Assembly: GCF_900116205.1 (NCBI RefSeq)
Contig: NZ_FOZS01000002.1
Location: 372,001-436,000 of the forward strand
DNA length: 64,000 nt
Direction of reading: 5' to 3'
Origin: Halostagnicola kamekurae
GTDB lineage: Archaea > Halobacteriota > Halobacteria > Halobacteriales > Natrialbaceae
Shown here: positions 1 to 64,000 of the stretch, in pieces
Layout of the letters: each line of letters begins with the position of its first letter
Numbering within the stretch: position 1 is the stretch's first letter
Program-made: the position numbers and the translations under genes
Notes under the pieces: generated by a model
What the model was told of the DNA's origin: nothing
The model's input: the letters and a program-made list of their open reading frames with translations, nothing else
Databases searched by the model: none

Positions 1-229
1 TATGGAGCGCTCGAGACCGGTCATCACGTCGTGCAGTCGGCCGGTCGTCGAGTCGTGCGGTCGGTCGGATTGTCGCGGCGGAATAACCGAACGGTGGTCA
101 GTTACACGCCTCGAAAGCGGTTCGACTCGCTATCGAAGCCGAACGCCGAACGATGAACTACGGGAACGGTGAAACTGCCGCCCGAGATGAAAAATCGAGC
201 GCTGAAAACGGTCGTCGAGCGGAAAGCGA

Positions 230-643
230 CTACTCGAGGTCCTGCGCCGTCACTTCGGCTCGGATCTCCTCGGCCCGGTCGTGGACCCACGACCGATACC
301 GATCGATATCGGTCGGCGTGACACCGTAGAACGACGCGACCCAGCTGGTGTCGGCCCAGGGAAGGGTTAGGAGGTACGCGGCGAGGGTGTCCTTGCCAGC
401 CTGAATGATTTCGGGCGGTACGCCACGAGCGCCCGTATCCGCCTCGACGAACCCGTTGACGTCGAAGTAGACATCGGCGTACAAGCGGGCGTCCTCGAGA
501 CTGTCGAAGGTAATCCCGACGTGGTCGGGCGCTTCGAACCGGTAGTCGTCGCCGGTCTCATCGGTTTCGACGATACGAACTCCCAGCACGTACTCCTCGA
601 GTATCGAGCCGTCGGTGTCGGAAACGCTGTTGGACGTAGACAT
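230..643 (-). CDS. hypothetical protein, 137 aa
   Basis: I do not recognise this family. The protein is acidic, soluble-looking and lacks a signal peptide or membrane segment. The first 20 residues are Ser/Asp-rich and probably disordered. The middle resembles a small alpha/beta domain (around residues 40-75), and the last 60 residues look helical, ending in a charged Arg/Glu helix. Codon use matches the GC-rich haloarchaeal surroundings, which supports a real gene. An AT-rich stretch with TATA-like sequence lies just upstream (about 680-700), so it is probably a single-gene unit transcribed away from the Orc1-type gene. No function is proposed. Confidence 0.65.
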   Translation of the reverse strand: MSTSNSVSDTDGSILEEYVLGVRIVETDETGDDYRFEAPDHVGITFDSLEDARLYADVYFDVNGFVEADTGARGVPPEIIQAGKDTLAAYLLTLPWADTSWVASFYGVTPTDIDRYRSWVHDRAEEIRAEVTAQDLE

Positions 644-902
644 GAGTTGGTATCCTCGAGTTCAGGCGCGTCTACCGTACCATTAAGAATTTATATGATT
701 GCTATATTCTCATCGCGACTGAAACGTACCGTCACGAACCACTCCCGAGGGCGAGGACGATACGTCATCGAACGTCCGTGGGCCGATTCGACCCGAATCG
801 ATCGTCGAATCAAAAATCAACCGTCACGACGACCGGTTCGATTTCGGAACTATCGGAACCGCCGCACCGTCGCTTAAGGGGGTGGCACGCGAATCACGAG
901 CC

Positions 903-1910
903 GTGATCGTCGACGACCGCGTCCTCCACGAGGATTTCGTCCCGAGCGAGGTGGTCCACCGCCACGAGGCGGTCAACCACCTCTCTGAGACCCTCGAGCC
1001 GCTGCTCTCCGACGCTCGGCCCGAGACCGCCTTCCTCTTCGGACCGACCGGCGTCGGCAAGACCTGCATCGCCCGATACACCGTCGACCAGCTTCGCGAA
1101 CAGCTCCCGAGCGTTCGGACCGCCTACGTCAACTGCTGGCAGGAGTACACCCGGTTTCGGGTGCTCTACAGCGTTCTCGAGGCCGTCGACCGGGCGTTCG
1201 ACGTCCATCGATCGACGCCGAAAGACGAGCTCTTCCGGCGGCTTTCGGACGCGAACGACCAGCCCATCGTCGCGATTTTGGACGAGGTGGACCAGCTCGA
1301 GGAGACCGAGGTGCTCTACGACCTCCATCGGCTGCCCCACGTCTCGCTCGTGTTGATCGCCAACCGCGAGGAGGAGCTGTTCGCGAGCTTCGACGACCGT
1401 GTTCGCTCGCGACTGCGCGCCGGGACTCGCGTCCAGTTCGACCGCTACGGAACGGACGAACTCGTCGCGATTCTCGAGGAACGAGCGGTACAGGGGCTCG
1501 AACCGGGCGTAGTCGACGAGCGCCACCTCCGGACCATCGCCGACGCAGCGGCGGGAGACGCTCGCGTCGGGATCGGCATCCTCCGCTCGGCGGTTCGTCG
1601 CGCGGAGCGCCGCGGCCTCGAGTCGGTCACCGACGACGTGCTCGAGGCGTCGATTCCGGACGCGCGGACGGCGATCCGTCGCAAGACCGTCGAGCAGTTG
1701 ATCGAACACCAGCGGGTGCTCTACGACCTCATCGCGGAGGCGGGCGAGATCGAACCCGGCGAACTCTACGCGGCCTACGAGGAGGCGGTCGAGGACCCGA
1801 AGACCAACCGGACGCTACGAAATTACCTGACGAAGATGGTCCACTACGACCTGATCGAGGCCGTCGGCGAGCGCCGGGGCCGGACCTACCGCCTCGTCGA
1901 CGACGAGTAA
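903..1910 (+). CDS. Orc1/Cdc6-type AAA+ ATPase
   Basis: Orc1/Cdc6-type initiator relative of about 335 residues. The Walker A motif GPTGVGKT lies at about residues 47-54, a Walker B of the form ILDEVDQ near 130, a sensor-1 region (VLIANRE) follows, and the C-terminal 80 residues look like the winged-helix DNA-binding domain. Haloarchaea carry many such paralogues; only some fire origins. I chose GTG 903 over GTG 882 because a TATA-like CTTAAG sits about 28 nt before 903, fitting a leaderless message, and because haloarchaeal paralogues I recall begin near this point. It is shorter than classical Orc1 proteins of about 400 residues. I saw no convincing origin-recognition-box repeats next to it, so it may not mark an origin. 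Confidence 0.88.
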   Translation: MIVDDRVLHEDFVPSEVVHRHEAVNHLSETLEPLLSDARPETAFLFGPTGVGKTCIARYTVDQLREQLPSVRTAYVNCWQEYTRFRVLYSVLEAVDRAFDVHRSTPKDELFRRLSDANDQPIVAILDEVDQLEETEVLYDLHRLPHVSLVLIANREEELFASFDDRVRSRLRAGTRVQFDRYGTDELVAILEERAVQGLEPGVVDERHLRTIADAAAGDARVGIGILRSAVRRAERRGLESVTDDVLEASIPDARTAIRRKTVEQLIEHQRVLYDLIAEAGEIEPGELYAAYEEAVEDPKTNRTLRNYLTKMVHYDLIEAVGERRGRTYRLVDDE

Positions 1911-2019
1911 GGACGGTGCGTCTCCCATCGTTTCGAGGGCGGACGGTTCGACACACTGACCAGTCCGCGCGAGCGACCACCTGCAACCTACATCCCTGTC
2001 GGCGTGGTCCGTTCTCGAG

Positions 2020-2769
2020 ATGTCCGCAAGCGGCCTCTCGACGCCCCTCGCGTTTCTCGTCGCAGTCTCCGCCGTCGCGCTCGCGCTCGTCCACCTCTTC
2101 GTGGGTCGACTCGCGCTCGCGGACCGCGTTCCTCGCAGTCGGTGGCTCTCGTTCGCGGGCGGGGTCTCCATCGCGTACGTCTTCGTCCACATCATTCCGG
2201 AGATCCACCAGGCGGTGCTGACGGTCGCCGGCTGGGATCCCGTCGTCTCGTTCGCCGAGGCCCACGTCTACCTAATCGTGCTCGTCGGGTTCGTCGTCTT
2301 CTATGGCCTCGAGCAGTACGTCCGCCAGTCGAACGTCGCGGCTCTTCGGTACGGCCTCGAGCCGAGCACGGGCGTCTTCTGGATCCACGTGGGCTCGTTC
2401 GCCGCGTACAACGGGCTCATCGGCTACCTGCTGGTTCACCGCGAGAGCCCCGGCGTCGCGGGCCTGGCGACGTTCGCCGTCGCGATGGCGCTTCACTTCG
2501 CCGTGAACGACTCCGGGCTTCGATCCCACCACGGCCGGCTCTACCACGATTACGGGCGCTGGATGCTGGCTGCGGCGGTGCTCCTCGGCTCCGCTGTCGG
2601 ATTCGCGGTGGAGATCACCGAACCGCTCGTCTCGGTGCTCTTTGCCTTCCTCGCTGGCGGGATCATCCTCAACGTCATCAAAGAGGAACTGCCGGCCGAA
2701 CGCGAAAGTCGGTTCTGGGCGTTCGCGCTCGGTGCGGCGGGGTACGCCGCGGTCCTGCTGTTCGTCTGA
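2020..2769 (+). CDS. polytopic membrane protein, possibly ZIP-related
   Basis: A 249-residue integral membrane protein with about seven or eight hydrophobic segments and no cleavable signal. Histidine-containing polar stretches sit in or beside membrane segments: HIIPEIHQ near residue 57, and a second His-rich stretch (HFAVND then SHHGRLYH) around 165-180. That pattern is reminiscent of ZIP-type metal transporters, but the canonical ZIP metal-site sequence is not evident, so the link is tentative. It lies about 110 nt after the Orc1-type gene on the same strand. A role in metal transport is only a guess. Confidence 0.8.
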   Translation: MSASGLSTPLAFLVAVSAVALALVHLFVGRLALADRVPRSRWLSFAGGVSIAYVFVHIIPEIHQAVLTVAGWDPVVSFAEAHVYLIVLVGFVVFYGLEQYVRQSNVAALRYGLEPSTGVFWIHVGSFAAYNGLIGYLLVHRESPGVAGLATFAVAMALHFAVNDSGLRSHHGRLYHDYGRWMLAAAVLLGSAVGFAVEITEPLVSVLFAFLAGGIILNVIKEELPAERESRFWAFALGAAGYAAVLLFV

Positions 2770-3001
2770 ACGCCACAGTCCTGCTGTTCGTCTGGACGGC
2801 GTCCTGTTTCGCCTCGCCGTCACCGCTTCGGTCCGATTTTCCGGAGGCCATCGCCGTTCCCCTCGTTTCGGAACTCGAGCGGTCGCCGCGAACACTCGAG
2901 CGTTCCCCCGTCGTTCCGCCCGAACGCGGCGAACCCGTCCCTATCGGAAATCCGGAATCCGCGTTCCGCCGCTTATGGGCCGGCCGGTCGACCGTTCGGG
3001 T

Positions 3002-3709
3002 ATGTCACGACTCGAGTTCGAACCCGGACTGGCGTGCTGTCGAGTGCCGTCGGCGCGGTCGCCGATCCTCCACGAACTGGTCTGTTCGCGGCTCGCGGAA
3101 ACCGCCGGCACCGCCTACTGGATCGACGCGGGAAACGTTGCCTCGACGCGGGCGCTGTACGACTGCGCCTCGAGTCCTCGCGTCCTCGACTCGCTTCGCA
3201 TCGCGCGGTCGTTTACGGCCTACCAGCACCACTCGATCGTCCGCCGCGTCGTCGAGGAGGCGACGCCGAGAACGTCGGTCATCGTCGCGCCGAACGTCGT
3301 CGGCCGGTATCGCGACGACGACGTCCCCGCCTGGGAACGCGAGGAACTGCTCGCGGCGAGCCTCGAGACGCTGGCCGAACTCGGACGGGCGCTCGAGGTT
3401 CCGGTGCTGATCACGGTGGCGAGCGATTCGGCCGAGGAGCGGGTCGCCGAGCACGCGGACCACCGCGTCGAGTGCGTCCGGACGCGGGAGGGCGTTCGCC
3501 TCGAGGGCGACGGCGCGGAGACGATGGGCTACTGGCAGGGGGCCTACTGGCAGACGACGATCCCCTACTGGGTCGACTGCTGCGGCGTCGCCGACCGGAT
3601 CGATCCCGTCGTCGCGGCGGCCGACCGCGGGCTGTTCGACGCGGCTCCAGAACCCGGCGGATCGAGCGGCGGATCACCCTGGACCCCCGGAACGGAGGCG
3701 TCGGGCTGA
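3002..3709 (+). CDS. RadA/RecA-fold protein without a P-loop
   Basis: 235 residues. The order of segments recalls the RadA/RecA core: a beta strand AYWIDAGN at 38-45 where recombinases have their acidic strand, RIARSFTAYQHH at 66-77 resembling the ARAYN region of RadA, then TSVIVAP (91-97) and VPVLIT (133-138). The Walker A GxxxxGK[ST] expected near the N terminus is absent, so ATP hydrolysis is unlikely. A TATA-like TTATGG about 27 nt upstream supports this ATG. Its stop overlaps the next start (TGATG), and that gene overlaps a family B polymerase, giving a translationally coupled three-gene unit. Bacterial ImuA is a comparable RecA-like partner of a mutagenic polymerase; the analogy is inference. 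Confidence 0.75.
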   Translation: MSRLEFEPGLACCRVPSARSPILHELVCSRLAETAGTAYWIDAGNVASTRALYDCASSPRVLDSLRIARSFTAYQHHSIVRRVVEEATPRTSVIVAPNVVGRYRDDDVPAWEREELLAASLETLAELGRALEVPVLITVASDSAEERVAEHADHRVECVRTREGVRLEGDGAETMGYWQGAYWQTTIPYWVDCCGVADRIDPVVAAADRGLFDAAPEPGGSSGGSPWTPGTEASG

Positions 3710-4071
3710 TGGGCCGGACGAACCCGACCTATCGCGACGCGGTCTCGAGTCTCGAGTCAGAGTGGGGACCGATGCGGCGCGCGCTCCGGCGGGAGTACCA
3801 GGGCGACTTCGACCGCCTGTTCGAGCGCGCCCGCGGGTTCGCCGACGCGGCGGGCCACGCGAACGCGACCGACCCCGAACGCGCGCTCGTGCTGTCGGTG
3901 TTGCTCGCCCACGAGGTGGAGCTTCGACAGGTGCGCGGCCGGCTCGAGGAGACGGAAGCGAAACTCGAGGACGCCGAGGGTCGGCTCGAGAAAATCGAGG
4001 CGAGACTCGCAGAAACCGGTTCCGGGCTCGAGGAATACGCGACGACCGGTCCGGAGGACGGTCGCTCGTGA
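3709..4071 (+). CDS. small coiled-coil protein of the polymerase cassette
   Basis: A 120-residue acidic protein. The N-terminal 75 residues are helical with many Arg and Asp; the C-terminal half (about residues 77-108) is a regular Glu/Leu/Arg heptad-like segment (RLEETEAKLEDAEGRLEK) typical of a coiled coil. Start and stop overlap both neighbours (TGATG with the RadA-like gene, GTGA with the polymerase), so it should be made together with them and is probably an accessory subunit or linker. I do not recognise an enzymatic motif. Confidence 0.8.
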   Translation: MGRTNPTYRDAVSSLESEWGPMRRALRREYQGDFDRLFERARGFADAAGHANATDPERALVLSVLLAHEVELRQVRGRLEETEAKLEDAEGRLEKIEARLAETGSGLEEYATTGPEDGRS

Positions 4072-6359
4072 CCGGCCCCTACACCTTCGAGTTCGAGGAC
4101 GGACTCGTCCGCGAGTGGCGACTCACCGAGGACGGGGCGACGTTTCGGGAGGTCGAACGCTACCGCCCGTCGCTTTTCGTCTCGGCACCCGACCTCTCGA
4201 GTCTCGAGCAGCGCCTGCGATCGGATCCGAAGGTTTCGGGGACGACGCGAGAGCGGTGGGCCGCCGACCTCCACGAGAGCCACGTCGACGAGCGAACGGA
4301 GCTGCTGCGGGTCAGCGTCGAGCGCGTCGACGAAATTCGAACGCTGGCTCGCGAGATTCGCGGGGGTGACGAGCGCGAGCGGTACGCGCCCGGCGCGATT
4401 CGGCTGTACGACGTCGACCTCGACCCGGGCTTTCGGTACTGTCTCGACAACGGAATCGACCCGACGCCCGAGCGCGGCTCTCCGGCGATTCGGGGCCCCG
4501 ATCGCGGGCTTCGAACCCTCGAGATCGAGATTGACGAGCCGGGACTGGCCGACGAGGACGTCTCCGAGTTGCGACTCGACGGCGAGCGCGTCACCGGCGA
4601 CCCCGCGGACGTCTGCTGGTCGATCGGCCGCCGACTCGATCGAGTCGATCCGGACGTGCTCGTCCTGAGCCACGGCGACCTCGTGCCCGTCCTCGAGTCG
4701 GCGGCCGCGCGTGCGGGACTCGAGGAGTTCCACCTGGGGCGGCTCCCCGGCTGGCGTCGAATTGCGGGCGCGAACACCTACGAGAGCTACGGCGCGGTCG
4801 GTCACTCGCCGGCCCGGTACCGCGTTCCCGGACGGGCCATCGTCGACAGGTCCAACAGCTTCCTCTGGCACCAGTCCGGACTCCCGGGATTGCTGTACAT
4901 GGTCGAAAAGACCGGCAGACCGCTACAGGAGGTCGCCGGCGGGAGCATCGGCACGCTGTTGACCTCGAGACAGATCCGGCTCGCGCGAAACGAGCACGAC
5001 GTGCTCGCGCCCCAGAACAAGTGGGAGCCCGAGGAGTTCAAGGACGTCTCGACGCTCCACGCCGGCGACCGCGGCGGGTTCACGTTCTCGCCGGAGGTCG
5101 GCTTTCACGAGGACGTCCACGAGATCGACTTCGCGTCGCTGTACCCGCGGATCATCTGCCGGCGAAACGTCAGCCCCGAGACGATCGGCTGCGACCGCGA
5201 TCACGGATCCGGCGGCAGCGACGCGTCGCCGCTCGACTCCGCACGAGACGACGCAGCCACCGTCCCGGAACTCGAGTACGACCGCTGTTCGAAACCGGGC
5301 TTCCTCCCGGAGGTTCTCATGCCGCTGCTCGATGACCGCGCCGAGATCAAACGGCAACTCGAGTCCGATTCGCTCGCGGACGAGGCGGCGAGGCGGCTCC
5401 GGGCCGAGTCGGGCGCGATCAAGTGGGTGCTAGTGTCCTGTTTCGGCTACCAGGGGTATCGAAACGCCAAGTTCGGTCGCATCGAGTGCCACGAATCCAT
5501 CAACGCCTACGCGCGGGATATCGCCCTGCGGGCGAAAACGCGACTCGAGGACGGCGGCTGGCACGTCGTCCACGGCATCGTCGACAGCCTCTGGGTGACC
5601 GCCCGTGAGGACGACCCGGAACCGCTCGAGGCAGTCATCGAGGACGTCTCGAGTTCGGTCGGGATCGACCTCGAGCACGACGGGCGCTACGAGTGGGTCT
5701 GTTTCGTTCCGCTTCGCGACTCGGGCGAGGGGGCGTCTGCCGGGGGAGATTCGGTGTCGCCCGTTAGCTCGAGTTCGCCCCCGAACTCACGCTCGAGGTC
5801 GACGCGGCCGGGCGCGCTCAACAAGTACTTCGGCAAGCGAACGGACGGGAACTACAAGTTCCGCGGGATCGAGACCCGACAGCGGAGCACGCCCGAGTAC
5901 GTCGCCGAGAGCCAGCGCGAGTTCGTCACGGTCCTCGACCGCGAGCGCGACCCGGCGGCGGTCTGCGACGCGCTCGAGGCGCGGATCGGGCGACTCCGAC
6001 GCGGCGCGGTCGACCCCGACCGACTCGTCCACACGAAACGCGTCTCGCGCCGGCTCGAGGAGTACAGCCAGCGCACCCGAACGGTCGCCGCCCTCGAGCG
6101 GTACGATCGCCACGGGGTCGACCGCCACCCCGGTCAGTCCGTCGAATACGTGGTGACCGACGACGACGCGGATGGCATAGAGCGCGTCCGCCTCGCGTTC
6201 GAGGATTGTCCGTCCGTCGACGTCGACTACTACTCGCGCCTGCTCGTCAGCGCCTGCGAGAGCGTCGTCTCGCCGCTGGGGTGGGATCGTCGCCGGATTC
6301 GCGAACACCTTCGGGACGGACGGACGGTTCGACTCTCGACGTTCGCATCGTCGAAATGA
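4068..6359 (+). CDS. divergent family B DNA polymerase (PolB2-like)
   Basis: 763 residues from a GTG that overlaps the previous stop (GTGA). Motif A is intact (DFASLYPRII, Asp354). Motif B is altered: K452 and FGYQG (459-463) are present, but the usual Asn is Val456 and the Tyr is Phe459. Motif C reads HGIVDS (502-507) instead of YGDTDS, so the first catalytic Asp is Ile504 while Asp506 remains. The exonuclease I position reads E152-I-E154 rather than DxE, and the exonuclease II region lacks the usual NxxxFD, so proofreading is probably lost. These traits resemble archaeal PolB2, long viewed as inactivated but linked to DNA damage responses in Sulfolobales. A Ser/Gly-rich insertion occupies residues 550-585. 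It ends the three-gene cassette. Confidence 0.88.
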   Translation: MTGPYTFEFEDGLVREWRLTEDGATFREVERYRPSLFVSAPDLSSLEQRLRSDPKVSGTTRERWAADLHESHVDERTELLRVSVERVDEIRTLAREIRGGDERERYAPGAIRLYDVDLDPGFRYCLDNGIDPTPERGSPAIRGPDRGLRTLEIEIDEPGLADEDVSELRLDGERVTGDPADVCWSIGRRLDRVDPDVLVLSHGDLVPVLESAAARAGLEEFHLGRLPGWRRIAGANTYESYGAVGHSPARYRVPGRAIVDRSNSFLWHQSGLPGLLYMVEKTGRPLQEVAGGSIGTLLTSRQIRLARNEHDVLAPQNKWEPEEFKDVSTLHAGDRGGFTFSPEVGFHEDVHEIDFASLYPRIICRRNVSPETIGCDRDHGSGGSDASPLDSARDDAATVPELEYDRCSKPGFLPEVLMPLLDDRAEIKRQLESDSLADEAARRLRAESGAIKWVLVSCFGYQGYRNAKFGRIECHESINAYARDIALRAKTRLEDGGWHVVHGIVDSLWVTAREDDPEPLEAVIEDVSSSVGIDLEHDGRYEWVCFVPLRDSGEGASAGGDSVSPVSSSSPPNSRSRSTRPGALNKYFGKRTDGNYKFRGIETRQRSTPEYVAESQREFVTVLDRERDPAAVCDALEARIGRLRRGAVDPDRLVHTKRVSRRLEEYSQRTRTVAALERYDRHGVDRHPGQSVEYVVTDDDADGIERVRLAFEDCPSVDVDYYSRLLVSACESVVSPLGWDRRRIREHLRDGRTVRLSTFASSK

Positions 6360-6459
6360 GTGGCTCGCATCGTCGGAACGAGGGTCGCGGTGGCGGAACG
6401 CGGAGACCGTGACGGCGCTGTCCGACGATCAACTGAAACCGATTTTCTGTCAGCCTAAC

Positions 6460-6491
6460 GGGTCGAGCGCTACATTTACACTGCTCGACCC
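6460..6491. promoter_or_regulatory. inverted repeat around a TATA-like box before the kinase operon
   Basis: GGGTCGAGC (6460-6468) is repeated in perfect inverted form as GCTCGACCC (6483-6491). The 14-nt spacer contains ACATTTACA, which lies in the right place to be the TATA box for the histidine kinase starting at 6513. A dimeric protein bound here would cover the TBP site, so this is a candidate operator; a transcript hairpin is less likely because it begins upstream of the expected transcription start. Confidence 0.5.
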
Positions 6492-6512
6492 TCTCTTTCA
6501 ATCCATTCTACT

Positions 6513-9500
6513 ATGGCGACCTCCGATCACCATCGGGCTGCTCTGCGATCTCGCACTCGACAGCAGGAGGCCGTCGCTGCGCTCGGGCAGCGGGCCCTCG
6601 AGACCGACGACGTCGACGAGCTGTTGTGCGAGGGAGCCGAAGTAGTCGCGGAGACGCTTCCGGCCGACTGCTGTGGGGTTTTCGAGTCGATCGCCGGAGA
6701 CGAGTTGTGCCTGCGGGCGGGCCACGGCTGGGAGTCGGGGTCCGTCGGGACCGCAGCGATCCCGACGGACGACGAGTCCGACGGGACGCCCGACCTGCTG
6801 TCTGCGCTGCCGGTCGCCGTCGCGGAGCTCGCGGCCGATCCCCGGTTCGACGGCGCGGAACTGTTCGACGCGCACGAACTCGAGAGCGGGCTCTGCGTTG
6901 GAATCGGCCCGGCGGACGATCTGTGGGGCGTTCTGGGCGCGTACACGGCGGAGCGACGGGAGTTCGACGACCACGAGGAGGCGTTCCTCCGATCCGTCGG
7001 GAACGTCCTCGCGTCTGCCATCGACACCGGACGAGCGAAACGGTCGCTGCGGGACGCGGAGACGCTCACCGACCGCATCGTCGAGACGAGTCCGGTCGGG
7101 ATCACCGTCATCGACGACGACGGCCGGAACGTCTTCGCGAACAGCCGCGGGGAAGAACTCCTCGGTCGCCCCCTCGAGACGCTTCGATCCTACGATCACG
7201 ACGACGATCGGTGGAACCTCGTCGACGCAACCGGCGATCCGCTCTCGGGTGACGACATGCCGTTTTCGCGGGTCGAGGAGACGGGCGAGTCCGTCCACGG
7301 CGAGCGGTTGGGGATCGACCACCCCGACGGAACGCGGGTGTGGTTGTCGGCACACTGCGCACCGCTGACCGACGACGACGGCGAGTTCGACGGCGCAGTG
7401 TACGCGCTCGAAGACGTCACCGAGCGCACGCGCCTCGAGCACGAACTCGAGACGACTCTCGATCGGGTCACCGACGCCTTCTACTCGCTCGACGACGACT
7501 GGCGGTTCACGTACCTCAACGACCGCGCCGAGGAACTGATCGACTTTCACGATCGGGGGCTGGTCGGCGAGACGATCTGGGAAGCCTTCGAGTGGACTGC
7601 CGATTCGACGTTGCGCGCGGAGTACGAGCGAGCGATGGCGACCCAGGAGCCAACGTCGTTCGAGTTCTACTACCCGGACCCGCTCGAGCGCTGGTTCGAG
7701 ATCAACGTCTATCCGTCCGAGACGGGGTTGTCGGTCTACTTTCAGGACATCTCCGAGCAGAAGGATATCGAACGAGAACGCACGCAGAACACCGAAACGC
7801 TGCATCGGCTGTACTCGATTGCATCGGATCAACACCGATCGTTCGACGAGAAGGTCGATCAGATGCTCGAGATCGGGCGCGAACGGCTCGGCCTCGAGGT
7901 CGGCTATCTGGCGAAGACCGATCTGGAGGCGGATCGCTTCGAGGTGACACACGCCAGCGGCGAGAGCGACAACATCTATCCGGGATCGGTCGCGCCGCTG
8001 TCGGAGACGTACTGTCAGCGGACGATCGAAGCCGATGGATTGTTCGGATTCGCCGACATTTCGACGATTGGCGCGACCGACACGGTCGACGATCGGATCT
8101 ACGATCGGTGGAACCTGGATTGTTATCTCGGCGGCGAAGTGATCGTCGACGACGAGCGGTACGGGACGCTCTGTTTCGAAGATACGTCGCCGCGCTCCGC
8201 GCCGTTTACGCAGACCGAAGAGACGTTCGTCGAACTCATCACCCAGTGGGTGAGCTACGAACTCGGCCGCCAGCGCCGTGAAAAACACCTCCAGCGATAC
8301 GTTCGATACATCGACGCCGTGCTCGATACGATCGACGACGTGTTCTGTATCATCGACGGGGGCGGCCAGCTTCGACGCTGGAACGAGACGCTTCCCGAGA
8401 TAACAGGGTATTCGCCGGCCGAACTCGAGTCGGTTCACGTCTCGACGTTCTTCGCGCTCGCAGACGATACCGTCGAACGCGCGATCGAACAGGGTTTCGA
8501 AACGGGCCAGATCCGAACCGAAGCGCCGCTTCGAACGCGAGACGGCGAGACGCTCGAGTACGAGTTCGTCGTCTCGGCCCTCGAGACGCCCGAGGGGGAG
8601 ACGGTGCTCGCCGGCATCGGGCGGGACATCTCGCGGCGGAAAGCCCGCGAGCGCGCACTCGAGGAGAGCGAGCGCCGATACCGGATCCTCGTCGAGCAGT
8701 TCCCGAACGGCGCGGTCGCGTTGTTCGACGAGGAGCTGCGCTACACGCTCGTCGGCGGGCAGTCGGTTCACCCGGTCGACACCACCGTCGACGATATCGT
8801 CGGCGCGACGCTCTGGGAGCGGTACCCGGCGGCGCTCGCGACGGAACTCGAGCCGCACTTTCGGGCCGCCCTGGAGGGGGAACGACGGTCGTTCGACTTC
8901 GAGTACCTCGATTCGCACTGGCACGCACACACGCTTCCGATCAGCGACGAGGACGGGACGGTGTTCGCCGGCATGATGATGGTACAGGACATCACCGAAC
9001 GGGTTCGTTCCAAGCGCAAACTCGAGGAGCTCGTCGACGAACTCGAGGAATCGAACGAACGCTTAGAGCAGTTCGCGTACGCCGCATCGCACGACCTGCA
9101 GGAACCCCTCCGGATGGTCTCGAGCTATCTCACGCTCGTCGAGCGCCGGTACGGCGACGTTCTCGGCGAAGAGGGAACGGAGTTCATCGACTTCGCAGTC
9201 GACGGCGCGGACCGGATGCAGGAGATGATCGACGGACTGCTCGCGTACTCGCGGGTCGATACCGGCGGGAATCCGTTCGAACCGGTCGACTGCGAGCGGC
9301 TCCTCGAGGACGTGTTAGCCGACCTCGAGATGAAGATAGACGAGACCGACGCTGAGATCACCGTCGAATCGCTCCCGACCGTCCACGGCGACCCGGGACA
9401 GCTGCGACAGCTGTTTCAGAACCTCCTCGATAACGCGCTTACCTACGCCGGCGGGGAGTCGCCGCGTGTAACCGTCTTCGCCGAGCAGTCCCAGTCGTCG

Positions 9501-9731
9501 TGGACGATTTCGGTGCGCGATTCGGGAATCGGGATCGATCCGGCGGACGCCGACCGGATCTTCGAGGTGTTTAACAGACTTCACAGCGTCGAAGAGTACG
9601 CTGGGGCCGGAATCGGACTCGCGCTCTGCCAGCGAATCGCCGAGCGACACGACGGTCGAATCTGGGTCGATTCGAACGGCACGGACGGGTCCACGTTCTC
9701 AGTCCACCTCCCAGCACGGCTACAGCAATGA
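6513..9731 (+). CDS. multi-PAS/GAF sensor histidine kinase
   Basis: 1072 residues with no membrane segment, so a cytoplasmic sensor. The order appears to be GAF (about 15-175), PAS (about 185-300), PAS (305-425), GAF (430-590), PAS (600-710), PAS (715-840), then a HisKA dimerisation domain with the phosphorylatable His in [11 protein letters not shown] near residue 860, and a HATPase domain with an N box ([14 protein letters not shown], about 967), a G1 box (DSGIGIDP, about 1003) and a G2 box (GAGIGLAL, about 1031). PAS and GAF domains sense ligands, light or redox state; the signal cannot be read here. Its stop overlaps the start of the receiver gene (ATGA), so the two form a two-component unit. 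Confidence 0.95.
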
Positions 9732-10192
9732 CAAAGCGACCGACTTCCAGCGCCGAACCGGCTCGAATCCTGCTCGTCGAGGACAATCCCGGCGACGTTC
9801 GACTGACGAAAGAGGCGTTCAAACGCGGCCGGATCGAGATCGAACTCGAGGTCGTCTCCGACGGCGTCGACGCGCTCGAGTATCTTTCCCAGGAAGGCGA
9901 GTACGCGGACGCGCCGCGACCCGACCTCGTTCTGTTGGACCTCAATCTGCCTCGGATGAACGGCGAGGAGGTTCTCGAGGAGCTACAGGACGACCCGACC
10001 CTCCGGCGAATCCCGGTGATCGTCCTGACGAGTTCACAGGCCGAAGAGGATGTCATCGCGTCGTACGATCTGTCTGCGAACGCCTATCTCACGAAACCGG
10101 TCGATCCGGATGCGTTCATCGAGACCGTTCGAACGTTCGAGAAGTTCTGGTTTTCGATGGTCCGGTTGCCGCCGGAGGACGATTCACAGTGA
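9728..10192 (+). CDS. single-domain response regulator (Rcp1-like)
   Basis: 154 residues forming one CheY-like receiver domain with no output domain. The acidic pocket is in VEDN (17-20), the phospho-acceptor is Asp71 in LLDLNLP, the conserved Thr/Ser is in VLTSS (99-103) and the Lys is Lys123 in LTKPVD. It has the extended C-terminal tail of Rcp1-type regulators, which act as phosphate shuttles for phytochrome-like kinases. It overlaps the kinase by 4 nt and the following Bat-type gene by 4 nt (GTGA), so all three are translationally coupled. It likely takes phosphate from the kinase just upstream. Confidence 0.93.
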
Positions 10193-11940
10193 CCAGCACG
10201 AATCCCCACGAGCGCGCGGAGGGCCGCGACTCCGACCCGGTGAACCGGCAGACGGTGACGGACGCGAGCGAGGCCGACGCCGATCAGGCGATCCACGTCC
10301 TGCTGATCGAGGACAACCCCGGCGACGCGCGGTTGATCCGCGAAATGCTCCGCGAGTCCGAGGAACTCACCCAGCGATTCGACCTGGAGGAGCGGGCGGG
10401 CGACCGGCCGACGATCACCTGCGAGTCGCGCCTCGAGGACGGCCTCGAGACCCTCGAGACGACGCGAATCGACGTCGTCTTGCTCGATCTGAACCTGCCG
10501 GATAGCCACGGGCTCGAGACGCTCGAGGCGGTCCACGAGACGGCCGAATCGGTGCCGATCGTCGTGTTGACCGGCGTTCGCGATCAGGAGATCGGCGTTC
10601 GGGCGATCCAACGCGGCGCGCAGGACTTCCTCGTCAAAGACGAAGTCACGACCCCGCTTCTGGTTCGGACGATCTACCACGCGATCGAGCGCGCCCGACA
10701 GCGCCGCGAACGCCGGCGACGCCGACGGCAGATGGAGTCGCTCAACCGGCTGAACCGGATCGCCCACGATACGACCCACGCGGTTATCACGAGCGACACG
10801 CGGCGGGAGCTCGAACAGCAGGTCTGCGATCGCCTCGCCGACTCCGACGCCTACCAGTTCGCCTGGATCGGCGGCCTGAATCCGGGCAGCGACGAGGTCA
10901 CGCCGCGCGCGAAAGCGGGTTCTGACGCGGAGTACCTCGAGCGGATCACGGTCACCGCCGGCGACGACGAGTTCGCGCAGGGCCCCGGCGGAAGCGCGCT
11001 CGAGTCACAGGAAGTCCAGATCACCGCCGACGTGCGGACCGATCCCGACTTCAAACCGTGGCGTGAGGTCGCACTGGAGTACGGCTATCGCTCCGTCGCC
11101 TCGGTTCCGATCAGCCACGAGGAGCTCGTCTACGGCGTCCTACTCGTGTATTCGACGGCAGTCAACGCGTTCTCCGGCCCTGAACGCGACGTGCTCTCTC
11201 GAATGGGCGACGTCATCGGGCACGCGATCACAGCGATCGAGCGCCGGGAAGCGCTCGTCAGCGACGCCGTCGTCGAACTCGAGTTCCAGATCGACGACCT
11301 CGCGGACCCGCTCGTCGACCTCTCGACGGAAGCGTCGGTAACGATCCGGTTCAATCGGCTGATCTGGGAGGGAGAAACGCTGCTGGCGTACGGCTCGGCC
11401 GAGGGCGTCTCGCAGGACGCGTTTGCGGATGCGATCGATCGAACGACGCGGTTCGACGACGTTCGATTCCTCACGAAGGGCGACGATCAGTTCCAGTTCG
11501 AACTGGTCGCCCCCGTCGTCGATTCCCTGTTCGAGACCATCGCGACCCACGGCGGCCGGATCTCGTCCGTGACGATCGACGACGGCGAGTTCCGATTCGT
11601 AGTACAACTCCCGCAGGGTCGCGACACCCGCCGCATCGTCGAACTCGTCCGAGACAGTCACGAGGGCATCAGCTACCTGTCCCAGCGATCCTACGATCAG
11701 CGCGAAACGGACGAGTTGGGCGCACAGTCCGTGCTCGAAAAGAGCCTCACGGAGAAACAACGCGTCGCGCTCGAGACGGCTTACGCGGCCGGTTACTTCG
11801 ACTGGCCACGGGGCAGCACTGGCGAGGAAATCGCCGAGCGACTCGATATCTCCCCGGCGACGCTCAACCAGCACTTGCGGACCGCGGAGCGAAAATTCTT
11901 CGAGTCGATGTTCGAATCCGCGGGCGAGGACGACTCGTAG
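10189..11940 (+). CDS. receiver-GAF-Bat HTH transcription regulator
   Basis: 583 residues starting at a GTG overlapping the previous stop. A receiver domain (about 35-160, phospho-acceptor Asp100 in LLDLNLP) is followed by a charged helix, a GAF domain (about 195-340), a haloarchaeal Bat-type region (about 350-500) and a C-terminal helix-turn-helix (about 525-580) containing [18 protein letters not shown]. Bat proteins, named after the bacterio-opsin activator, are haloarchaeal transcription factors. The gene order kinase, receiver, Bat regulator suggests a complete phosphorelay ending in transcription control; the target genes are unknown. Confidence 0.92.
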
Positions 11941-12022
11941 CCGCCGATCTGCGCTCCCAACCAGCCACAGTGGCGCCAGCTACTTACAGTCGCCAAAATA
12001 GTGAAAACCGAAGCCTCGACGC

Positions 12023-12622
12023 TCACGCCCGGCGGGGTTCGCCCGCGGGAGCGCTCGCCTCGTCGCCGCGTCGACCGGAGATGGCGACGGCGGCCATCGA
12101 GATACCGGTGAGCAGGAGGCTCACGCCAACGATCAGGCCGATGGCCCAGGCGGCGTCGCCGGGGAAACCGGCCCAGAGCAGCGCCGCCAGCACGAGCGAG
12201 ATCGCGCCGCTCGCGCCGATCGTCGCGCGGCCCGGTTCGCCGGCCATGCGGGTCGCCATCCAGAGTTCGGCGATCCCGTCGACCACCAGGTACGCGACGA
12301 GCAGGAGCGTCAAGCTCACGAGCGCGACGACCGGGTTCGCGAGGACGAACAACCCGGCGACGAGACTCACGACGCCGACCGCGAGTTGCCATGCAGAGCC
12401 CTTCCAGCCGCGGGTCGTCACCGAGTGCGCACCGTGGACGATCCCGCTCACGATGAGCACCGCCCCCAGTACAACGGTAATCGAGAGGCCGGTTACGACC
12501 GGCAACGCGATCGCAAAGAGGCCGAGAAGCCCGATAACGCCGCCGGCGAGTGCGAGCGTGCGCCATCCGCGCTCGAGGGAGTATCCGGGAGTCGATTCGT
12601 CTGTGGTCGTGGTAGAACTCAT
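12023..12622 (-). CDS. HdeD-family membrane protein
   Basis: 199 residues with six evenly spaced hydrophobic helices, several rich in Gly/Ala, and short loops, the layout of the HdeD (DUF308) family. A polar Thr-rich N terminus and a basic/acidic C-terminal tail face the cytoplasm by prediction. An earlier in-frame Met exists at 12670, but a TATA-like CTATATCTA about 30 nt upstream of 12622 makes the internal Met the better start. Bacterial HdeD is tied to acid resistance; the haloarchaeal role is not known. It converges with the Bat regulator gene. Confidence 0.85.
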   Translation of the reverse strand: MSSTTTTDESTPGYSLERGWRTLALAGGVIGLLGLFAIALPVVTGLSITVVLGAVLIVSGIVHGAHSVTTRGWKGSAWQLAVGVVSLVAGLFVLANPVVALVSLTLLLVAYLVVDGIAELWMATRMAGEPGRATIGASGAISLVLAALLWAGFPGDAAWAIGLIVGVSLLLTGISMAAVAISGRRGDEASAPAGEPRRA

Positions 12623-12837
12623 TGTCTTACACCGACAGTAGATACGACTCGAGAGTAGATATAGAGGCATTCGTTATTTGATAGTATTTCCGGGAGATGG
12701 ACCGGTCTGGGATCGTGACCGACGATGTTGGGGTTCTAGATCTATCCGTTTTCAGGCTATATTTTTCGAGAAACGAACGAAAGCGAAATCGGACCGTCGC
12801 GCGACCACGGATCACATCGACCTCGAGAACACGACAC

Positions 12838-13290
12838 TCATCTGACAAACTCTCCCAGACGTGAGCGGTACGTATCCTTCTTCTCGAGCGTCCAGTGTCC
12901 GATGATTGCGCCGATCCTCCCGACGAGAGCGGAGAGCAAAACGACGAGTAGCATGAAACAGATGAGCATGATCCCCTGCAGCCCGCTAAACCAGAGCGGC
13001 TGGTTCAACCCGGAAATGAACGCGAGGAGATCGACGAGCGGCCAGAGTTCCGCGAGCGACCCAACAACCCCAGTTCGTGCGCCAACTCGGCGCGCCTTCA
13101 GATCGGTGGTGTAGGCGAGCGATCCACCGATCGCGCCAGCGAGAAACACGGGAACGAAGTTGCGCGTGAAGTCCGGGAACGATTGCCAGTAAGACGCAAT
13201 CGTGAACGGAATCGAGGCGAGTCCGAGGACGATTGCCAGTCGCCACTCCGGATCGAGGCGTCCCTTCGGGCGGTTCCAGAGACGAATCAT
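12838..13290 (-). CDS. small four-helix membrane protein
   Basis: 150 residues with about four hydrophobic segments (around residues 18-35, 45-60, 78-95 and 105-130), the second containing a Gly-rich stretch FLAGAIGGSLAY. The general form resembles haloarchaeal DUF5518-type membrane proteins, but I cannot confirm that family. An upstream in-frame ATG at 13317 would add nine residues; a TATA-like TTATATGTATA overlapping it argues for the 13290 start and a leaderless transcript. It is monocistronic between HdeD and ArcS genes. Function unknown. Confidence 0.75.
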   Translation of the reverse strand: MIRLWNRPKGRLDPEWRLAIVLGLASIPFTIASYWQSFPDFTRNFVPVFLAGAIGGSLAYTTDLKARRVGARTGVVGSLAELWPLVDLLAFISGLNQPLWFSGLQGIMLICFMLLVVLLSALVGRIGAIIGHWTLEKKDTYRSRLGEFVR

Positions 13291-13391
13291 ACCGACTTCT
13301 TGTGTATTGATATACATATAACCGCCCGTTTCGTTTCCAGTCGGTGTCTTCGGACGGGTACCGTGCCAGCAGACGCTGCCGACCGATCGAG

Positions 13392-15176
13392 CTATCGCTC
13401 TTCGACGTGACGGATTTCCGCACCGATGCCGCGCGTGCTCTCGACCATCTCCGTCCCGAACATCTCGGCGCGGCCGACGGCGAAGGCCTTCGGGCCCTCG
13501 ACGACGACCTCGTCGCCCACGCGAATGTCCTCGTCGGCGTCGACGATCCCCGGCGCGAGCACGCTGCCGTGGGGGACGAAGTCGTCGATCTCGACCCGTT
13601 TGACCGGCGCGTCGCTGTCGACCCACTGCTTTGCGCCCTCGAGCGTGAACGAGAGGGTGCCGTAGTTGGGAACCATGGTCGCGAGCTGGGTCTCCTCGTC
13701 GTCGCGGACCTGGATCTTGGGGTATCTGCTGGTCGTCTGAATGTCGGGAAAGAGGTCGTCGCCGGCGCCGTCGCCGAGCAGGTAGTCGGCGATGGCCCGG
13801 ACCGTGTTGTGCTCGCGCTCGCGCTTGCTGTACTTGAGTTCGCCGGACAGCTCGCTCGAGAGCGCGGCGATTGACTCCTCGTCGGTCGGGTGTGCGCCCT
13901 TCCCAACGGTGTAGGCGACGTCCAGGTCGAGCGAGTCCTCGACGCGCTCGACGATGTCGCGATAGCCCTCGTCGGGCACGTGGGCGACGACCCGTGGGTA
14001 CTCGTTGCGCTCGAGGTAGCGCTCGAGGACCGACGCGACGAACCGTTTTTCGTCCTCGGTCCAGCGGCCGGTGACGACGCTGTCGTAGTGTTGGGCCGGG
14101 TAGGTCGTCTCGAGTTCCTGGGGAACGACGCCGATGGGCGAGGTCATCGACACCTGGTGGGCCCGCCACTGGATCGCGTCGTGGAACCGGCCGTGGCTCT
14201 TGGACTCGCTGTAGGGTTTTTTCGCCGAACACGGGGTGAGCACGAGCGGGTTCTCGAACCGATTCCGGTACCGCGTCGTCACGCGGTCGGCGAAGCGCTG
14301 GATCTCCACCCGCCGGATCGTATCGCCCGTCGCGGCGTCGAGGTCAGCCTCCCGGAGGATCGGCGTTCGCTCCTCTAAGTACGCCCACTGGTCGTCGAGT
14401 TCGCGCATCGCCGCGGTGAGCCACTGATCGTGGCGCGCCTGCCCCTCGATGTAGTCCCGCAGTCGGCCGTCCCGAATACGCTGGCGAACGATCGAGAGTT
14501 CGGCCTCGAGGGCGGCGACGTTGTGCTCGACGCAGTCCTCGCGGTCGAACGCGTCGATATCGGTTTCCTCGCTCAGCGGACTCGGGAGCTCTTCTAAGTC
14601 CTCGAGGTAGTACTCGCCCTCGCTCGTGAGGTACTTGCCCTGCGTTCCCTTGACGATCGCTCTCGAGGCGTCGAACGCGTCGACGCCGGCGTAGGCCAGC
14701 AGGGCGACGTTTCGGGGCGTCGCGACGCCGGAGAAAATCAGGGCGGTGTCGGCCGGGATCGTCTCGCGGACGGCGACGACGGTCTCGACGAGCGCCGCGC
14801 CGTGGCCGATCGCCGACCGGGCGTTGGAGACGACGTACGCGTCGGCTCCTGACGCCGGATCGTCCGGTCCGGGGATATCGTGGAACCCGACGCTCTCGCT
14901 CGAGACGACGGCGGCGCTCGGGAACTCGACGTCCGGGTACTCGACGGCGAACGACTCCTGGACCGCCTCGTCGGTCCCGCCCGGAAACCCGCGGTGGGGC
15001 AGGACGGTGAGGACGTCGTCGTCTCCCTCGGGCATCGCGCGGTCCGCGGCCCACAGCGAGCCGGCGTCCTCGAGGACGTCGTCGACGAGTCCGGGGGTGC
15101 GAACGGGCTCGGAGAGCCGGAGTTCTCCGAGACGCGCGGCCCCGTCGCGCGCGTGAATCTCGAAATAGTCGGTCAT
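13392..15176 (-). CDS. arcS: archaeosine synthase ArcS
   Basis: 594 residues. ArcS converts preQ0 at position 15 of archaeal tRNA to archaeosine. The N-terminal half keeps the TGT-like fold, the middle carries the ArcS hallmark PCSAKKPYSESKSH (about residue 315), and the C-terminal 75 residues form a PUA RNA-binding domain ending in an acidic GDEVVV-type segment. Length fits full-size haloarchaeal ArcS rather than a tRNA-guanine transglycosylase. The ATG at 15176 begins MTDYFEIH; longer readings of the frame upstream lack conserved sequence. It diverges from the SppA gene about 370 nt away. Confidence 0.92.
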   Translation of the reverse strand: MTDYFEIHARDGAARLGELRLSEPVRTPGLVDDVLEDAGSLWAADRAMPEGDDDVLTVLPHRGFPGGTDEAVQESFAVEYPDVEFPSAAVVSSESVGFHDIPGPDDPASGADAYVVSNARSAIGHGAALVETVVAVRETIPADTALIFSGVATPRNVALLAYAGVDAFDASRAIVKGTQGKYLTSEGEYYLEDLEELPSPLSEETDIDAFDREDCVEHNVAALEAELSIVRQRIRDGRLRDYIEGQARHDQWLTAAMRELDDQWAYLEERTPILREADLDAATGDTIRRVEIQRFADRVTTRYRNRFENPLVLTPCSAKKPYSESKSHGRFHDAIQWRAHQVSMTSPIGVVPQELETTYPAQHYDSVVTGRWTEDEKRFVASVLERYLERNEYPRVVAHVPDEGYRDIVERVEDSLDLDVAYTVGKGAHPTDEESIAALSSELSGELKYSKREREHNTVRAIADYLLGDGAGDDLFPDIQTTSRYPKIQVRDDEETQLATMVPNYGTLSFTLEGAKQWVDSDAPVKRVEIDDFVPHGSVLAPGIVDADEDIRVGDEVVVEGPKAFAVGRAEMFGTEMVESTRGIGAEIRHVEER

Positions 15177-15544
15177 ACACTGACTGGGTACCGGAGCGCG
15201 AAAGAGACTGTCGATACCGGTTTCGCGCCCGCTAGGTCGCTCGAGGCGTTCGAGTGACTGCGGACGGAATCGCGGTGGGCCAGCCGAGCCCGGACGGTAT
15301 TGCATCCGAGCCGGTCGAACCGGACGCGGACGGATCCGAGGCAGACGAGTCGACCGACGGCGCGACGCTGTGGCGGTCGACGCTGGCTGGATCCCATCCG
15401 ACCGAGGGAACCGCCACGCTCCGCGCTCGAGGGAACACCGCTCTCGAGCGGCCGCCGAGTTCGACCCCCTCGCGATTCTCGCGGAACGTCTCGAGACGTG
15501 AACGCTTAACAGCGAAGCACACGGAGGTAGGGCCATGCAACGAG

Positions 15545-16549
15545 GTGCCTGTCGTGGTTAGTCGGACCGAGGCTGGACGGCTCGCGATCGTCGGCGGCGG
15601 CGCGGTGGCGTTCGCCCTCGTCGGTTATTTCGTGTTCGTCGATTTCTCGACCTCGCTGGCGGACCTGCTCGGGATACTGCTGGCGCTCGCGGTCGCCACC
15701 GTCGGAGTCCGGATCGCCGGCAACGTCGCGGGTTCGATGTTTCCGGGCTACAACGTCGCCGAAGTCGCCGTCGACGGCCCGATCAGCCGCGACGGCGGTG
15801 GCAGATCGCTGCCCTCGAGTCCGGGCTCGACGCCGGCCGACGACATCGTCGACCAGATCGACCGGGCGGACGAGGACGGCAACGTCGAGGCGCTGTTGGT
15901 GAAGCTGAACACCCCCGGCGGCGAGGTCGTCCCGAGCGACGACATCAGGCTCGCGGCCGAGCGCTTCGACGGGCCGACGATCGCGTACACGACCGATCTG
16001 TGCGCCAGCGGCGGCTACTGGATCGCCAGCGGCTGTGACGAACTCTGGGCTCGAGACGCGAGCATCGTCGGCTCGATCGGCGTCATCGGCTCCCGGGTCA
16101 ACGCGAGCGGGCTGGCCGACAAAGTGGGGCTCTCCTACGAGCGCTTCGCCGCGGGGGACTTCAAAGACGCCGGCACGCCGCTCAAGGAGATGGACGAGGA
16201 GGAACGGGAGTACCTCCAGAGCCTGATCGACGACTACTACGAGACGTTCGTCGAGCGGGTGAGCGACGGTCGCGACCTCGACGCCGAGTTGATCCGCGAG
16301 ACGGAAGCGCGGATCTACCTCGGCGAGGACGCCCACGAGATGGGTCTCGTCGACGAACTCGGCACGAGGCGGGATCTCGAGGAAGACCTCGCGGATCGGC
16401 TGGCGGTCGACGAGGTGGCGGTCGAATCGTTCGAGCCGCCCAAGCCGCTGATGCGACGGGTCGGAAGCGGCGCTCGCGGAGTCGCCTACGCGTTCGGCGC
16501 GGGGATTTCGGGCCTCGCCGAGGACCGGGGCTTTCGGCTCCGGAGCTGA
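15545..16549 (+). CDS. sppA: SppA-type signal peptide peptidase (S49)
   Basis: 334 residues from GTG 15545 (GTG 15554 is equally possible). Two N-terminal membrane helices (about 12-32 and 40-65) anchor a serine protease domain. The nucleophile is Ser155 in CASGGYW and the catalytic Lys is Lys207 in FKDAGTP, the Ser/Lys dyad of single-domain archaeal SppA enzymes that degrade released signal peptides. GGAGGT lies at 15523-15528. A TATA-like CTTAAC at 15504 predicts a transcript starting near 15535, exactly at an eight-codon ATG frame that overlaps the sppA start. Confidence 0.9.
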   Translation: MPVVVSRTEAGRLAIVGGGAVAFALVGYFVFVDFSTSLADLLGILLALAVATVGVRIAGNVAGSMFPGYNVAEVAVDGPISRDGGGRSLPSSPGSTPADDIVDQIDRADEDGNVEALLVKLNTPGGEVVPSDDIRLAAERFDGPTIAYTTDLCASGGYWIASGCDELWARDASIVGSIGVIGSRVNASGLADKVGLSYERFAAGDFKDAGTPLKEMDEEEREYLQSLIDDYYETFVERVSDGRDLDAELIRETEARIYLGEDAHEMGLVDELGTRRDLEEDLADRLAVDEVAVESFEPPKPLMRRVGSGARGVAYAFGAGISGLAEDRGFRLRS

Positions 16550-16648
16550 GCCGGCCCGGTCCTCGAGGGCGTTTTTTCGGCGCGGCTCGTCTCGCGAACG
16601 GACAGCCGAGTGCGTGGTTTTATCGTAACAGGGCGTCGAACGTCTACC

Positions 16649-17983
16649 GTGACTACGCTGGTCATCTGTCTCGACCGGACCGACGACGTCGGCCGCCGGA
16701 CCGGCCTCCAGTCCCCGATCGTCGGCTGGGAGGCAGTGCGCGCGCTCGTGACGGACGTCGGGCTCGCAGACCCCGAGGACTCCGGCGTCAACTGTTTGCT
16801 CGAGTCACTGCGGGTCGCCCAGGACCTCCGCGACGCAGACGAAGAGACCGTCGTGGCGGTCGTCTCGGGCGAGCGCGAGTCGATGGTCTCGGCGGATCGA
16901 GCCGTCGCGCGCCAGCTCGACGACCTCATCGCCGACCACGATCCGGACTCGGCGGTGGTCGTCATCGACAGCGCCGAGGACGAGCGGCTGGTTCCGATCG
17001 TCGAGAGCCGCGTGCAGGTCGACTCGGTCGACCGGGTCGTCGTCCGACAGGCTCGAGACATCGAGTCGACGTACTACCTGCTCAAGCAGTTCCTCGCCGA
17101 CGAGGAGTTGCGCCAGACGGTGCTGGTCCCCATCGGGCTCACCCTGCTCGTGTTCCCGATGCTCGCGACCGCCTTCGGGCCGGCGGAAGGGGCCGCCGCG
17201 ATCACGACCGTCATCGGCCTGTTCTTGCTGTACAAGGGGTTCAACATCGACGACCTCGTGACCGGGTTCGCCCACCAGGTCAAAGAGTCGCTGTACACCG
17301 GTCAGGTGTCGGTCGTCACCTACGTCGTCGCGGCGGGGCTGACCTTCGTCGGCGTCTTCGTCGGCGCGCTCGGCGTGTCCGGCCTCGAGGAGACCCAGAG
17401 CGGGGAGGTGTTGATCCCGGCCGCGGTGTTCGCCTTCGAGGGCGTTCCATGGCTGGCGACGGCGGCGCTGACCGCGAGCGCGGGGCGCCTGCTCGACGAG
17501 ATCATCAGCGACCGGCCCGTGCGGGCCTCGTACCTCAATCTCCCCTTTATCGTCGTCGCGATCAGCTTCGTCGTCCGGGGCTTTTCGGCGTACTTCCTCG
17601 AGACCCAGGGCCAGATCGGCCCGCTGACCGTTCCCACCCTCGACCTGGGCTGGCGGACGATAACGAGCTTCCAGACGACCGCGGGCGAGCGCCTCGCGGT
17701 GTTCGTCCTGTTCGGGATCCTCGTGAGCCTTCTCGGCGTTCGCGTCGCCGCCTCGTTCAGCGAGTCGACGGCGGACTCGACGACCGACGCCGATCGATCC
17801 GACGGCGGGCAGGCGGCCGACGCCGACCTCCCCGATCCCGGCTCCGAGTCGGAGCTTACTGACGGCGGCGCGCGGTCGCCCCGGGCGAGCGACGACGGAC
17901 CGGAATCGCCCGACGACGGCTCAAGCACCCGCACGCGAGATCGAAACGCGACCGACGGCCGCGATGGGCCGGACCGCTCCTAA
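16649..17983 (+). CDS. DUF373-family membrane protein
   Basis: 444 residues. The first 150 residues form a cytoplasmic domain starting TTLVICLDRTDDVG, with further strands VVAVVSG and AVVVIDSAEDE, matching the archaeal DUF373 family. Six or so membrane helices follow between residues 155 and 375, and the last 65 residues are a disordered Asp/Ser/Thr-rich tail. The GTG start is supported by a TATA-like TTTTATCG about 28 nt upstream. DUF373 proteins have no established function. It is followed by a Dph6-like gene 53 nt downstream with its own promoter. Confidence 0.88.
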   Translation: MTTLVICLDRTDDVGRRTGLQSPIVGWEAVRALVTDVGLADPEDSGVNCLLESLRVAQDLRDADEETVVAVVSGERESMVSADRAVARQLDDLIADHDPDSAVVVIDSAEDERLVPIVESRVQVDSVDRVVVRQARDIESTYYLLKQFLADEELRQTVLVPIGLTLLVFPMLATAFGPAEGAAAITTVIGLFLLYKGFNIDDLVTGFAHQVKESLYTGQVSVVTYVVAAGLTFVGVFVGALGVSGLEETQSGEVLIPAAVFAFEGVPWLATAALTASAGRLLDEIISDRPVRASYLNLPFIVVAISFVVRGFSAYFLETQGQIGPLTVPTLDLGWRTITSFQTTAGERLAVFVLFGILVSLLGVRVAASFSESTADSTTDADRSDGGQAADADLPDPGSESELTDGGARSPRASDDGPESPDDGSSTRTRDRNATDGRDGPDRS

Positions 17984-18036
17984 CACCGCCGTCGCGCACT
18001 CGGCACCCATTTACCCGCGGCGACGTACACTCGAGC

Positions 18037-18762
18037 ATGACCGATCGAGTAGGCGCGTGGCTCAGTCTCTTTTCGGGCGGCAAAGACTCCTCGTGGGCGC
18101 TGTATCAGGCGCTCGAGCGTGGCCTCCCCGTCGAGCGGCTGGTGACCGTCCATCCGGCGGGCGACTCGTACATGTACCACGTCCCCGAGACCGGCCTCGC
18201 GACGCTCGCGGCCGAGAGCGTCGGGATCCCGCTGGTCGACGTCGAACCGGACGATTTCGACGCCGACGCGGTCGCGGACTCGAGCGCGCAGGGAGACGAC
18301 GAACTCGAACCGCTCGAACTCGCACTCGAGGAACTCGCGACCGATCTCGACGGCGGAATCGCAGGCCTGACCGCGGGAGCGGTCGAGAGCGAGTACCAGA
18401 CGAGCCGCATCGAAGGGATGTGCGAGCGACTCGAGTGTGACCTGTTCGCGCCGCTGTGGCGCGAAGAGCCCCGAGAGCTCGCGGACGCGATGCTCGAGGC
18501 GGGGTTCGAAATCGTGATCGTCCAGGTCGCAGCCCACGGCCTCGATGAGTCCTGGCTCGGACGCACGCTCGATGCTGCCGCGCTTTCCGACCTCGAGGAC
18601 CTCAACGACGAGTACGGCGTCCACCTGCTCGGAGAGGGCGGCGAGTTCGAGACGCTGGTCGTCGACGCCCCGCACATGGACCGGCGGATCGACCTCGAGT
18701 ACGATCGCGAGTGGGACGGCACCCGCGGCCGGATTCGCGTCACCGAGGCGAGTCTCGAGTAG
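18037..18762 (+). CDS. diphthine-ammonia ligase family ATP pyrophosphatase (Dph6-like)
   Basis: 241 residues. The PP-loop SGGKDS (13-18) identifies an N-type ATP pyrophosphatase, and the layout fits the archaeal MJ0570/Dph6 family, which amidates diphthine to diphthamide on elongation factor 2. Family-type features include the segment ALEELATDLDGGIAGLTAGAV (about 90-110) and a later GEGGEFETLVVDAP (about 197-210). A TATA-like ATTTACCC about 28 nt before the ATG indicates a leaderless transcript. It converges on the epimerase gene with a 31-nt gap. Confidence 0.88.
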   Translation: MTDRVGAWLSLFSGGKDSSWALYQALERGLPVERLVTVHPAGDSYMYHVPETGLATLAAESVGIPLVDVEPDDFDADAVADSSAQGDDELEPLELALEELATDLDGGIAGLTAGAVESEYQTSRIEGMCERLECDLFAPLWREEPRELADAMLEAGFEIVIVQVAAHGLDESWLGRTLDAAALSDLEDLNDEYGVHLLGEGGEFETLVVDAPHMDRRIDLEYDREWDGTRGRIRVTEASLE

Positions 18763-18793
18763 GGGCGCTTGAGCGGTGGTATAGAAATTCGGC

Positions 18794-19777
18794 TCAGGAA
18801 TCGAGCACGAGGGGTTCGTACCACTCTCGGTTCTCTCGATACCAGTCGACGAACTGGTCGACGCCGTCGCGGATGGCCGTCGAGGGCTCGTAGTCGATCA
18901 GTTCGTCGGCCTTCGAGACGTCGGCGTGGGTGTGGCGCGCGTCGGCCTCTTTCGCGTCGGTGTACTCGAGGTCCACGTCCGCACCCGTGTGATCGATCAC
19001 GTGTTCTGCGAGCGCTTCGATTGTGATCGTTCCCGTCGAGCCGATGTTCATCACCTCGCCGTCGGCGACGCTCGTCTCGAGTAAGGAGAGGTTCGCGTCG
19101 ACGACGTCGTCGATGTACGTGAAGTCCCGCGTTTGCTGGCCGTCGCCGTAGATGACCGGCGGGCGACCGTTGAGACACCGGGAGGTGAAGTTCGTGATCG
19201 CCATGTTGGGACGCATCCGCGGTCCGTAGACCGTGAAGTAGCGCAGCGATACGGTGTTGACGTCGTAGAGATCGTTCCAGACGCGGCAGTAGTGTTCCGC
19301 TGTGAGCTTCGTGACGCCGTAGGGGCTCTGCGGGACGTTCTGGTGGTCCTCGTCGTAGGGGAGGTAGTCGACTTCGCCGTAGACCGACGACGACGAGGCG
19401 TTGACTACCCGCTCGACGCCGTGTTCGTCCGCCGCGATCAGCAGGTTGAGCAGGCCGCCGGTGTTGATCTCGTGGGGCTTTTTCGGATTTTCGACGCTCG
19501 TTCTGACCCCCGCCTGTGCGGCCTGATGGTAGACGAACTCGACGTCGTTGCTCGAGACGACCTCCCGAACGAGCGCTTCGTCGGTGATTGAGCCCTCAAC
19601 GAAAGTGAACCGATCGCCGCCTTCTTCGTGGCACAGCTTGAGGTTTCGCTCTTTGATTGCCGTGTTGTAGTACGGGTCCAGTACGTCGAGGACGACGACG
19701 TGGTGCCCCTCCGCGAGCAGTCGGTGGGCGATGTGAGAGCCGATAAAGCCCGCGCCACCGGTGACGAGAACGTTCAT
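18794..19777 (-). CDS. NAD-dependent sugar-nucleotide epimerase (GalE-like)
   Basis: 327 residues of the extended short-chain dehydrogenase family. TGGAGFIGS (6-14) binds NAD, the catalytic pair is Tyr153 and Lys157 in SPYGVTKLTAEH, and Ser129-131 supply the active-site serine. The sequence is close to UDP-glucose or UDP-glucuronate 4-epimerases; the exact substrate cannot be read. Position beside a nucleotidyltransferase gene (126 nt upstream, same strand) and the glycosyltransferase cluster suggests it supplies sugar nucleotides for surface N-glycans or polysaccharide. Confidence 0.9.
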   Translation of the reverse strand: MNVLVTGGAGFIGSHIAHRLLAEGHHVVVLDVLDPYYNTAIKERNLKLCHEEGGDRFTFVEGSITDEALVREVVSSNDVEFVYHQAAQAGVRTSVENPKKPHEINTGGLLNLLIAADEHGVERVVNASSSSVYGEVDYLPYDEDHQNVPQSPYGVTKLTAEHYCRVWNDLYDVNTVSLRYFTVYGPRMRPNMAITNFTSRCLNGRPPVIYGDGQQTRDFTYIDDVVDANLSLLETSVADGEVMNIGSTGTITIEALAEHVIDHTGADVDLEYTDAKEADARHTHADVSKADELIDYEPSTAIRDGVDQFVDWYRENREWYEPLVLDS

Positions 19778-19903
19778 ACCGACCTAGATGCGAAGCGGTG
19801 GTTAGTCGCTTACGGACCGTTCCAGCTATTGAGTGGTAATAGATCAGAGCACAGAAGAGACGTTTTGGGTAAGTGGCTGCCGCTCTCGACACATTCTGCG
19901 ATC

Positions 19904-20644
19904 TCAGTCGGTGGTCTCGGCGACGACGTCGGGTTCTTCTGTAATCCGCTCTTCGGCTCGCTCCCGGTCCTCGGGGTAGCCCACGTCGATCCGCCAGCCG
20001 TCCATTCGGAGCGCGTCGATAGTGCGTCCGGACTGGATCAGCAAGTCGATCGCGTCCGGCAGTTCGTACTCGCCGCGGTCGGAGGGCTGGACCAGATGAC
20101 AGGCGTGGAAGATCGCCGGGGTGAACGTGTAGAAGCCGGTCATCACGAGGTTCGATGGTGGGTCGTCGGGCTTTTCCACGACTTCGACGACCTCGCCGTA
20201 CTCGTTTGTGTCGAGGACGCCGTAGCGGGAGGCCTCCTCCCAGGGCACCTCCTCGACGAGGAACGCGGCGTCGGCGCGGTCCTCGCGCTGGCGGTTGATC
20301 ACGTCGCCTAAGTTCCCGCGGAAGATATTGTCCCCGAGCATCAAGACGAAGTCGTCGTCGATGTGGGGTTCGGCCTGGAGGATCGCGTGGGCCAGCCCCA
20401 GCTGCTCGCGCTGGTGGGCGTAGGTGATCGGCACGCCCCGGTACTCGTCGCCGTAGCGCTCGATGATCTTCTCTTTCATGTAGCCGACGACGACGACGAA
20501 CTCGTCGACGCCGATCTCGAGGAGGTTGTCGAAGACGTCCTCGATGAGCGGTTTGTCGTCGACCTCCACGAGAACCTTCGGTTTGTCTTCCGTCAGCGGC
20601 CGAAGGCGCGTGCCTTTGCCTGCGGCGAGCACGACAGATTGCAT
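19904..20644 (-). CDS. aglF: sugar nucleotidyltransferase (AglF-like)
   Basis: 246 residues. The N terminus VVLAAGKGTRLRPLT with a following KPK is the nucleotide-binding signature of RmlA/GlmU-type nucleotidyltransferases, and MLGDNIF (about 106-112) is the metal-binding segment. The short length and the closing YPEDRERAEERI match haloarchaeal glucose-1-phosphate uridylyltransferases such as AglF of Haloferax, the enzyme making UDP-glucose for AglB-dependent N-glycosylation. The gene symbol is by similarity; thymidylyltransferase activity remains possible. ATG 20644 is preceded by a TATA-like ACTATTTG at a leaderless distance. Confidence 0.85.
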   Translation of the reverse strand: MQSVVLAAGKGTRLRPLTEDKPKVLVEVDDKPLIEDVFDNLLEIGVDEFVVVVGYMKEKIIERYGDEYRGVPITYAHQREQLGLAHAILQAEPHIDDDFVLMLGDNIFRGNLGDVINRQREDRADAAFLVEEVPWEEASRYGVLDTNEYGEVVEVVEKPDDPPSNLVMTGFYTFTPAIFHACHLVQPSDRGEYELPDAIDLLIQSGRTIDALRMDGWRIDVGYPEDRERAEERITEEPDVVAETTD

Positions 20645-20792
20645 ACCCCGAATGTTCCGCCGGTGGGACAAATAGTTTGTGAGAGATCGGGGTCGAACCC
20701 GGTCCCGGCGGTGCCGCTCGATTCTTTCCGGCGGGTCTCCGTGGCATTTCAGCCAGAAAGTATTTCTCTCAGCTCTCGCACTCACTCGATAT

Positions 20793-20975
20793 ATGAGTGC
20801 CAGTCTCGAGCAGACGCGAACCGAAACGGACGCCCTCGAACAGCTCGCCTCGAGCAGGTGCCAGTACTGCGCGGATGGAACGCTCGTCCTCGAGTCGTAT
20901 CGAGGGAACGATGCTGCGGTCTGTGAGACGTGTGGAACGCCCGCGATGCAAGTTTGGGGCGGTTCTCGTCAGTAA
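20793..20975 (+). CDS. 60-aa zinc-finger protein
   Basis: A 60-residue protein with two Cys pairs, CQYC (about 23-26) and CETC (about 43-46), 16 residues apart: a single zinc ribbon. It looks like the HVO_A0556 family of haloarchaeal micro-zinc-finger proteins, which I recognise by the spacing and by GTP after the second pair. Its 3' end overlaps the convergent gene at 20969. Haloarchaea encode many such proteins; some affect biofilm and swarming, and the function of this one is unknown. Confidence 0.72.
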   Translation: MSASLEQTRTETDALEQLASSRCQYCADGTLVLESYRGNDAAVCETCGTPAMQVWGGSRQ

Positions 20976-21328
20976 CTCGAGGCGATCTCTCGAGGTATTT
21001 TTCTGTTTAATAGAATTTTGATTAGTGGACTGCTTTTCGGTGAGCGAACGACGGCGGCGAGCGCTACGGTTCGAGCATCGTCGTCGTTCCGACGCCAAAC
21101 CTCCATTCCGTCGCCGTTCGAAAGGATCTCTCGAGTGATCTCGACCTCGGCGCGGATCTCGAGCGCCTGTTCGCGTAGTCGGGTCGCGGTGTCGTCCTCG
21201 AGGTCGTCGTGTTCTGCGCGTGCGAGTGAGTGCCGTGCGAGTCGGTCGATCGCCTCGACTCGAGTGCGGGGTGTGAGACCGATAGTAGTTGGTGTCTGAT
21301 CTTCATTCACATTATCCCATGTTCTCAT
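20969..21328 (-). CDS. hypothetical protein, 119 aa
   Basis: Unrecognised. From the Met in the context MRTWDNVN, the protein is charged and largely helical, with the core around residues 20-75 rich in Arg, Glu, Ala and Leu (for example RVEAIDRLARHSLARAEHDD) suggesting a helical bundle or a domain binding another protein. The C terminus is basic. An upstream Met at 21412 would add 28 residues of low-complexity sequence, which I think is not translated. It faces away from the winged-helix gene at 21519, so the two may share a control region of about 190 nt. Confidence 0.6.
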   Translation of the reverse strand: MRTWDNVNEDQTPTTIGLTPRTRVEAIDRLARHSLARAEHDDLEDDTATRLREQALEIRAEVEITREILSNGDGMEVWRRNDDDARTVALAAVVRSPKSSPLIKILLNRKIPREIASSY

Positions 21329-21518
21329 TTCGGGCCGTCCAGTGGAGGAATTGCTCTCCTGTGATTCGTTTGGTGGTATTGTTGTTTTCTGTATGAGTAA
21401 AACCTCGATCAATAGTTGTTTATCTTGGAATTATTGATCATGTCCTGTATTTGAGTTATATCTCTCAATCATGGTGCGATTCGGTGCAGTTAATCGACTT
21501 TCAGAGGAGTTCGGGGGT

Positions 21519-21824
21519 ATGCGGCCCCGCGTATCGTGGATGAAGGAAGTTGATGATGCGATTCTCGAGTACCTACAGGAGCTAGAGACCGATACGGGCC
21601 ATCGGATCTCGTTTCCTCCAACCACAGTCTGGTACAATCCCGTCGAAGACCTCGGTGTCCTCGATCGGAGTCAAAATACGTTGTCTCGCCGTATGAACGT
21701 CCTCAGTGACGCATCCCTGCTCGAGAAGACCGACGAAAAACGAGGCTACTACCGGATCACGGACAAAGGGATCGCGTATTTAGAAGCGGAACTATATGTG
21801 GCTGACCTCGAGAAGGACCATTGA
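21519..21824 (+). CDS. winged-helix (MarR/PhiH-like) regulator
   Basis: 101 residues. The fold reads as a winged helix: a helix VDDAILEYLQEL, a middle helix-turn-helix around NTLSRRMNVLSDASLLEK, and a wing RGYYRITDKGIAYLEAE. This resembles haloarchaeal PhiH/MarR-type small regulators. A start at 21471 is possible, but the Met at 21519 is preceded by GGAGTTCGGGGGT and begins MRPRVSWMKEVDD, the usual opening of the family. It lies at the left edge of the AT-rich glycan island and is divergent from an unknown gene, which it may regulate. Confidence 0.75.
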   Translation: MRPRVSWMKEVDDAILEYLQELETDTGHRISFPPTTVWYNPVEDLGVLDRSQNTLSRRMNVLSDASLLEKTDEKRGYYRITDKGIAYLEAELYVADLEKDH

Positions 21825-21995
21825 CCTCGGTTTGATTGCTCTCGAACAATGTCTTCCCGTAATTTAACGAATTCTACCACCTCGTTCCTTCAAACTCTAA
21901 TTTGAATAGTGACTACGTCACGTTGGCAAGGTTTCAAGAGGCGATTTTGAAGTTGATCGGTCACCGACTTCCAGAATCGAATATCCTTCTTGTCG

Positions 21996-23447
21996 TCAGT
22001 TGTGCGCCAGTGGGATATCGAATGGTACGTTCCGATTGACAGTAGTCCGAAACTGCGACGAAATCACCAGTAGCGTCGCAAAGTACACGCTAGCACCGAC
22101 CCCGACTAGCAATACGACCGTCGCAGCATTGTGTCCGAGTACGGTGTGTGTGTTTTCGAACTGAAGTCCTGCGTAGACGATTACGCCCATGATGATGGCT
22201 GCAAACCATTGGTTGGCGATTTCAGCGTACGGAATCGTATACTCAACGAGCGATTTGAGGTAGCAGTGGGCTACGACGAGGCTAACTGCTACCGACAACA
22301 CCGTTGCAACGGCCGCGCCGATCCATCCGTACAAATAGATCAGGGCGACGTTGAGCGAGAGGTTGACGACGACAAACAAGGCGTTGGCGCGGAACGAAAG
22401 GTCTGGGCGGTCGATAGCATTGAGTGTATTGAGGAGTTGCTTCTGGTAGGCACGAACTAGCGCAGAGATTATCAATATCCCAAGGACGGCCGTTCCCTGA
22501 GTAAACTCATCACCGTATATTCTGAGGATTCGCTCGCCGAGAATTAGCCCACCAATCAGTCCAGGGATCAACAGAAGACCGGCGTACGAGAGCGCGTCCT
22601 CGAGAAGGTTAGCAATAGATTGTGAGTCTTCGTTCACTGATTGTTTGCTCATCTCGGGGAAGAGCGTGGTACTGATAGAGCCACTAAAAAGGATAAGGAA
22701 CATTGCGATATTCCATGCGATCGAGTAGATGCCAATCAACGCCGATGGAACGAAAAAGCCCAACACGACGACATCGGTGTAGTTGAACATCCGAGACTCG
22801 AGATTCCCAAGCCAGGCGAACTTAGCGTAGTTGAACAGACTCCGATAGTGGTACTTTTGAGGAAGTTGGATTTTTTTAAAGCGACTGAACGCGTACATAC
22901 CCCCGAGTGCGGTGACGAGTACTAAACCCGCGATGTGTCCTATGAACAGTCCGGCGACCCCAAGTCCGGCTGCTACGGCACCGATCTGTAACAAACTCTG
23001 GCCACCAATTTTTATCGGCGACAAAACTCCTTCCAAATGCACGAGGTGGAGTCCTGTTAGCAACGAGGTGACTATCGACCACGAGAGGGTAACGAAGAGG
23101 ATGAGAACTACGTATCCCGTGGCGGGGTGGCCTAGATAGTCGTTAACGTATGGACGAAACAAAAGGAGGCTAGTCAAGAGAATTATGAATAACACCGCAA
23201 TGAGCGTGATTCCTGCAGTAGCGTACTGTTCTCGTTCTTCTCCCTCGCTCACTCGCTTCGTGATCGCTCCTGATATTCCGATCTTCCCAGCGATTGCTAG
23301 CCACGATACCACCCCGATGACGAGATTGTAGATCCCCAGCGGCTCGGCACCCAATAATCGGGCGAAGTAGATCGTCGCTATGAACCCGAACAAGGAGGCG
23401 AAAATCCTAGAAACGAAGTAAACAACAGAGGTTTGGCCAATCTTCAT
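21996..23447 (-). CDS. polysaccharide flippase (MOP/Wzx superfamily)
   Basis: 483 residues with about fourteen membrane helices evenly spread and short loops, the form of Wzx/MATE-like exporters. The opening VVYFVSRIFASLFGFIATIYF and the ARLLGAEPLGIYN segment are typical of this superfamily, which flips lipid-linked glycans across the membrane. In haloarchaea AglR is the corresponding candidate for the N-glycan lipid. Base composition is lower in GC than the housekeeping genes. The IS6 element sits about 90 nt upstream of its start and may have separated it from its former promoter. Confidence 0.9.
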   Translation of the reverse strand: MKIGQTSVVYFVSRIFASLFGFIATIYFARLLGAEPLGIYNLVIGVVSWLAIAGKIGISGAITKRVSEGEEREQYATAGITLIAVLFIILLTSLLLFRPYVNDYLGHPATGYVVLILFVTLSWSIVTSLLTGLHLVHLEGVLSPIKIGGQSLLQIGAVAAGLGVAGLFIGHIAGLVLVTALGGMYAFSRFKKIQLPQKYHYRSLFNYAKFAWLGNLESRMFNYTDVVVLGFFVPSALIGIYSIAWNIAMFLILFSGSISTTLFPEMSKQSVNEDSQSIANLLEDALSYAGLLLIPGLIGGLILGERILRIYGDEFTQGTAVLGILIISALVRAYQKQLLNTLNAIDRPDLSFRANALFVVVNLSLNVALIYLYGWIGAAVATVLSVAVSLVVAHCYLKSLVEYTIPYAEIANQWFAAIIMGVIVYAGLQFENTHTVLGHNAATVVLLVGVGASVYFATLLVISSQFRTTVNRNVPFDIPLAHN

Positions 23448-23548
23448 AGGTCAATCATATGATATCGATTTCCGAGATAAAATAATGCTTCGATCTGTTG
23501 GAACGGCTACTAGGACTGAGTTATTGGTTGATGAGGCACTGTCTAGTT

Positions 23549-24276
23549 CTACACCTCCTCGATCGGCGTCTTTCCGTCGAGAGCGTGGTGCGGTCTCTGT
23601 CGGTTGTAGTAGTGTATGAATTGTTCAAGCCATTCGCGTGCGCTCGACCGACTGCACACTCACGAGTTGTGGAAGCGGTCGATGCGCATTTTGAGGGTGT
23701 GAAACCACTTTTCGATGAGGTTTCGCTCGGTGTAGTTGACCCGACCGCTCAATCCTAATCGGGCAAGGGAAGTCCGATACCCGAATTGATCGACGAGAAA
23801 TACGGTGTCGGAGAGATCGTATTTCTTGTCGAGTCGATGCAGAAACGCAGCTGCCGGATCGGTGCCATGCCGACCAAACAACGCGACATCGAGAATCAAC
23901 TTCGTCTCGGTGTCTATTGTAGCATATAGCCAAGACCACTCACCGTTGATCTTGACAGCGGTCTCGTCAACCGCGACCCGTGACGGCTTCGCCGTCCTCA
24001 GAACGCGATGCGTTCTGATGGGCCGCACGAGAGCTTTGCTCTCGTGGACGTCGGCGGGTCGCACCCACTGTCAGCCAGCCGATGTGACAAATTCCATACT
24101 TCTCCATGTGACCGTTCAACGCCTAATTCAGCTAAAATAGTTGTTGTCTCTCGAAGAGAACAACCTATTTCGTGGAGGCGGACGATGAATGCCCTGACAG
24201 GCATCACCGTCCGCTCGTTCTCCCAAGATTCTTCTAAATCTGTCGCATAGCTCTCACTGAGCAGGTTTGCGAGCAT
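23549..24276 (-). pseudogene. IS6-family transposase, frameshifted and stopped
   Basis: Three pieces line up as one transposase. The N-terminal helix-turn-helix part runs from 24276 (SESYATDLEESWENER and GCSLRETTTILAELGVERSH) to about 24053. A 56-bp insertion shifts the frame. The DDE core continues with SRVAVDETAVKING, FLVDQFGYRT and the Glu in ERNLIEKWFHTLKMR. The expected Trp codon after FHNS is TGA (23660-23662), and the remaining C terminus (YYNRQRPHHALDGKTPIEEV) continues in the same frame to 23549. At least two inactivating changes are therefore present. Confidence 0.85.
23997..24052. repeat. 56-bp insertion of two perfect hairpins in the transposase
   Basis: Within the transposase, between the codons for DPPT and AKPSRV, lies a segment that intact relatives should lack. 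It contains CAGAACGC-GAT-GCGTTCTG (23999-24017) and CACGAGAGC-TTT-GCTCTCGTG (24026-24046), two perfect palindromes with 3-nt loops, and is bounded by a CGTC repeat at 23993-23996 and 24049-24052. Its length (56, not a multiple of three) accounts for the frameshift. I infer a tiny palindromic insertion. Confidence 0.6.
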
Positions 24277-24427
24277 CTTTGGACAAGAAACTCAACGACC
24301 TGCTCACTTCTCAAACTGACTCAACTAGACAGTGCCCTATGAGAAAATATATTATATCTTTGATACTAAAGATCTAGGCTAGTTCGATCCGCAAAGGATA
24401 TTATGTCGAATACGTATATAAATTCAT

Positions 24428-25369
24428 ATGCCAGATTATTATACGTTCGGAAATTTCAAGCGTGCGATCCAAAATCCTAGCTTATTTTTATATGAATCTA
24501 GGCGGATAGCAGGATCCCCTTTCCATTCCATGTATAATCAATATATCAACAAAAAATCTGAAAACGGAATTGATGTAATGAGCGAAGATTGGGACAATCT
24601 GATAATTCTTGATGCATGCCGTTACGATTATTTTGCATCGCAGAACTCGCTTGACGGGAAACTAGAGGAAGTTACCTCAAGGGGAAAACGGAGTTGGGAG
24701 TTTATGGAGGGGAATTTCGTTGGACGTGAATTTCATGACACCGTCTATGTGACCGCAAATCCACATACTAGCAAACTAGATGATGATCTTTTCCATTCAG
24801 TTGAACTGCTTCTCAACCGGTGGGACGACGAAATCGGGACTGTCCAACCTGAGGAAGTCGTGAGTGCAGCTGTTGAGGCACATGAATCCTATCCAAATAA
24901 AAAATTAATAATACACTTTATGCAGCCACATCGTCCCTATATTGGTCCTACGGCTGAGAAACTTCGCGAACGTGTAGATCTAGTTGGTTTCGACAATTCG
25001 TCAGATGGTGTGCAGATATGGGGTGCTGCTAAACAAGGAGATATCACTGTTTCTGAAGTACGGAAAGCATATTCAGAGAGTCTAGAAGGTGTATTAGACC
25101 ATGTAGAGACACTTCTTGACAATATTAATGGAAAATCTGTTGTCACCTCTGATCATGGTGAAATGCTTGGGGAACGGATATTTCCCTTTGCAAACCGGTT
25201 ATGGGGCCACTCAGAGGGTATAGCCACTCATACACTCCTCAAAGTACCTTGGCTTATTATCGATTCTGATAAGCGCAGAGAAACATATCAGGAAACACCG
25301 AGTACAAATATGGAGTTCGAAGAAGATGTCATACAAGATCGGTTACAAGCGTTAGGGTATAAAACGTGA
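24428..25369 (+). CDS. sulfatase-like (alkaline phosphatase superfamily) protein
   Basis: 313 residues of the sulfatase-like fold seen in haloarchaeal surface-glycan clusters. Metal-ligand candidates are Asp62 in LDACRYD and the Asp/His of SDHGEMLGE (about 239); a further His-containing segment FMQPHRPYIG lies near 165. The C/S-x-P-S-R formylglycine signature of true sulfatases is absent, so a phosphotransferase or sulfotransferase-like role is as likely as sulfate ester cleavage. The gene is markedly AT-rich with haloarchaeally unusual codons (AAA, ATA, TTA), which points to recent transfer. A paralogue lies at 27627. Confidence 0.8.
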   Translation: MPDYYTFGNFKRAIQNPSLFLYESRRIAGSPFHSMYNQYINKKSENGIDVMSEDWDNLIILDACRYDYFASQNSLDGKLEEVTSRGKRSWEFMEGNFVGREFHDTVYVTANPHTSKLDDDLFHSVELLLNRWDDEIGTVQPEEVVSAAVEAHESYPNKKLIIHFMQPHRPYIGPTAEKLRERVDLVGFDNSSDGVQIWGAAKQGDITVSEVRKAYSESLEGVLDHVETLLDNINGKSVVTSDHGEMLGERIFPFANRLWGHSEGIATHTLLKVPWLIIDSDKRRETYQETPSTNMEFEEDVIQDRLQALGYKT

Positions 25370-25812
25370 TGGCTCTGGTGAATCACTACACATCGGTGAC
25401 TTTCCGTGGGAAATTACACTGTTCGAGGAATCCGTCCGTAACAAGCCGGTCGACCTGTCTCAGAAAGACTGCAAGGTACTGCAACCCAACGCAGTATGGT
25501 GATTGATCAGATCCAATGTGATAGGCACATGATAAATGGCGTTACGTGGTTCCAGCAGCAGCCTCCGTCGATCCGACTTCTGCTAGCTAACCTACCAGAA
25601 GAGCATCTTATCATCTACACCGACTATTTTCGGGCATATGAGCCATTCAAAACAAGGATATCGATACAATCATGATGAGACATGTGTTAATATATTCGAG
25701 AACCAACAAATCATTCAGGATCGGGACTACACACTTGAAAAACACATCTAAGTTATACTTCTAGATCGCTAATGTAGTCAACGAGAGACTAGGATCTCTA
25801 GTGTATTCGTCG
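25370..25812. other. 443-nt gene-free stretch with a possible transposase relic
   Basis: No intact gene. Reading rightward at about 25600-25660, the frame gives EEHLIIYTDYFRAYEPFK, followed after a break by HDETCVNIFENQ (25670-25710). This resembles the DDE core of haloarchaeal IS1595-type transposases, where a TDxFRAY motif is followed by a VHVNTCEN-like motif. Stop codons interrupt every frame. The likeness is short and by memory, so the relic call is weak. Confidence 0.3.
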
Positions 25813-26997
25813 TTACTCCGCAACTATACTTTGGATTGCCGTGTCGAGTCGATCTGGATCAACCACAAGGTTCACACCACGTTGTTCACAGTCTAGGTCA
25901 ATATATCCATAATCGAGTATCTCTGCGAGACGGGCAAACGATGCAATTTTCTTGTTTCCGAATAGTTCGATAACTTCGACATCATCGGCGTAGACAATGT
26001 TTGCCAATCCGGCACCATGTGGAGCAACGACGACTTCCGCATTAGCGAATAAATTAATCTGTTCGGCTACACTCAGCTCGCTCAAAACATACGTCTCGAA
26101 TCCATATCTATCGAGGACAGGCTGAATTTCGTCGATGTTATCGACCCGACGTGCTGTTGCATCAGTCCGTGAAATATAGATATGTTTCTTATTGCTCCCA
26201 GCAATTTCATCGCCACGCATCCGATTGCGGAGCCACTGGCATTCCTCTCGGGTGGGATCGGGGAAGGAAGGAATTACTAGGCGGTCTATGTGGGCCACAT
26301 CACCGTTCCAGGTGACGACTCGACCTTGGTAGTCGACACGGTCAATCATTTCATTCACCCACGACGAACGGTTGGATGGAACTAGCAAGTCTGGATACTC
26401 ACCTTCCTCTGCTGCGTACATCTCAAGAAGGCGGATCCGTGGCAGGCATTCAATTGTCCAATGATAGTAGTTGTTCCAAGGTGGGAGCAGGATTGTTGCC
26501 ATTTCGAATTGAATGTCTGGTGTTTCGTCGCCGTTAAGGGTTGCAGTTGCGTGCCGAGGGCTATTTACTAGTGCTTTCGCCACTGCAACTCCAACTCGCC
26601 GATCTGCTAATTGAGGTGTGCCAACCGTCTCAGCAATGAGGCGACCATCAGTTGTCACTGCTGGACCAACTGGGCCAAGTACTTTCGTATCAGTGAGGGT
26701 GCAGACGAACCGATCGCCCGGCCAATACGTTTCGGATGGAGATCCCTCTTGAGGGATTCCTTTTCTACTCTTGGTCGGTACTTCTTTCGTACAGGACTCA
26801 TAGATTTGGTAGTCTCCTTCTGCATGGAGGCGATCTCGAGAAAGTTGTTGGAGTCGTTCCTGTAAAACATGCTTGTAAAGAAAACGATAGCCTAGTATAT
26901 TGACAAGAAACGTGTCTATGGATGACTTAGCTAACTCGGAGAATCCGTCGAGTTGATATTTTCGATGAGCTCGCCACGGTATATTCCATAGATTCAT
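25813..26997 (-). CDS. GT61-family glycosyltransferase
   Basis: 394 residues. The C-terminal half shows the hallmarks of family 61 (DUF563): WNNYYHWTIECLPRI at about 177-191, HIYISRTDATARR near 275, and VVAPHGAGLANIVY near 333 followed by VIELFGN. GT61 enzymes transfer xylose, N-acetylglucosamine or other sugars; the donor cannot be read. No signal peptide is evident. The gene is oriented against its neighbours and lies between transposase relics, so it may have arrived alone in the island. Confidence 0.85.
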   Translation of the reverse strand: MNLWNIPWRAHRKYQLDGFSELAKSSIDTFLVNILGYRFLYKHVLQERLQQLSRDRLHAEGDYQIYESCTKEVPTKSRKGIPQEGSPSETYWPGDRFVCTLTDTKVLGPVGPAVTTDGRLIAETVGTPQLADRRVGVAVAKALVNSPRHATATLNGDETPDIQFEMATILLPPWNNYYHWTIECLPRIRLLEMYAAEEGEYPDLLVPSNRSSWVNEMIDRVDYQGRVVTWNGDVAHIDRLVIPSFPDPTREECQWLRNRMRGDEIAGSNKKHIYISRTDATARRVDNIDEIQPVLDRYGFETYVLSELSVAEQINLFANAEVVVAPHGAGLANIVYADDVEVIELFGNKKIASFARLAEILDYGYIDLDCEQRGVNLVVDPDRLDTAIQSIVAE

Positions 26998-27000
26998 AGG

Positions 27001-27296
27001 TATCTGCTAGTGGACTATGCGTCGGTTTAACAACTCTGGAACAACTTCATAGGGCACTTCGAGATATTGAGATCAGAATGGAAAGATATGGCTGATGAAG
27101 TAGTGTTGTTAACGCCCTTCGGAAGTAGATTGTTGGTCGAATAGAGCGGGCGCTATGAAAGCGTAGCGGGCAAGAGTAATGCTGACTCATCACTCGACTA
27201 TGTTTCCAGTTGAAGTCTTTTGCTTAGAGGCGAGCGCCGCGAACCTGTTGTAGTACGTGAGAGATGTTTTAGGTCCGAAGGGAGATAATCAACACA
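27001..27296. other. gene-free stretch upstream of a transposase relic
   Basis: About 300 nt between the GT61 gene and the IS630-like relic. I see no credible coding frame; the only long open frame, on the minus strand across 27198-27671, overlaps the relic and the next gene's start and has no recognisable sequence. An imperfect GC-rich hairpin (GCGGGCGCTATGAAAGCGTAGCGGGC, written here in parts GCGGGCGC and GTAGCGGGC) lies near 27150. Confidence 0.35.
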
Positions 27297-27598
27297 GTGA
27301 GCGGCAATGGTCGAAAGGACGTTATTCTCCATCTTTCTGATGAAGAGCTTAATCAACTCCTGGCCGAGGCGGACGATCCGAAGGCCGTCCGCCATCTTAC
27401 CTTCATAAAGAATCCCTATGAAGGAGACACGCTTGAGGAGGCAATAAACCAGTTGGGAAGTCTGAATTAACCGAAAATCGGTGGGATCGCTGCTGGAATA
27501 AGGATGAACTTGGTCAACTGACGCCGAACTTCGGGGAACAGATATCCCCGAAGTTCGGAGAAGATGAACAAGAAATGCTTCTAGAACCGAAAACATAA
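27297..27598 (+). pseudogene. N-terminal relic of an IS630-like transposase
   Basis: From GTG 27297 a 57-codon frame gives LHLSDEELNQLLAEADD and VRHLTFIKNPYEGDTLEEA, the characteristic start of haloarchaeal IS630-type transposases. The frame ends at 27470. In another frame the family's continuation appears (W-D-R-C-W-N-K-DELGQLTPNFGEQ then FGEDEQEMLLE, 27482-27598), so a frameshift or small deletion separates them; the rest of the transposase, including the catalytic domain, is missing. The downstream sulfatase-like gene starts only 28 nt later. Confidence 0.6.
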
Positions 27599-27626
27599 GA
27601 TAGTACGCCAGTATCTCCCGCCATAG

Positions 27627-28619
27627 ATGACTATTAGCTTCTCCGATTGGCTTTCGGAAAGCATCGAGCACTTTCGTACCAGTGATCGGTCGGTCGTGAG
27701 TAGGATTGCTCGTCCCCCCTACTACGTGTACGTTGGGGCCTTCTTGACAGCAACTCAGCAGCGACAGTATGGAACGAACATCTTTGATCGAGAGTGGGAT
27801 ACATTGATCGTCCTAGACGCGTGTAGGGTTGATGCGTTGCGTGAAGTCGCAGACGAGTATGACTTCATCACCCAAGTTAACTCGATTACGTCTGTTGGAA
27901 GCACCTCCTTTGAATGGTTGAATCACACGTTTTCCGCTGAGTACTTGGAGGACATCCAAGAGACTGCGTATATTACGGGGAACGGCTATACGGAGCGAGT
28001 GTTTGAATCTGATGGACATACCGGACATGCACCGATTCCGTTCGGTCCGGAGAATTACAATGTAGTCGATTCTTCGGATTTTGGGTACTTGGAGGAACTA
28101 TGGCGGGTGGACTTTGAAGACTCTTCTGAGTGGATCATTGGGAGCGGTGACGGCCGGCGTGTGAATCCGAGATACACGACGGATAGAACGATTCAGGCTA
28201 TCAGAAATTCCGAATTGGATAGGTCTATCGTCCACTATATGTACCCTCACGATCCGTACCCGCTCGCAGGGGAATCTCTACAGCGTCCTTTCGATCCCCT
28301 CAAAGCCGGAACAGCGTCCAGAGATGATGTATGGGGTGCGTACCTCGATAATCTCAAACTCGTTCTGGATGAGGTGGAACTCCTGCTCGAAAATATCGAT
28401 AGTGAGAGGGTTGTGATTACCGCCGATCACGGAGAAGCGTTCGGCGAGTACGGTTTTTACCGGCACGTGATTGGCTGTCCAATTCCATGTATGCGACGTG
28501 TTCCGTGGGTCAAAACTACAGCGACCGACAAGGGAAAGTATGAACCAACTGCACCTAAATACAGTCTTAACGACTCTGTTGCAGTCCAAGATCGTTTAGA
28601 ACAGTTAGGGTATCTATAA
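27627..28619 (+). CDS. sulfatase-like protein, second paralogue
   Basis: 330 residues, related to the protein encoded at 24428: the shared signature LDACRVD (about 63-69), the GSTSFEW segment, a HYMYPHDPYP motif near 208, and TADHGEAFGEYGF near 270. As in the first copy there is no C/S-x-P-S-R sulfatase signature. Codon use is intermediate between the AT-rich first copy and the GC-rich chromosome, which suggests a different origin or age rather than a fresh tandem duplication. Likely acts on surface glycans; cytoplasmic or membrane-peripheral because no signal peptide is evident. Confidence 0.8.
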   Translation: MTISFSDWLSESIEHFRTSDRSVVSRIARPPYYVYVGAFLTATQQRQYGTNIFDREWDTLIVLDACRVDALREVADEYDFITQVNSITSVGSTSFEWLNHTFSAEYLEDIQETAYITGNGYTERVFESDGHTGHAPIPFGPENYNVVDSSDFGYLEELWRVDFEDSSEWIIGSGDGRRVNPRYTTDRTIQAIRNSELDRSIVHYMYPHDPYPLAGESLQRPFDPLKAGTASRDDVWGAYLDNLKLVLDEVELLLENIDSERVVITADHGEAFGEYGFYRHVIGCPIPCMRRVPWVKTTATDKGKYEPTAPKYSLNDSVAVQDRLEQLGYL

Positions 28620-28694
28620 TTAATCATAATATATTATAGAATTCCTAACGAAGTTCTGTAGTCGAAACAAGATAGCTAATACACTATATCGTCA
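28620..28694. other. AT-rich spacer before transposon relics
   Basis: Short AT-rich sequence after the second sulfatase-like gene. No gene and no clear terminator; it leads directly into the IS6 end described next. Confidence 0.4.
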
Positions 28695-28810
28695 GGCACC
28701 GTCTAGTGAGGCCAGTTTGAGGAATGACCAGGTCGTAGAGCTAGTTTGGCTATGACGCTCACAGACCTGCTCAGCGAGTGCTACACGGCGGAATTTGATG
28801 AATCTTAGGA
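28695..28810 (+). pseudogene. relic of an IS6-family element end
   Basis: GGCACCGTCTAG (28695-28706) matches the terminal repeat of the IS6 element at 23535 with one change, and the next 100 nt follow the right end of that element (read inward): spacing, CAGTTTGAG, GACCAGGTCGT, then a start of transposase giving TDLLSECYTAEFDES where the other copy gives ANLLSESYATDLEES. The next codon is TAG where the other copy has TGG. Beyond about 28810 the likeness fades. This is a truncated, older copy of the same family. Confidence 0.65.
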
Positions 28811-28894
28811 GTGTGCCGATCCAGCGACCCCGGAAACGTGGCTACAAGCCTTTACCGCCTGATGGAATTCGCGTAACTAAACACGATGGGCGCG

Positions 28895-29205
28895 TCAACC
28901 CCAACTTCTTCGGGTAGCTCGTAGACAGCTTCTTCGAATTCTTGTTATTTTTCTGATGGTTTTCCCTTCTCCCAGATCGCTGAACATCAGTAACGGCCTG
29001 CTCAAGCGACTCGTTAGTGTAGAGTCGCTTGAGCCAACTGTAGATTGTTCGCCGACCGGTTTATACCACTCGGATAGTTCAGTCTGCGTAACACTGTTTT
29101 TGTACGCAATTGCCACTAACAGCCGCTGTGTCGGCTTCCTTCCCTCGACGCTGTCGAGTGATCGTGGAGTTCTTCGACGGAGATATCGTCGAGTGATCCA
29201 ATAGA
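28895..29205 (-). pseudogene. N-terminal relic of a second IS630-like transposase
   Basis: Reading leftward, IAYKNSVTQTELSEWY (29110-29063) is the family's N-terminal helix-turn-helix. A frameshift follows, and the next frame continues with RRTIYSWLKRLYTNES and LEQAVTDVQRSGR. Upstream remnants (DDISVEELHDH) appear in a third frame. The catalytic domain is missing. It belongs to a different subgroup from the relic at 27297. Confidence 0.6.
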
Positions 29206-29519
29206 AGCTCCAACCACCTATGGGCGGAAAGTCCTAATAGCTACTATAGTTGTGGTGCTAAATTTAACCCCAATCCATACAATAGTAGTGATATATAATA
29301 TTCAGTATGTTTGGGGGTTTAAATATAATGTGTGTCTTGGAGCTATATCGGGAGTGGTGGTTTTGTTGGGATCCTCTTATTGTCGTGCGGTTTTGATTAG
29401 TCCCACGTTTGCCCAGTTTCGGTTGCAAACGGACCAGAGAGACGCGCTTTCAAATATCACCAGTAATGCAGTTCAACAGAGCCGGAGTATTAAAATATTT
29501 CCTCTGATAACATCCGATA
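29206..29519. other. gene-free AT-rich promoter stretch
   Basis: 314 nt between the transposase relic and the FkbM gene. An open frame of 97 codons crosses it but overlaps the FkbM start, has no recognisable domain and looks accidental. TATA-like AT runs lie at 29290-29310 and 29490-29505; the latter is well placed for the methyltransferase gene. Confidence 0.4.
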
Positions 29520-30350
29520 ATGCAACTAGTACGAAAAGGGATTGAGATTTTGCGGTCATATGGACCGGTTTCATTCGTGTCGGCTATCTTTCTATTTGCT
29601 TACTGGAATTTAGGAATTAGAACTATATTTCTTATATACTATCACAAATCATCGGGGCCGACCACGAACGTAATCATTGGAAAGATATCAGCATCTATAG
29701 AAACAAGAACATATTATGAATTTGAACTCTCGTATGATCTAAAAGACGAGCAAAAAACATTGGAAAATGTGCTCGGTGATACTTCACAAGATGATGTATT
29801 CTACGATATTGGGGCTAATGTTGGCCTCTACTCCTATTTATTTGGACCAGCGGTCTCAGAGTGTAAAATATGCGCATTTGACCCTCACGCTATGAATGCA
29901 GCAGCCCTAAAACGAGATCTCGAACGGAACAAAATTGATGGAATGATATTTCGACTGGCACTCTCAGATGAAAACGGAACGTTTGAACTCTCTGAAGAGG
30001 GACAGAAAGCCGGTTTCGGTGATCACTCACTTGATACAACTGAATCAGAATCTACTGTTCCAGTGATTTTTCGTCGACTCGGTGATCTACGAGAAGAGTA
30101 TACTTTACCAGTTCCAACGGTAGTCAAAATCGATGTAGAGGGAGCAGAACTTGACGTCATTAAAGGGGCGAAAGATACCTTCTCGGCCCCTAACTGCAAA
30201 ACAATCTATTGCGAAATTCATCTCGATCGTGTTCAATCGTTTGGAGGAAGTCCTAAACAAGTTAAGGATAGTCTGACTAATACCGAATTTGAGATTGAAT
30301 ATATAGATGAGGAAGTAGGAGGACGATCTATGATGAAGGCAACAAAATGA
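29520..30350 (+). CDS. FkbM-family methyltransferase
   Basis: 276 residues. After a hydrophobic N-terminal segment (about residues 15-40, a possible membrane anchor) comes an S-adenosylmethionine-binding fold: VFYDIGANVGLYSY (about 97-110), CAFDPHAMN (about 122-130) and the FkbM signature VKIDVEGAELDVIKGA (about 202-217). FkbM enzymes O-methylate sugars; in Haloferax AglP, a methyltransferase, modifies the N-linked glycan. Its stop overlaps the start of the next glycosyltransferase (ATGA), so the two are co-translated. AT-rich like the rest of the island. Confidence 0.85.
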   Translation: MQLVRKGIEILRSYGPVSFVSAIFLFAYWNLGIRTIFLIYYHKSSGPTTNVIIGKISASIETRTYYEFELSYDLKDEQKTLENVLGDTSQDDVFYDIGANVGLYSYLFGPAVSECKICAFDPHAMNAAALKRDLERNKIDGMIFRLALSDENGTFELSEEGQKAGFGDHSLDTTESESTVPVIFRRLGDLREEYTLPVPTVVKIDVEGAELDVIKGAKDTFSAPNCKTIYCEIHLDRVQSFGGSPKQVKDSLTNTEFEIEYIDEEVGGRSMMKATK

Positions 30351-31258
30351 CAACTGATCAGATGCGGACAAAAGTTTCGGTTATTGTTCCCGTGTATAAT
30401 GATCCTAACGGAATACAGACGACGCTAGAATCCCTTCTCTCTCAAGAGTACAAGGGCTACAAAATCCATCCTATTGATAATGATTCGACTGACCAAACAA
30501 GGAAGGTTATACATAATATAGAATCTGATCATTGTAACCTTGTTCAATCATTTGAAGAAATCGATATCCAATCATCCTACGCTGCAAGAAATACGGGTAT
30601 TAAACACTCTTCGGGAGATATCCTTCTCTTTCTCGACGCGGACATGTGGGTCGAAGAGGCCTGGATCGAGGACATGGTCTCGGCCCTCGAGTCTCGTGAC
30701 TGCGACTATCTCGGCTGTAACGTCAAGATCGTTCCGGATACCGACTCGCCAACATTCTGGGAACGATACGAACAGGCCCTGTCGTTCCCCGTTGAGAGCT
30801 ACCTCGAACACAAACACTTCGCGCCGACCTGTGCGCTCGCAGTTCGACGTGAAGTCTTCGAGGACGTTGGCCTGTTCGACCATAACCTCGAGTCGGGTGG
30901 TGACAAGGAGTTCGGCCAGCGCGTTCACGACGCTGGCTTCAAGCAGGGGTATGCTGGCGACATAACCGCCTATCATCCGGCTCGCGATTCGCTCGAGGAA
31001 CTCCGCTCGAAGGCGCGACGGATCGGCCGCGGCCGAGCACAGATGCGTCGCCATCATCCGGAGGTCGGTGACTACGTGCATCCACTGCACCCGATACGGT
31101 TCCTGCCGCCGAGTCCGTGGCGACTCCGCCGCCGGTATGCCGATACGTCCGTCTCTGCGTCCGAGATGGTCGGCTTCTACGCGCTCGAGTACGGTCTGAA
31201 ACTGACTCAGACGGCGAGTTCGATCTGTGAAACCGCCGATATTCACTGGGGGGAGTAG
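30347..31258 (+). CDS. GT2-family glycosyltransferase with mosaic base composition
   Basis: 303 residues of a GT-A fold glycosyltransferase: VSVIVPVYNDPNG near the N terminus, the nucleotide-sugar DxD in FLDADMWVEE (about 92-101), and SGGDKEFGQRVHDAGF near 184. The first 280 nt are AT-rich like the FkbM gene, then from about 30630 the sequence turns abruptly GC-rich with codons typical of the chromosome. The protein parallels the next gene along its whole length, and the sequence GATATCCAATC is shared near the switch point, so recombination between paralogues is likely. A charged C-terminal third lacks clear membrane helices. Confidence 0.85.
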   Translation: MTTDQMRTKVSVIVPVYNDPNGIQTTLESLLSQEYKGYKIHPIDNDSTDQTRKVIHNIESDHCNLVQSFEEIDIQSSYAARNTGIKHSSGDILLFLDADMWVEEAWIEDMVSALESRDCDYLGCNVKIVPDTDSPTFWERYEQALSFPVESYLEHKHFAPTCALAVRREVFEDVGLFDHNLESGGDKEFGQRVHDAGFKQGYAGDITAYHPARDSLEELRSKARRIGRGRAQMRRHHPEVGDYVHPLHPIRFLPPSPWRLRRRYADTSVSASEMVGFYALEYGLKLTQTASSICETADIHWGE

Positions 31259-31262
31259 TTCG

Positions 31263-32147
31263 ATGGCTACGATTATCGTTCCCGTTTACAACGATCCCAA
31301 CGGAGTAGCGACGACCCTCGAGTCGCTCCGCGCACAACGAACCGGCCACGAGATCGAAATCATCGTTGTCGACAACGACTCTACCGACCGCACCCCCGAG
31401 GTCGTCCGATCCTACGAGGACGATCGAATCACTCTCGAGAACGAAACCGATATCCAATCTTCCTACGCCGCTCGAAACACCGGCATCCGAAACACCCACG
31501 CCGATATCCTTGCGTTCGTCGACGCGGACATGACCGTCCCCGAGGACTGGCTCGAGTCGGCCCTCGAAACCTTCCAATCCACGGACGCCGACTACATGGG
31601 CTGTAACGTCGAACTCACACTTCCCGATGATCCCTCGCTCGCAGCCCGATACGACCACCACACCGGCTTTCCAGTCGAGCAGTACCTCGAGCACCAACAC
31701 TTCGCCCCGACTTGCTGTCTGTTCGTCCGTCGCGAGGTCTTCGAGGACGTGGGGCTGTTCGATCACCGCCTCGAGTCCGGCGGCGACAAGGAGTTCGGAA
31801 ATCGGGTGCACGAGGCGGGCTACGACATGCACTTCGCCGACGACGTGACGATGTATCATCCAACCCGGAACACGCTCGGTGAGCACGTAAAGAAGGATCG
31901 CCGCGTCGGTCGCGGACTGTGCCAGCTCCAGCGGTTTCATCCCGAGCGCTACGGCACGCCCGGCGTTCCGCCGCGCCCGTCGGGAATCAAGTCGCCCGAT
32001 TCGGACCTCGAGACGAGCGACCGACTTGCGTTCGGCGCGCTCTCGAAAACGCTCACGGCGGTTCGCGGCCTGGGGTACTATCGCGAGTATCTCACCGGCG
32101 ACCGAGGCGGGACGCTCGAGGACAGGATCCCGCAACTCGAGTCCTAA
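31263..32147 (+). CDS. GT2-family glycosyltransferase
   Basis: 294 residues and a paralogue of the gene just upstream: IIVPVYNDPNGVATT at the start, DNDSTDRTPEVV near 40, FVDADMTVPEDW near 85, and ESGGDKEFGNRVHEAGY near 170. The DxD (DAD) should bind metal and nucleotide sugar. The ATG at 31263 lies 4 nt after the previous stop; an earlier in-frame Met would overlap that gene. GC-rich throughout, in line with chromosomal genes. Probably adds one sugar of the surface glycan. Confidence 0.85.
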   Translation: MATIIVPVYNDPNGVATTLESLRAQRTGHEIEIIVVDNDSTDRTPEVVRSYEDDRITLENETDIQSSYAARNTGIRNTHADILAFVDADMTVPEDWLESALETFQSTDADYMGCNVELTLPDDPSLAARYDHHTGFPVEQYLEHQHFAPTCCLFVRREVFEDVGLFDHRLESGGDKEFGNRVHEAGYDMHFADDVTMYHPTRNTLGEHVKKDRRVGRGLCQLQRFHPERYGTPGVPPRPSGIKSPDSDLETSDRLAFGALSKTLTAVRGLGYYREYLTGDRGGTLEDRIPQLES

Positions 32148-32291
32148 ACCGATAGCTCCCTCTTTCGAGGTGTGAGTGATAACCGAATTTGTGGCCGTCT
32201 AGCATACTGCCGTCGGTCCGCTCTCTCGAATTTCGACTTCGATTGTACTCAAGGGCCCCTCCGTCGCTTCCTTTGTAGCCCCATTACTCAC

Positions 32292-33242
32292 TCATAGTAA
32301 ATCTTGTTCCTCGACCAACTCTGACCGAGAAACCGAAAGCAACCCGTACAGATAGCCGAACCCGACGGCGGCCGTGAAGACGAAGATCGCCACGAGCTGT
32401 TTGACCTTCGCCAGCGACGGCCCGCCGACGAGGCTCCGCAGCCGATCGGGAACGAACTCGAGCATGAGCTGTTTGAGGTAGTCATTCTTGTCGCCCGCGG
32501 CTTCTGGCAACAACAGGTCCATGATCCGCTTCGAGTACCCCTGCCAGAACGACCGGAAGACGAGCCAGCGAAACTCGCCACGGTAGTCGAAGAGTTTGTG
32601 GTGGACGACTGCGTCGGTGTTGTAGATCACGCCGGTGCCGTACTTGTTCGCGATCCGAATGCAGACGGGCGCTTCGTGGGCCTGGATGTGTCTGTCGCCC
32701 TTGCGGCCGGTGTTCTGGTCGTAACCGCCGACGTTCAGGAAGACGTCGCGTCGGTAGGAGATGTTCGAGCCGTAGGTGTTTCGCAGCTCCTCCATGTGCT
32801 CGCCCATTCCGCGCTCGTCGCAGCCGACGAGCCAGTAGAACTCCGCGGGGAAGAAGTCGGGTTTCTCGGTGACCCAGTCGGCCGCGACGTGGCCGCCGAC
32901 GGCGTTCGCGTCGGTCTGCTCGTAGACGCGAACGAGCTCGTCGATCCAGTCCGGTTCGGCGACGGCGTCGTCGTCGATGAACGCGACGACCTCCCCGTCG
33001 GCGAGTTCGGCCCCCTTCGTCCGGCTGTAGGAGATGCCCCGGTTCTCGTCGTTGCAGTGGACGACGACCCCCTCGCGGTCGCCGAAATCGTTCTCGACGC
33101 GCTCGAGGACGTCGTCGTTGCCGTCGACGACGAGCACAGTCTCGAGGGGGTCATAGCGCTGGGCGAGGACGCTTTCGACGCACTCCGAAAAGACGCCGTA
33201 TCGCTCCATCGCGTACGTACAGATAACGACGGAGACCTTCAT
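32292..33242 (-). CDS. GT2-family glycosyltransferase with C-terminal membrane segment (AglG/AglI-like)
   Basis: 316 residues. VSVVICTYAMERYG opens a GT-A domain; DGNDDVLERV near 40 and FIDDDAVAEPDWIDELV near 90 hold the metal-binding acidic residues; SNISYRRDVFLNVGGYD near 165 is typical of haloarchaeal AglG, AglE and AglI. A hydrophobic segment near residues 285-303 probably anchors it at the inner face of the membrane, where dolichol-linked glycans are built. It is convergent with the preceding cluster and divergent from aglB. Confidence 0.88.
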   Translation of the reverse strand: MKVSVVICTYAMERYGVFSECVESVLAQRYDPLETVLVVDGNDDVLERVENDFGDREGVVVHCNDENRGISYSRTKGAELADGEVVAFIDDDAVAEPDWIDELVRVYEQTDANAVGGHVAADWVTEKPDFFPAEFYWLVGCDERGMGEHMEELRNTYGSNISYRRDVFLNVGGYDQNTGRKGDRHIQAHEAPVCIRIANKYGTGVIYNTDAVVHHKLFDYRGEFRWLVFRSFWQGYSKRIMDLLLPEAAGDKNDYLKQLMLEFVPDRLRSLVGGPSLAKVKQLVAIFVFTAAVGFGYLYGLLSVSRSELVEEQDLL

Positions 33243-33417
33243 TACCGACTGATTGCGATGACCGGCGAATAAGCCTTTTCGTTCGCCGAGAGTCGACTCG
33301 AACCTGTGAGCGGCGACGGACCTGACGCTGGCGACGGTAAAACTCCACCTCGCGAAAACGGAGACAAACCGAGATTACCGCCGCAGCTCCGGATACCGGA
33401 CGACGAGTAGATGGCAA

Positions 33418-33449
33418 AGCTTATTCCGGACTTGGGACACGTCCAAGTC
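33418..33449 (+). promoter_or_regulatory. aglB promoter with inverted repeat at the start site
   Basis: A TATA-like GCTTATTCC (33418-33426) lies about 28 nt before the aglB ATG, fitting a leaderless transcript. Between them GACTTGG (33429-33435) and CCAAGTC (33443-33449) form a perfect 7-bp inverted repeat with a 7-nt spacer, ending one base before the start codon. A dimeric repressor bound here would block initiation. Confidence 0.45.
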
Positions 33450-33450
33450 A

Positions 33451-36400
33451 ATGAGTACCGACACGGAACACGTCGGCGAGGACACGGAGTCCTCCGTCCT
33501 CGAGACGTTGAAACGGTGGTATCACATCCCCCTGATCGGGGTCGTGATGCTGTTTATGTACTGGGTCCGAATTCGACCCCGAGAGAATTTCACGTATCGA
33601 GACGGTTCGCCGATGCTGAGTGGCGTCGACTCGTACTACCAGTGGCGGACGATCAGGTGGACCGCGGATAACTTCCCGAACACGATGCCCTACGAGGTGT
33701 ACACCGGGTTTCCGACCGGGACTTACGTCGGACAGTTCGGGACGCTGTTCGATCAACTCATCGCCACGGCGGCGATGATCGTCGGCCTCGGCGACCCGTC
33801 GCCGCAGACGCTCTTTACCGTCGCGCTCCTGTCGATTCCGCTGATGGCCGCGCTCGTCGCGGTGCCCGTCTTCTACATGGGACGGCGACTCGGCGGCACC
33901 GCCGGTGGCATCGTGTCGATCGTCGTCCTCTCGCTGTTCCCCGGGAGTTTCCTCGCCCGGAGCACCGTCGGCCAACTCGACCACCACGTCGGCGAAGTGC
34001 TGTTCATGGCCATCGCCGTCCTCGCGATGATGGTCGCGCTTCGCGCGGGCGAACGCGACAAACCCATCTACGAACTGCTCGTCGACCGGGACTGGAAGAC
34101 GCTGAAGGCACCGGCGGTCTACAGCGCCCTCGCCGGACTTGCGGTCGCACTGTACATCTGGGTCTGGCCTTCCGGGGTCCTCCTGGTCGGCATTCTCGCC
34201 GCCTTCTTCACGGTCCAGCTCTGTCACGATTACGTCCGCGGGATTTCCCCCGATCACGTCGCCTTCGTCGGCGCGATCAGTATGGGCGTCACCGCGCTCG
34301 TCACGGCGCTGCTCATCGAGGAACTGGGTACGGGTACGACGAGCTTCAGTATCCTCCAACCGGTCGCCGCCCTGCTGGTCGGGTTCGGCTGTCTGTTCAT
34401 GGCCTGGTTCGCGCGCCAGTGGGATTCGCGCGGTCTCGAGCGCCGGTATTACCCGGCGGCGATCGCCGGGATGATTCTGGTCACGTTCGCCGGAATGGCG
34501 GTGGTGCTTCCGGACCTCTTCGGGACGTTCACGAACAACTTCACCCGCCGAATGATACCGCTCGGCGACGCCACCACCGACGCGACGATTCAGGAGGCCC
34601 AGCGGCCTGACGCTTTCTTGTCCACGTACGTGTTCAACGAGTTCGGCGCGGCCTTCTACACGATGATCGTCGGGATGGTGTTTCTCCTTGCGCGGCCGTA
34701 CTTCGGCCGCGAGTACCGCACGGAGCACACCCTGGTGATCGTCTGGGCCGTGTTCCTGACGAGTATGGCGGCGACGCAAGCCAGATTCGCGTACTACCTC
34801 GTGCTCCCGGTGGCGGTGCTCAACGCGGTGTTCATCGCGGATATCGCCCGCATGATCAACCTCGACGTCGAGCAGGGCCTCGAGAGCGTCAAACAGATCG
34901 AGACCTACCAGATCATCGTCGTCGGAATGGTCGTGTTACTCGTCTTCGCGTCGATCCCGCTCGCCGCCGCCGGCCCGTGGCAAGTCACCGGGGACAATCC
35001 CGAAGCGGGGAGCCCCGAACCAAGGCCGAACGCAGAGTCGATAATCTGGCAGGAATCCAACGCGTGGCTCGCCGAGAACACGCCGGAGCCGGGCAACTAC
35101 GCCGGTGCGGACAACGCCAGCGAGCTCGCCTACGACGGCACCTACGAGAATCCACCCGACAACGATTACGACTATCCGGAGGGCGCCTACGGCGTGATGT
35201 CGTGGTGGGACTACGGCCACCTGATAACGACCCAGGCCGAACGGATTCCACACTCGAACCCGTTCCAGCAAAACGCCAGGTCGTCCGCGGCGTACCTGAC
35301 CGCTGACTCGGAAGAACGCGGTGAAATGATCCTCGAGACGATCAGCAGCGACGCAAACGTCGACTGGGCGGACGTCTCCGACGAGGAACTCGAGACCGCG
35401 CTCGAGGACGCCAACGCCACCGACGAGGAGATGCGGTACGTGATGATCGACTCGTCGATGGCTGGCGGCAAGTTCGATCCGATCACGCAGTGGGCCGGTC
35501 CGGACTACCAGGAGTACGCGCTCCCCGCGGATTACGAATCCGGTGACACGATCACCGCCGAAGACCTTAGCGAACGTGAGGGCGAGGAATACGTCGAAGA
35601 CGAGAGCCTCTACGGCCAGACGATGCTCTCGAACTTGTACTTCGAGAACGCGCACAATCTGGAGCACTACCGGCTCGTCCACGAGAACAACATCCAGCGG
35701 ACGCCGTTTATCAGCTACGCCATCATGGACGGTGACGAAGTACTCGTTCAGGACGGACAGCCACAGATCGGCGTCAACGTCAGATATACCGATGCGATTG
35801 GAACCCAGCTGAGCCAGATCGACGAACAATCGTCGTACGACGTAGAAATCTTCGACCGGCGTGCCGGCTCCGCCGTCAAAACGTTCGAGCGCGTTGAGGG
35901 CGCGACGATCACCGGCACGATCGAGGACGAGGAGCTCGCCGCGGACGACAGCGCGATGATCACGGCGACGCTCCGACTCGAGACGACAGACGGGCGCGTC
36001 TTCGGCTACGCACAGGAAGCTGACATTCAGGACGACGGCAGCTACGAACTGACGGTGCCGTACTCGACCAGCGGTGACCTCGGCGTCGAGGACGGTTACG
36101 CCAACAGCAGCATCGACGCGCTCGACGAGTACAACCTGACGGTGACCGCCGACGAAGGCAACCTGTCCTACGTCGAGCAGTACGACGGTCAGGTCGACGT
36201 CTCCGAAACCGCAGTTCTCGAGGGCGAATCGGTCGATGCCGGCTCTCTCGAGGCCGTCGAAGACGGTGACGTCGGCGAACCGGCCAACGATGTCGTGGAC
36301 GATGGCGGAAACGAAACCGACGACGGCAATCAGACGGACGACACAGGCGGCGACGGAAACCAGTCCGACGACGGATCGAGCGACAACGAGACAGTCACTG

Positions 36401-36453
36401 ACGACGGCGGCAACCAGACAGACGACGCGCAGGCTGACACGCAAGACGAATAA
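33451..36453 (+). CDS. aglB: oligosaccharyltransferase AglB
   Basis: 1000 residues. AglB (STT3 family) transfers the lipid-linked glycan to Asn of N-x-S/T sequons on the outer face of the membrane. An N-terminal helix is followed by the external-loop acidic motif GVDSYYQWR (about residue 53), about thirteen membrane helices up to residue 505, and the soluble domain with WWDYG at about 584-588. The last 50 residues are a disordered Asp/Gly/Asn tail with five sequons (NET, NQT, NQS, NET, NQT). It lies among glycosyltransferase genes and just before a DUF368 transporter gene. Confidence 0.96.
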   Translation: MSTDTEHVGEDTESSVLETLKRWYHIPLIGVVMLFMYWVRIRPRENFTYRDGSPMLSGVDSYYQWRTIRWTADNFPNTMPYEVYTGFPTGTYVGQFGTLFDQLIATAAMIVGLGDPSPQTLFTVALLSIPLMAALVAVPVFYMGRRLGGTAGGIVSIVVLSLFPGSFLARSTVGQLDHHVGEVLFMAIAVLAMMVALRAGERDKPIYELLVDRDWKTLKAPAVYSALAGLAVALYIWVWPSGVLLVGILAAFFTVQLCHDYVRGISPDHVAFVGAISMGVTALVTALLIEELGTGTTSFSILQPVAALLVGFGCLFMAWFARQWDSRGLERRYYPAAIAGMILVTFAGMAVVLPDLFGTFTNNFTRRMIPLGDATTDATIQEAQRPDAFLSTYVFNEFGAAFYTMIVGMVFLLARPYFGREYRTEHTLVIVWAVFLTSMAATQARFAYYLVLPVAVLNAVFIADIARMINLDVEQGLESVKQIETYQIIVVGMVVLLVFASIPLAAAGPWQVTGDNPEAGSPEPRPNAESIIWQESNAWLAENTPEPGNYAGADNASELAYDGTYENPPDNDYDYPEGAYGVMSWWDYGHLITTQAERIPHSNPFQQNARSSAAYLTADSEERGEMILETISSDANVDWADVSDEELETALEDANATDEEMRYVMIDSSMAGGKFDPITQWAGPDYQEYALPADYESGDTITAEDLSEREGEEYVEDESLYGQTMLSNLYFENAHNLEHYRLVHENNIQRTPFISYAIMDGDEVLVQDGQPQIGVNVRYTDAIGTQLSQIDEQSSYDVEIFDRRAGSAVKTFERVEGATITGTIEDEELAADDSAMITATLRLETTDGRVFGYAQEADIQDDGSYELTVPYSTSGDLGVEDGYANSSIDALDEYNLTVTADEGNLSYVEQYDGQVDVSETAVLEGESVDAGSLEAVEDGDVGEPANDVVDDGGNETDDGNQTDDTGGDGNQSDDGSSDNETVTDDGGNQTDDAQADTQDE

Positions 36454-36582
36454 GCCAGCGAGGAAACGTCGCCGTCGACTCGTCCCCTCTCGAAACACGT
36501 TCCCGCGGTTTCGTTTCTCCGTCTCCACACTTCGAAGACGAGTGAGAACGCTTTTGCCGACCCCCAGAATAGATTCTGAGCG

Positions 36583-37512
36583 ATGCGTGAATTTCTTCGC
36601 GTCTACTGCAAAGGGCTCTCGATGGGTGCGGCAGACGTCGTCCCCGGCGTCTCGGGGGCGACTATCGCGCTGATCGTCGGCATCTATGATCGCCTGATCC
36701 AGGCGATTACGGCGATCGATCCGCGCGAGTTCGGGCCGGCCGTCCGCCTCCACACGCCGGCGGGACGCCAGGCGTTCCTCGAGCTGTTCGAGCGGACGGA
36801 CGCGGCCTTCCTCATCTCGCTCGGGCTCGGGATCGCGACGTCGATCGTCGTCCTCTCGCAGGCGATGCACACCGCGGTGACCTCCTATCCGGTTCCGACC
36901 TACGGGTTCTTCTTCGGGTTGATCGCCGCCTCGGCCGTCGTCCTCTACGGGAATATCGACACGTGGACGGCTCGGCGACTCGTCGTGGCGGCGCTCGGAA
37001 TCGCGATCGCGCTCGCCGTTACCGGAGTGTCCGCAGGCGGGATTTCACACGCCCTTCCGTTCGTGTTCGTCGCGGGTGCGATCGCGATCTGTGCGATGGT
37101 GTTACCTGGCGTCTCGGGGTCGTTCTTCCTCGTCTTGCTCGGGCAGTACGAGTACATGACCGGCACGTTGAGTTCGTTCGTCGACAGCATTTTCGGGCTC
37201 GTTACCGGCGAATCGCTCGGGCCGGTCGTCGATACCGGAACGATCGTCGTCGTCTTCGTCGTCGGCGCGGCGATCGGTCTCTTTTCGATGGCTCACGTCG
37301 TTCGGCGCGCGCTGGATCGATACCGCGCGCTGACGCTGGTTTTCCTGGTCAGTCTGATGACCGGGTCGCTTCGACTGCCGATCGTGGAGGTCTGGACGAA
37401 CCTCGACGGCGGTGTCGGTCACTCACCGATCGCCGCGGTCGTCGCCGCCGTCGTCGGCGGAGCGGCGGTGCTCCTCGTCGATCGATACACGGAGGATCTC
37501 GACTACGCGTAA
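36583..37512 (+). CDS. DUF368 membrane transporter (PopT-like)
   Basis: 309 residues with about eight to ten membrane helices. The opening YCKGLSMGAADVVPGVSGAT and the internal repeat AICAMVLPGVSGSFFLVLLG are the paired signatures of DUF368. Bacterial DUF368 proteins recycle undecaprenyl phosphate across the membrane. Sitting 129 nt after aglB, this gene is a good candidate to return the dolichol phosphate carrier after glycan transfer; that role is inference. A TATA-like CTTTTGCC about 30 nt upstream gives it its own promoter. Confidence 0.9.
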   Translation: MREFLRVYCKGLSMGAADVVPGVSGATIALIVGIYDRLIQAITAIDPREFGPAVRLHTPAGRQAFLELFERTDAAFLISLGLGIATSIVVLSQAMHTAVTSYPVPTYGFFFGLIAASAVVLYGNIDTWTARRLVVAALGIAIALAVTGVSAGGISHALPFVFVAGAIAICAMVLPGVSGSFFLVLLGQYEYMTGTLSSFVDSIFGLVTGESLGPVVDTGTIVVVFVVGAAIGLFSMAHVVRRALDRYRALTLVFLVSLMTGSLRLPIVEVWTNLDGGVGHSPIAAVVAAVVGGAAVLLVDRYTEDLDYA

Positions 37513-37591
37513 GCGACCGATATCGAACCGGTCACACCGTTTTAGGCGTTTGCGCGTCGTGGGTCGATACTGTTCACCTGCCCAATGTGAC

Positions 37592-37610
37592 TCCCTATTG
37601 GAAATAGGGA
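37592..37610 (+). terminator. hairpin after the DUF368 gene
   Basis: TCCCTATT and AATAGGGA form a perfect 8-bp stem with a 3-nt loop 80 nt beyond the DUF368 stop. No long T run follows directly, so termination here is possible but not proven; it could also be a protein site for the gene downstream. Confidence 0.35.
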
Positions 37611-37699
37611 ACGGAAATCGGCCGCCTGCTGTCAATTCTCTCCTCGAGACGACCTGATCTTATATTCTTAGTTACACATTTAACATAAAACATCTATGG

Positions 37700-37739
37700 G
37701 TATATAAGATAAATTTATTACCAATGGTAACAACCATTG
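37700..37739 (+). promoter_or_regulatory. promoter and operator-like repeat of a small-protein gene
   Basis: A TATA-like GTATATAAG (37700-37708) in a very AT-rich stretch is followed by CAATGGT (37722-37728) and ACCATTG (37733-37739), a perfect 7-bp inverted repeat with a 4-nt spacer. The repeat lies over the expected transcription start and ends 7 nt before the start codon, so it could be an operator or a very short leader hairpin. Confidence 0.45.
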
Positions 37740-37746
37740 AGATGCA

Positions 37747-37881
37747 ATGTCCGCAACAGAAGCCACGAAAGACTTCCTCGCATCGCACCCACGACTGCTC
37801 GGCGCGCTGTTCACGCTTGTCATGCTGCTCGGGCAGGCGGGAACAGTGGCTGCAGGAAGCAATACCCAAGTAGGGCCGTAA
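37747..37881 (+). CDS. 44-aa haloarchaeal membrane/secreted peptide
   Basis: An ATG frame of 44 codons: a polar start MSATEATKDFLASHPR, then a hydrophobic helix LLGALFTLVMLLGQAGTVAA and a short tail ending in GP. I recognise this as a type repeated in haloarchaeal genomes (I believe in the DUF7503 group), with a conserved HPR before a helix and a Q-A-G stretch after it. The hydrophobic part could be a membrane anchor or a signal sequence ending at AAG. Too short for most gene finders, but the strong promoter and conserved pattern support it. Function unknown. Confidence 0.65.
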   Translation: MSATEATKDFLASHPRLLGALFTLVMLLGQAGTVAAGSNTQVGP

Positions 37882-37938
37882 TTCCAATCCGCTAAATTTT
37901 CCCGAAAATCGTTGGCTGTCGAGTTGGTAGTTTGGCTA

Positions 37939-40023
37939 CTATTCTAAGGTAAACGGACCGATTCCCTCGTTCCAATGAAGTTCGTCTTCAACAAGTATCG
38001 GTAATTCGTTCCACATGAGATATTCTTCGAGCGACTGTCTATCGACGTTCGAATACGGTGTATAACCCGGAGTGAGATGACGGTCGCTCACTGTTGGGAG
38101 GTTAGACGCCGTCGCTGATCCCAGTTTGAATTCTTTGGTTGAATACGTCTGGACAGAGAAATCAAGCCCGTGTTCGCAGTCTCTGTCGAGTTCGACAATT
38201 AGTGGTGCCCCGCCGTCGGTTTGGGCAATATCGATCGAGCCGTCGCCGACGATCAGATACTCGTCGCCGAGAACGGAGTTCTTTCGTGCGACCTCAAGCG
38301 CCGCGCGCAGGGGGAACCCGCGGTTGAGCAGTCGCGCCATCGTCCCACCGATCTCGACTGCGTGTTCGTTGATGACGTCACTGTAGGTGGTCACGCCGCC
38401 GAACGCCCCTCGTTTGGTGAGGGCGAGCCCCTGATCGTACGAGCGACAGGCGTTGAGGAAAAAGACGCTCACGTCGACGGAATCCAGCGATCGAACGTCG
38501 AGGTCGGTATCTGGACACCGAATGCCGTCTTCGGTCGCATGTCCGATGTAGTGGAAAAAGTCGTAGCCGCCGTCGGTCAGGAGCGAGGCGAGTCGGCTCG
38601 AGTCGACGCCGAACTCAGAGTGGACCTCGAACGGGAGCGATTCCCGGTTGCCGTAGACGTTATCGAGGAGGTCGTGCTCGTCTAGCATTCGCGCGTCGTT
38701 GCAAACGAGTAAAATCTCGATGGATTCGCTTCGAGCGGTGAACGATAACTGGTTGCGGTACGCGTCGATAGTCGCTTTCGAGGCGTTTTTGGGGATTCCG
38801 TCGCCGAACCACGCGTGCTCGATCGATTCGTCGGTCACGTTCGGTTTGACGAGCGCCCGGTCAGATTCCGGGGAAAACGTTCGTGTCGTTTCCGAGCGGC
38901 TGGCGGATCGGACGACCTGCGTCGGTGTCGTCTCGGGCGAGGGAATCGTCTCCGTCGTCGTTCCGCGCACCTCTCGAATCACCCCGAGTTCGTTGACGAT
39001 AAACGGGAGCAGTTCGACGCTCTCGGGGTTCGATGGAAGGTGTGCGGTTAGCGGCCACCGCGGCATGTACTGCTCGAGTTCGTCGAACGGCAACTCGAGA
39101 TAGCGCTCGAGTCGCTCCGGGAGCGACGCGGCGTACATCTCCGCTAAGTCGAACGGCAACTGATCCGCGAGCATCGTTCGCTCGTAGAGGTCGTACTGGA
39201 AGATCCCCTCGCCTCGCGTGATACAATCGAGGAAGAAAACGTGCTTCAGTACGGTCGCGACGTCGTCTTCGAACGCTTTTCCTTCGGTGCCGAGTGGATA
39301 TTCGAACCGTCCCGCTTCGATCGATGGGTCCGTTCCGATCCGGATCTGCGCGCCCAGATAGAAGGCGAGCGGTGCGGCCTGAAACAGACCCTGATACGTG
39401 TCGGGGATCGTGATCGTGATCTCGTTGTCGGGCAGTTCGATCGTGTCCGGAATCTCGAGGGAATCGCCGAGTTCGACGAGTGGCGGATGGCCGCGGAGCG
39501 TCGGCCACGTCCGCTCGGGCGAGAGCGTCTTCAGTGCGGACGGAAACGCGGAAATCGCTTCGGTCATCGACTCGAGGTTGGGTGGCGTCGTAATCGTGTT
39601 CGCCGGTTGGTCGTGCAGCGACCGAATTCCCAGTCTGACCCGCGTCTCCTGGTCGAACGAGAGTCGAATCGAGGTCAGTCCAATACTAACAGTTCCGGCG
39701 GATTCGATCCGAAAGTACAGTTTCATCGGCCCGCTGAAGCCGATGAATTGCGTTCGATCCTCTAGTCGTACCGTCTCTCCGACGTCGAGTTTCCCCTCGC
39801 TCCGCCCGGAGTCGTCGTGGAGCGTGACCGAGTAGACTTGATCGAACCTGAGTTCGTTCGTTTCGAAGGTACAAACCGTATCGACGGGAAAGTGAAAGTC
39901 GTCAGGAGATGCCGCTTCGGGCGCGACTCGTTGAGCCGTCTCTACTTGGATTCGACGTTGCTCGATCGAGTCGTAGATGTCGAGTCCCTGCTGTCGATTA
40001 GTTACTTCGAGTTCAATACTCAT
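37939..40023 (-). CDS. CHAT-domain (caspase-like) protein
   Basis: 694 residues. The C-terminal half (about 430-600) is a CHAT protease domain: the catalytic His is His495 in HYIGHA and the nucleophile Cys526 in FFLNACRSYDQG, followed by GGVTTYSDVI and GFPLRAALEVAR helices. The N-terminal 350 residues look like beta-rich sandwich domains with no motif I recognise. CHAT proteases elsewhere act in programmed death and in phage defence (for instance Csx29/TPR-CHAT). It lies 63 nt after an Orc1-like gene in the glpABC orientation. Substrate and trigger are unknown. Confidence 0.82.
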   Translation of the reverse strand: MSIELEVTNRQQGLDIYDSIEQRRIQVETAQRVAPEAASPDDFHFPVDTVCTFETNELRFDQVYSVTLHDDSGRSEGKLDVGETVRLEDRTQFIGFSGPMKLYFRIESAGTVSIGLTSIRLSFDQETRVRLGIRSLHDQPANTITTPPNLESMTEAISAFPSALKTLSPERTWPTLRGHPPLVELGDSLEIPDTIELPDNEITITIPDTYQGLFQAAPLAFYLGAQIRIGTDPSIEAGRFEYPLGTEGKAFEDDVATVLKHVFFLDCITRGEGIFQYDLYERTMLADQLPFDLAEMYAASLPERLERYLELPFDELEQYMPRWPLTAHLPSNPESVELLPFIVNELGVIREVRGTTTETIPSPETTPTQVVRSASRSETTRTFSPESDRALVKPNVTDESIEHAWFGDGIPKNASKATIDAYRNQLSFTARSESIEILLVCNDARMLDEHDLLDNVYGNRESLPFEVHSEFGVDSSRLASLLTDGGYDFFHYIGHATEDGIRCPDTDLDVRSLDSVDVSVFFLNACRSYDQGLALTKRGAFGGVTTYSDVINEHAVEIGGTMARLLNRGFPLRAALEVARKNSVLGDEYLIVGDGSIDIAQTDGGAPLIVELDRDCEHGLDFSVQTYSTKEFKLGSATASNLPTVSDRHLTPGYTPYSNVDRQSLEEYLMWNELPILVEDELHWNEGIGPFTLE

Positions 40024-40086
40024 GCTACCTCTTCACTATCTATCAATTGCGTGCAGAGTACAAAAAATAACCGCCGGTGTCTGACG

Positions 40087-41232
40087 CTACTCGGCGATCA
40101 GCGATCGAAACGCGATCGGCGAGAACCGCGGTTCGACCGTGCTCGGGCGCCGACCCGATCCCGTCGACTCGAGCCCGACACGCTCTAAAACCCCGATATC
40201 GGCCAGTTCGTACAGGAATCGCGTCGCGGTGCTCGCGGTGACCTCTGACTCCGCGTCGATCGCTCGAGCGACCTCGCGGATCGGTTTCGAGCCGTCCGAA
40301 ACTGACAGCAAATCGAGTAGTACCTGTTGACGGCTTTGTGACAATGCCAGCGTTCGATCGATGTGGATACCTGTTTTCGGCACGTCCGCGATCGCCGCCT
40401 CGAGGTCCGCCGCTCTGATCTGGTCCGCTCCGTCGTCGCTCGCACGAATCGCCGCGACGTACAGCGCCGCGAGGGCGTCGTGGGCGCTCCCGTCGGCCCA
40501 CTCGGCGACGCGGCGGATCGAATCGTGTGCCAACGCGCCGGCGGCGAGCCCGGTCGACGCCCGATCCGCGAGGATGTCGACGAGTTCGTGCTGTCGATAG
40601 GCCGGAACGGTGATCGTGGCGTCGTGCCAGTCGTCGGGTTCGCGCGCTCCCACGGCGACGGTTCGAACGGCGTCTCCGACCGGCTCGAGCAGGTCGAGAA
40701 CCCGATCGTAGGTCAGCGTCTCGGGTTCGTCGTGGTGATCGATCGCGACGATGGCCCGTCGGTCGGGGCGCTCGAGTCGGTCGATAACCCGCTCTCGCAG
40801 CTCGTCGGTGCCGACGCCGCTGGTCGGGACCGCGTCGTCGGATATCGTCGCGAGCGCGGCCCGGTAGAACGCGAACGGGGTCTGGACCCGTCGACCGTCG
40901 ACGTAGACGAACCAGGTCGTCGGACCCGCGCGGCCGGTCCGAGTCGACGTTCCGATCGCCCGCCCCGAGTCGCCGAAGGTTTGGTTCAGCGCCGCGAAAA
41001 GCGTCGTGACGATCGCCGACGTTCCCGAACCCGGCGGCCCGACGACCGCGGTGGGCGGGGGGAGGTCCCCGTCGAACACCGGCTCGAGCGCGTCGAGACA
41101 CTGCTCGAGTACCGAGCCGCGACCGACGGGTTCGGTCGCGTGAACGGCGGGGCTGAGGTACTCGCGGTCGACGACGAGCCGGCCCCCGTTGTGTGCGGAC
41201 CGTCGGCGAGCGATGCGATCGCGCAGGTCCAT
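40087..41232 (-). CDS. Orc1/Cdc6-like protein with degenerate P-loop
   Basis: 381 residues. The layout is that of Orc1/Cdc6: an N-terminal segment, an AAA+ core, a lid region and a C-terminal winged-helix (LALSQSRQQVLLDLL through ASTATRFLYELADIGVL). The Walker A position reads GPPGSGTS (65-72): the Lys is Thr71, so normal ATP hydrolysis is doubtful. The Walker B region reads VAIDHHDEPE, also atypical. The ATG overlaps the glpC stop (ATGA), so translation is coupled to glycerol-3-phosphate dehydrogenase. It may bind DNA as a regulator rather than initiate replication; this is inference. Confidence 0.82.
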   Translation of the reverse strand: MDLRDRIARRRSAHNGGRLVVDREYLSPAVHATEPVGRGSVLEQCLDALEPVFDGDLPPPTAVVGPPGSGTSAIVTTLFAALNQTFGDSGRAIGTSTRTGRAGPTTWFVYVDGRRVQTPFAFYRAALATISDDAVPTSGVGTDELRERVIDRLERPDRRAIVAIDHHDEPETLTYDRVLDLLEPVGDAVRTVAVGAREPDDWHDATITVPAYRQHELVDILADRASTGLAAGALAHDSIRRVAEWADGSAHDALAALYVAAIRASDDGADQIRAADLEAAIADVPKTGIHIDRTLALSQSRQQVLLDLLSVSDGSKPIREVARAIDAESEVTASTATRFLYELADIGVLERVGLESTGSGRRPSTVEPRFSPIAFRSLIAE

Positions 41233-42698
41233 CAGGCCGCGTCCCCTCCGCCCGCTTCGGGCCCGTCGACCAGCGCCGCCGAGAGTATCTCGAGCGGGTG
41301 GTCGATCTCGTAGCCGGTCCCGTGTTCCATCTGCATCGCGCAGGTGGGACACTCCGTCATCCCCGCCTCGGCGTCGATCTGCTCCATGTGCTCGAACATC
41401 TCCTCGCCGATTTTCATCGACGTCTCGTAGTGTTCTTCCTTCCAGCCGTAGGTACCGGAGATTCCCGAACACGAGTCGCCGACGTCGTGCGCGTCGATGC
41501 CGTCGATACTCGAGAGCAGTTCGACGGTCTGGCCGTCGAGGCCCTGGTTGCGCGCGTGACAGGGCGTGTGATAGGCGACGTCCGCCGAGTCGACGCTTGC
41601 GTCGGCGAGTTCGTCCTCGAGGTCCTCGTGAACCCGCAGGTACTCGAGGGCCTCCCAGGTGTGTTCGGCGACCGACTCGGTGTCCTCGAAGTCAAAGAGT
41701 TCGGGGTACTCCTGGCGGAGCGACATCGAGCAGGACGTACAGGAGGCGATCACGTCCGCCCCCGCCTCGATCGCCGAGCCGAGTTCGTCGACGTTCGTCT
41801 CGGCAGCGCGCTCGGCGTCGTCTAACATCCCGTTCGCGTACATCGGGGTCCCCGAACACCGCTGGTCGGGAACCACGACCTCGTAGCCGAAGTGTTCGAA
41901 AACCTCCACCATCGCCTTGCCGACCTCGGGCGTGTTGTAGTTCGAATAACAGCCGTGGAAGTACGCGACCCGCTTTCGCTCGTCGGCACTCGAGTCGTCT
42001 CGGCGCGTTCTGGCTTCTCGCGCGTTCTCCCTCGAGGCGGCGGCCCCGCCCCGCTTTTCCCACCACTCGCGGAACGTCTCCGTCGCGAAGGCGGGGAACG
42101 TCCGCTCGCCGGTGATCCCCAACAGCTTCTCGTTTACGACCTGTGTCACTGTCAACCCCATCACGAAGTTCGTGAGTCGAGGTACTTTACTTCCGATGCG
42201 AGCCATGGTGCCGTAGTTCGAGAGGAGCCGGTTCCGCCAGTACTCTCGGGAGAGCTTGCTCATGTTCTCTTCGACGTACTCGCCTCGGGCCGTGTTGTGC
42301 ATCTGGGAGAGGGGTACTTCCGAGGGACAGGCGTTATCACAGCGCATGCAGTTCGAACACTTCATCACCGAGTCGTCGATGTCGTGGTCGTCCTGTCGCT
42401 TGAGCCGCCACTGCTCGGGCCCCTGGAACTTCGGGCCGGGGAACTCGTCGTCGACCTCGGCGACGGGACAGTTCGTGTCGCACGTCGAGCACTTGTAACA
42501 GTCGTCCGCGCCCGGCCGGAGGTCCATCTCCTCGGCTTCCGGAAAGACCTGTACCGGTTCGAACTCGTCGTCTCCCGATCCGTCGTCCGCTGGTTGGTGT
42601 GTCTCACTCATCGAATCACCGTCGTCGCTCGAGTCGCCGTAATCGCCCGCCGACCGGCTTCGGTCGGCCGTTTCGGTCGAATCCGCGGATTCTCGCAC
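41232..42698 (-). CDS. glpC: anaerobic glycerol-3-phosphate dehydrogenase subunit C
   Basis: 488 residues. Two ferredoxin-type [4Fe-4S] motifs stand near residues 70-125: CYKCSTCDTNCP and CSNCMRCDNACP. Two CCG-type cysteine-rich domains follow (GCYSNYNTPEVG with CSGTPMYANG, and CTSCSMSLRQ with CHARNQGL and CSGISGTYGW). GlpC passes electrons from GlpAB to the membrane quinone pool. The first 29 residues up to a second Met (42611) are low-complexity Asp/Ser, so the true start may be 42611. Its stop overlaps the start of the Orc1-like gene. Confidence 0.94.
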   Translation of the reverse strand: MRESADSTETADRSRSAGDYGDSSDDGDSMSETHQPADDGSGDDEFEPVQVFPEAEEMDLRPGADDCYKCSTCDTNCPVAEVDDEFPGPKFQGPEQWRLKRQDDHDIDDSVMKCSNCMRCDNACPSEVPLSQMHNTARGEYVEENMSKLSREYWRNRLLSNYGTMARIGSKVPRLTNFVMGLTVTQVVNEKLLGITGERTFPAFATETFREWWEKRGGAAASRENAREARTRRDDSSADERKRVAYFHGCYSNYNTPEVGKAMVEVFEHFGYEVVVPDQRCSGTPMYANGMLDDAERAAETNVDELGSAIEAGADVIASCTSCSMSLRQEYPELFDFEDTESVAEHTWEALEYLRVHEDLEDELADASVDSADVAYHTPCHARNQGLDGQTVELLSSIDGIDAHDVGDSCSGISGTYGWKEEHYETSMKIGEEMFEHMEQIDAEAGMTECPTCAMQMEHGTGYEIDHPLEILSAALVDGPEAGGGDAA

Positions 42699-42732
42699 TC
42701 GCCTGTCGTCCGCTCGCTGGTCGTTCGCCCGC

Positions 42733-44076
42733 TCATCGGTCCACCTCCTCGCCGGCAGCGGCCCCCGCCGCGTAACCGGTCGAAAGCGACACGCCGCCGC
42801 CGGATTTCTCCGCGGGCGCGTCGAACCCGCCTAGCACGCCGCCCGCGGCGCGCAGGTTCGAAAACTCGCGTTCGCCGTCAGCCCCGAGCGGGTACAACTC
42901 CCGATCGACCGCGAGGCCGAACCGGGCGAAGGGATGTTCGCCGAACGCCTCGTCGGCGAACCAGTCGTACCGATCCTCGCTGTGGGCGACGTGGCAATCG
43001 AAGATCGGCTCGTAGACCCGTTCGCGGTCGGACTGGACCCCCTTGCCGACCAGTCCGCCAGTCGCGAGGACGTACTGGTCCGCGCTGTAGGGAACCCGTT
43101 TTCGCTTCCGATCGACGAGGACGCGGTCGATACGCCCGCGGCTAGCGGCGGCCCCGTCCGCGTCGACGGACTCGTAATCGACGACCGGAACGCCGGTCGT
43201 CACCCGGACACCCGCCTCCTCGAGCGCGTCGTAGAGCAGGTCCTCGAGCCGGATGCCGGGAAGGCTCGGCGGCCCCATCGGCACCTCGAAGACGTCGACG
43301 CCGAGCCGTTCCGCGAGGTCTCGGCGAACGGTGTCCGCGTGGTCGTCGCCGAGTATCGCGGGCAGTCCGACTCGAGACTCTCCCTCGAGTTCCGCGCCGA
43401 TCGCGTGGGCGAGCGCCGCCCGTGCGGAGGCCGCGCCGGCACCCGAATCGACCGATTCGTCGCGCTCGAGGATGTGGGCGTACCGGGTTATCTTCGCGTC
43501 GTCCCGTTCGATTCCCGGGAACGAGAGCGTGACGCCGCGGCTCTCGAACGGAACTCCGGCGGCCTCGAGGTGGGACGCGGCCAGCGGGGCGTCGAAGTCG
43601 GGGAGGGTTTCGAAGCCGACCAACAGGGTCGACCGCGGATCGCTCGCGATCCCTGCGGCGGTCGTCGCCGGGTAGCGAGCGGTCGGCTTGACGGTTCCGC
43701 CGTGGGTCGGCACGAGCGCGTTCGCGTCGGTGTGGTCGCCCGCGTAGGCCTCGCCGACGACCGAGTCGAAGAACAGAAGCGACTCGCGGACCGCCTCGAG
43801 GCCGACCCGCTCGTAGGGGTGGCCCTCGGGGAGGTCCGGAATGGCCTCGAACGGATCGACCAGCGGCGTCGGTTCTCTCTCCTCGCGCTCGCCGCCCGTG
43901 CCGGCGACCGCCGTCGGCTCGTAGCCGAGCACGTCGATCAGTCCGCTGGCGTGGCGGAGCGTGCTCTGCTTGTAGCTGATCAGTCGAACCGTCGCGTCGC
44001 GTTCGGCAGCCGAGAGGGCGGCCGTCGCGCCCGCCAGCCCGCCGCCGATGACGAGGACGTCGTCTTCGATGGCCAT
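42733..44076 (-). CDS. glpB: anaerobic glycerol-3-phosphate dehydrogenase subunit B
   Basis: 447 residues from the Met at 44076, one base after the glpA stop. The N terminus VLVIGGGLAGATAAL is a Rossmann dinucleotide-binding motif, followed by SGLIDVLGYEP, conserved in GlpB. A C-terminal GG-rich segment (AAGGVLGGFDA near 405) completes the flavin-binding fold. GlpB works with GlpA and GlpC to oxidise sn-glycerol 3-phosphate to dihydroxyacetone phosphate. Start codons further upstream overlap glpA and are unlikely. Confidence 0.92.
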   Translation of the reverse strand: MAIEDDVLVIGGGLAGATAALSAAERDATVRLISYKQSTLRHASGLIDVLGYEPTAVAGTGGEREEREPTPLVDPFEAIPDLPEGHPYERVGLEAVRESLLFFDSVVGEAYAGDHTDANALVPTHGGTVKPTARYPATTAAGIASDPRSTLLVGFETLPDFDAPLAASHLEAAGVPFESRGVTLSFPGIERDDAKITRYAHILERDESVDSGAGAASARAALAHAIGAELEGESRVGLPAILGDDHADTVRRDLAERLGVDVFEVPMGPPSLPGIRLEDLLYDALEEAGVRVTTGVPVVDYESVDADGAAASRGRIDRVLVDRKRKRVPYSADQYVLATGGLVGKGVQSDRERVYEPIFDCHVAHSEDRYDWFADEAFGEHPFARFGLAVDRELYPLGADGEREFSNLRAAGGVLGGFDAPAEKSGGGVSLSTGYAAGAAAGEEVDR

Positions 44077-44077
44077 C

Positions 44078-45760
44078 TCAGCGCTCGCCCCCCGGACCGC
44101 CGTCGAACGCGTCGAAGGCGATCCGTTCGTCGACACCCGCCGGATCCCGGTCTCGGTTCATCGTCGTCGCGTGGAGCGCGTAGTTGAGCATCGCCTGCGA
44201 GAGCTGTTCGCCCCAAAGGGCGTGGCGCTGGCCCTTCCAACGCTCCTGAAACAGCTCGTCGAGCGCCGCCCGCGTCGTCGCCTCGTCGTACTCGGGGTGG
44301 AGTTCGCAGGCCAACTGCTGGCAGCAAAAGCCGCCCTGACAGTTCCCCATCGAGGCCCGAGTTCGGATCCGAACCGCGTTGAGATCCGAGCCCGATTGAT
44401 TGATCGCGTCCTGTACCTCCGCTCGCGTCACGCCCTCGCAGGCACAGAGCACCGGATTCGGCTCCTCGGTCTCGAGGACGGCCTCGGATCGACTTCCGAG
44501 TCGCTGTTTGCTGCGTCGCGCGACCGGCGACCGGAGCCCGAAGTCGTCCATCCCGCGCTCGAGAACCGCGAGGTTCTCGCTGCCGGGGAGCGCCGCGTCG
44601 GCGGTGTCACAGCTCGCGCGAACGCCGAGTTTGTCACAGACGTGGTCTGCGATTTCCTCGGCCATCGCCCGGTAGGTGGTGAACTTCCCGCCGACGATGG
44701 TCGACATGCCCGAGACGCCGTCCCTGTCGTCGTGATCGAGCAGGAAGAAGTCCCGGGTGATGTCGGTCGGATCCTGCGTGCCGGTTCCCGGCGGTTCGTA
44801 CAGCGGTCGAACGCCCCAGAACGAGCGGATCGTTCGCGACTCCGAAAGGATCGGGAGCAGTTCCGAGAGCGTATCTATCATCATGTCGACCTCCCACTCC
44901 TCCTCGGGGTAGTCGTCGGGGTCGTCGACCTCCTCGTCGGTCGTCCCCAGGATCGCGGTGGTCTCGTGGGGGACGACGATGTCCGCGTCCCCTTTCGGAC
45001 GGCAGCGGTTGATGACGGTGTCGACCTGCCGGACGTTCATGATCGTCATCACGCCCTTCGAGGGTCGAACCGCGACCTCGAGGTCCGCCATCGCGCCGAT
45101 CTGTCCGGCCCACGCGCCGGTCGCGTTCACGACGTAGTCGGCGGTGATCTCCTCGGTGGTGCCGGCCGCGCCGTGGTCTCGCGTTCCCGGTCCCGAATCG
45201 TGTCTCACCTCGACGCCGTAGACGTCGTCGCCGTCCCGCAGGAGGTCGACGACCTCGGCGTGGGTTTCGACGCGCGCGCCGTGGTTCTCCGCGTCCATCG
45301 CGTTCGCGACGCAGAGCCTGAACGGATCCACCGCGCCGTCGGGGACCTCGATCGCCCGCTTGACGTCGCTCGCGAGGTAGGGTTCGACCTCGCGGGCCTC
45401 GCGTCCCGAGAGGACTTCGGCCGGAATGTTACACTCCCGACACCCCTCGAGCTTTTCCCGAAAGTACTCGTCCGGGTCTTCCGGGCGCTGGACGAACAGG
45501 CCGCCGGTCTCCTCGACGCAGTGGCCCGCGATCTCGCGAAGCGTTTCGTTTTCCTCGATGCACTCGGTCGCGCTGGCCTGATCGGAGACCGCGTATCGCC
45601 CGCCGCTGTGTAACAGCCCGTGCATTCGGCCGGTCGTTCCGTCAGTCAGGTTGCCTCGCTCGACGAGAGTCACCTCGAGTCCGCGCCGCGCCAGATCCCT
45701 GGCGGTCCCACAGCCGGTCGAGCCGCCGCCGAGAACGAGGACCTCCGTATCGTGTGCCAT
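44078..45760 (-). CDS. glpA: glycerol-3-phosphate dehydrogenase subunit A (FAD)
   Basis: 560 residues. [21 protein letters not shown] (about 6-26) binds [17 protein letters not shown] near 45 and the [12 protein letters not shown]-like region ([10 protein letters not shown] near 200) are typical of DAO-fold glycerol-3-phosphate dehydrogenases. The C-terminal 100 residues hold a BFD-like [2Fe-2S] domain with [11 protein letters not shown] and CQGGFCCQ. First gene of a leftward operon glpA-glpB-glpC; divergent from glpK across a 310-nt control region. Haloarchaea use this pathway for glycerol from Dunaliella and lipids. Confidence 0.95.
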
Positions 45761-46070
45761 CCCTTCACCAACACGTTGGGCCCAGTCCTCTTTATTTTAT
45801 CGACACCGTACAACCATCCATAATAAATTCGATCGCACCGACTCGACCCGAAGTACTATGTGGTGTGTGATTGTACCGTATGCCGTGAATTGCCAGGGCC
45901 CGAGAGATACCGTGAAGCTGCAGTTTCCATCGTCTATACCGGGTTCCAGTTCGATCTCGATCCGTCGGACTTTGAGTATGCACGGAAACATTTATCACGA
46001 TCGTAGATATTGTTTACCACTAACACGCGATCGTCGATAAACTATCGCGTGACTTCCAGGGTGACTACCA
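45761..46070. promoter_or_regulatory. divergent glpA/glpK control region with operator-like repeats
   Basis: No gene. Near glpK, CACGCGAT (46024-46031) and ATCGCGTG (46044-46051) form a perfect 8-bp inverted repeat with a 12-nt spacer, 19 nt before the glpK GTG; an AT-rich TATA-like ATTGTTTACC (46009-46018) lies just before it. Near glpA, CCAAC and GTTGG (45768-45779) make a short palindrome 7 nt from the ATG, preceded on the minus strand by a TATA-like GATAAAATAAAG. A DeoR-type GlpR represses glp genes in Haloferax; these repeats are candidate sites, not proven. Confidence 0.5.
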
Positions 46071-47612
46071 GTGACAGATCCGACATACGTTGGCGCAATC
46101 GATCAGGGAACGACCGGCACGCGGTTCATCGTCTTCGACCACGGCGGACAGGTCGTCGCGAACGCGTACGAGAAACACGAGCAGATCTACCCGGAACCCG
46201 GCTGGGTCGAACACGACCCGATGGAGATCTGGGACGCGACAAAGAGCGTCGTGACGACCGCGCTCGGCCAGGCGGGGATCAGCCCCGACCAACTCGAGGC
46301 CATCGGCGTGACCAACCAGCGCGAGACGACGCTGCTGTGGGACGCCGACTCCGGCAGACCGGTCCACAACGCGATCGTCTGGCAGGACCGGCGAACCACG
46401 GATCGAGTCGAACAGCTCGAGAGCGAGGGGATGGTCGAGGAGATCCGCGAGAAGACGGGCCTCGAGGCCGACGCCTACTTCTCCGCGACGAAAGCCGAGT
46501 GGCTGCTCGAGAACGCCGACCCGATCAAACTCGAGCGAAGTCGACCGGAGGACATCCGCGACCGCGCGGCTCAGGGCGAGGTGCTTTTCGGCACCATCGA
46601 TAGCTGGCTCATATACAACCTCACGGGCAACCACATCACCGAGGTGACCAACGCTTCGCGGACGATGCTGTACAACATCCACGACCTCGAGTGGGACGAC
46701 GACCTCCTCGCGGAGTTCGGGGTGCCCGAGGAGATGCTGCCCGAGGTTCGGCCCTCGAGCGACGACCAGACCTACGGCACGACGGATCCCGACGGATTCC
46801 TCGAGGCGGAAGTGCCGGTCGCCGGCGCGCTCGGCGACCAGCAGGCCGCGCTGTTCGGCCAGACGTGTTTCGATCCCGGCGAGGCCAAGAACACCTACGG
46901 AACGGGCTCGTTCTTCCTCATGAACACCGGCGAGGAGGCCGTCGAGAGCGATCACGGCCTGCTCACGACGATCGGGTTCCAGCGCTCTGGCGAACCGGTC
47001 CAGTACGCTCTCGAGGGCTCGATCTTCATCACCGGCGCGGCGATCGAGTGGCTCGAGGACGTCTCGCTCATCGACGATCCCGCGGAGACCGCGGAGCTGG
47101 CCCGGAGCGTCGACTCGACCGACGGCGTCTACGTCGTCCCTGCGTTCACGGGACTGGGCGCGCCCCACTGGGATCAGCGTGCACGCGGGACGATCCTCGG
47201 CATGACCCGCGGCACCCGCAAGGAACACATCGTTCGCGCGACCCTCGAGTCGATCGCCTACCAGACCCGCGACGTCGCCGAGGCGATGGAAGCCGACTCG
47301 GGCATCGAGATGACCTCGCTCAAGGTCGACGGCGGCGCGGTGAAGAACAACTACCTGTGTCAGTTGCAGGCCGACATCATCGGCTCGGAGATCTCGCGGC
47401 CGGTCGTCGACGAGACGACGGCGCTCGGATCGGCCTACGCGGCCGGCCTCGCCGTCGGCTACTGGGACGACGTCGAGGGACTGCGCGACAACTGGCAGGT
47501 GGATCGGGAGTTCGAACCGGAGATGAACGCCGACGCGGCCGACCGGATGTACGCTCGGTGGTCGGACGCGGTCGATCGATCGCGCGACTGGGCGCGGGAC
47601 GGGGAGGAGTGA
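46071..47612 (+). CDS. glpK: glycerol kinase
   Basis: 513 residues of the FGGY kinase family. AIDQGTTGTRFIVFD (about 9-23) is the phosphate-binding loop, GVTNQRETTLLWD near 83-95 and WQDRRT near 104-109 line the glycerol site, and the second FGGY signature falls near VKNNYLCQLQADIIGSE (about 425). The product phosphorylates glycerol to sn-glycerol 3-phosphate for GlpABC. The GTG start follows the inverted repeat at 46024. The next gene starts 3 nt after its stop, so the two are one operon. Confidence 0.97.
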   Translation: MTDPTYVGAIDQGTTGTRFIVFDHGGQVVANAYEKHEQIYPEPGWVEHDPMEIWDATKSVVTTALGQAGISPDQLEAIGVTNQRETTLLWDADSGRPVHNAIVWQDRRTTDRVEQLESEGMVEEIREKTGLEADAYFSATKAEWLLENADPIKLERSRPEDIRDRAAQGEVLFGTIDSWLIYNLTGNHITEVTNASRTMLYNIHDLEWDDDLLAEFGVPEEMLPEVRPSSDDQTYGTTDPDGFLEAEVPVAGALGDQQAALFGQTCFDPGEAKNTYGTGSFFLMNTGEEAVESDHGLLTTIGFQRSGEPVQYALEGSIFITGAAIEWLEDVSLIDDPAETAELARSVDSTDGVYVVPAFTGLGAPHWDQRARGTILGMTRGTRKEHIVRATLESIAYQTRDVAEAMEADSGIEMTSLKVDGGAVKNNYLCQLQADIIGSEISRPVVDETTALGSAYAAGLAVGYWDDVEGLRDNWQVDREFEPEMNADAADRMYARWSDAVDRSRDWARDGEE

Positions 47613-47615
47613 GCC

Positions 47616-48689
47616 ATGAACGGACTAGTGCTTCAGATTCCGATACTCGGCATGGAGTTCGAAGCGTTCGCCGTCCTGCTCATCGCGGCGCTTGCCGGCG
47701 GCGCGTTCGGTGCCGCACTCGGCGCGCTCCCCTCGTTCGTCTTCACCGGCTTCGTCGTCTTCCTCGGCGAGGGGCTCTTGATCCTCGAGGGAGCGATCGG
47801 CGGCCTCGACGTCGTTCCCTCGGGCGAACTCGCGACGGGCGTCACCGAGACGATCGGGTTCGGCCCGGTCACCGGCCCGCACATCGCCTTCGCCGGCGGC
47901 GTCGCCGCGACCGCCTACGCCGGGCGGAAGTATCCGGAGATGGAACCCAACGACTGGGACTACCACTTTGGGAAGGATATCCTCTACGCGTTCGGTACCA
48001 AACCCGACATCCTCGCGGTCGGCGCGGTCTTCGGCGCCCTCGGGATGCTCATCACGCAAGGACTGGACGCCGTCGGCTTCCCGACGGACAACATCGCGCT
48101 CTCGGTCGTGGCGACGGCGTTCCTGGCGCGACTCGCGTTCGGGTACCCGATCGTGGGTCGAGTCGGCGGCTCGAGCATCCTCGACATGTCGCCGTTCGAG
48201 CGCGAGGAAATGCGCGTGGCCGCCGACGGCGGGACCGAGAGCGACCGACTGGCGACCGAACCCTGGCTCCCTCACCAGTACGAGTGGGCCGGCGTGACCG
48301 CCATCGGGATCGTCGGCGGAATCCTCGGCGGCTTCATCTGGCTCCAGACCGGCAGCATCTTCCTCGGCTACGCCATCTCGGCGATGAGTCTGCTGTTTCT
48401 CAACCTCGGCGTCGAGAAGATCCCTGTCACCCACCACATCACGCTGCTGGGGTCGACGGGCGCGGTGATCGCGGCGGCGGCCATCGGGAGCGAGCCGATC
48501 GTGTTGCTCGTCGCGGGCGCGTTCGGCGCGATCAGCGCCCTCATCGGTGAACTGTCCCAGCGGGTGTTCTACTCGCACTCCGGGACGCACGTCGACCCGC
48601 CGGCGATGGCCATCGCCGCGTTCATGCTCGTGCTCGGGGTGCTCTATCTGGCTGGGCTCCTGCCTAACGCGGGCTATCTCGGGCTGTAA
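47616..48689 (+). CDS. glpK-linked polytopic membrane protein
   Basis: 357 residues with about nine or ten hydrophobic segments, many Gly/Ala-rich (ALAGGAFGAALGALPSFVF, GLLILEGAIGGL), and a central cytoplasmic loop (about residues 190-225). It has no MIP signature (NPA), so it is not an ordinary GlpF facilitator. The ATG lies 3 nt downstream of the glpK stop, so the gene is transcribed with glycerol kinase. A glycerol or glycerol-3-phosphate transporter is the natural hypothesis, based on position only. I do not recall an established family. Confidence 0.82.
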   Translation: MNGLVLQIPILGMEFEAFAVLLIAALAGGAFGAALGALPSFVFTGFVVFLGEGLLILEGAIGGLDVVPSGELATGVTETIGFGPVTGPHIAFAGGVAATAYAGRKYPEMEPNDWDYHFGKDILYAFGTKPDILAVGAVFGALGMLITQGLDAVGFPTDNIALSVVATAFLARLAFGYPIVGRVGGSSILDMSPFEREEMRVAADGGTESDRLATEPWLPHQYEWAGVTAIGIVGGILGGFIWLQTGSIFLGYAISAMSLLFLNLGVEKIPVTHHITLLGSTGAVIAAAAIGSEPIVLLVAGAFGAISALIGELSQRVFYSHSGTHVDPPAMAIAAFMLVLGVLYLAGLLPNAGYLGL

Positions 48690-48780
48690 CCGAGCCGGGA
48701 TTCGATCATCGTTTTTCTCCGTGCGATACCGGTAGCGGCTCGATTTACTCTCTGTACGTGGGTTCGAGAAACCGACGTGA

Positions 48781-48890
48781 GGTGGCGCGTGCTGGACCGC
48801 GGTGAGCGAATAGCGAACCGCGGTCCGACATCGTGCGAGGGATGAGTGAGCGACCGTCGGGAGCGAGCGAATCGGTTGGGGAGGGTGTGG
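48781..48890 (+). repeat. haloarchaeal intergenic repeat, copy 1
   Basis: A GC-rich stretch with nested inverted repeats: ACCGCGG and CCGCGGT around TGAGCGAATAGCGAA (48796-48824), then GTGCGAGGGATGAGTGAGCG and GAATCGGTTGGGGAGGGTG. The ends and several inner blocks (GGTG-CGCG-CTGG, GTGCGAGGG, GGTTGGGGAGG) recur in reverse orientation at 58701-58858. From memory similar stretches are common between genes in haloarchaeal genomes; no function is known to me. Confidence 0.45.
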
Positions 48891-49034
48891 TTACTCCTTG
48901 TTGCCACGATAGCAGAACGCTTGGGCTCACTCGAACCACTTTTCGAGTCGAAAACGGAGTTCCCGATGAGACCTCTCGAGCGCGAGCACACCCGAACCGA
49001 CCCCTTTAGGTCGCTCAGCCCTCGAGTGACGGCC

Positions 49035-49715
49035 ATGACCGCCGACCCACCGCTGGTTCTCGACATCGACGGCACGCTGACCCGGCCCGAGGGGTGGGGG
49101 ATCGACCCCCGGATCTTCGACCCGCTTCTCGAGTGGGACGCGCCGATCGTGATCGCGACCGGGAAGGCCTTCCCCTATCCCGTCGCGCTCTGTCACTTCG
49201 CCGGGATTCCGGAACTGGTCGTCGCCGAGAACGGCGGCGTCGTCTACACCGGCGACGACGTCTTCTTCACCGCCGACCGCGAGGCCGCCGAGGCCGTCGC
49301 GCGCGAGTACAAGGCCGCGGGCTACGGCCTCGGCTGGGGGCCCGAAGACACGGTCAACCGCTGGCGGGAGACGGAAATCGCCGTTCAGTACGACCAGCCG
49401 GTCGAACCGCTTCGGGCGATCGCCACCGACTACGGACTCGAGGTCGTGGACACGGGCTACGCCTACCACGTCAAGGACGCGGCACCGAACAAGGGCGATG
49501 GCGTTCGAACGATCGCCGAACACACCAATATCGATCTCGGCGAGGCCGTCGCCGTCGGCGACTCCGAGAACGACGTCTCGACGTTCGAGGTCGTCGACCG
49601 ATCGTTCGCCGTCGCCAACGCCGACGCGGCCGCTCGAGCGGCCGCCGACGAGGTGCTCGCGGACGCCCACGCGGACGGAACGCTGGCGTTGCTCGAGCGA
49701 ATTCGGTCCGCTTGA
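49035..49715 (+). CDS. HAD-family phosphoglycolate phosphatase
   Basis: 226 residues. The HAD nucleophile motif is LDIDGTLT (about 9-16), the second motif lies in IVIATGKAF (about 39-47), and the fourth in AVGDSENDVSTFEVV (about 170-184). The Cof-type cap sits between residues 85 and 150. The length and GTLTRPEGWGID resemble archaeal phosphoglycolate phosphatases, which clear 2-phosphoglycolate. The ATG is supported by a TATA-like CTTTAGG 25-30 nt upstream and a leaderless message. No other gene shares its operon. Confidence 0.87.
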   Translation: MTADPPLVLDIDGTLTRPEGWGIDPRIFDPLLEWDAPIVIATGKAFPYPVALCHFAGIPELVVAENGGVVYTGDDVFFTADREAAEAVAREYKAAGYGLGWGPEDTVNRWRETEIAVQYDQPVEPLRAIATDYGLEVVDTGYAYHVKDAAPNKGDGVRTIAEHTNIDLGEAVAVGDSENDVSTFEVVDRSFAVANADAAARAAADEVLADAHADGTLALLERIRSA

Positions 49716-50354
49716 GTCGCGGCTTTCGTTCCTCTCGCCCGGTGTGTCCCCATCGGCCGGGATTCCTTCCCACCGATCGGGGCGCGCGTGAACGGTCGAG
49801 TAATAACATATTGCTCCGAGTTCGACCCTTCAATACCGGTTTTCGAACCGTTCGATCGGAGTAATACGATACTACCTAGTTCTCTTTACGCGCACGATCG
49901 ATTGCGTCGATATCTCTCGTCGGGTCAGTTCTCTCGCGGTTATCGTTCGCCGTCCGATCGTCGCGAGACGCTCGTTGCCCGGCTACCGCCAGGGCGCTCA
50001 CCGGGACACCGCTGTACCACCGTACGCGTCCGACGCCCTCCTGTGCGTGCTCCCGGCGCTCTCTCGCACGGCCCGACTCTCACATAACTCGCGCGCGTGC
50101 CCACTCGAGCGAGCGCGCCGGTTGACAATCACTCGATTGCGACGCCGCGCGTCGCCCGTCGCGCCGGCGCGTTCGACCGCAACGGTGACTGACTTCGACT
50201 CGAAACCGCTCATTGTAGTTAATGTAGAACACTGCCGTTCCCGGCGTTAGCAAGCGCTCTCCGGCGGGAACACTCAATCTCTATTGAATATATTCACAAC
50301 TAGCACCTTCTGAATCAAAGGCTATATTTACTCGCCATCCAGTAGCTTGAGTCG
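49716..50354. other. 639-nt stretch without a recognised gene
   Basis: No frame with recognisable protein or haloarchaeal codon pattern. A hairpin-capable pair GTTCCCG (50231-50237) and CGGGAAC (50264-50270) lies about 100 nt before the next gene. AT-rich blocks at 49800-49870 and 50280-50330 could be promoters; CTATATTTAC near 50321 suits the gene at 50355. An unannotated small RNA is possible, but nothing in the sequence demonstrates it. Confidence 0.4.
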
Positions 50355-50681
50355 ATGATGTGGCAAGACTTCGTGTTCATGATTGGAAGTTCACTTTCGA
50401 TCGTCTTTCTCGCGCCGACGCTGCGCGACGTCAGTGCTCGCGTCCCGCTGGGGACGAGCGTTCCGTCGATGGTCGTCGGCGGAACCTACGCGTTCACGTT
50501 CACGACGCTCGGCATGACGTTTTCGGCGCTCGGGGCGATGGCGACGACGATCATGTGGTCGTTGATCGCGATGTATCGCTCGCCGGACGACGCCGCTCCC
50601 GTGCGCGGGTCGATTTCCAAGGCGACGCTGTTCGCTCGAGACGCTTGGAACGCGGCGAAACGCCGACCGCTGTTCCCGTAA
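50355..50681 (+). CDS. small membrane protein, 108 aa
   Basis: 108 residues starting MMWQDFVFMIGSSLSIVFLAPT. Two or three hydrophobic segments (about 6-22, 38-52, 55-72) are followed by a basic C-terminal tail (RDAWNAAKRRP). The N-terminal FMIGSSLSIVFLAPTLRD pattern is one I have seen in short haloarchaeal membrane proteins of unknown function. A TATA-like CTATATTTAC about 30 nt upstream fits a leaderless transcript; the start could be the second Met (50358). No partner gene in the same direction nearby. Confidence 0.7.
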   Translation: MMWQDFVFMIGSSLSIVFLAPTLRDVSARVPLGTSVPSMVVGGTYAFTFTTLGMTFSALGAMATTIMWSLIAMYRSPDDAAPVRGSISKATLFARDAWNAAKRRPLFP

Positions 50682-50896
50682 GGTAGTAGCCGTTCTCCCG
50701 CCAGACGACAGTTGCTCGGAGCCGTTTTTCTCGTCGGACGACCGTCGATAGAGGACGTACTCGAGTCGGCACGCCCGACCTTCTCGAGCGCACGCTCGAT
50801 CCTCCAGTCCGCGTATGATCCTCTGCTCGAGCGAGGGCCGCGTGGCGGTCCGACCGTCACCACACGTCTTTTGTCCCGGCACTGCGATGCTCGCCC

Positions 50897-51874
50897 ATGA
50901 GCGATTCAGACGAGACACTGCAGGTCTCCGACCCCGACTACCACAGCGAGAACCACACGGCCGCCCAGACGTGTGGCTGGACCGCGAACGCCCTGCGCGG
51001 GGAGGGCAAGTGCTACAAGAACATCTACTACGGAATCGAGTCCCACCGCTGTATCCAGATGACGCCCGTCGTGCGCTGTAACGAACGCTGCGTCTTTTGC
51101 TGGCGCGACCACGCGGGCCACGCCTACGAACTCGACGGCGTCGAGTGGGACGATCCCGAGGCGGTCGTCGACGCCTCGATCTCCCTCCAGAAGAAGCTCC
51201 TCTCGGGCTTCGGCGGGAACGAGAAGGTCCCCGACGAGGTGTTCGAGCAGGCGATGGAGCCGCGCCACGTCGCCATCTCCCTCGACGGCGAGCCGTCGTT
51301 GTACCCCTATCTCCCTGAGCTCATCGAGGCGTTCCACGACCGGGAGATTACCACGTTCCTCGTCTCGAACGGCACTCGCCCCGAGGTCATCCGCGAGTGC
51401 GATCCCACCCAGCTGTACATCAGCGTCGACGCGCCCGAACGCCACACCTTCGATCAGGTCGTTCAGGCGATGGAAGACGACGCCTGGGAGAAACTGCTCG
51501 AGACGATGGACGTCCTCGCCGGCAAAGACGAGACGCGGACGGTCCTGCGGACGACGCTGATCGACGGCGAGAACATGCACAGTCCGGACCTCTACGCGGC
51601 GTACTACCAGCGGGCCGATCCGGACTTCATCGAGCTCAAAGCCTACATGCACGTGGGACACTCTCGAGGCCGACTCGATCGAGACTCGATGCCCGACCAC
51701 GAGGAGATCGTGGCGTTCGCCGAGGACGTCAAAGAGCACATGCCGGAGTTCACCGAGTGTAAGGGCGTCCCCGCCTCGAACGTCGCCCTGCTCTCGAAGA
51801 CCAAAGACACCTGGGTGCCGAAGCTGAAGAAAGACAGCGAGTTCTGGGCGGACGACCCGCTAGCGAGCGACTGA
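50897..51874 (+). CDS. twy1: 4-demethylwyosine synthase TYW1
   Basis: 325 residues of the radical SAM superfamily. The cluster-binding motif is CNERCVFC (CxxxCxxC, near residue 62), followed by W-R-D. A second conserved cysteine set stands near the N terminus (AAQTCGWTANALRGEGKCYK). KKLLSGFGGNEKV and EPSLYPYLPELI are typical of archaeal TYW1. The enzyme makes the tricyclic imidazopurine at guanosine 37 of tRNA-Phe using pyruvate. The archaeal enzyme lacks the flavodoxin domain of yeast, as here. TATA-like CTTTTGTCC about 28 nt upstream supports this ATG. Confidence 0.95.
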   Translation: MSDSDETLQVSDPDYHSENHTAAQTCGWTANALRGEGKCYKNIYYGIESHRCIQMTPVVRCNERCVFCWRDHAGHAYELDGVEWDDPEAVVDASISLQKKLLSGFGGNEKVPDEVFEQAMEPRHVAISLDGEPSLYPYLPELIEAFHDREITTFLVSNGTRPEVIRECDPTQLYISVDAPERHTFDQVVQAMEDDAWEKLLETMDVLAGKDETRTVLRTTLIDGENMHSPDLYAAYYQRADPDFIELKAYMHVGHSRGRLDRDSMPDHEEIVAFAEDVKEHMPEFTECKGVPASNVALLSKTKDTWVPKLKKDSEFWADDPLASD

Positions 51875-52078
51875 CTGGGCTCCTGCGATCCGTCGGGGAG
51901 AGGACGGCCGAACGTATCTCGCTCGAACTCTCATCGGTCCGAAGCGGGTACCAGTGGCCTTTTGTCCGTGGTCTCCCGATGTGAGGTACCGCGAATAAAC
52001 GCTCGCAAACACCATCTCAGTTCTGGATTGCATTCCATATCCGGTATGCTTTTATGCGCACCGATCGAACTCCCGGCC

Positions 52079-52783
52079 ATGTCATCGGCAACCGAATCCG
52101 CGGTCGGGCACGACGAACTCGCGGTTCTCAAACTTCTCGCGCTCGAGGGCGGACTCTTCGGCGACGTGAAGATCTCCTGTTCTGCGCTCGCCGATCGGCT
52201 CGACGCCTCGAACCAGACGGCCTCGCGTCGGCTCCAGCGACTCGAGAGCGCGGACCTGGTCGAGCGCGAAACCGTAAGCGACGGCCAGTGGGTCGTCGTC
52301 ACCGATGAGGGCGAACGCATGCTCCGGGCCGAATACGAGGATTACCGTCGCATCTTCGAGACGGGCGCGGAGGTCGAACTCGAGGGGACGATCACCAGCG
52401 GAATGGGCGAGGGGCGCCACTACATCTCGCTGCCCGGCTACCAGCGACAGTTCGAGGAGCGACTGGGCTACGACCCGTTCCCCGGAACGCTCAACGTCGA
52501 CCTCCGCGAGGACAGCGTTCGACGCCGCAGCGCGATGTCGTCGCTCGAGCCCGTTCCGATCGACGGCTGGGAGGACGACGACCGGACCTACGGCCCGGCG
52601 GTCTGCTATCCGGCGACCGTCGAGACGGCCGACGGCGAGACCTACGAAACCGCACACACGATCGCGCCCGAGCGAACGCACCACGACGACGACCAGCTCG
52701 AGGTCATCGCCCCCGACAAACTCCGGGAGGAACTCGACCTCGAGGACGACGATCACGTGACGGTCTCCGTGGGTGATCGGTGA
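52079..52783 (+). CDS. ribK: winged-helix / CTP-dependent riboflavin kinase fusion (RibK, RbkR-type)
   Basis: 234 residues. The N-terminal 90 residues are a winged helix ([32 protein letters not shown], then [13 protein letters not shown]). Residues 95-234 are the archaeal CTP-dependent riboflavin kinase: [17 protein letters not shown] (about 101-117), [12 protein letters not shown] (about 134-145) and a terminal LRDxLxLEDDD-like part. The fusion matches archaeal RbkR proteins, which make FMN and also repress riboflavin genes. ATG 52079 is supported by a TATA-like CTTTTATG 25-30 nt upstream. Its stop overlaps the ribB start (TGATG), so the pair is coupled. Confidence 0.93.
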
Positions 52784-53475
52784 TGCGGACGGAGACCGGA
52801 CCCGGAACGGAGCCGCAGTCGACGCTCTCCGAGAGCGAGTTCCGGCGGTCCCTCGAGTCGTTCCGCTCGGGCGAGCCGCTTCTCGTTCACGACGCCGCGG
52901 ATCGCGAGGGCGAGACGGATCTCATCTATCACGCGGACGCCGTCACCCCCGACGCCGTCGCTCGCCTGCGCAACGACGCGGGCGGGCTCGTCTGCGTCGC
53001 GCTCTCACACGATGTCGCCGAGGCGTTCGACCTGCCGTTTTTCACCGACGAGGTCGACCACCCCGCGGCGGCCGACCACGAACTGGGCTACGACGAACGC
53101 TCCTCGTTTTCCTTTACCGTCAACCATCGGGACACGTACACGGGAATCACAGACAGCGACCGCTCGACGACGATCCGCGCCCTCGGGGAGGCCGCCGCCG
53201 AGCCGTCGGCGACCGACTTCGCGGCGGAATTTCGCGTCCCCGGACACGTCCACCTCCTCAGAGCCGCCCCGGACCTGCTCGCCCAGCGGGAGGGCCACAC
53301 CGAACTGGGGCTGGCGCTCGCGGACGCCGCCGATCTCACTCCCGCGGTCGTCGTCTGCGAGATGCTCGACGACGAAACGGGCGAGGCGCTTACCCCCGCG
53401 GACGCCCGCGCATACGCCGATCGCTACGACTTCGCCTACCTCGAGGGACGCGACGTGCTCGAGCGTCTCGGCTGA
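52783..53475 (+). CDS. ribB: 3,4-dihydroxy-2-butanone 4-phosphate synthase
   Basis: 230 residues. The family shows as an acidic metal-binding loop DAADREGETDLIYHAD (about 38-53), VCVALSHDVAEAFDLPF (about 68-84), FSFTVNHRDTYTGITDSDRSTTIR (split over about 107-130) and GHVHLLRA (about 149). It makes the four-carbon precursor of riboflavin from ribulose 5-phosphate. No GTP cyclohydrolase II domain is fused, as expected in archaea. The ATG overlaps the ribK stop, and regulation through the RbkR-type upstream protein is likely. Confidence 0.93.
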   Translation: MRTETGPGTEPQSTLSESEFRRSLESFRSGEPLLVHDAADREGETDLIYHADAVTPDAVARLRNDAGGLVCVALSHDVAEAFDLPFFTDEVDHPAAADHELGYDERSSFSFTVNHRDTYTGITDSDRSTTIRALGEAAAEPSATDFAAEFRVPGHVHLLRAAPDLLAQREGHTELGLALADAADLTPAVVVCEMLDDETGEALTPADARAYADRYDFAYLEGRDVLERLG

Positions 53476-53549
53476 GTTCCGCGTCGATACGCTCGAGTGA
53501 GTTTTGTGTCGACACGCCTCGAGTGAGTTCTGCGTCAGTATTCCTCGGC
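53473..53549 (+). repeat. three degenerate 25-26-bp tandem units after ribB
   Basis: Three units each beginning TGAGTT and holding GTGTC- or GCGTC-like cores: 53473-53497, 53498-53523 and 53524-53549. The first TGA is the ribB stop, so the unit has been copied from the 3' end of the gene. It looks like a recent slippage product with no evident function. Confidence 0.6.
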
Positions 53550-53626
53550 TGACCCGTCGCCGTCGATCGCAGCGAGTCCGATCGAAACCGCGAACGTTCA
53601 TTACGGAGCGTTACGTCTGCCCGCGT

Positions 53627-54556
53627 ATGGGATTCGACGAGATGGACGTCGACACGATCTGGATGGACGGCGAGTTTGTCGACTGGGACGACGCACAGAT
53701 TCACGTGTTGACCCACGGACTTCACTACGGCAGCGGCGTGTTCGAGGGGGCACGCTGTTATGACACCGAGCAGGGGCCGGCGATCTTCCGCTGGGACGAG
53801 CACTTGGAACGACTGTATCAGTCGTGCAAGCCCTACGAGATGGAGATCGACCACTCTCGAGCGGAACTGACCGAGGCGACCGTCGAACTCATCCAGCGAC
53901 AGGATCTCGCGTCGTGTTACATCCGCCCGATCGCGTTCTACGGCTACAACTCGCTGGGTGTCAGCCCCGGTGACTGCCCGACCAGAACCGCCATCGCCGT
54001 CTGGCCGTGGGGGGCCTACCTCGGCGAGGACGCCCTCGAGAACGGCATCGAGGTGATGGTCTCCTCGTGGCGAAAACACGCCTCGAGCCAGATTCCGACG
54101 AACGCGAAGACGACGGGGCTGTACGTCAACAGCATGCTCGCGGGCGAGGAGGCGCGCCGAAACGGCTACGCGGAAGCGATCGTCCTCAACAAAGAAGGCG
54201 ACGTGGCGGAGGGGCCCGGCGAAAACCTGTTTATGGTCCGTGACGGCGAGATCTACACGCCGGGGCTGTCCGAATCGATCCTCGACGGCATCACGCGCGA
54301 TACAGTCATCACGCTCGCCGAAGACCTCGGCTACACCGTCCACGACACCGTCTCGATCTCACGCGGCGAACTCAACACGGCCGACGAACTGTTCTTTACC
54401 GGCTCCGCCGCGGAAGTGACTCCAATCAGAAAAGTCGACAACGTCGTCATCGGCGACGGCTCTCGCGGTCCGGTGACCGAAGAGCTCCAGTCGAAGTTCT
54501 TCGAAGTCGTCGAACGCCGAACCGACGAGTACGACGAGTGGTTCGATTACGTCTAG
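53627..54556 (+). CDS. ilvE: branched-chain amino acid aminotransferase
   Basis: 309 residues of the class IV PLP transaminases. HVLTHGLHYGSGVFEGAR (about 24-41) shapes the substrate pocket, the PLP lysine is in TNAKTTGLYVNS (about 162), and EGPGENLFMV (about 196-205) followed by LDGITRDTV carries the phosphate-binding cup. It catalyses the last step of Val, Leu and Ile synthesis. The ATG is preceded by a TATA-like CATTACGG about 28 nt upstream, again a leaderless transcript. Not adjacent to other branched-chain genes. Confidence 0.94.
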   Translation: MGFDEMDVDTIWMDGEFVDWDDAQIHVLTHGLHYGSGVFEGARCYDTEQGPAIFRWDEHLERLYQSCKPYEMEIDHSRAELTEATVELIQRQDLASCYIRPIAFYGYNSLGVSPGDCPTRTAIAVWPWGAYLGEDALENGIEVMVSSWRKHASSQIPTNAKTTGLYVNSMLAGEEARRNGYAEAIVLNKEGDVAEGPGENLFMVRDGEIYTPGLSESILDGITRDTVITLAEDLGYTVHDTVSISRGELNTADELFFTGSAAEVTPIRKVDNVVIGDGSRGPVTEELQSKFFEVVERRTDEYDEWFDYV

Positions 54557-54641
54557 GGAGCGCCCGTCGAAACGGGTCCCGAAATACGCCGTACGAAACC
54601 GTCGTTTCTCGAGAGCCGCCCGTTTCGAGTCTCCACGCGAA

Positions 54642-55562
54642 TCAGTCGCTCTGATCCGGCGTCCCGTCGCCGTCGGTGGTCTCGGACCGGGCGTCACCGC
54701 TGGTGGAGTTTTGCTCTTCACTGTTTGCGGTCTGTTTGCTCATCGTCTCTTTGACTTCCGAGGTCTGTTTCTTGACGCTCTCTTTGACGTCTGTGGTCTG
54801 CTCGCTCACCGTCTCTTTGACCTCCGAGGTCTGTTCGCTCATCGATCGCTTCACCTCGGCGGTCTGCTCGTTGACCGACTCTTTCACCTCGGAGACGCGC
54901 TCGTCGACGACGTCGATTGGGACGCCCGCGTCTATCCGACGATCGTTCTCCGCGTCGCCGAAGCCGGCGCTCAGAACCCGCGTCAGTGCGTCCTCGACGT
55001 CCTCGTCGAGTTCGTCGACCCGCTCTGGTTCGACCTCGACGACGAATCCCGTCGTGATGTTCGGGGAGGTCGGCAAAAAGAGTACGACGCGTCCGTCATC
55101 GGTCTCCTTTCCCGTCTTGAACGCCGTCATTCGAAGCCCGTCCCACGTCTCGAGTTTGACCGGTTTCTGCAGCGACTCCTGTTCACCGAACGCCGTTTCG
55201 GCGGCCATCTTCGAGGCGTTGTAGACGACCCGCAACACCGGGACGCGGTTCGCGATGTCGTCGACGAGTCGCTCGAAGAGTCCTCCGACGGTGGTCCGCA
55301 TCAGATAACCGATGGAGAACGTGAGAATCGTAAAGACGGTGAGCACGACCAGGACGCGAAGCAGTTGTGCGAGCTGCGCGCGGGTCTCTTGGGCCTCGGC
55401 ACTGGTGCCACCGATCAGCCACTCGAGCGCCTCCGGCTCGAGGATCACACCGGGAACGAAGCCGGCGATAAGTCCGTAGACCCAGTAGATCGCATAGAGT
55501 GTAACGAGGATCGGCCCGAGAACGATCAGGCCGCTCGCAAAGTCCCGTTTCCACGAAGCCAT
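54642..55562 (-). CDS. DUF502 membrane protein with 11-residue repeat tail
   Basis: 306 residues. Two membrane helices (about 10-40 and 67-90) flank a short loop, and a soluble DUF502 domain (about 100-205) contains PVLRVVYNASKMAAE, GLRMTAFKT and VVLFLPTSPNITTGFVVEV, matching the family; DUF502 function is unknown. Residues 224-278 are five exact-length 11-residue units of the type SEVKESVNEQT, likely a long alpha-helix or coiled coil of hendecad period. The gene ends convergently with ilvE; its promoter lies in the 130 nt shared with carS. Confidence 0.9.
   Translation of the reverse strand: MASWKRDFASGLIVLGPILVTLYAIYWVYGLIAGFVPGVILEPEALEWLIGGTSAEAQETRAQLAQLLRVLVVLTVFTILTFSIGYLMRTTVGGLFERLVDDIANRVPVLRVVYNASKMAAETAFGEQESLQKPVKLETWDGLRMTAFKTGKETDDGRVVLFLPTSPNITTGFVVEVEPERVDELDEDVEDALTRVLSAGFGDAENDRRIDAGVPIDVVDERVSEVKESVNEQTAEVKRSMSEQTSEVKETVSEQTTDVKESVKKQTSEVKETMSKQTANSEEQNSTSGDARSETTDGDGTPDQSD
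54729..54893 (-). repeat. five 33-bp tandem units in the DUF502 gene
   Basis: The 11-residue units of the DUF502 tail correspond to 33-bp tandem repeats in the DNA, reading on the minus strand. Differences are mainly at residues 1, 2 and 6-9 of each unit, while VK and QT are invariant. Unit number could vary between strains by slippage. Confidence 0.75.
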
Positions 55563-55695
55563 GTAGTGATTCTCACACTAGGGGATTAAGAGCCCTTCCC
55601 TTTAGTGACCCGCCGGGTTCCGACCGACCGAGTTCGAATCGCGCACTCGAGAGAAATCACAACCGGTTAAGACACGCCGGTCCCTTCCGGTGGAT

Positions 55696-56241
55696 ATGAC
55701 ACTACTCGAGACGGTCGCGGTCGCGTTCTGGGTGATGTTGCCGGCGTACGTTCCCAACAACGCGGCCGTGTTGGCGGGCGGCGGACGGCCCATCGACGGC
55801 GGTCGGATGTGGGGCGACAAACGCGTTCTCGGGGACGGAAAATCCTGGCGCGGGACCGCTGTTGGCGTTCTCGCGGGGCTCGTACTCGCGGGGATTCTCA
55901 CTGTCGCCGAACCGTCGGTCAGCGACGCGGTCGGATTCGACCTCCCGGAGTTCACTCCACTGGCCGCGCTCGGACTCGCCGGCGGCGCGATGCTCGGTGA
56001 CATCCTCGCGTCGTTCGCGAAACGGCGGACGGGTCGCCAGCGCGGGGCCATGTTCCCCGGCGTCGACCAGCTCGATTTCGTCGTCGTGTCGCTGCCGCTG
56101 ACGGCGTTGCTGGCGATGGAGTGGTTCTTCGAGTGGTTCACGTGGGACGTCGTCCTCGTTATCGTCGTCCTCACGCCGCTTTTGCACGTGGCGACCAACA
56201 TGATCGCGTACAAACTCGGATTGAAGAACGAGCCTTGGTGA
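55696..56241 (+). CDS. carS: CDP-archaeol synthase CarS
   Basis: 181 residues with about five membrane helices. PAYVPNNAAVLAGGG (about 15-29), GKSWRGTAVG (about 50-59) and the C-terminal FPGVDQLDFVVVSLP (about 114-128) are the conserved cytoplasmic loops of CarS (DUF46). The enzyme joins CTP and unsaturated archaetidic acid (digeranylgeranylglyceryl phosphate) to make CDP-archaeol, the branch point of archaeal phospholipids. ATG 55696 is preferred to the GTG two codons earlier; a TATA-like GGTTAAG about 28 nt upstream agrees. Confidence 0.94.
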   Translation: MTLLETVAVAFWVMLPAYVPNNAAVLAGGGRPIDGGRMWGDKRVLGDGKSWRGTAVGVLAGLVLAGILTVAEPSVSDAVGFDLPEFTPLAALGLAGGAMLGDILASFAKRRTGRQRGAMFPGVDQLDFVVVSLPLTALLAMEWFFEWFTWDVVLVIVVLTPLLHVATNMIAYKLGLKNEPW

Positions 56242-56298
56242 TTTCGGCCGGCTCCCGTCTTATTTTCGCAGGCGAGTATCTTCGCCGCGGTATCGGTG

Positions 56299-56928
56299 CT
56301 ACTCGAGCGTCGCGGGAATCTCGCTCACCGCCTCGGGAAGGTCGTCGGGGTCGGACCAGCGTATAACGTGATCACCGGCGGCCTCCTCGAGTGCGGCCAA
56401 GTGGGAGGCGGCCATGCCGTTGTCGTACTTTTCGCGGCGTTCCGACTCCGAGTCGTAGACGCGTTTGAGCAGCCAGAGGACGTCCCTGACGTGAGATTGC
56501 TGCCGGTAGAGAAAGCCCAGTTCCCAGACGTGCCCGCCGTCGTAGTCCTCGAGTACCCCGACGACGTGGGTCGCCATCCCGGCGAGGATGTCGAAGGCGG
56601 GGGCCCACAGCTCCAGTTCCTCGCTGGTGAATCCGAAGTCCTCGAGCCGAAAGGCGGTCGCCGACCGGCGCTCCTCGAGTACGTCACAGACTCGCTGTCG
56701 CCGCGCACCCGGCCCCTCGTCGCCGCCGCGGCCGATCACCAGATATCGCCCGTCGGCGCGTCTGAGGGAGTCGAACTGCTCCCCGTGGAGGCGGTTTTTC
56801 AGCCGTTCGTGCTGAGTCGGCGTGAGCGAAAGCGACGTTCCGTCGGCCTCGCGGACCGCGTCGGGATCGACGCCCTCGAGATAGCCGTCGTCGGGCGCAC
56901 TCGAGATGGACTCGTCGGGATTCGACAT
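56299..56928 (-). CDS. hypothetical protein with TIR/deoxyribosyltransferase-like motif
   Basis: 209 residues, not assigned to a named family by me. After an acidic tail, RYLVIGRGG (61-69) looks like a first beta strand with a glycine loop; AFDILAGMATHVVGVLEDYDGG (split over 111-132) and HVWELGFL (133-140, Glu136) resemble the strand-Glu segment of nucleoside deoxyribosyltransferase and TIR folds, where ELG holds the catalytic Glu. The spacing fits, but no search was run. No defence genes lie next to it; it is convergent with carS. It could equally be a housekeeping nucleotide-binding protein. Confidence 0.6.
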   Translation of the reverse strand: MSNPDESISSAPDDGYLEGVDPDAVREADGTSLSLTPTQHERLKNRLHGEQFDSLRRADGRYLVIGRGGDEGPGARRQRVCDVLEERRSATAFRLEDFGFTSEELELWAPAFDILAGMATHVVGVLEDYDGGHVWELGFLYRQQSHVRDVLWLLKRVYDSESERREKYDNGMAASHLAALEEAAGDHVIRWSDPDDLPEAVSEIPATLE

Positions 56929-57036
56929 ACGCCGACAACGAACGACGAACTAATCAACGTTCCCATCAGTTGCGGTATTAAATTAGCGGTGCTCGAGAAC
57001 CGCTCGAATGCTACTTGAACGCTGTTCTTAGGATAC

Positions 57037-57091
57037 TTGAGGAACACTCGAGAATTGCTTGAGAAACAGTTGAGAAACACTCAAGCAAACA
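57037..57091 (+). promoter_or_regulatory. five 11-bp direct repeats upstream of the winged-helix gene
   Basis: Five head-to-tail units of exactly 11 bp: TTGAGGAACAC, TCGAGAATTGC, TTGAGAAACAG, TTGAGAAACAC and TCAAGCAAACA. Eleven bp is close to one DNA turn, so bound proteins would line up on one face. The last unit ends about 18 nt before a TATA-like GTTTATG (57109-57115), and the gene starts at 57143. GCTTGAG (57057-57063) and CTCAAGC (57080-57086) also form an inverted pair. A regulatory array is the most likely role. Confidence 0.6.
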
Positions 57092-57142
57092 GTTGCATTC
57101 AGCAACCAAGTGTTTATGTCGCGCGGGGCTGTAGTGGCCACT

Positions 57143-57586
57143 ATGTACCCGCAAACGTCCCAGCCAAACGGCGGCGGTGGCGGCGAGAACGTGGGACCTG
57201 CGATGGAGTTCAACGCGTGGCGGGCGCTCCAGAAAGCCACGGACAAGACTCGCGCGAATCTCATCGCCGACGTCATCGGCCACCCGAAGGGCGCGCCCAG
57301 CGTCGACGAACTCGATTACATGAATCCGAGCCTCGAGAAAGACGCCATCCGAAACCACCTCAAGACCCTCCGGAGCGTCGGCGTGCTCGAGGAACTCGAG
57401 ATCCCGCCGGGCGAACGAACGCGCGGGTTCCCCTACAAGTTCTATCGGCTGACCGACGACGCGCGCGCGCTGTTCGATCGAAACGACCTGTTCCCGCGCG
57501 AGCCGTGGCGACGGCAGTACGAACGCGTCGAAAAGACCGGCGAAATCGAGGAACTCGAGGCGATGCCGCGGCCGAACTCGGAGTGA
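57143..57586 (+). CDS. winged-helix transcription regulator
   Basis: 147 residues. A glycine-rich N terminus is followed by helices NAWRALQKATDKTRANLIADVIG, then a helix-turn-helix around PSVDELDYMNPSLEKDAIRNHLKTLRSVGVL and a wing with RGFPYKFYRLTDDAR; the layout is that of ArsR/PadR-like winged helices found in haloarchaea. The ATG at 57143 is preferred because TATA-like GTTTATG lies 30 nt upstream. The preceding 11-bp repeat array may be its own binding site (autoregulation), which is inference. A second unrelated reading from 57110 would add 11 residues. Confidence 0.8.
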   Translation: MYPQTSQPNGGGGGENVGPAMEFNAWRALQKATDKTRANLIADVIGHPKGAPSVDELDYMNPSLEKDAIRNHLKTLRSVGVLEELEIPPGERTRGFPYKFYRLTDDARALFDRNDLFPREPWRRQYERVEKTGEIEELEAMPRPNSE

Positions 57587-57792
57587 GTGGAGACGAATAG
57601 GCGGTTCGCTCGAGGGCAGGCTACAATCGGATTCCGCGAGGACTCAAACGCTGCAACCGACTCGAGAGTATAGAGGGCGTCATAGAACGGTTTGTACACC
57701 TTCTCTGCGACTCTCCGACGAACGATAAGAACAGAAACGTTCCACAGCAATCTCTGCGCTGTGGAAACCTGTATCCGACCCTAATCGGCTTG

Positions 57793-58449
57793 TTAGTACC
57801 CCAACTGGTCGCGAACAAGCACGACGGTCGTGCGGCCCTCTTCGAGTTCTTGGCGGTAGATGAGCTGCTTTGCGATGGCTGACTCGACGCCGTAGGCCTC
57901 TTTCGCTCGTTCGTTCTCGAGGGGATAGGCCACGGACTCGAGGCGATCGAGTGCGTCCTCGAGCGTCGGAACGATCTTGTTCACGCCGCTGACGATGACG
58001 ACATTGCTCGCGGCGAAGGGGTACGCGCCGATCCGGCTACCGGAACGGTCGGCCGCAACGAGTTCGCCGGTCTGGGAGACCGCGTTAATCCCGCCGAGGA
58101 AGTAATCCGCAGTCTGTGACTCACGACGAGCGGCTTGGCGCTTCGCGTCGTCGTTGATACTCCAGATTTCGTCCGGCAAACTCTCCCACTCGTGGTCACC
58201 CTCGGAGAGATACTCGTCGAAGCCGATCTCCTCGAGCGTCGTGGAGTGGCCGTTCATCACCGATGCGTCGGCGGGGATTCGCGATTGGAGCACTTCGAGA
58301 GCGTCCTCGGCCGATTCCGTGACGACGACGTCGAAGCCGTTACTCTCGAGGTTCTTGACGGTCTCCTCGATGGCCTCGTCGGTCGGTAGTTCGTCGAGTG
58401 TGGTGTCGATTTCGGTCTCAGCTACGAAATCTGATTTTTCCTGTGACAT
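57793..58449 (-). CDS. LUD-domain protein (LutC/YkgG-like)
   Basis: 218 residues. The fold reads as LUD: an opening helix pair, a strand pair GFDVVVTESAEDAL (about 38-51), the conserved GHSTTLEEIGF (about 72-82), GINAVSQTGELVAADRSG (about 118-135) and NVVIVSGVNKIVP (about 148-160). LutC works with LutAB, iron-sulfur proteins, in lactate oxidation; here no lutA or lutB lies near, and YkgG-like solitary copies are common in haloarchaea. Substrate therefore unclear. Expressed leftward from a promoter in the repeat-bearing spacer. Confidence 0.85.
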   Translation of the reverse strand: MSQEKSDFVAETEIDTTLDELPTDEAIEETVKNLESNGFDVVVTESAEDALEVLQSRIPADASVMNGHSTTLEEIGFDEYLSEGDHEWESLPDEIWSINDDAKRQAARRESQTADYFLGGINAVSQTGELVAADRSGSRIGAYPFAASNVVIVSGVNKIVPTLEDALDRLESVAYPLENERAKEAYGVESAIAKQLIYRQELEEGRTTVVLVRDQLGY

Positions 58450-58700
58450 ATTGAGCGATCCGTATCCTTGTATGGGGCTGTTGGCATCTTAAGCGCTCGC
58501 GGATACCGGTGTTAGGTGGTTACTCCAATGTAACTTCGAACGATATGGGAGTCTGCGATCAATAAGCACGTGTAGCGAACGGATAGTTCAGTGCGAATGG
58601 GGGGAAATAAACGCTAGAAGGATCGTTCTATGACATCTCAGTATATATGACACCGCAGTATATTCAACAGCCCTGAAAGCCCCCTTTCGATCCCACCCGC
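58450..58700. other. gene-free promoter-side spacer
   Basis: About 250 nt between the LUD gene start and the intergenic repeat. No coding frame is credible. TATA-like stretches near 58640-58665 (AGTATATATGAC, AGTATATTC) form a short direct repeat, CAGTATAT twice within 25 nt, which could serve an unknown transcript. Confidence 0.35.
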
Positions 58701-58858
58701 CGCAGCCTCATCCTCCCCAACCGCGGCGGTTCACTCCGTTCGCGGATCGCTCCGCTCGCCGCTCACTGGTCGAGGGCTTCACTTCGTTCAGCCCTCACCG
58801 TTCACCGCCGCCCTCGCACGGCTTCGGCGGGCCGCGAGCGGCTCGCCAGCGCGCACCA
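58701..58858 (-). repeat. haloarchaeal intergenic repeat, copy 2
   Basis: A GC-rich stretch that, read on the minus strand, shares blocks with 48781-48890: GGTGCGCGCTGG at the start, GTGCGAGGG in the middle and GGTTGGGGAGGATGAGG at the end. Inside are several perfect stems, for instance GAGGGCT and AGCCCTC (58773-58797 on the plus strand) around TCACTTCGTTC. The likeness between the two copies is patchy, but block order and orientation are kept. No function known to me. Confidence 0.45.
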
Positions 58859-58896
58859 TTACATTATGAGGTGGTACTCGAGACGCGGTTCGGCTG

Positions 58897-59913
58897 TCAC
58901 TCGAGTCGCGCCCGCAGATCCGCGATCGCGTCGCTGTAGGCCTCGTGGGCTCGCTCGAAGTTCGCCGGCTCTTGGACCATGCCGAAGAAGCCGTGGATCA
59001 TGTCGTCGTAGTTGTGGTAGGTGACGGGAACGCCCGCGGCCTCGAGCCGGTCGGCGTAGGCCGCCCCGTCGTCCCGGAGCGGGTCGAAGCCGGCGGTGAG
59101 GATCGTCGCGGGCGGGAGCCCGGAGAGGTCGGCCGCGCGTCGGGGTGTTGCGTAGACGTTCCCCCGCTGAACGTCGTCCGCGAGGTAGTGGTCCTCGAAC
59201 CAGGCCATCTCCTCGGCGGTCAGGAAGTAGCCCTCGCCGTTTTCCTCGTAGGACTCGGTTTCGGTTGCGTCGCCCGTCACGGGGTAGATCAGCAGCTGTG
59301 CCGCGATATCGGGACCGTCTCTGTCTCGAGCGAGCAGCGCGGTCGCCGCGGCGAGATTACCCCCGGCGCTGTCGCCCGCGAGGGCGATCCGGTCGCTGTC
59401 GGCCGCGATGCCGCCTCCCGCCTCGGCGGTGTCGCGGTCGCAGGTGGCGGCTTCGGCCCACTCGAGGGCGGCGTAACAGTCTCGCAGCCCGGCGGGGAAC
59501 GGGTGTTCCGGCGCGAGCCGATAGTCGACGCTGGCGACCGGATAGCCCGACTCGTCGGCGAGCTTTCGACAGCTTCCGTCGTGGGTGTCGACGCTGCCGA
59601 TGACCCAACCGCCGCCGTGGAAGTACAGAATCAGCGGTCGATCGGGATCGGGATCTTGGCTCGGCTCGTAGAGCCGGATCGGGACCTCGCCGTCCGGGGC
59701 GTCGATACTGCGGTCCTCGACCGCGGGAAGCTCGACGGCCGGGTCGCCGCCCCCGAGCATCGTCGTGAATTGCTCTCGAGCCATTTCGGGTGTGATCTCG
59801 CTGAAATCCGGTGTGTCGAGCGATTCGTAGACCTCGAGAAACGCCCGCACGTCGGGGTGTGGTTCCTCGGCTCGAGACGCTGCGCGTGAGTCGCCGTCGC
59901 GAGAAGGTGTCAT
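58897..59913 (-). CDS. alpha/beta-hydrolase (HSL-family esterase)
   Basis: 338 residues. The oxyanion-hole motif YFHGGGWVIG (about 100-109), the nucleophile elbow GDSAGGN (about 185), the acid in FDPLRDDG (about 280) and the base His in DDMIHGF (about 310) are the catalytic set of the hormone-sensitive-lipase (family IV) esterases. No signal peptide, so cytoplasmic. The Met at 59913 (MTPSRDGDS) is preferred to a longer reading from 59940, because the nine extra residues are not typical. Natural substrate unknown; short-chain esters are usual. Confidence 0.9.
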   Translation of the reverse strand: MTPSRDGDSRAASRAEEPHPDVRAFLEVYESLDTPDFSEITPEMAREQFTTMLGGGDPAVELPAVEDRSIDAPDGEVPIRLYEPSQDPDPDRPLILYFHGGGWVIGSVDTHDGSCRKLADESGYPVASVDYRLAPEHPFPAGLRDCYAALEWAEAATCDRDTAEAGGGIAADSDRIALAGDSAGGNLAAATALLARDRDGPDIAAQLLIYPVTGDATETESYEENGEGYFLTAEEMAWFEDHYLADDVQRGNVYATPRRAADLSGLPPATILTAGFDPLRDDGAAYADRLEAAGVPVTYHNYDDMIHGFFGMVQEPANFERAHEAYSDAIADLRARLE

Positions 59914-60053
59914 GAGACTGTATACTTCGAACCGGGCCAAAAAGCTACGGTCGACGGAAATCCGGTCGACGAGTCAAATCGCACCGCCGTCGTCGCCACC
60001 GCGGTCGGTCGCGTTTCACACCGCTTATTTCGCCTCGGGTCACTGCTACGAGC

Positions 60054-60584
60054 ATGACCAACCAGGACCTCATCGAGGCGCTACGGGCGGCCGATGCAGT
60101 TCGGTTCGGCGAGTTCGAACTCTCCCACGGCGGGACCAGCGAGTACTACGTCGACAAGTACCTCTTCGAGACCGATCCCGACTGTCTCGAGGCCATCTCC
60201 GAGGCATTCGCCGACCGACTCGGGGCCGACGACAAACTCGGCGGCGTCGCGCTCGGCGGCGTTCCGCTGGCCGCCGCGACGAGCGTCGCCGCGGGCGTTC
60301 CATACGTCATCGCGCGAAAGCAGCGCAAGGACTACGGCACCGCGAACCTCGTCGAGGGCCGACTCGATGACGGCGAGGAAGTCGTCGTCGTCGAGGACAT
60401 CGTCACGACGGGAACGAGCCTCGTCGACGCCGTCGAGGCGCTCCGGGACGCGGGCGCGGCGGTCGAGCGGGCGCTCGTCGTCGTCGACCGGGAGGAAGGC
60501 GGCCGGGAGACCGTCGAGGACGCCGGCGTCGAGATGGAGTCGCTCGTGACCGCGAGCGAGTTGTTGGCCAATAAAAATCAGTAA
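60054..60584 (+). CDS. pyrE: orotate phosphoribosyltransferase
   Basis: 176 residues. [18 protein letters not shown] (about 17-34) and the PRPP-binding motif [18 protein letters not shown] (about 117-134) identify the type I phosphoribosyltransferase; the internal RKQRKDYGT (about 88-96) supplies Lys and Arg for PRPP. The enzyme makes orotidine 5'-phosphate in pyrimidine synthesis. In haloarchaea pyrE genes occur in two types, and this one has the length and start of PyrE2. TATA-like CTTATTTC about 28 nt upstream supports the ATG. It is monocistronic. Confidence 0.94.
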
Positions 60585-60641
60585 CAACCCTTCGACGACG
60601 CAGCCGTATCGTTTATTACAGGCGGTTTCCTGACACTACTC

Positions 60642-62783
60642 GTGAAATTCGTCGCCGCAGAGTACGATGAGACAGGACGTGGAGTGGAGGCGGAGCTAAC
60701 CGTGTGGGATCGTCTCAAGCGGTGTTTTACGGCCGACGATATCGGTGTCTGCTATTATCGATTTCCAATTGTCGACCAGCAGAACAATGATCTCGATCGG
60801 GAGGCTGATTTCGTCGTTCTTCATCGTAAGTATGGCCTCGTTGTGATCGAGTGTAAGGGATACAAGATCGATCACATCCGCTCAATCGAGGGCGCAAAAT
60901 GGACACTTTCTGGAATCAGTCAGGATACAGCTGCTCCGTACTCACAGGCACGAGATCACGGGTTCCGACTACGTTCTCCGATGATGCGAGAACGATCACT
61001 GGTCGACGAGCGGGGAAACTGTGACATCGTAATGACACCGATAGTCGCACTTCCAAACGTGACTCGAGCGGAGTGGAAGCGACGCGGGTTTGACACTCTT
61101 CCATCAACGCCCCGTGTGATCTTGCAGGACGATCTCTCGAAGGTCGCACTTCGAGATGTGTTCGAATCACTTCCGGGCGACGATGTTCTTACTCGATCAC
61201 AGTACGAAGACGCACGGGCTGTTCTCGGCGGCGGCCAGGCAATCAGTGGCGAACGGGGTCCAGTGTTGGCAGACAGGGATACGAAGGCAGGACTCTACGA
61301 AACCGTCGAAAAGGGATTGAAACGATTCGACGACCGACAGGAAGAGATCGGAGTTCAGATCCCCGATGGTCCCCAGCAGATTCGCGGCATTGCGGGTTCG
61401 GGTAAAACTGCACTGCTAGCACGAAAGGCGGCCGCAATGCATGTGAAACACCCCAACTGGAAAATAGCGGTGACGTTCAATACCCGCAGTCTTTATCAGA
61501 CGATTCGGGATTCGATACGGAACTTCTACGCTGATTTTGGCGGTAAGGAACCCGACTGGGACCGTCTCGAAGTCCTTCATGGGTGGGGAGGGAAGCGTGA
61601 ACACGGCATGTACTACAAAATCGCGCAGGATGCCGGTGTTTCTCCGCATCATGTTGGTTCGGCTCAGGATGCATTTGGTGATGGAAGCCCCGGAGAATTA
61701 CTCGAATCCTGTTGTCAGCAACTCGTTGACGATGCGCCAATCCAGGAGCGTTATGATGCAATCCTTATCGATGAAGCACAGGATATGGAACCATCTTTTT
61801 ATAAAATGTGTTATGAAGCGTTAAAACCACCAAAACGGCTCATCTGGGCATATGACGAGGCACAGAACCTCACGAGCCTCTCTGCGCCAAGCCCAAAGCG
61901 GATCTTTGGAACGAACCATGCTGGTGAACCGGCAGTCGATCTGAGCGGCTCGTATACAGGCGGTATTCAAAAGAGCCAGATTATGCGAAAATCGTATCGA
62001 ACGCCACGGTCCGTGTTGTTGCTGGCCCATGGTTTCGGAATGGGACTAACGAGCGACCGCGGTGCCGTGCAGGCAATTACCACACAGGAGGGCTGGGAGG
62101 ACATCGGTTACGAAGTACTCGAGGGCGACTTCCGTCGAACGGGTGAACCAGTATCCATCCGTCGCCCACAGGTACACTCGCCACACCCACTCTCTGATGA
62201 CCCGGAGGCAAAACCGTTCGTCGGATTCGATACGTTCGAGCGGAAAGAAGACGAATTGAACGCCGTTGCTGATGCCATTGCGGTAGACGTAAAAGAGCAT
62301 GGACTCGAACCCGAACACGTCCTCGCGATCCCACTTGGCTCGATTACCGATATCCGATCGATCGGGCAGCGACTAACCGATCTGCTCGCAGAACGCTCTG
62401 TCGACGGCAATCTCGTTTGGGACGGCAACAAGAGCGTCTTCGCTGAACAGGGTGCAGTAACAATTTCCGGGATCAACCGTGCGAAAGGAAACGAAGCGGC
62501 GTCCGTCTACTTGCTAAATCTCGAGTACCTGGAGAACCCTTACTGGCACGATAACCGTGTTAGCCCGCGAAACGAGGCGTTCGTTGGTTTGACCCGAACT
62601 CGAGCGTGGTGCCAACTTACTGGAACTGGTAGCGGGAACGGAATATTCAGAGAACTCAACCAACTCATTACCGCTGTTACTGACGAAGACCCGGTGCTAA
62701 CATTCCCTGCACCAAATCCGACCAATCTCGAGAACGAAATCGGAAATGACGAGACGATAGCAACGTCGTTCGACCAGTTCTAA
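60642..62783 (+). CDS. NERD-domain superfamily I helicase
   Basis: 713 residues from a GTG. An N-terminal NERD nuclease-related domain (about 12-140) has READFVVLHRKYGLVVIECKGY (split at about 52-73), with Asp, Glu and Lys at the usual D-ExK positions. A UvrD-type helicase follows: Walker A GIAGSGKT (about 248-255), DEAQDMEPSF (about 375-384), a YDEAQNL segment (about 405) and a C-terminal 2B-like part with INRAKGNEAASVYLLNLEY (about 610). Codons are slightly less GC-rich than in pyrE. Related NERD-helicases occur in defence islands and as solitary genes; here no partner is evident. Confidence 0.88.
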   Translation: MKFVAAEYDETGRGVEAELTVWDRLKRCFTADDIGVCYYRFPIVDQQNNDLDREADFVVLHRKYGLVVIECKGYKIDHIRSIEGAKWTLSGISQDTAAPYSQARDHGFRLRSPMMRERSLVDERGNCDIVMTPIVALPNVTRAEWKRRGFDTLPSTPRVILQDDLSKVALRDVFESLPGDDVLTRSQYEDARAVLGGGQAISGERGPVLADRDTKAGLYETVEKGLKRFDDRQEEIGVQIPDGPQQIRGIAGSGKTALLARKAAAMHVKHPNWKIAVTFNTRSLYQTIRDSIRNFYADFGGKEPDWDRLEVLHGWGGKREHGMYYKIAQDAGVSPHHVGSAQDAFGDGSPGELLESCCQQLVDDAPIQERYDAILIDEAQDMEPSFYKMCYEALKPPKRLIWAYDEAQNLTSLSAPSPKRIFGTNHAGEPAVDLSGSYTGGIQKSQIMRKSYRTPRSVLLLAHGFGMGLTSDRGAVQAITTQEGWEDIGYEVLEGDFRRTGEPVSIRRPQVHSPHPLSDDPEAKPFVGFDTFERKEDELNAVADAIAVDVKEHGLEPEHVLAIPLGSITDIRSIGQRLTDLLAERSVDGNLVWDGNKSVFAEQGAVTISGINRAKGNEAASVYLLNLEYLENPYWHDNRVSPRNEAFVGLTRTRAWCQLTGTGSGNGIFRELNQLITAVTDEDPVLTFPAPNPTNLENEIGNDETIATSFDQF

Positions 62784-62805
62784 CGGACCAACACACCATC
62801 ACAAC

Positions 62806-62972
62806 GCTTTTATCCTGCTCGGGATAATCCGTATCTACGATGGTAGGTGTCCGCTTTACAGGGGCTTTCGCCCACTTCTAACCCTCACCTACCGCTCGCT
62901 GTGTCGGCCTCACCTCACAGCAGAGCGGCACACGCGGATGCCCGACCGAACTTCTCGCAGTTACGGAAGTTC
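62806..62972 (+). ncRNA. structured leader RNA of thrS with a 13-codon leader frame
   Basis: TATA-like CTTTTATCC (62807-62815) predicts a transcript starting near 62838, at the ATG of a 13-codon frame (62840-62881: MVGVRFTGAFAHF). Over it, GGTAGGTG (62842-62849) pairs with CACCTACC (62886-62893). A second stem pairs CCGCT-C-GCTGTG (62892-62903) with CACAGC-AG-AGCGG (62916-62928), overlapping the first by two bases. A third pairs GAACTTC (62948-62954) with GAAGTTC (62966-62972), 24 nt before the thrS start. Such a leader is unusual where most messages have none. Confidence 0.55.
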
Positions 62973-62995
62973 ACCAGTCAACAATAGCCACAGCC

Positions 62996-64000
62996 ATGTC
63001 AGAACCAGATCCACAATCACAGTCATCGGAACAGATCAGCGTCGTACTACCGGACGGGTCGGAACTCGAGGTCGACGCCGGCGCGACGGTCGAGGACTGC
63101 GCCTACGAGATCGGCCCCGGACTCGGCCGGGACACGGTCGCCGGAAAACTCGACGGCGACCTCGTCGCCAAGGAGGAACCTGCCTACGACGGCGCGGCAC
63201 TCGAGATCATCACCGAGGGATCGGACGAGTCCCTCCGGGTCATGCGCCACTCGGCGGCCCACTGTCTCGCACAGGCGGTCGAACGGCTCTACGACGAGCC
63301 GAAACTCGCCATCGGCCCGCCGACGGACGACGGCTTTTACTACGACTTCGACGACCTCGACGTCGACGAATCGGACTTAGCGGAGATCGAGGCGGAGATG
63401 GAGGCAATCGTCGACGCGGACTACGAGATCGAACGCGAGGAAGTCTCAGTCGAGGAGGCCCGAGAACGGCTTGCCGACCAGCCCTACAAACTCGAGCTCC
63501 TCTCCGAACTCGCCGAGGAGGGCGAGCGTGTCACTTTCTACAGTCAGGGCGAGTGGGAGGACCTCTGTGCCGGCCCCCACGTCGAGTCGACGGGCGAGAT
63601 CGGCGCGGTGAAACTGCTCGAGATCGCGGGCGCGTACTGGCGCGGCGACGAGGAGAACCCGATGCAGACCCGCATCTACGGCACCGCCTTCGAGGACGAG
63701 TCCGACCTCGAGGCGTACTTACAGCGCCTCGAGGAGGCCGAAGAGCGCGACCACCGCAAGATCGGCAACGAGATGAACCTCTTCTCGATTCAGGACGTGA
63801 CCGGCCCCGGCCTGCCGCTGTATCACCCGCCGGGGAAGACGATCCTGCGAGAGCTCGAGTCCTTCGTCGAAGACCTCAACGAGGACGCGGGCTACGACTA
63901 CGTCGAGACGCCCCACGTCTTCAAGACGGACCTCTGGCACCGCTCGGGCCATTACGAGAACTACGAGGACGACATGTTCATCTTCGACGTGGGCGACGAC
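62996..64000 (+). CDS. thrS: threonyl-tRNA synthetase, 5' part (cut by the window end)
   Basis: 335 codons without a stop up to the window edge. A TGS domain (about residues 14-75) is followed by the editing domain with HSAAH (about 84-88) and the second metal/zinc-binding part DLCAGPHV (about 184-191), the bacterial-type editing domain that removes serine wrongly attached to tRNA-Thr. The class II catalytic part begins at [10 protein letters not shown] (about 255) with [15 protein letters not shown] and [16 protein letters not shown]. Most archaea carry another editing domain, so this thrS is of the bacterial type seen in haloarchaea. Confidence 0.95.

Follow-up and report, generated by a model that had tools for sequence, protein, structure and literature searches.

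The leader of thrS in the haloarchaeon Halostagnicola kamekurae is probably a threonine-sensing, autoregulatory translational leader that works by +1 ribosomal frameshifting. It was studied in a stretch of 64,000 nucleotides (the window, whose coordinates are used throughout) and compared across 139 distinct leaders; these sequences are related, and counts made on them are independent only where parsimony or contrasts were used. Comparative sequence evidence establishes that a mini-ORF in the leader is translated, that it contains an invariant TTT ACA, that two stems (P1 and P2) are maintained, and that a frame lying +1 to the mini-ORF is open, phase-locked and closed by a stop at thrS.

Mini-ORF and stems of the thrS leader

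The thrS gene (62996..64000, forward strand, running past the window end) encodes a bacterial-type threonyl-tRNA synthetase (ThrRS) with Pfam TGS and tRNA_SAD domains, and its reading frame of 690 aa is intact in the genome from which the window is taken. A TATA-like box, TTTTAT, recognised by its sequence at 62808..62813 on the forward strand, is the candidate promoter of the leader, and its position predicts a transcription start at about 62838-62840. The family alignment is gap-free from this box to the ATG of the mini-ORF, and the spacing is therefore constant; from TTAT to ATG it amounts to about 30 nt at the window leader versus 29 nt where thrS itself is leaderless, as in Halorubrum and others. 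Since the spacing is constant and matches that of the leaderless thrS genes, the AUG of the mini-ORF is predicted to lie at the end of the mRNA. In Haloferax volcanii, leaderless transcripts make up 72% of the total (PMC4983044).

The mini-ORF, MVGVRFTGAFAHF* (62840..62881, forward strand), is predicted to be leaderless and is found in all 139 leaders. In the window it has 13 codons, with ATG at 62840 and TAA at 62879-62881. The peptide follows the pattern M-[VA]-G-x-x-F-T-..., most often MVGVRFT(G/R)xxARF. The mini-ORF frame shows 56 synonymous changes among the 106 substitutions counted in 55 disjoint sequence pairs, versus 31.7 expected when the same substitutions are placed at random (z 5.5), and the other two frames give z values of -0.5 and -2.3. 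The frame is also kept through a 3-nt insertion and through a much longer one in leaders L022 and L205. Judged from this pattern of change, the mini-ORF is a translated leader peptide, and it carries a codon of the regulated amino acid, as the leader peptides of attenuation systems do.

The leader folds with a z-score of -4.0, and only 1 of 200 shuffled sequences is as stable. The 5' strand of P1, GGTAGGTG (62842..62849, forward strand), overlaps codons 1-4 of the mini-ORF and forms 8 bp with the 3' strand CACCTACC (62886..62893, forward strand), which begins 4 nt past the mini-ORF stop. Compensatory replacement occurs in P1 variants such as GGCAGGTGTC/GACACCTGTC and GTCGGTGATC/GATCACCGAC, the latter being a complete replacement of the P1 sequence in one leader, and for 10 of the 12 minor sequence variants the pairing of the 5' strand is better with its own partner than with the 3' strands of others. 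Gly codon 3 (GGT) keeps T as its third base in two leaders though the P1 partner there is G, and a constraint other than P1 may act on this base.

P2 is an interrupted stem between CCGCTCGCTGTG (62892..62903, forward strand), of which 62892-62893 are common to P1, and CACAGCAGAGCGG (62916..62928, forward strand). Two-sided compensatory changes are present in 8 of its 10 pairs, 90.7% of cells are paired, and its covariation score is reached by none of 500 shuffles. In several other families the 3' strand of P2 contains a Shine-Dalgarno-like GGAG just before thrS. P3 is a hairpin at 62948..62972 on the forward strand, where GAACTTC (62948-62954) forms 7 bp with GAAGTTC (62966-62972), 23 nt before the ATG at 62996. 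Among relatives it occurs as GAACTTC/GAAGTTC, GGACTTC/GGAGTCC or GAACGTC/GACGTTC and is absent in others; it is thus lineage-specific. The predicted start, the 13-codon frame and the three stems had all been described in the original prediction and lie where it placed them. It had named a lack of compensatory changes among relatives as grounds for giving it up; such changes are present in P1 and P2, and that objection falls away.

The minimum free energy fold also pairs mini-ORF codons 3-5 (62847-62854) with a strand after P2 (62933-62942). The own partner fits better in only 4 of 6 variant groups, and the partner covaries in the GTCCGC, GTCTGC and GGCTAC groups; this long-range pairing is lineage-specific at most.

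One invariant Thr codon within P1, together with a conserved mini-ORF and conserved stems, would also suit classical ribosome-mediated attenuation, in which a stall at the single Thr codon alters the stems and thereby exposes thrS or prevents termination. However, P1 and P2 share only two bases and appear to be compatible, and neither mutually exclusive stems nor a terminator switched by ribosome position was found. When ribosomes were simulated at ACA or at the mini-ORF stop by partition functions with a blocked footprint, the accessibility of the thrS start was not consistently altered across 112 leaders, and switching of the stems by ribosome position was rejected on this ground. Attenuation also leaves the +1 frame, its phase and its stop codons unexplained, and it is considered unlikely. 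Of what had originally been proposed, a structured leader with a translated mini-ORF is borne out by coding selection and covarying stems, and threonine control of thrS is very probable; the idea of stems switched by the ribosome is not supported.

Binding of tRNA-Thr or ThrRS, which had been proposed as well, is not favoured either. The RNA would then be read without translation, by uncharged tRNA-Thr on UUUACA in the P1 loop in the manner of a T-box, or by ThrRS on a tRNA mimic as in the E. coli thrS operator. UUUACA is indeed nearly invariant and located in the P1 loop, and UUACA could pair with UGU and the next two bases of the tRNA anticodon loop. However, no Rfam family, the T-box included, reaches its gathering score anywhere in the window; no partner for the tRNA acceptor end was recognised; and no NGU-loop arm of the kind expected for ThrRS operator mimicry is obvious on inspection of the predicted folds. 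The ACA lies in a region translated in frame, under coding selection, whose reading frame, stop and synonymous pattern are conserved, and the insertion variants L022 and L205 retain that frame. Neither T-box-like sensing nor ThrRS binding explains the +1 frame, and this type of control is regarded as very improbable.

Candidate shift site and the +1 frame

The proposed shift site is TTT ACA at 62855..62860 on the forward strand, identified by comparison of the leaders, with UUU in the P site, the putatively hungry Thr codon ACA in the A site, and G or C as the next base. The sole Thr codon of the mini-ORF is ACA in 139 of 139 leaders, in nearly all of them as codon 7; the codon before it is TTT in 138, and the base after TTT ACA is G or C in 138. 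In 38 genes of the window ACA accounts for 5% of Thr codons and TTT for 16% of Phe codons. A conserved shift-prone P-site codon is thus followed by a codon expected to be slow in the A site, as in known +1 frameshifting. Entry at UUU-ACA would explain why the first codon is TTT and never TTC, since UUU is decoded by wobble and a +1 slip requires that the next two positions be UU; it would also account for the constant use of the rare ACA as Thr codon and for the identity of the gene, thrS. Against a slip counts that UUA is an imperfect re-pairing target for tRNA-Phe, with A opposite G34. The only leader without TTT, L260 (GTG ACA), has an ordinary ATC in thrS and no +1 stop, which gives the impression of a system in decay. 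The 30 tRNA loci examined, of 43 matches, include no tRNA-Thr(UGU), and the window contains no tRNA genes.

In the window, the +1 frame runs from CAG after the slip to TAG at 62985-62987 (62859..62987, forward strand); this stop stands at -11, 8 nt before thrS, and the predicted product is MVGVRF followed by 42 residues. Between the mini-ORF stop and thrS lie 36 to 327 nt, depending on the leader, and in 112 of 139 leaders this distance is divisible by 3. When it was mapped on a thrS tree of 118 leaders, 72 changes of the distance were counted but only 16 of its residue modulo 3; 39.7 +/- 3.5 residue changes would be expected at random, and a number as low as 16 was reached in none of 2000 simulations. 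Between the mini-ORF stop and position -30 of thrS, stops occur in frame 0 in 7 leaders, in frame +1 in none and in frame +2 in 17 (132 leaders), corresponding to 5, 0 and 11 changes by parsimony. In 126 of 139 leaders the first +1 stop is located between -35 and +45 relative to the thrS ATG, versus 7 and 11 for the other frames. In 17 genomes that were added after the phase pattern had been noticed, the rule holds in 15 for the +1 frame and in 0 and 1 for the control frames. Since the +1 frame is phase-locked to the mini-ORF over variable lengths, ribosomes must enter it in or near the mini-ORF.

The position of the stop is reflected within thrS itself. Among leaders with a distance divisible by 3 that lack a +1 stop just upstream, 76 of 84 have ATA, CTA, GTA or TTA as the thrS codon that precedes the conserved VVLPDG stretch, and such an NTA codon followed by A or G makes the +1 frame read TAA or TAG. 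Where an upstream +1 stop is present in this phase, at -5, -8, -11 or -17, NTA is found in 1 of 23 leaders and the codon is otherwise ATC, ATT, CTC or the like (Fisher p ~3e-15, kinship ignored). The window leader belongs here, with TAG at -11 together with an ordinary ATC. Eleven phylogenetically independent contrasts gave 9 for the association, 0 against and 2 ties (two-sided sign test, 0.004). Genes of thrS without the leader have NTA before VVLPDG in 0 of 25 cases, and NTA makes up 4% of Ile, Leu and Val codons in the window genes. In three leaders whose +1 frame enters thrS in another phase, TGA is made by TCT, GCT or CCT before GAA, and in three further leaders the +1 stop and the thrS start overlap as ATGA or TGATG. 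About 13 of 139 leaders violate the rule on stop position: for instance, no +1 stop was found in two, in three it lies at about -67 to -69, and in three others the +1 frame fuses in phase to thrS without a stop. In these last three a frameshift would yield an N-terminally extended ThrRS. As far as comparison of the leaders can tell, the +1 frame is under constraint and its stop at thrS is selected.

It is conceivable, though very doubtful, that base composition, repeats and shared ancestry account for the +1 signature and that the leader is an ordinary 5'-UTR with a constitutive upstream ORF. The sequences are related, every frame is poor in stops when compared with shuffled sequences (7, 0 and 17 versus about 38 expected), and hexamer repeats before thrS can alter its distance by multiples of 3. 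However, in each of the 9 informative independent contrasts the choice between ATA, CTA, GTA or TTA and ATC or CTC is opposite with and without an upstream +1 stop, the pattern was replicated in the genomes added later, and the leaders in another phase make their stop in the matching phase.

Two further ways of translating this region were tried and rejected. A real protein in the +1 frame is not supported, as the downstream region shows no synonymous excess or selection at the amino-acid level in any frame, a result that is compatible with the frameshift model without being predicted by it. Readthrough of the mini-ORF stop into thrS, with which frame 0 is often in phase, does not fit either, as frame 0 stops in several lineages and shows no pattern of stops near thrS.

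A rival that is somewhat less improbable than attenuation, yet still unlikely, dispenses with frameshifting and assumes two overlapping upstream ORFs. Translation of the +1 frame would start independently at a GTG (nucleotides 8-10 of the mini-ORF), continue to the thrS start and be coupled to it, and the mini-ORF would compete or sense. This GTG is present in all leaders except L022, L205 and L260, and it would explain an open, phase-locked +1 frame equally well. However, in L022 the +1 frame contains neither ATG nor GTG nor TTG 5' of the shift site, and yet its +1 stop is kept, made by an ATA codon of thrS. Initiation 7 nt from the mRNA end would be neither leaderless nor led by a Shine-Dalgarno sequence, and in Haloferax volcanii such short leaders (at least 6 nt) are rare and GUG starts are weak (PMC4983044). 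Moreover, a GTG start gives no reason for the invariant TTT, for the invariant ACA or for coding selection in frame 0.

Entry by frameshifting is therefore preferred over the GTG start. The zero frame is translated and ends soon after the shift site, and the new frame is open; the stop of this upstream frame lies near the thrS start or overlaps it, as is found in termination-reinitiation. The original prediction had overlooked the +1 frame, which with its stop at the thrS start points to frameshifting and translational coupling instead of stem switching.

Proposed mechanism and known systems

From these patterns we infer a response to threonine, its direction, the slip as the entry to the +1 frame, and coupling as the output. 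Transcription would begin at or just before the mini-ORF AUG, and the mini-ORF would be translated as a leaderless ORF. With plentiful Thr-tRNA, ACA (codon 7) would be read and the ribosome would terminate at the mini-ORF stop, while P2, in some lineages together with P3 and a paired Shine-Dalgarno-like sequence, would remain folded and thrS would be poorly translated. If the Thr-tRNA that reads ACA were short, the ribosome would pause with a weakly wobble-paired tRNA-Phe on UUU; slow decoding in the A site is known to favour +1 frameshifting (PMC5009743). A +1 slip from UUU to UUA would then bring CAG or CAC into the A site, and the mini-ORF stop would be bypassed. The shifted ribosome would cross the leader in the +1 frame and terminate at most a few tens of bases away from the thrS AUG, and there the opening of structure (P2), reinitiation, or both would raise the level of ThrRS. 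In Haloferax volcanii termination-reinitiation has been demonstrated, and Shine-Dalgarno motifs serve reinitiation and not de novo initiation (PMC6728339). The traversing ribosome appears to be the more natural opener, since folding with a stalled ribosome leaves the accessibility of the thrS start unchanged on average.

Regulatory +1 frameshifting, as in prfB and antizyme, and control by leader peptides are both known modes of regulation, and E. coli has served for decades in the study of starvation-induced ('hungry codon') frameshifting. In the ermC leader ORF, a frameshift induced by macrolides or ketolides lets the ribosome run into the regulatory structure. The thrS leader would share with ermC a stress-induced frameshift in a leader ORF; however, ermC is a bacterial resistance gene induced by a drug, whereas the signal proposed for thrS is amino-acid supply. 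As in the trp, thr and ilv attenuation leaders, the leader peptide contains a codon of the regulated amino acid, but there is one codon and not a run, no terminator is seen, and the output is apparently a change of frame rather than a switch of stems. T-box riboswitches and the E. coli thrS operator likewise exert leader control over an aminoacyl-tRNA synthetase gene, whereas the leader described here is translated and has no Rfam match.

In known autoregulatory +1 frameshifting the shift takes place at a slow A-site codon and its efficiency reports the level of a product or metabolite (PMC5009743), as the model for thrS assumes. There, however, decoding is slow at a stop codon and the protein itself is the product of the shift; in the thrS leader the codon is a sense Thr codon, the leader ORF is separate, and the shifted ribosome would only reach the next gene. 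The yeast Ty1/ABP140 site CUU_AGG_C is similar in that the P-site tRNA slips onto UUA at a slow, rare A-site sense codon and no stop is needed (PMC5009743), but it is not known to be regulatory, makes a fusion protein, and has Leu instead of Phe as the P-site tRNA. Known termination-reinitiation also involves a stop near or overlapping the next start and a Shine-Dalgarno sequence used for reinitiation (PMC6728339); in contrast, the upstream frame of the thrS leader is proposed to be reachable only by frameshifting, and its stop often lies 28-43 nt inside thrS.

A 2016 review by Atkins and colleagues states that no starvation-specific trans-frame products were known (PMC5009743). In the available part of a 2021 review of archaeal recoding, only one demonstrated cellular -1 case, one suggested case and a few viral cases are given, and no leader ORF that senses an amino acid by a hungry sense codon is named (PMC8211752); nor was a precedent for such a leader ORF found in the open-access literature. 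The thrS leader may well be the first natural gene control that senses amino-acid starvation by a +1 frameshift at a hungry sense codon, and apparently also the first case in archaea of an aminoacyl-tRNA synthetase controlled by a leader ORF. If true, hungry-codon frameshifting would have a natural, evolutionarily tuned use in archaea, and haloarchaea would adjust the supply of an aminoacyl-tRNA synthetase otherwise than by the T-boxes of bacteria. The model gives specific predictions for one base of the slip site, for one codon and for a peptide junction, VRF-QGLSP, that is unique.

Distribution and surroundings of the leader

A covariance model of the leader with 59 positions was searched in 391 haloarchaeal genomes, and the leader was found in 121 of them in exactly one copy each. 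In the family of the window (Natrialbaceae), 115 of 125 genomes have the exact core pattern, and two more members have a variant leader with the long insertion mentioned above (L022 and L205). Three near-complete genomes of the family lack the leader and have no match to this ThrRS at E 1e-30, which suggests that the bacterial-type ThrRS was replaced by another ThrRS. Nearly all genomes of the family with a bacterial-type thrS thus carry the leader. It is also scattered in other haloarchaeal families, in certain genera only; among the matches listed, Halorubellus has it, and Halorubrum, Salinigranum and Halobonum do not. A thrS gene without the leader is usually itself leaderless, with a TATA box about 29 nt before the ATG. 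Between genera the DNA identity of the leader is about 70-81%. The leader is real and conserved well above chance. No leaderless mini-ORF was seen 5' of the inspected PF00133 and PF00587 synthetase genes of the same genome, for which the assignment of starts was crude.

In one leader an insertion of about 70 nt forms a very stable hairpin and the mini-ORF is lengthened to MAGVHFTGRAFARFYSRN; the +1 stop near thrS is retained. In the window, a gene for a NERD plus UvrD-helicase protein (60642-62783) lies between a pyrE-like phosphoribosyltransferase gene and the thrS leader. It looks like an insertion, since in the leader region of a congener the pyrE-like gene is located immediately 5' of the leader promoter.
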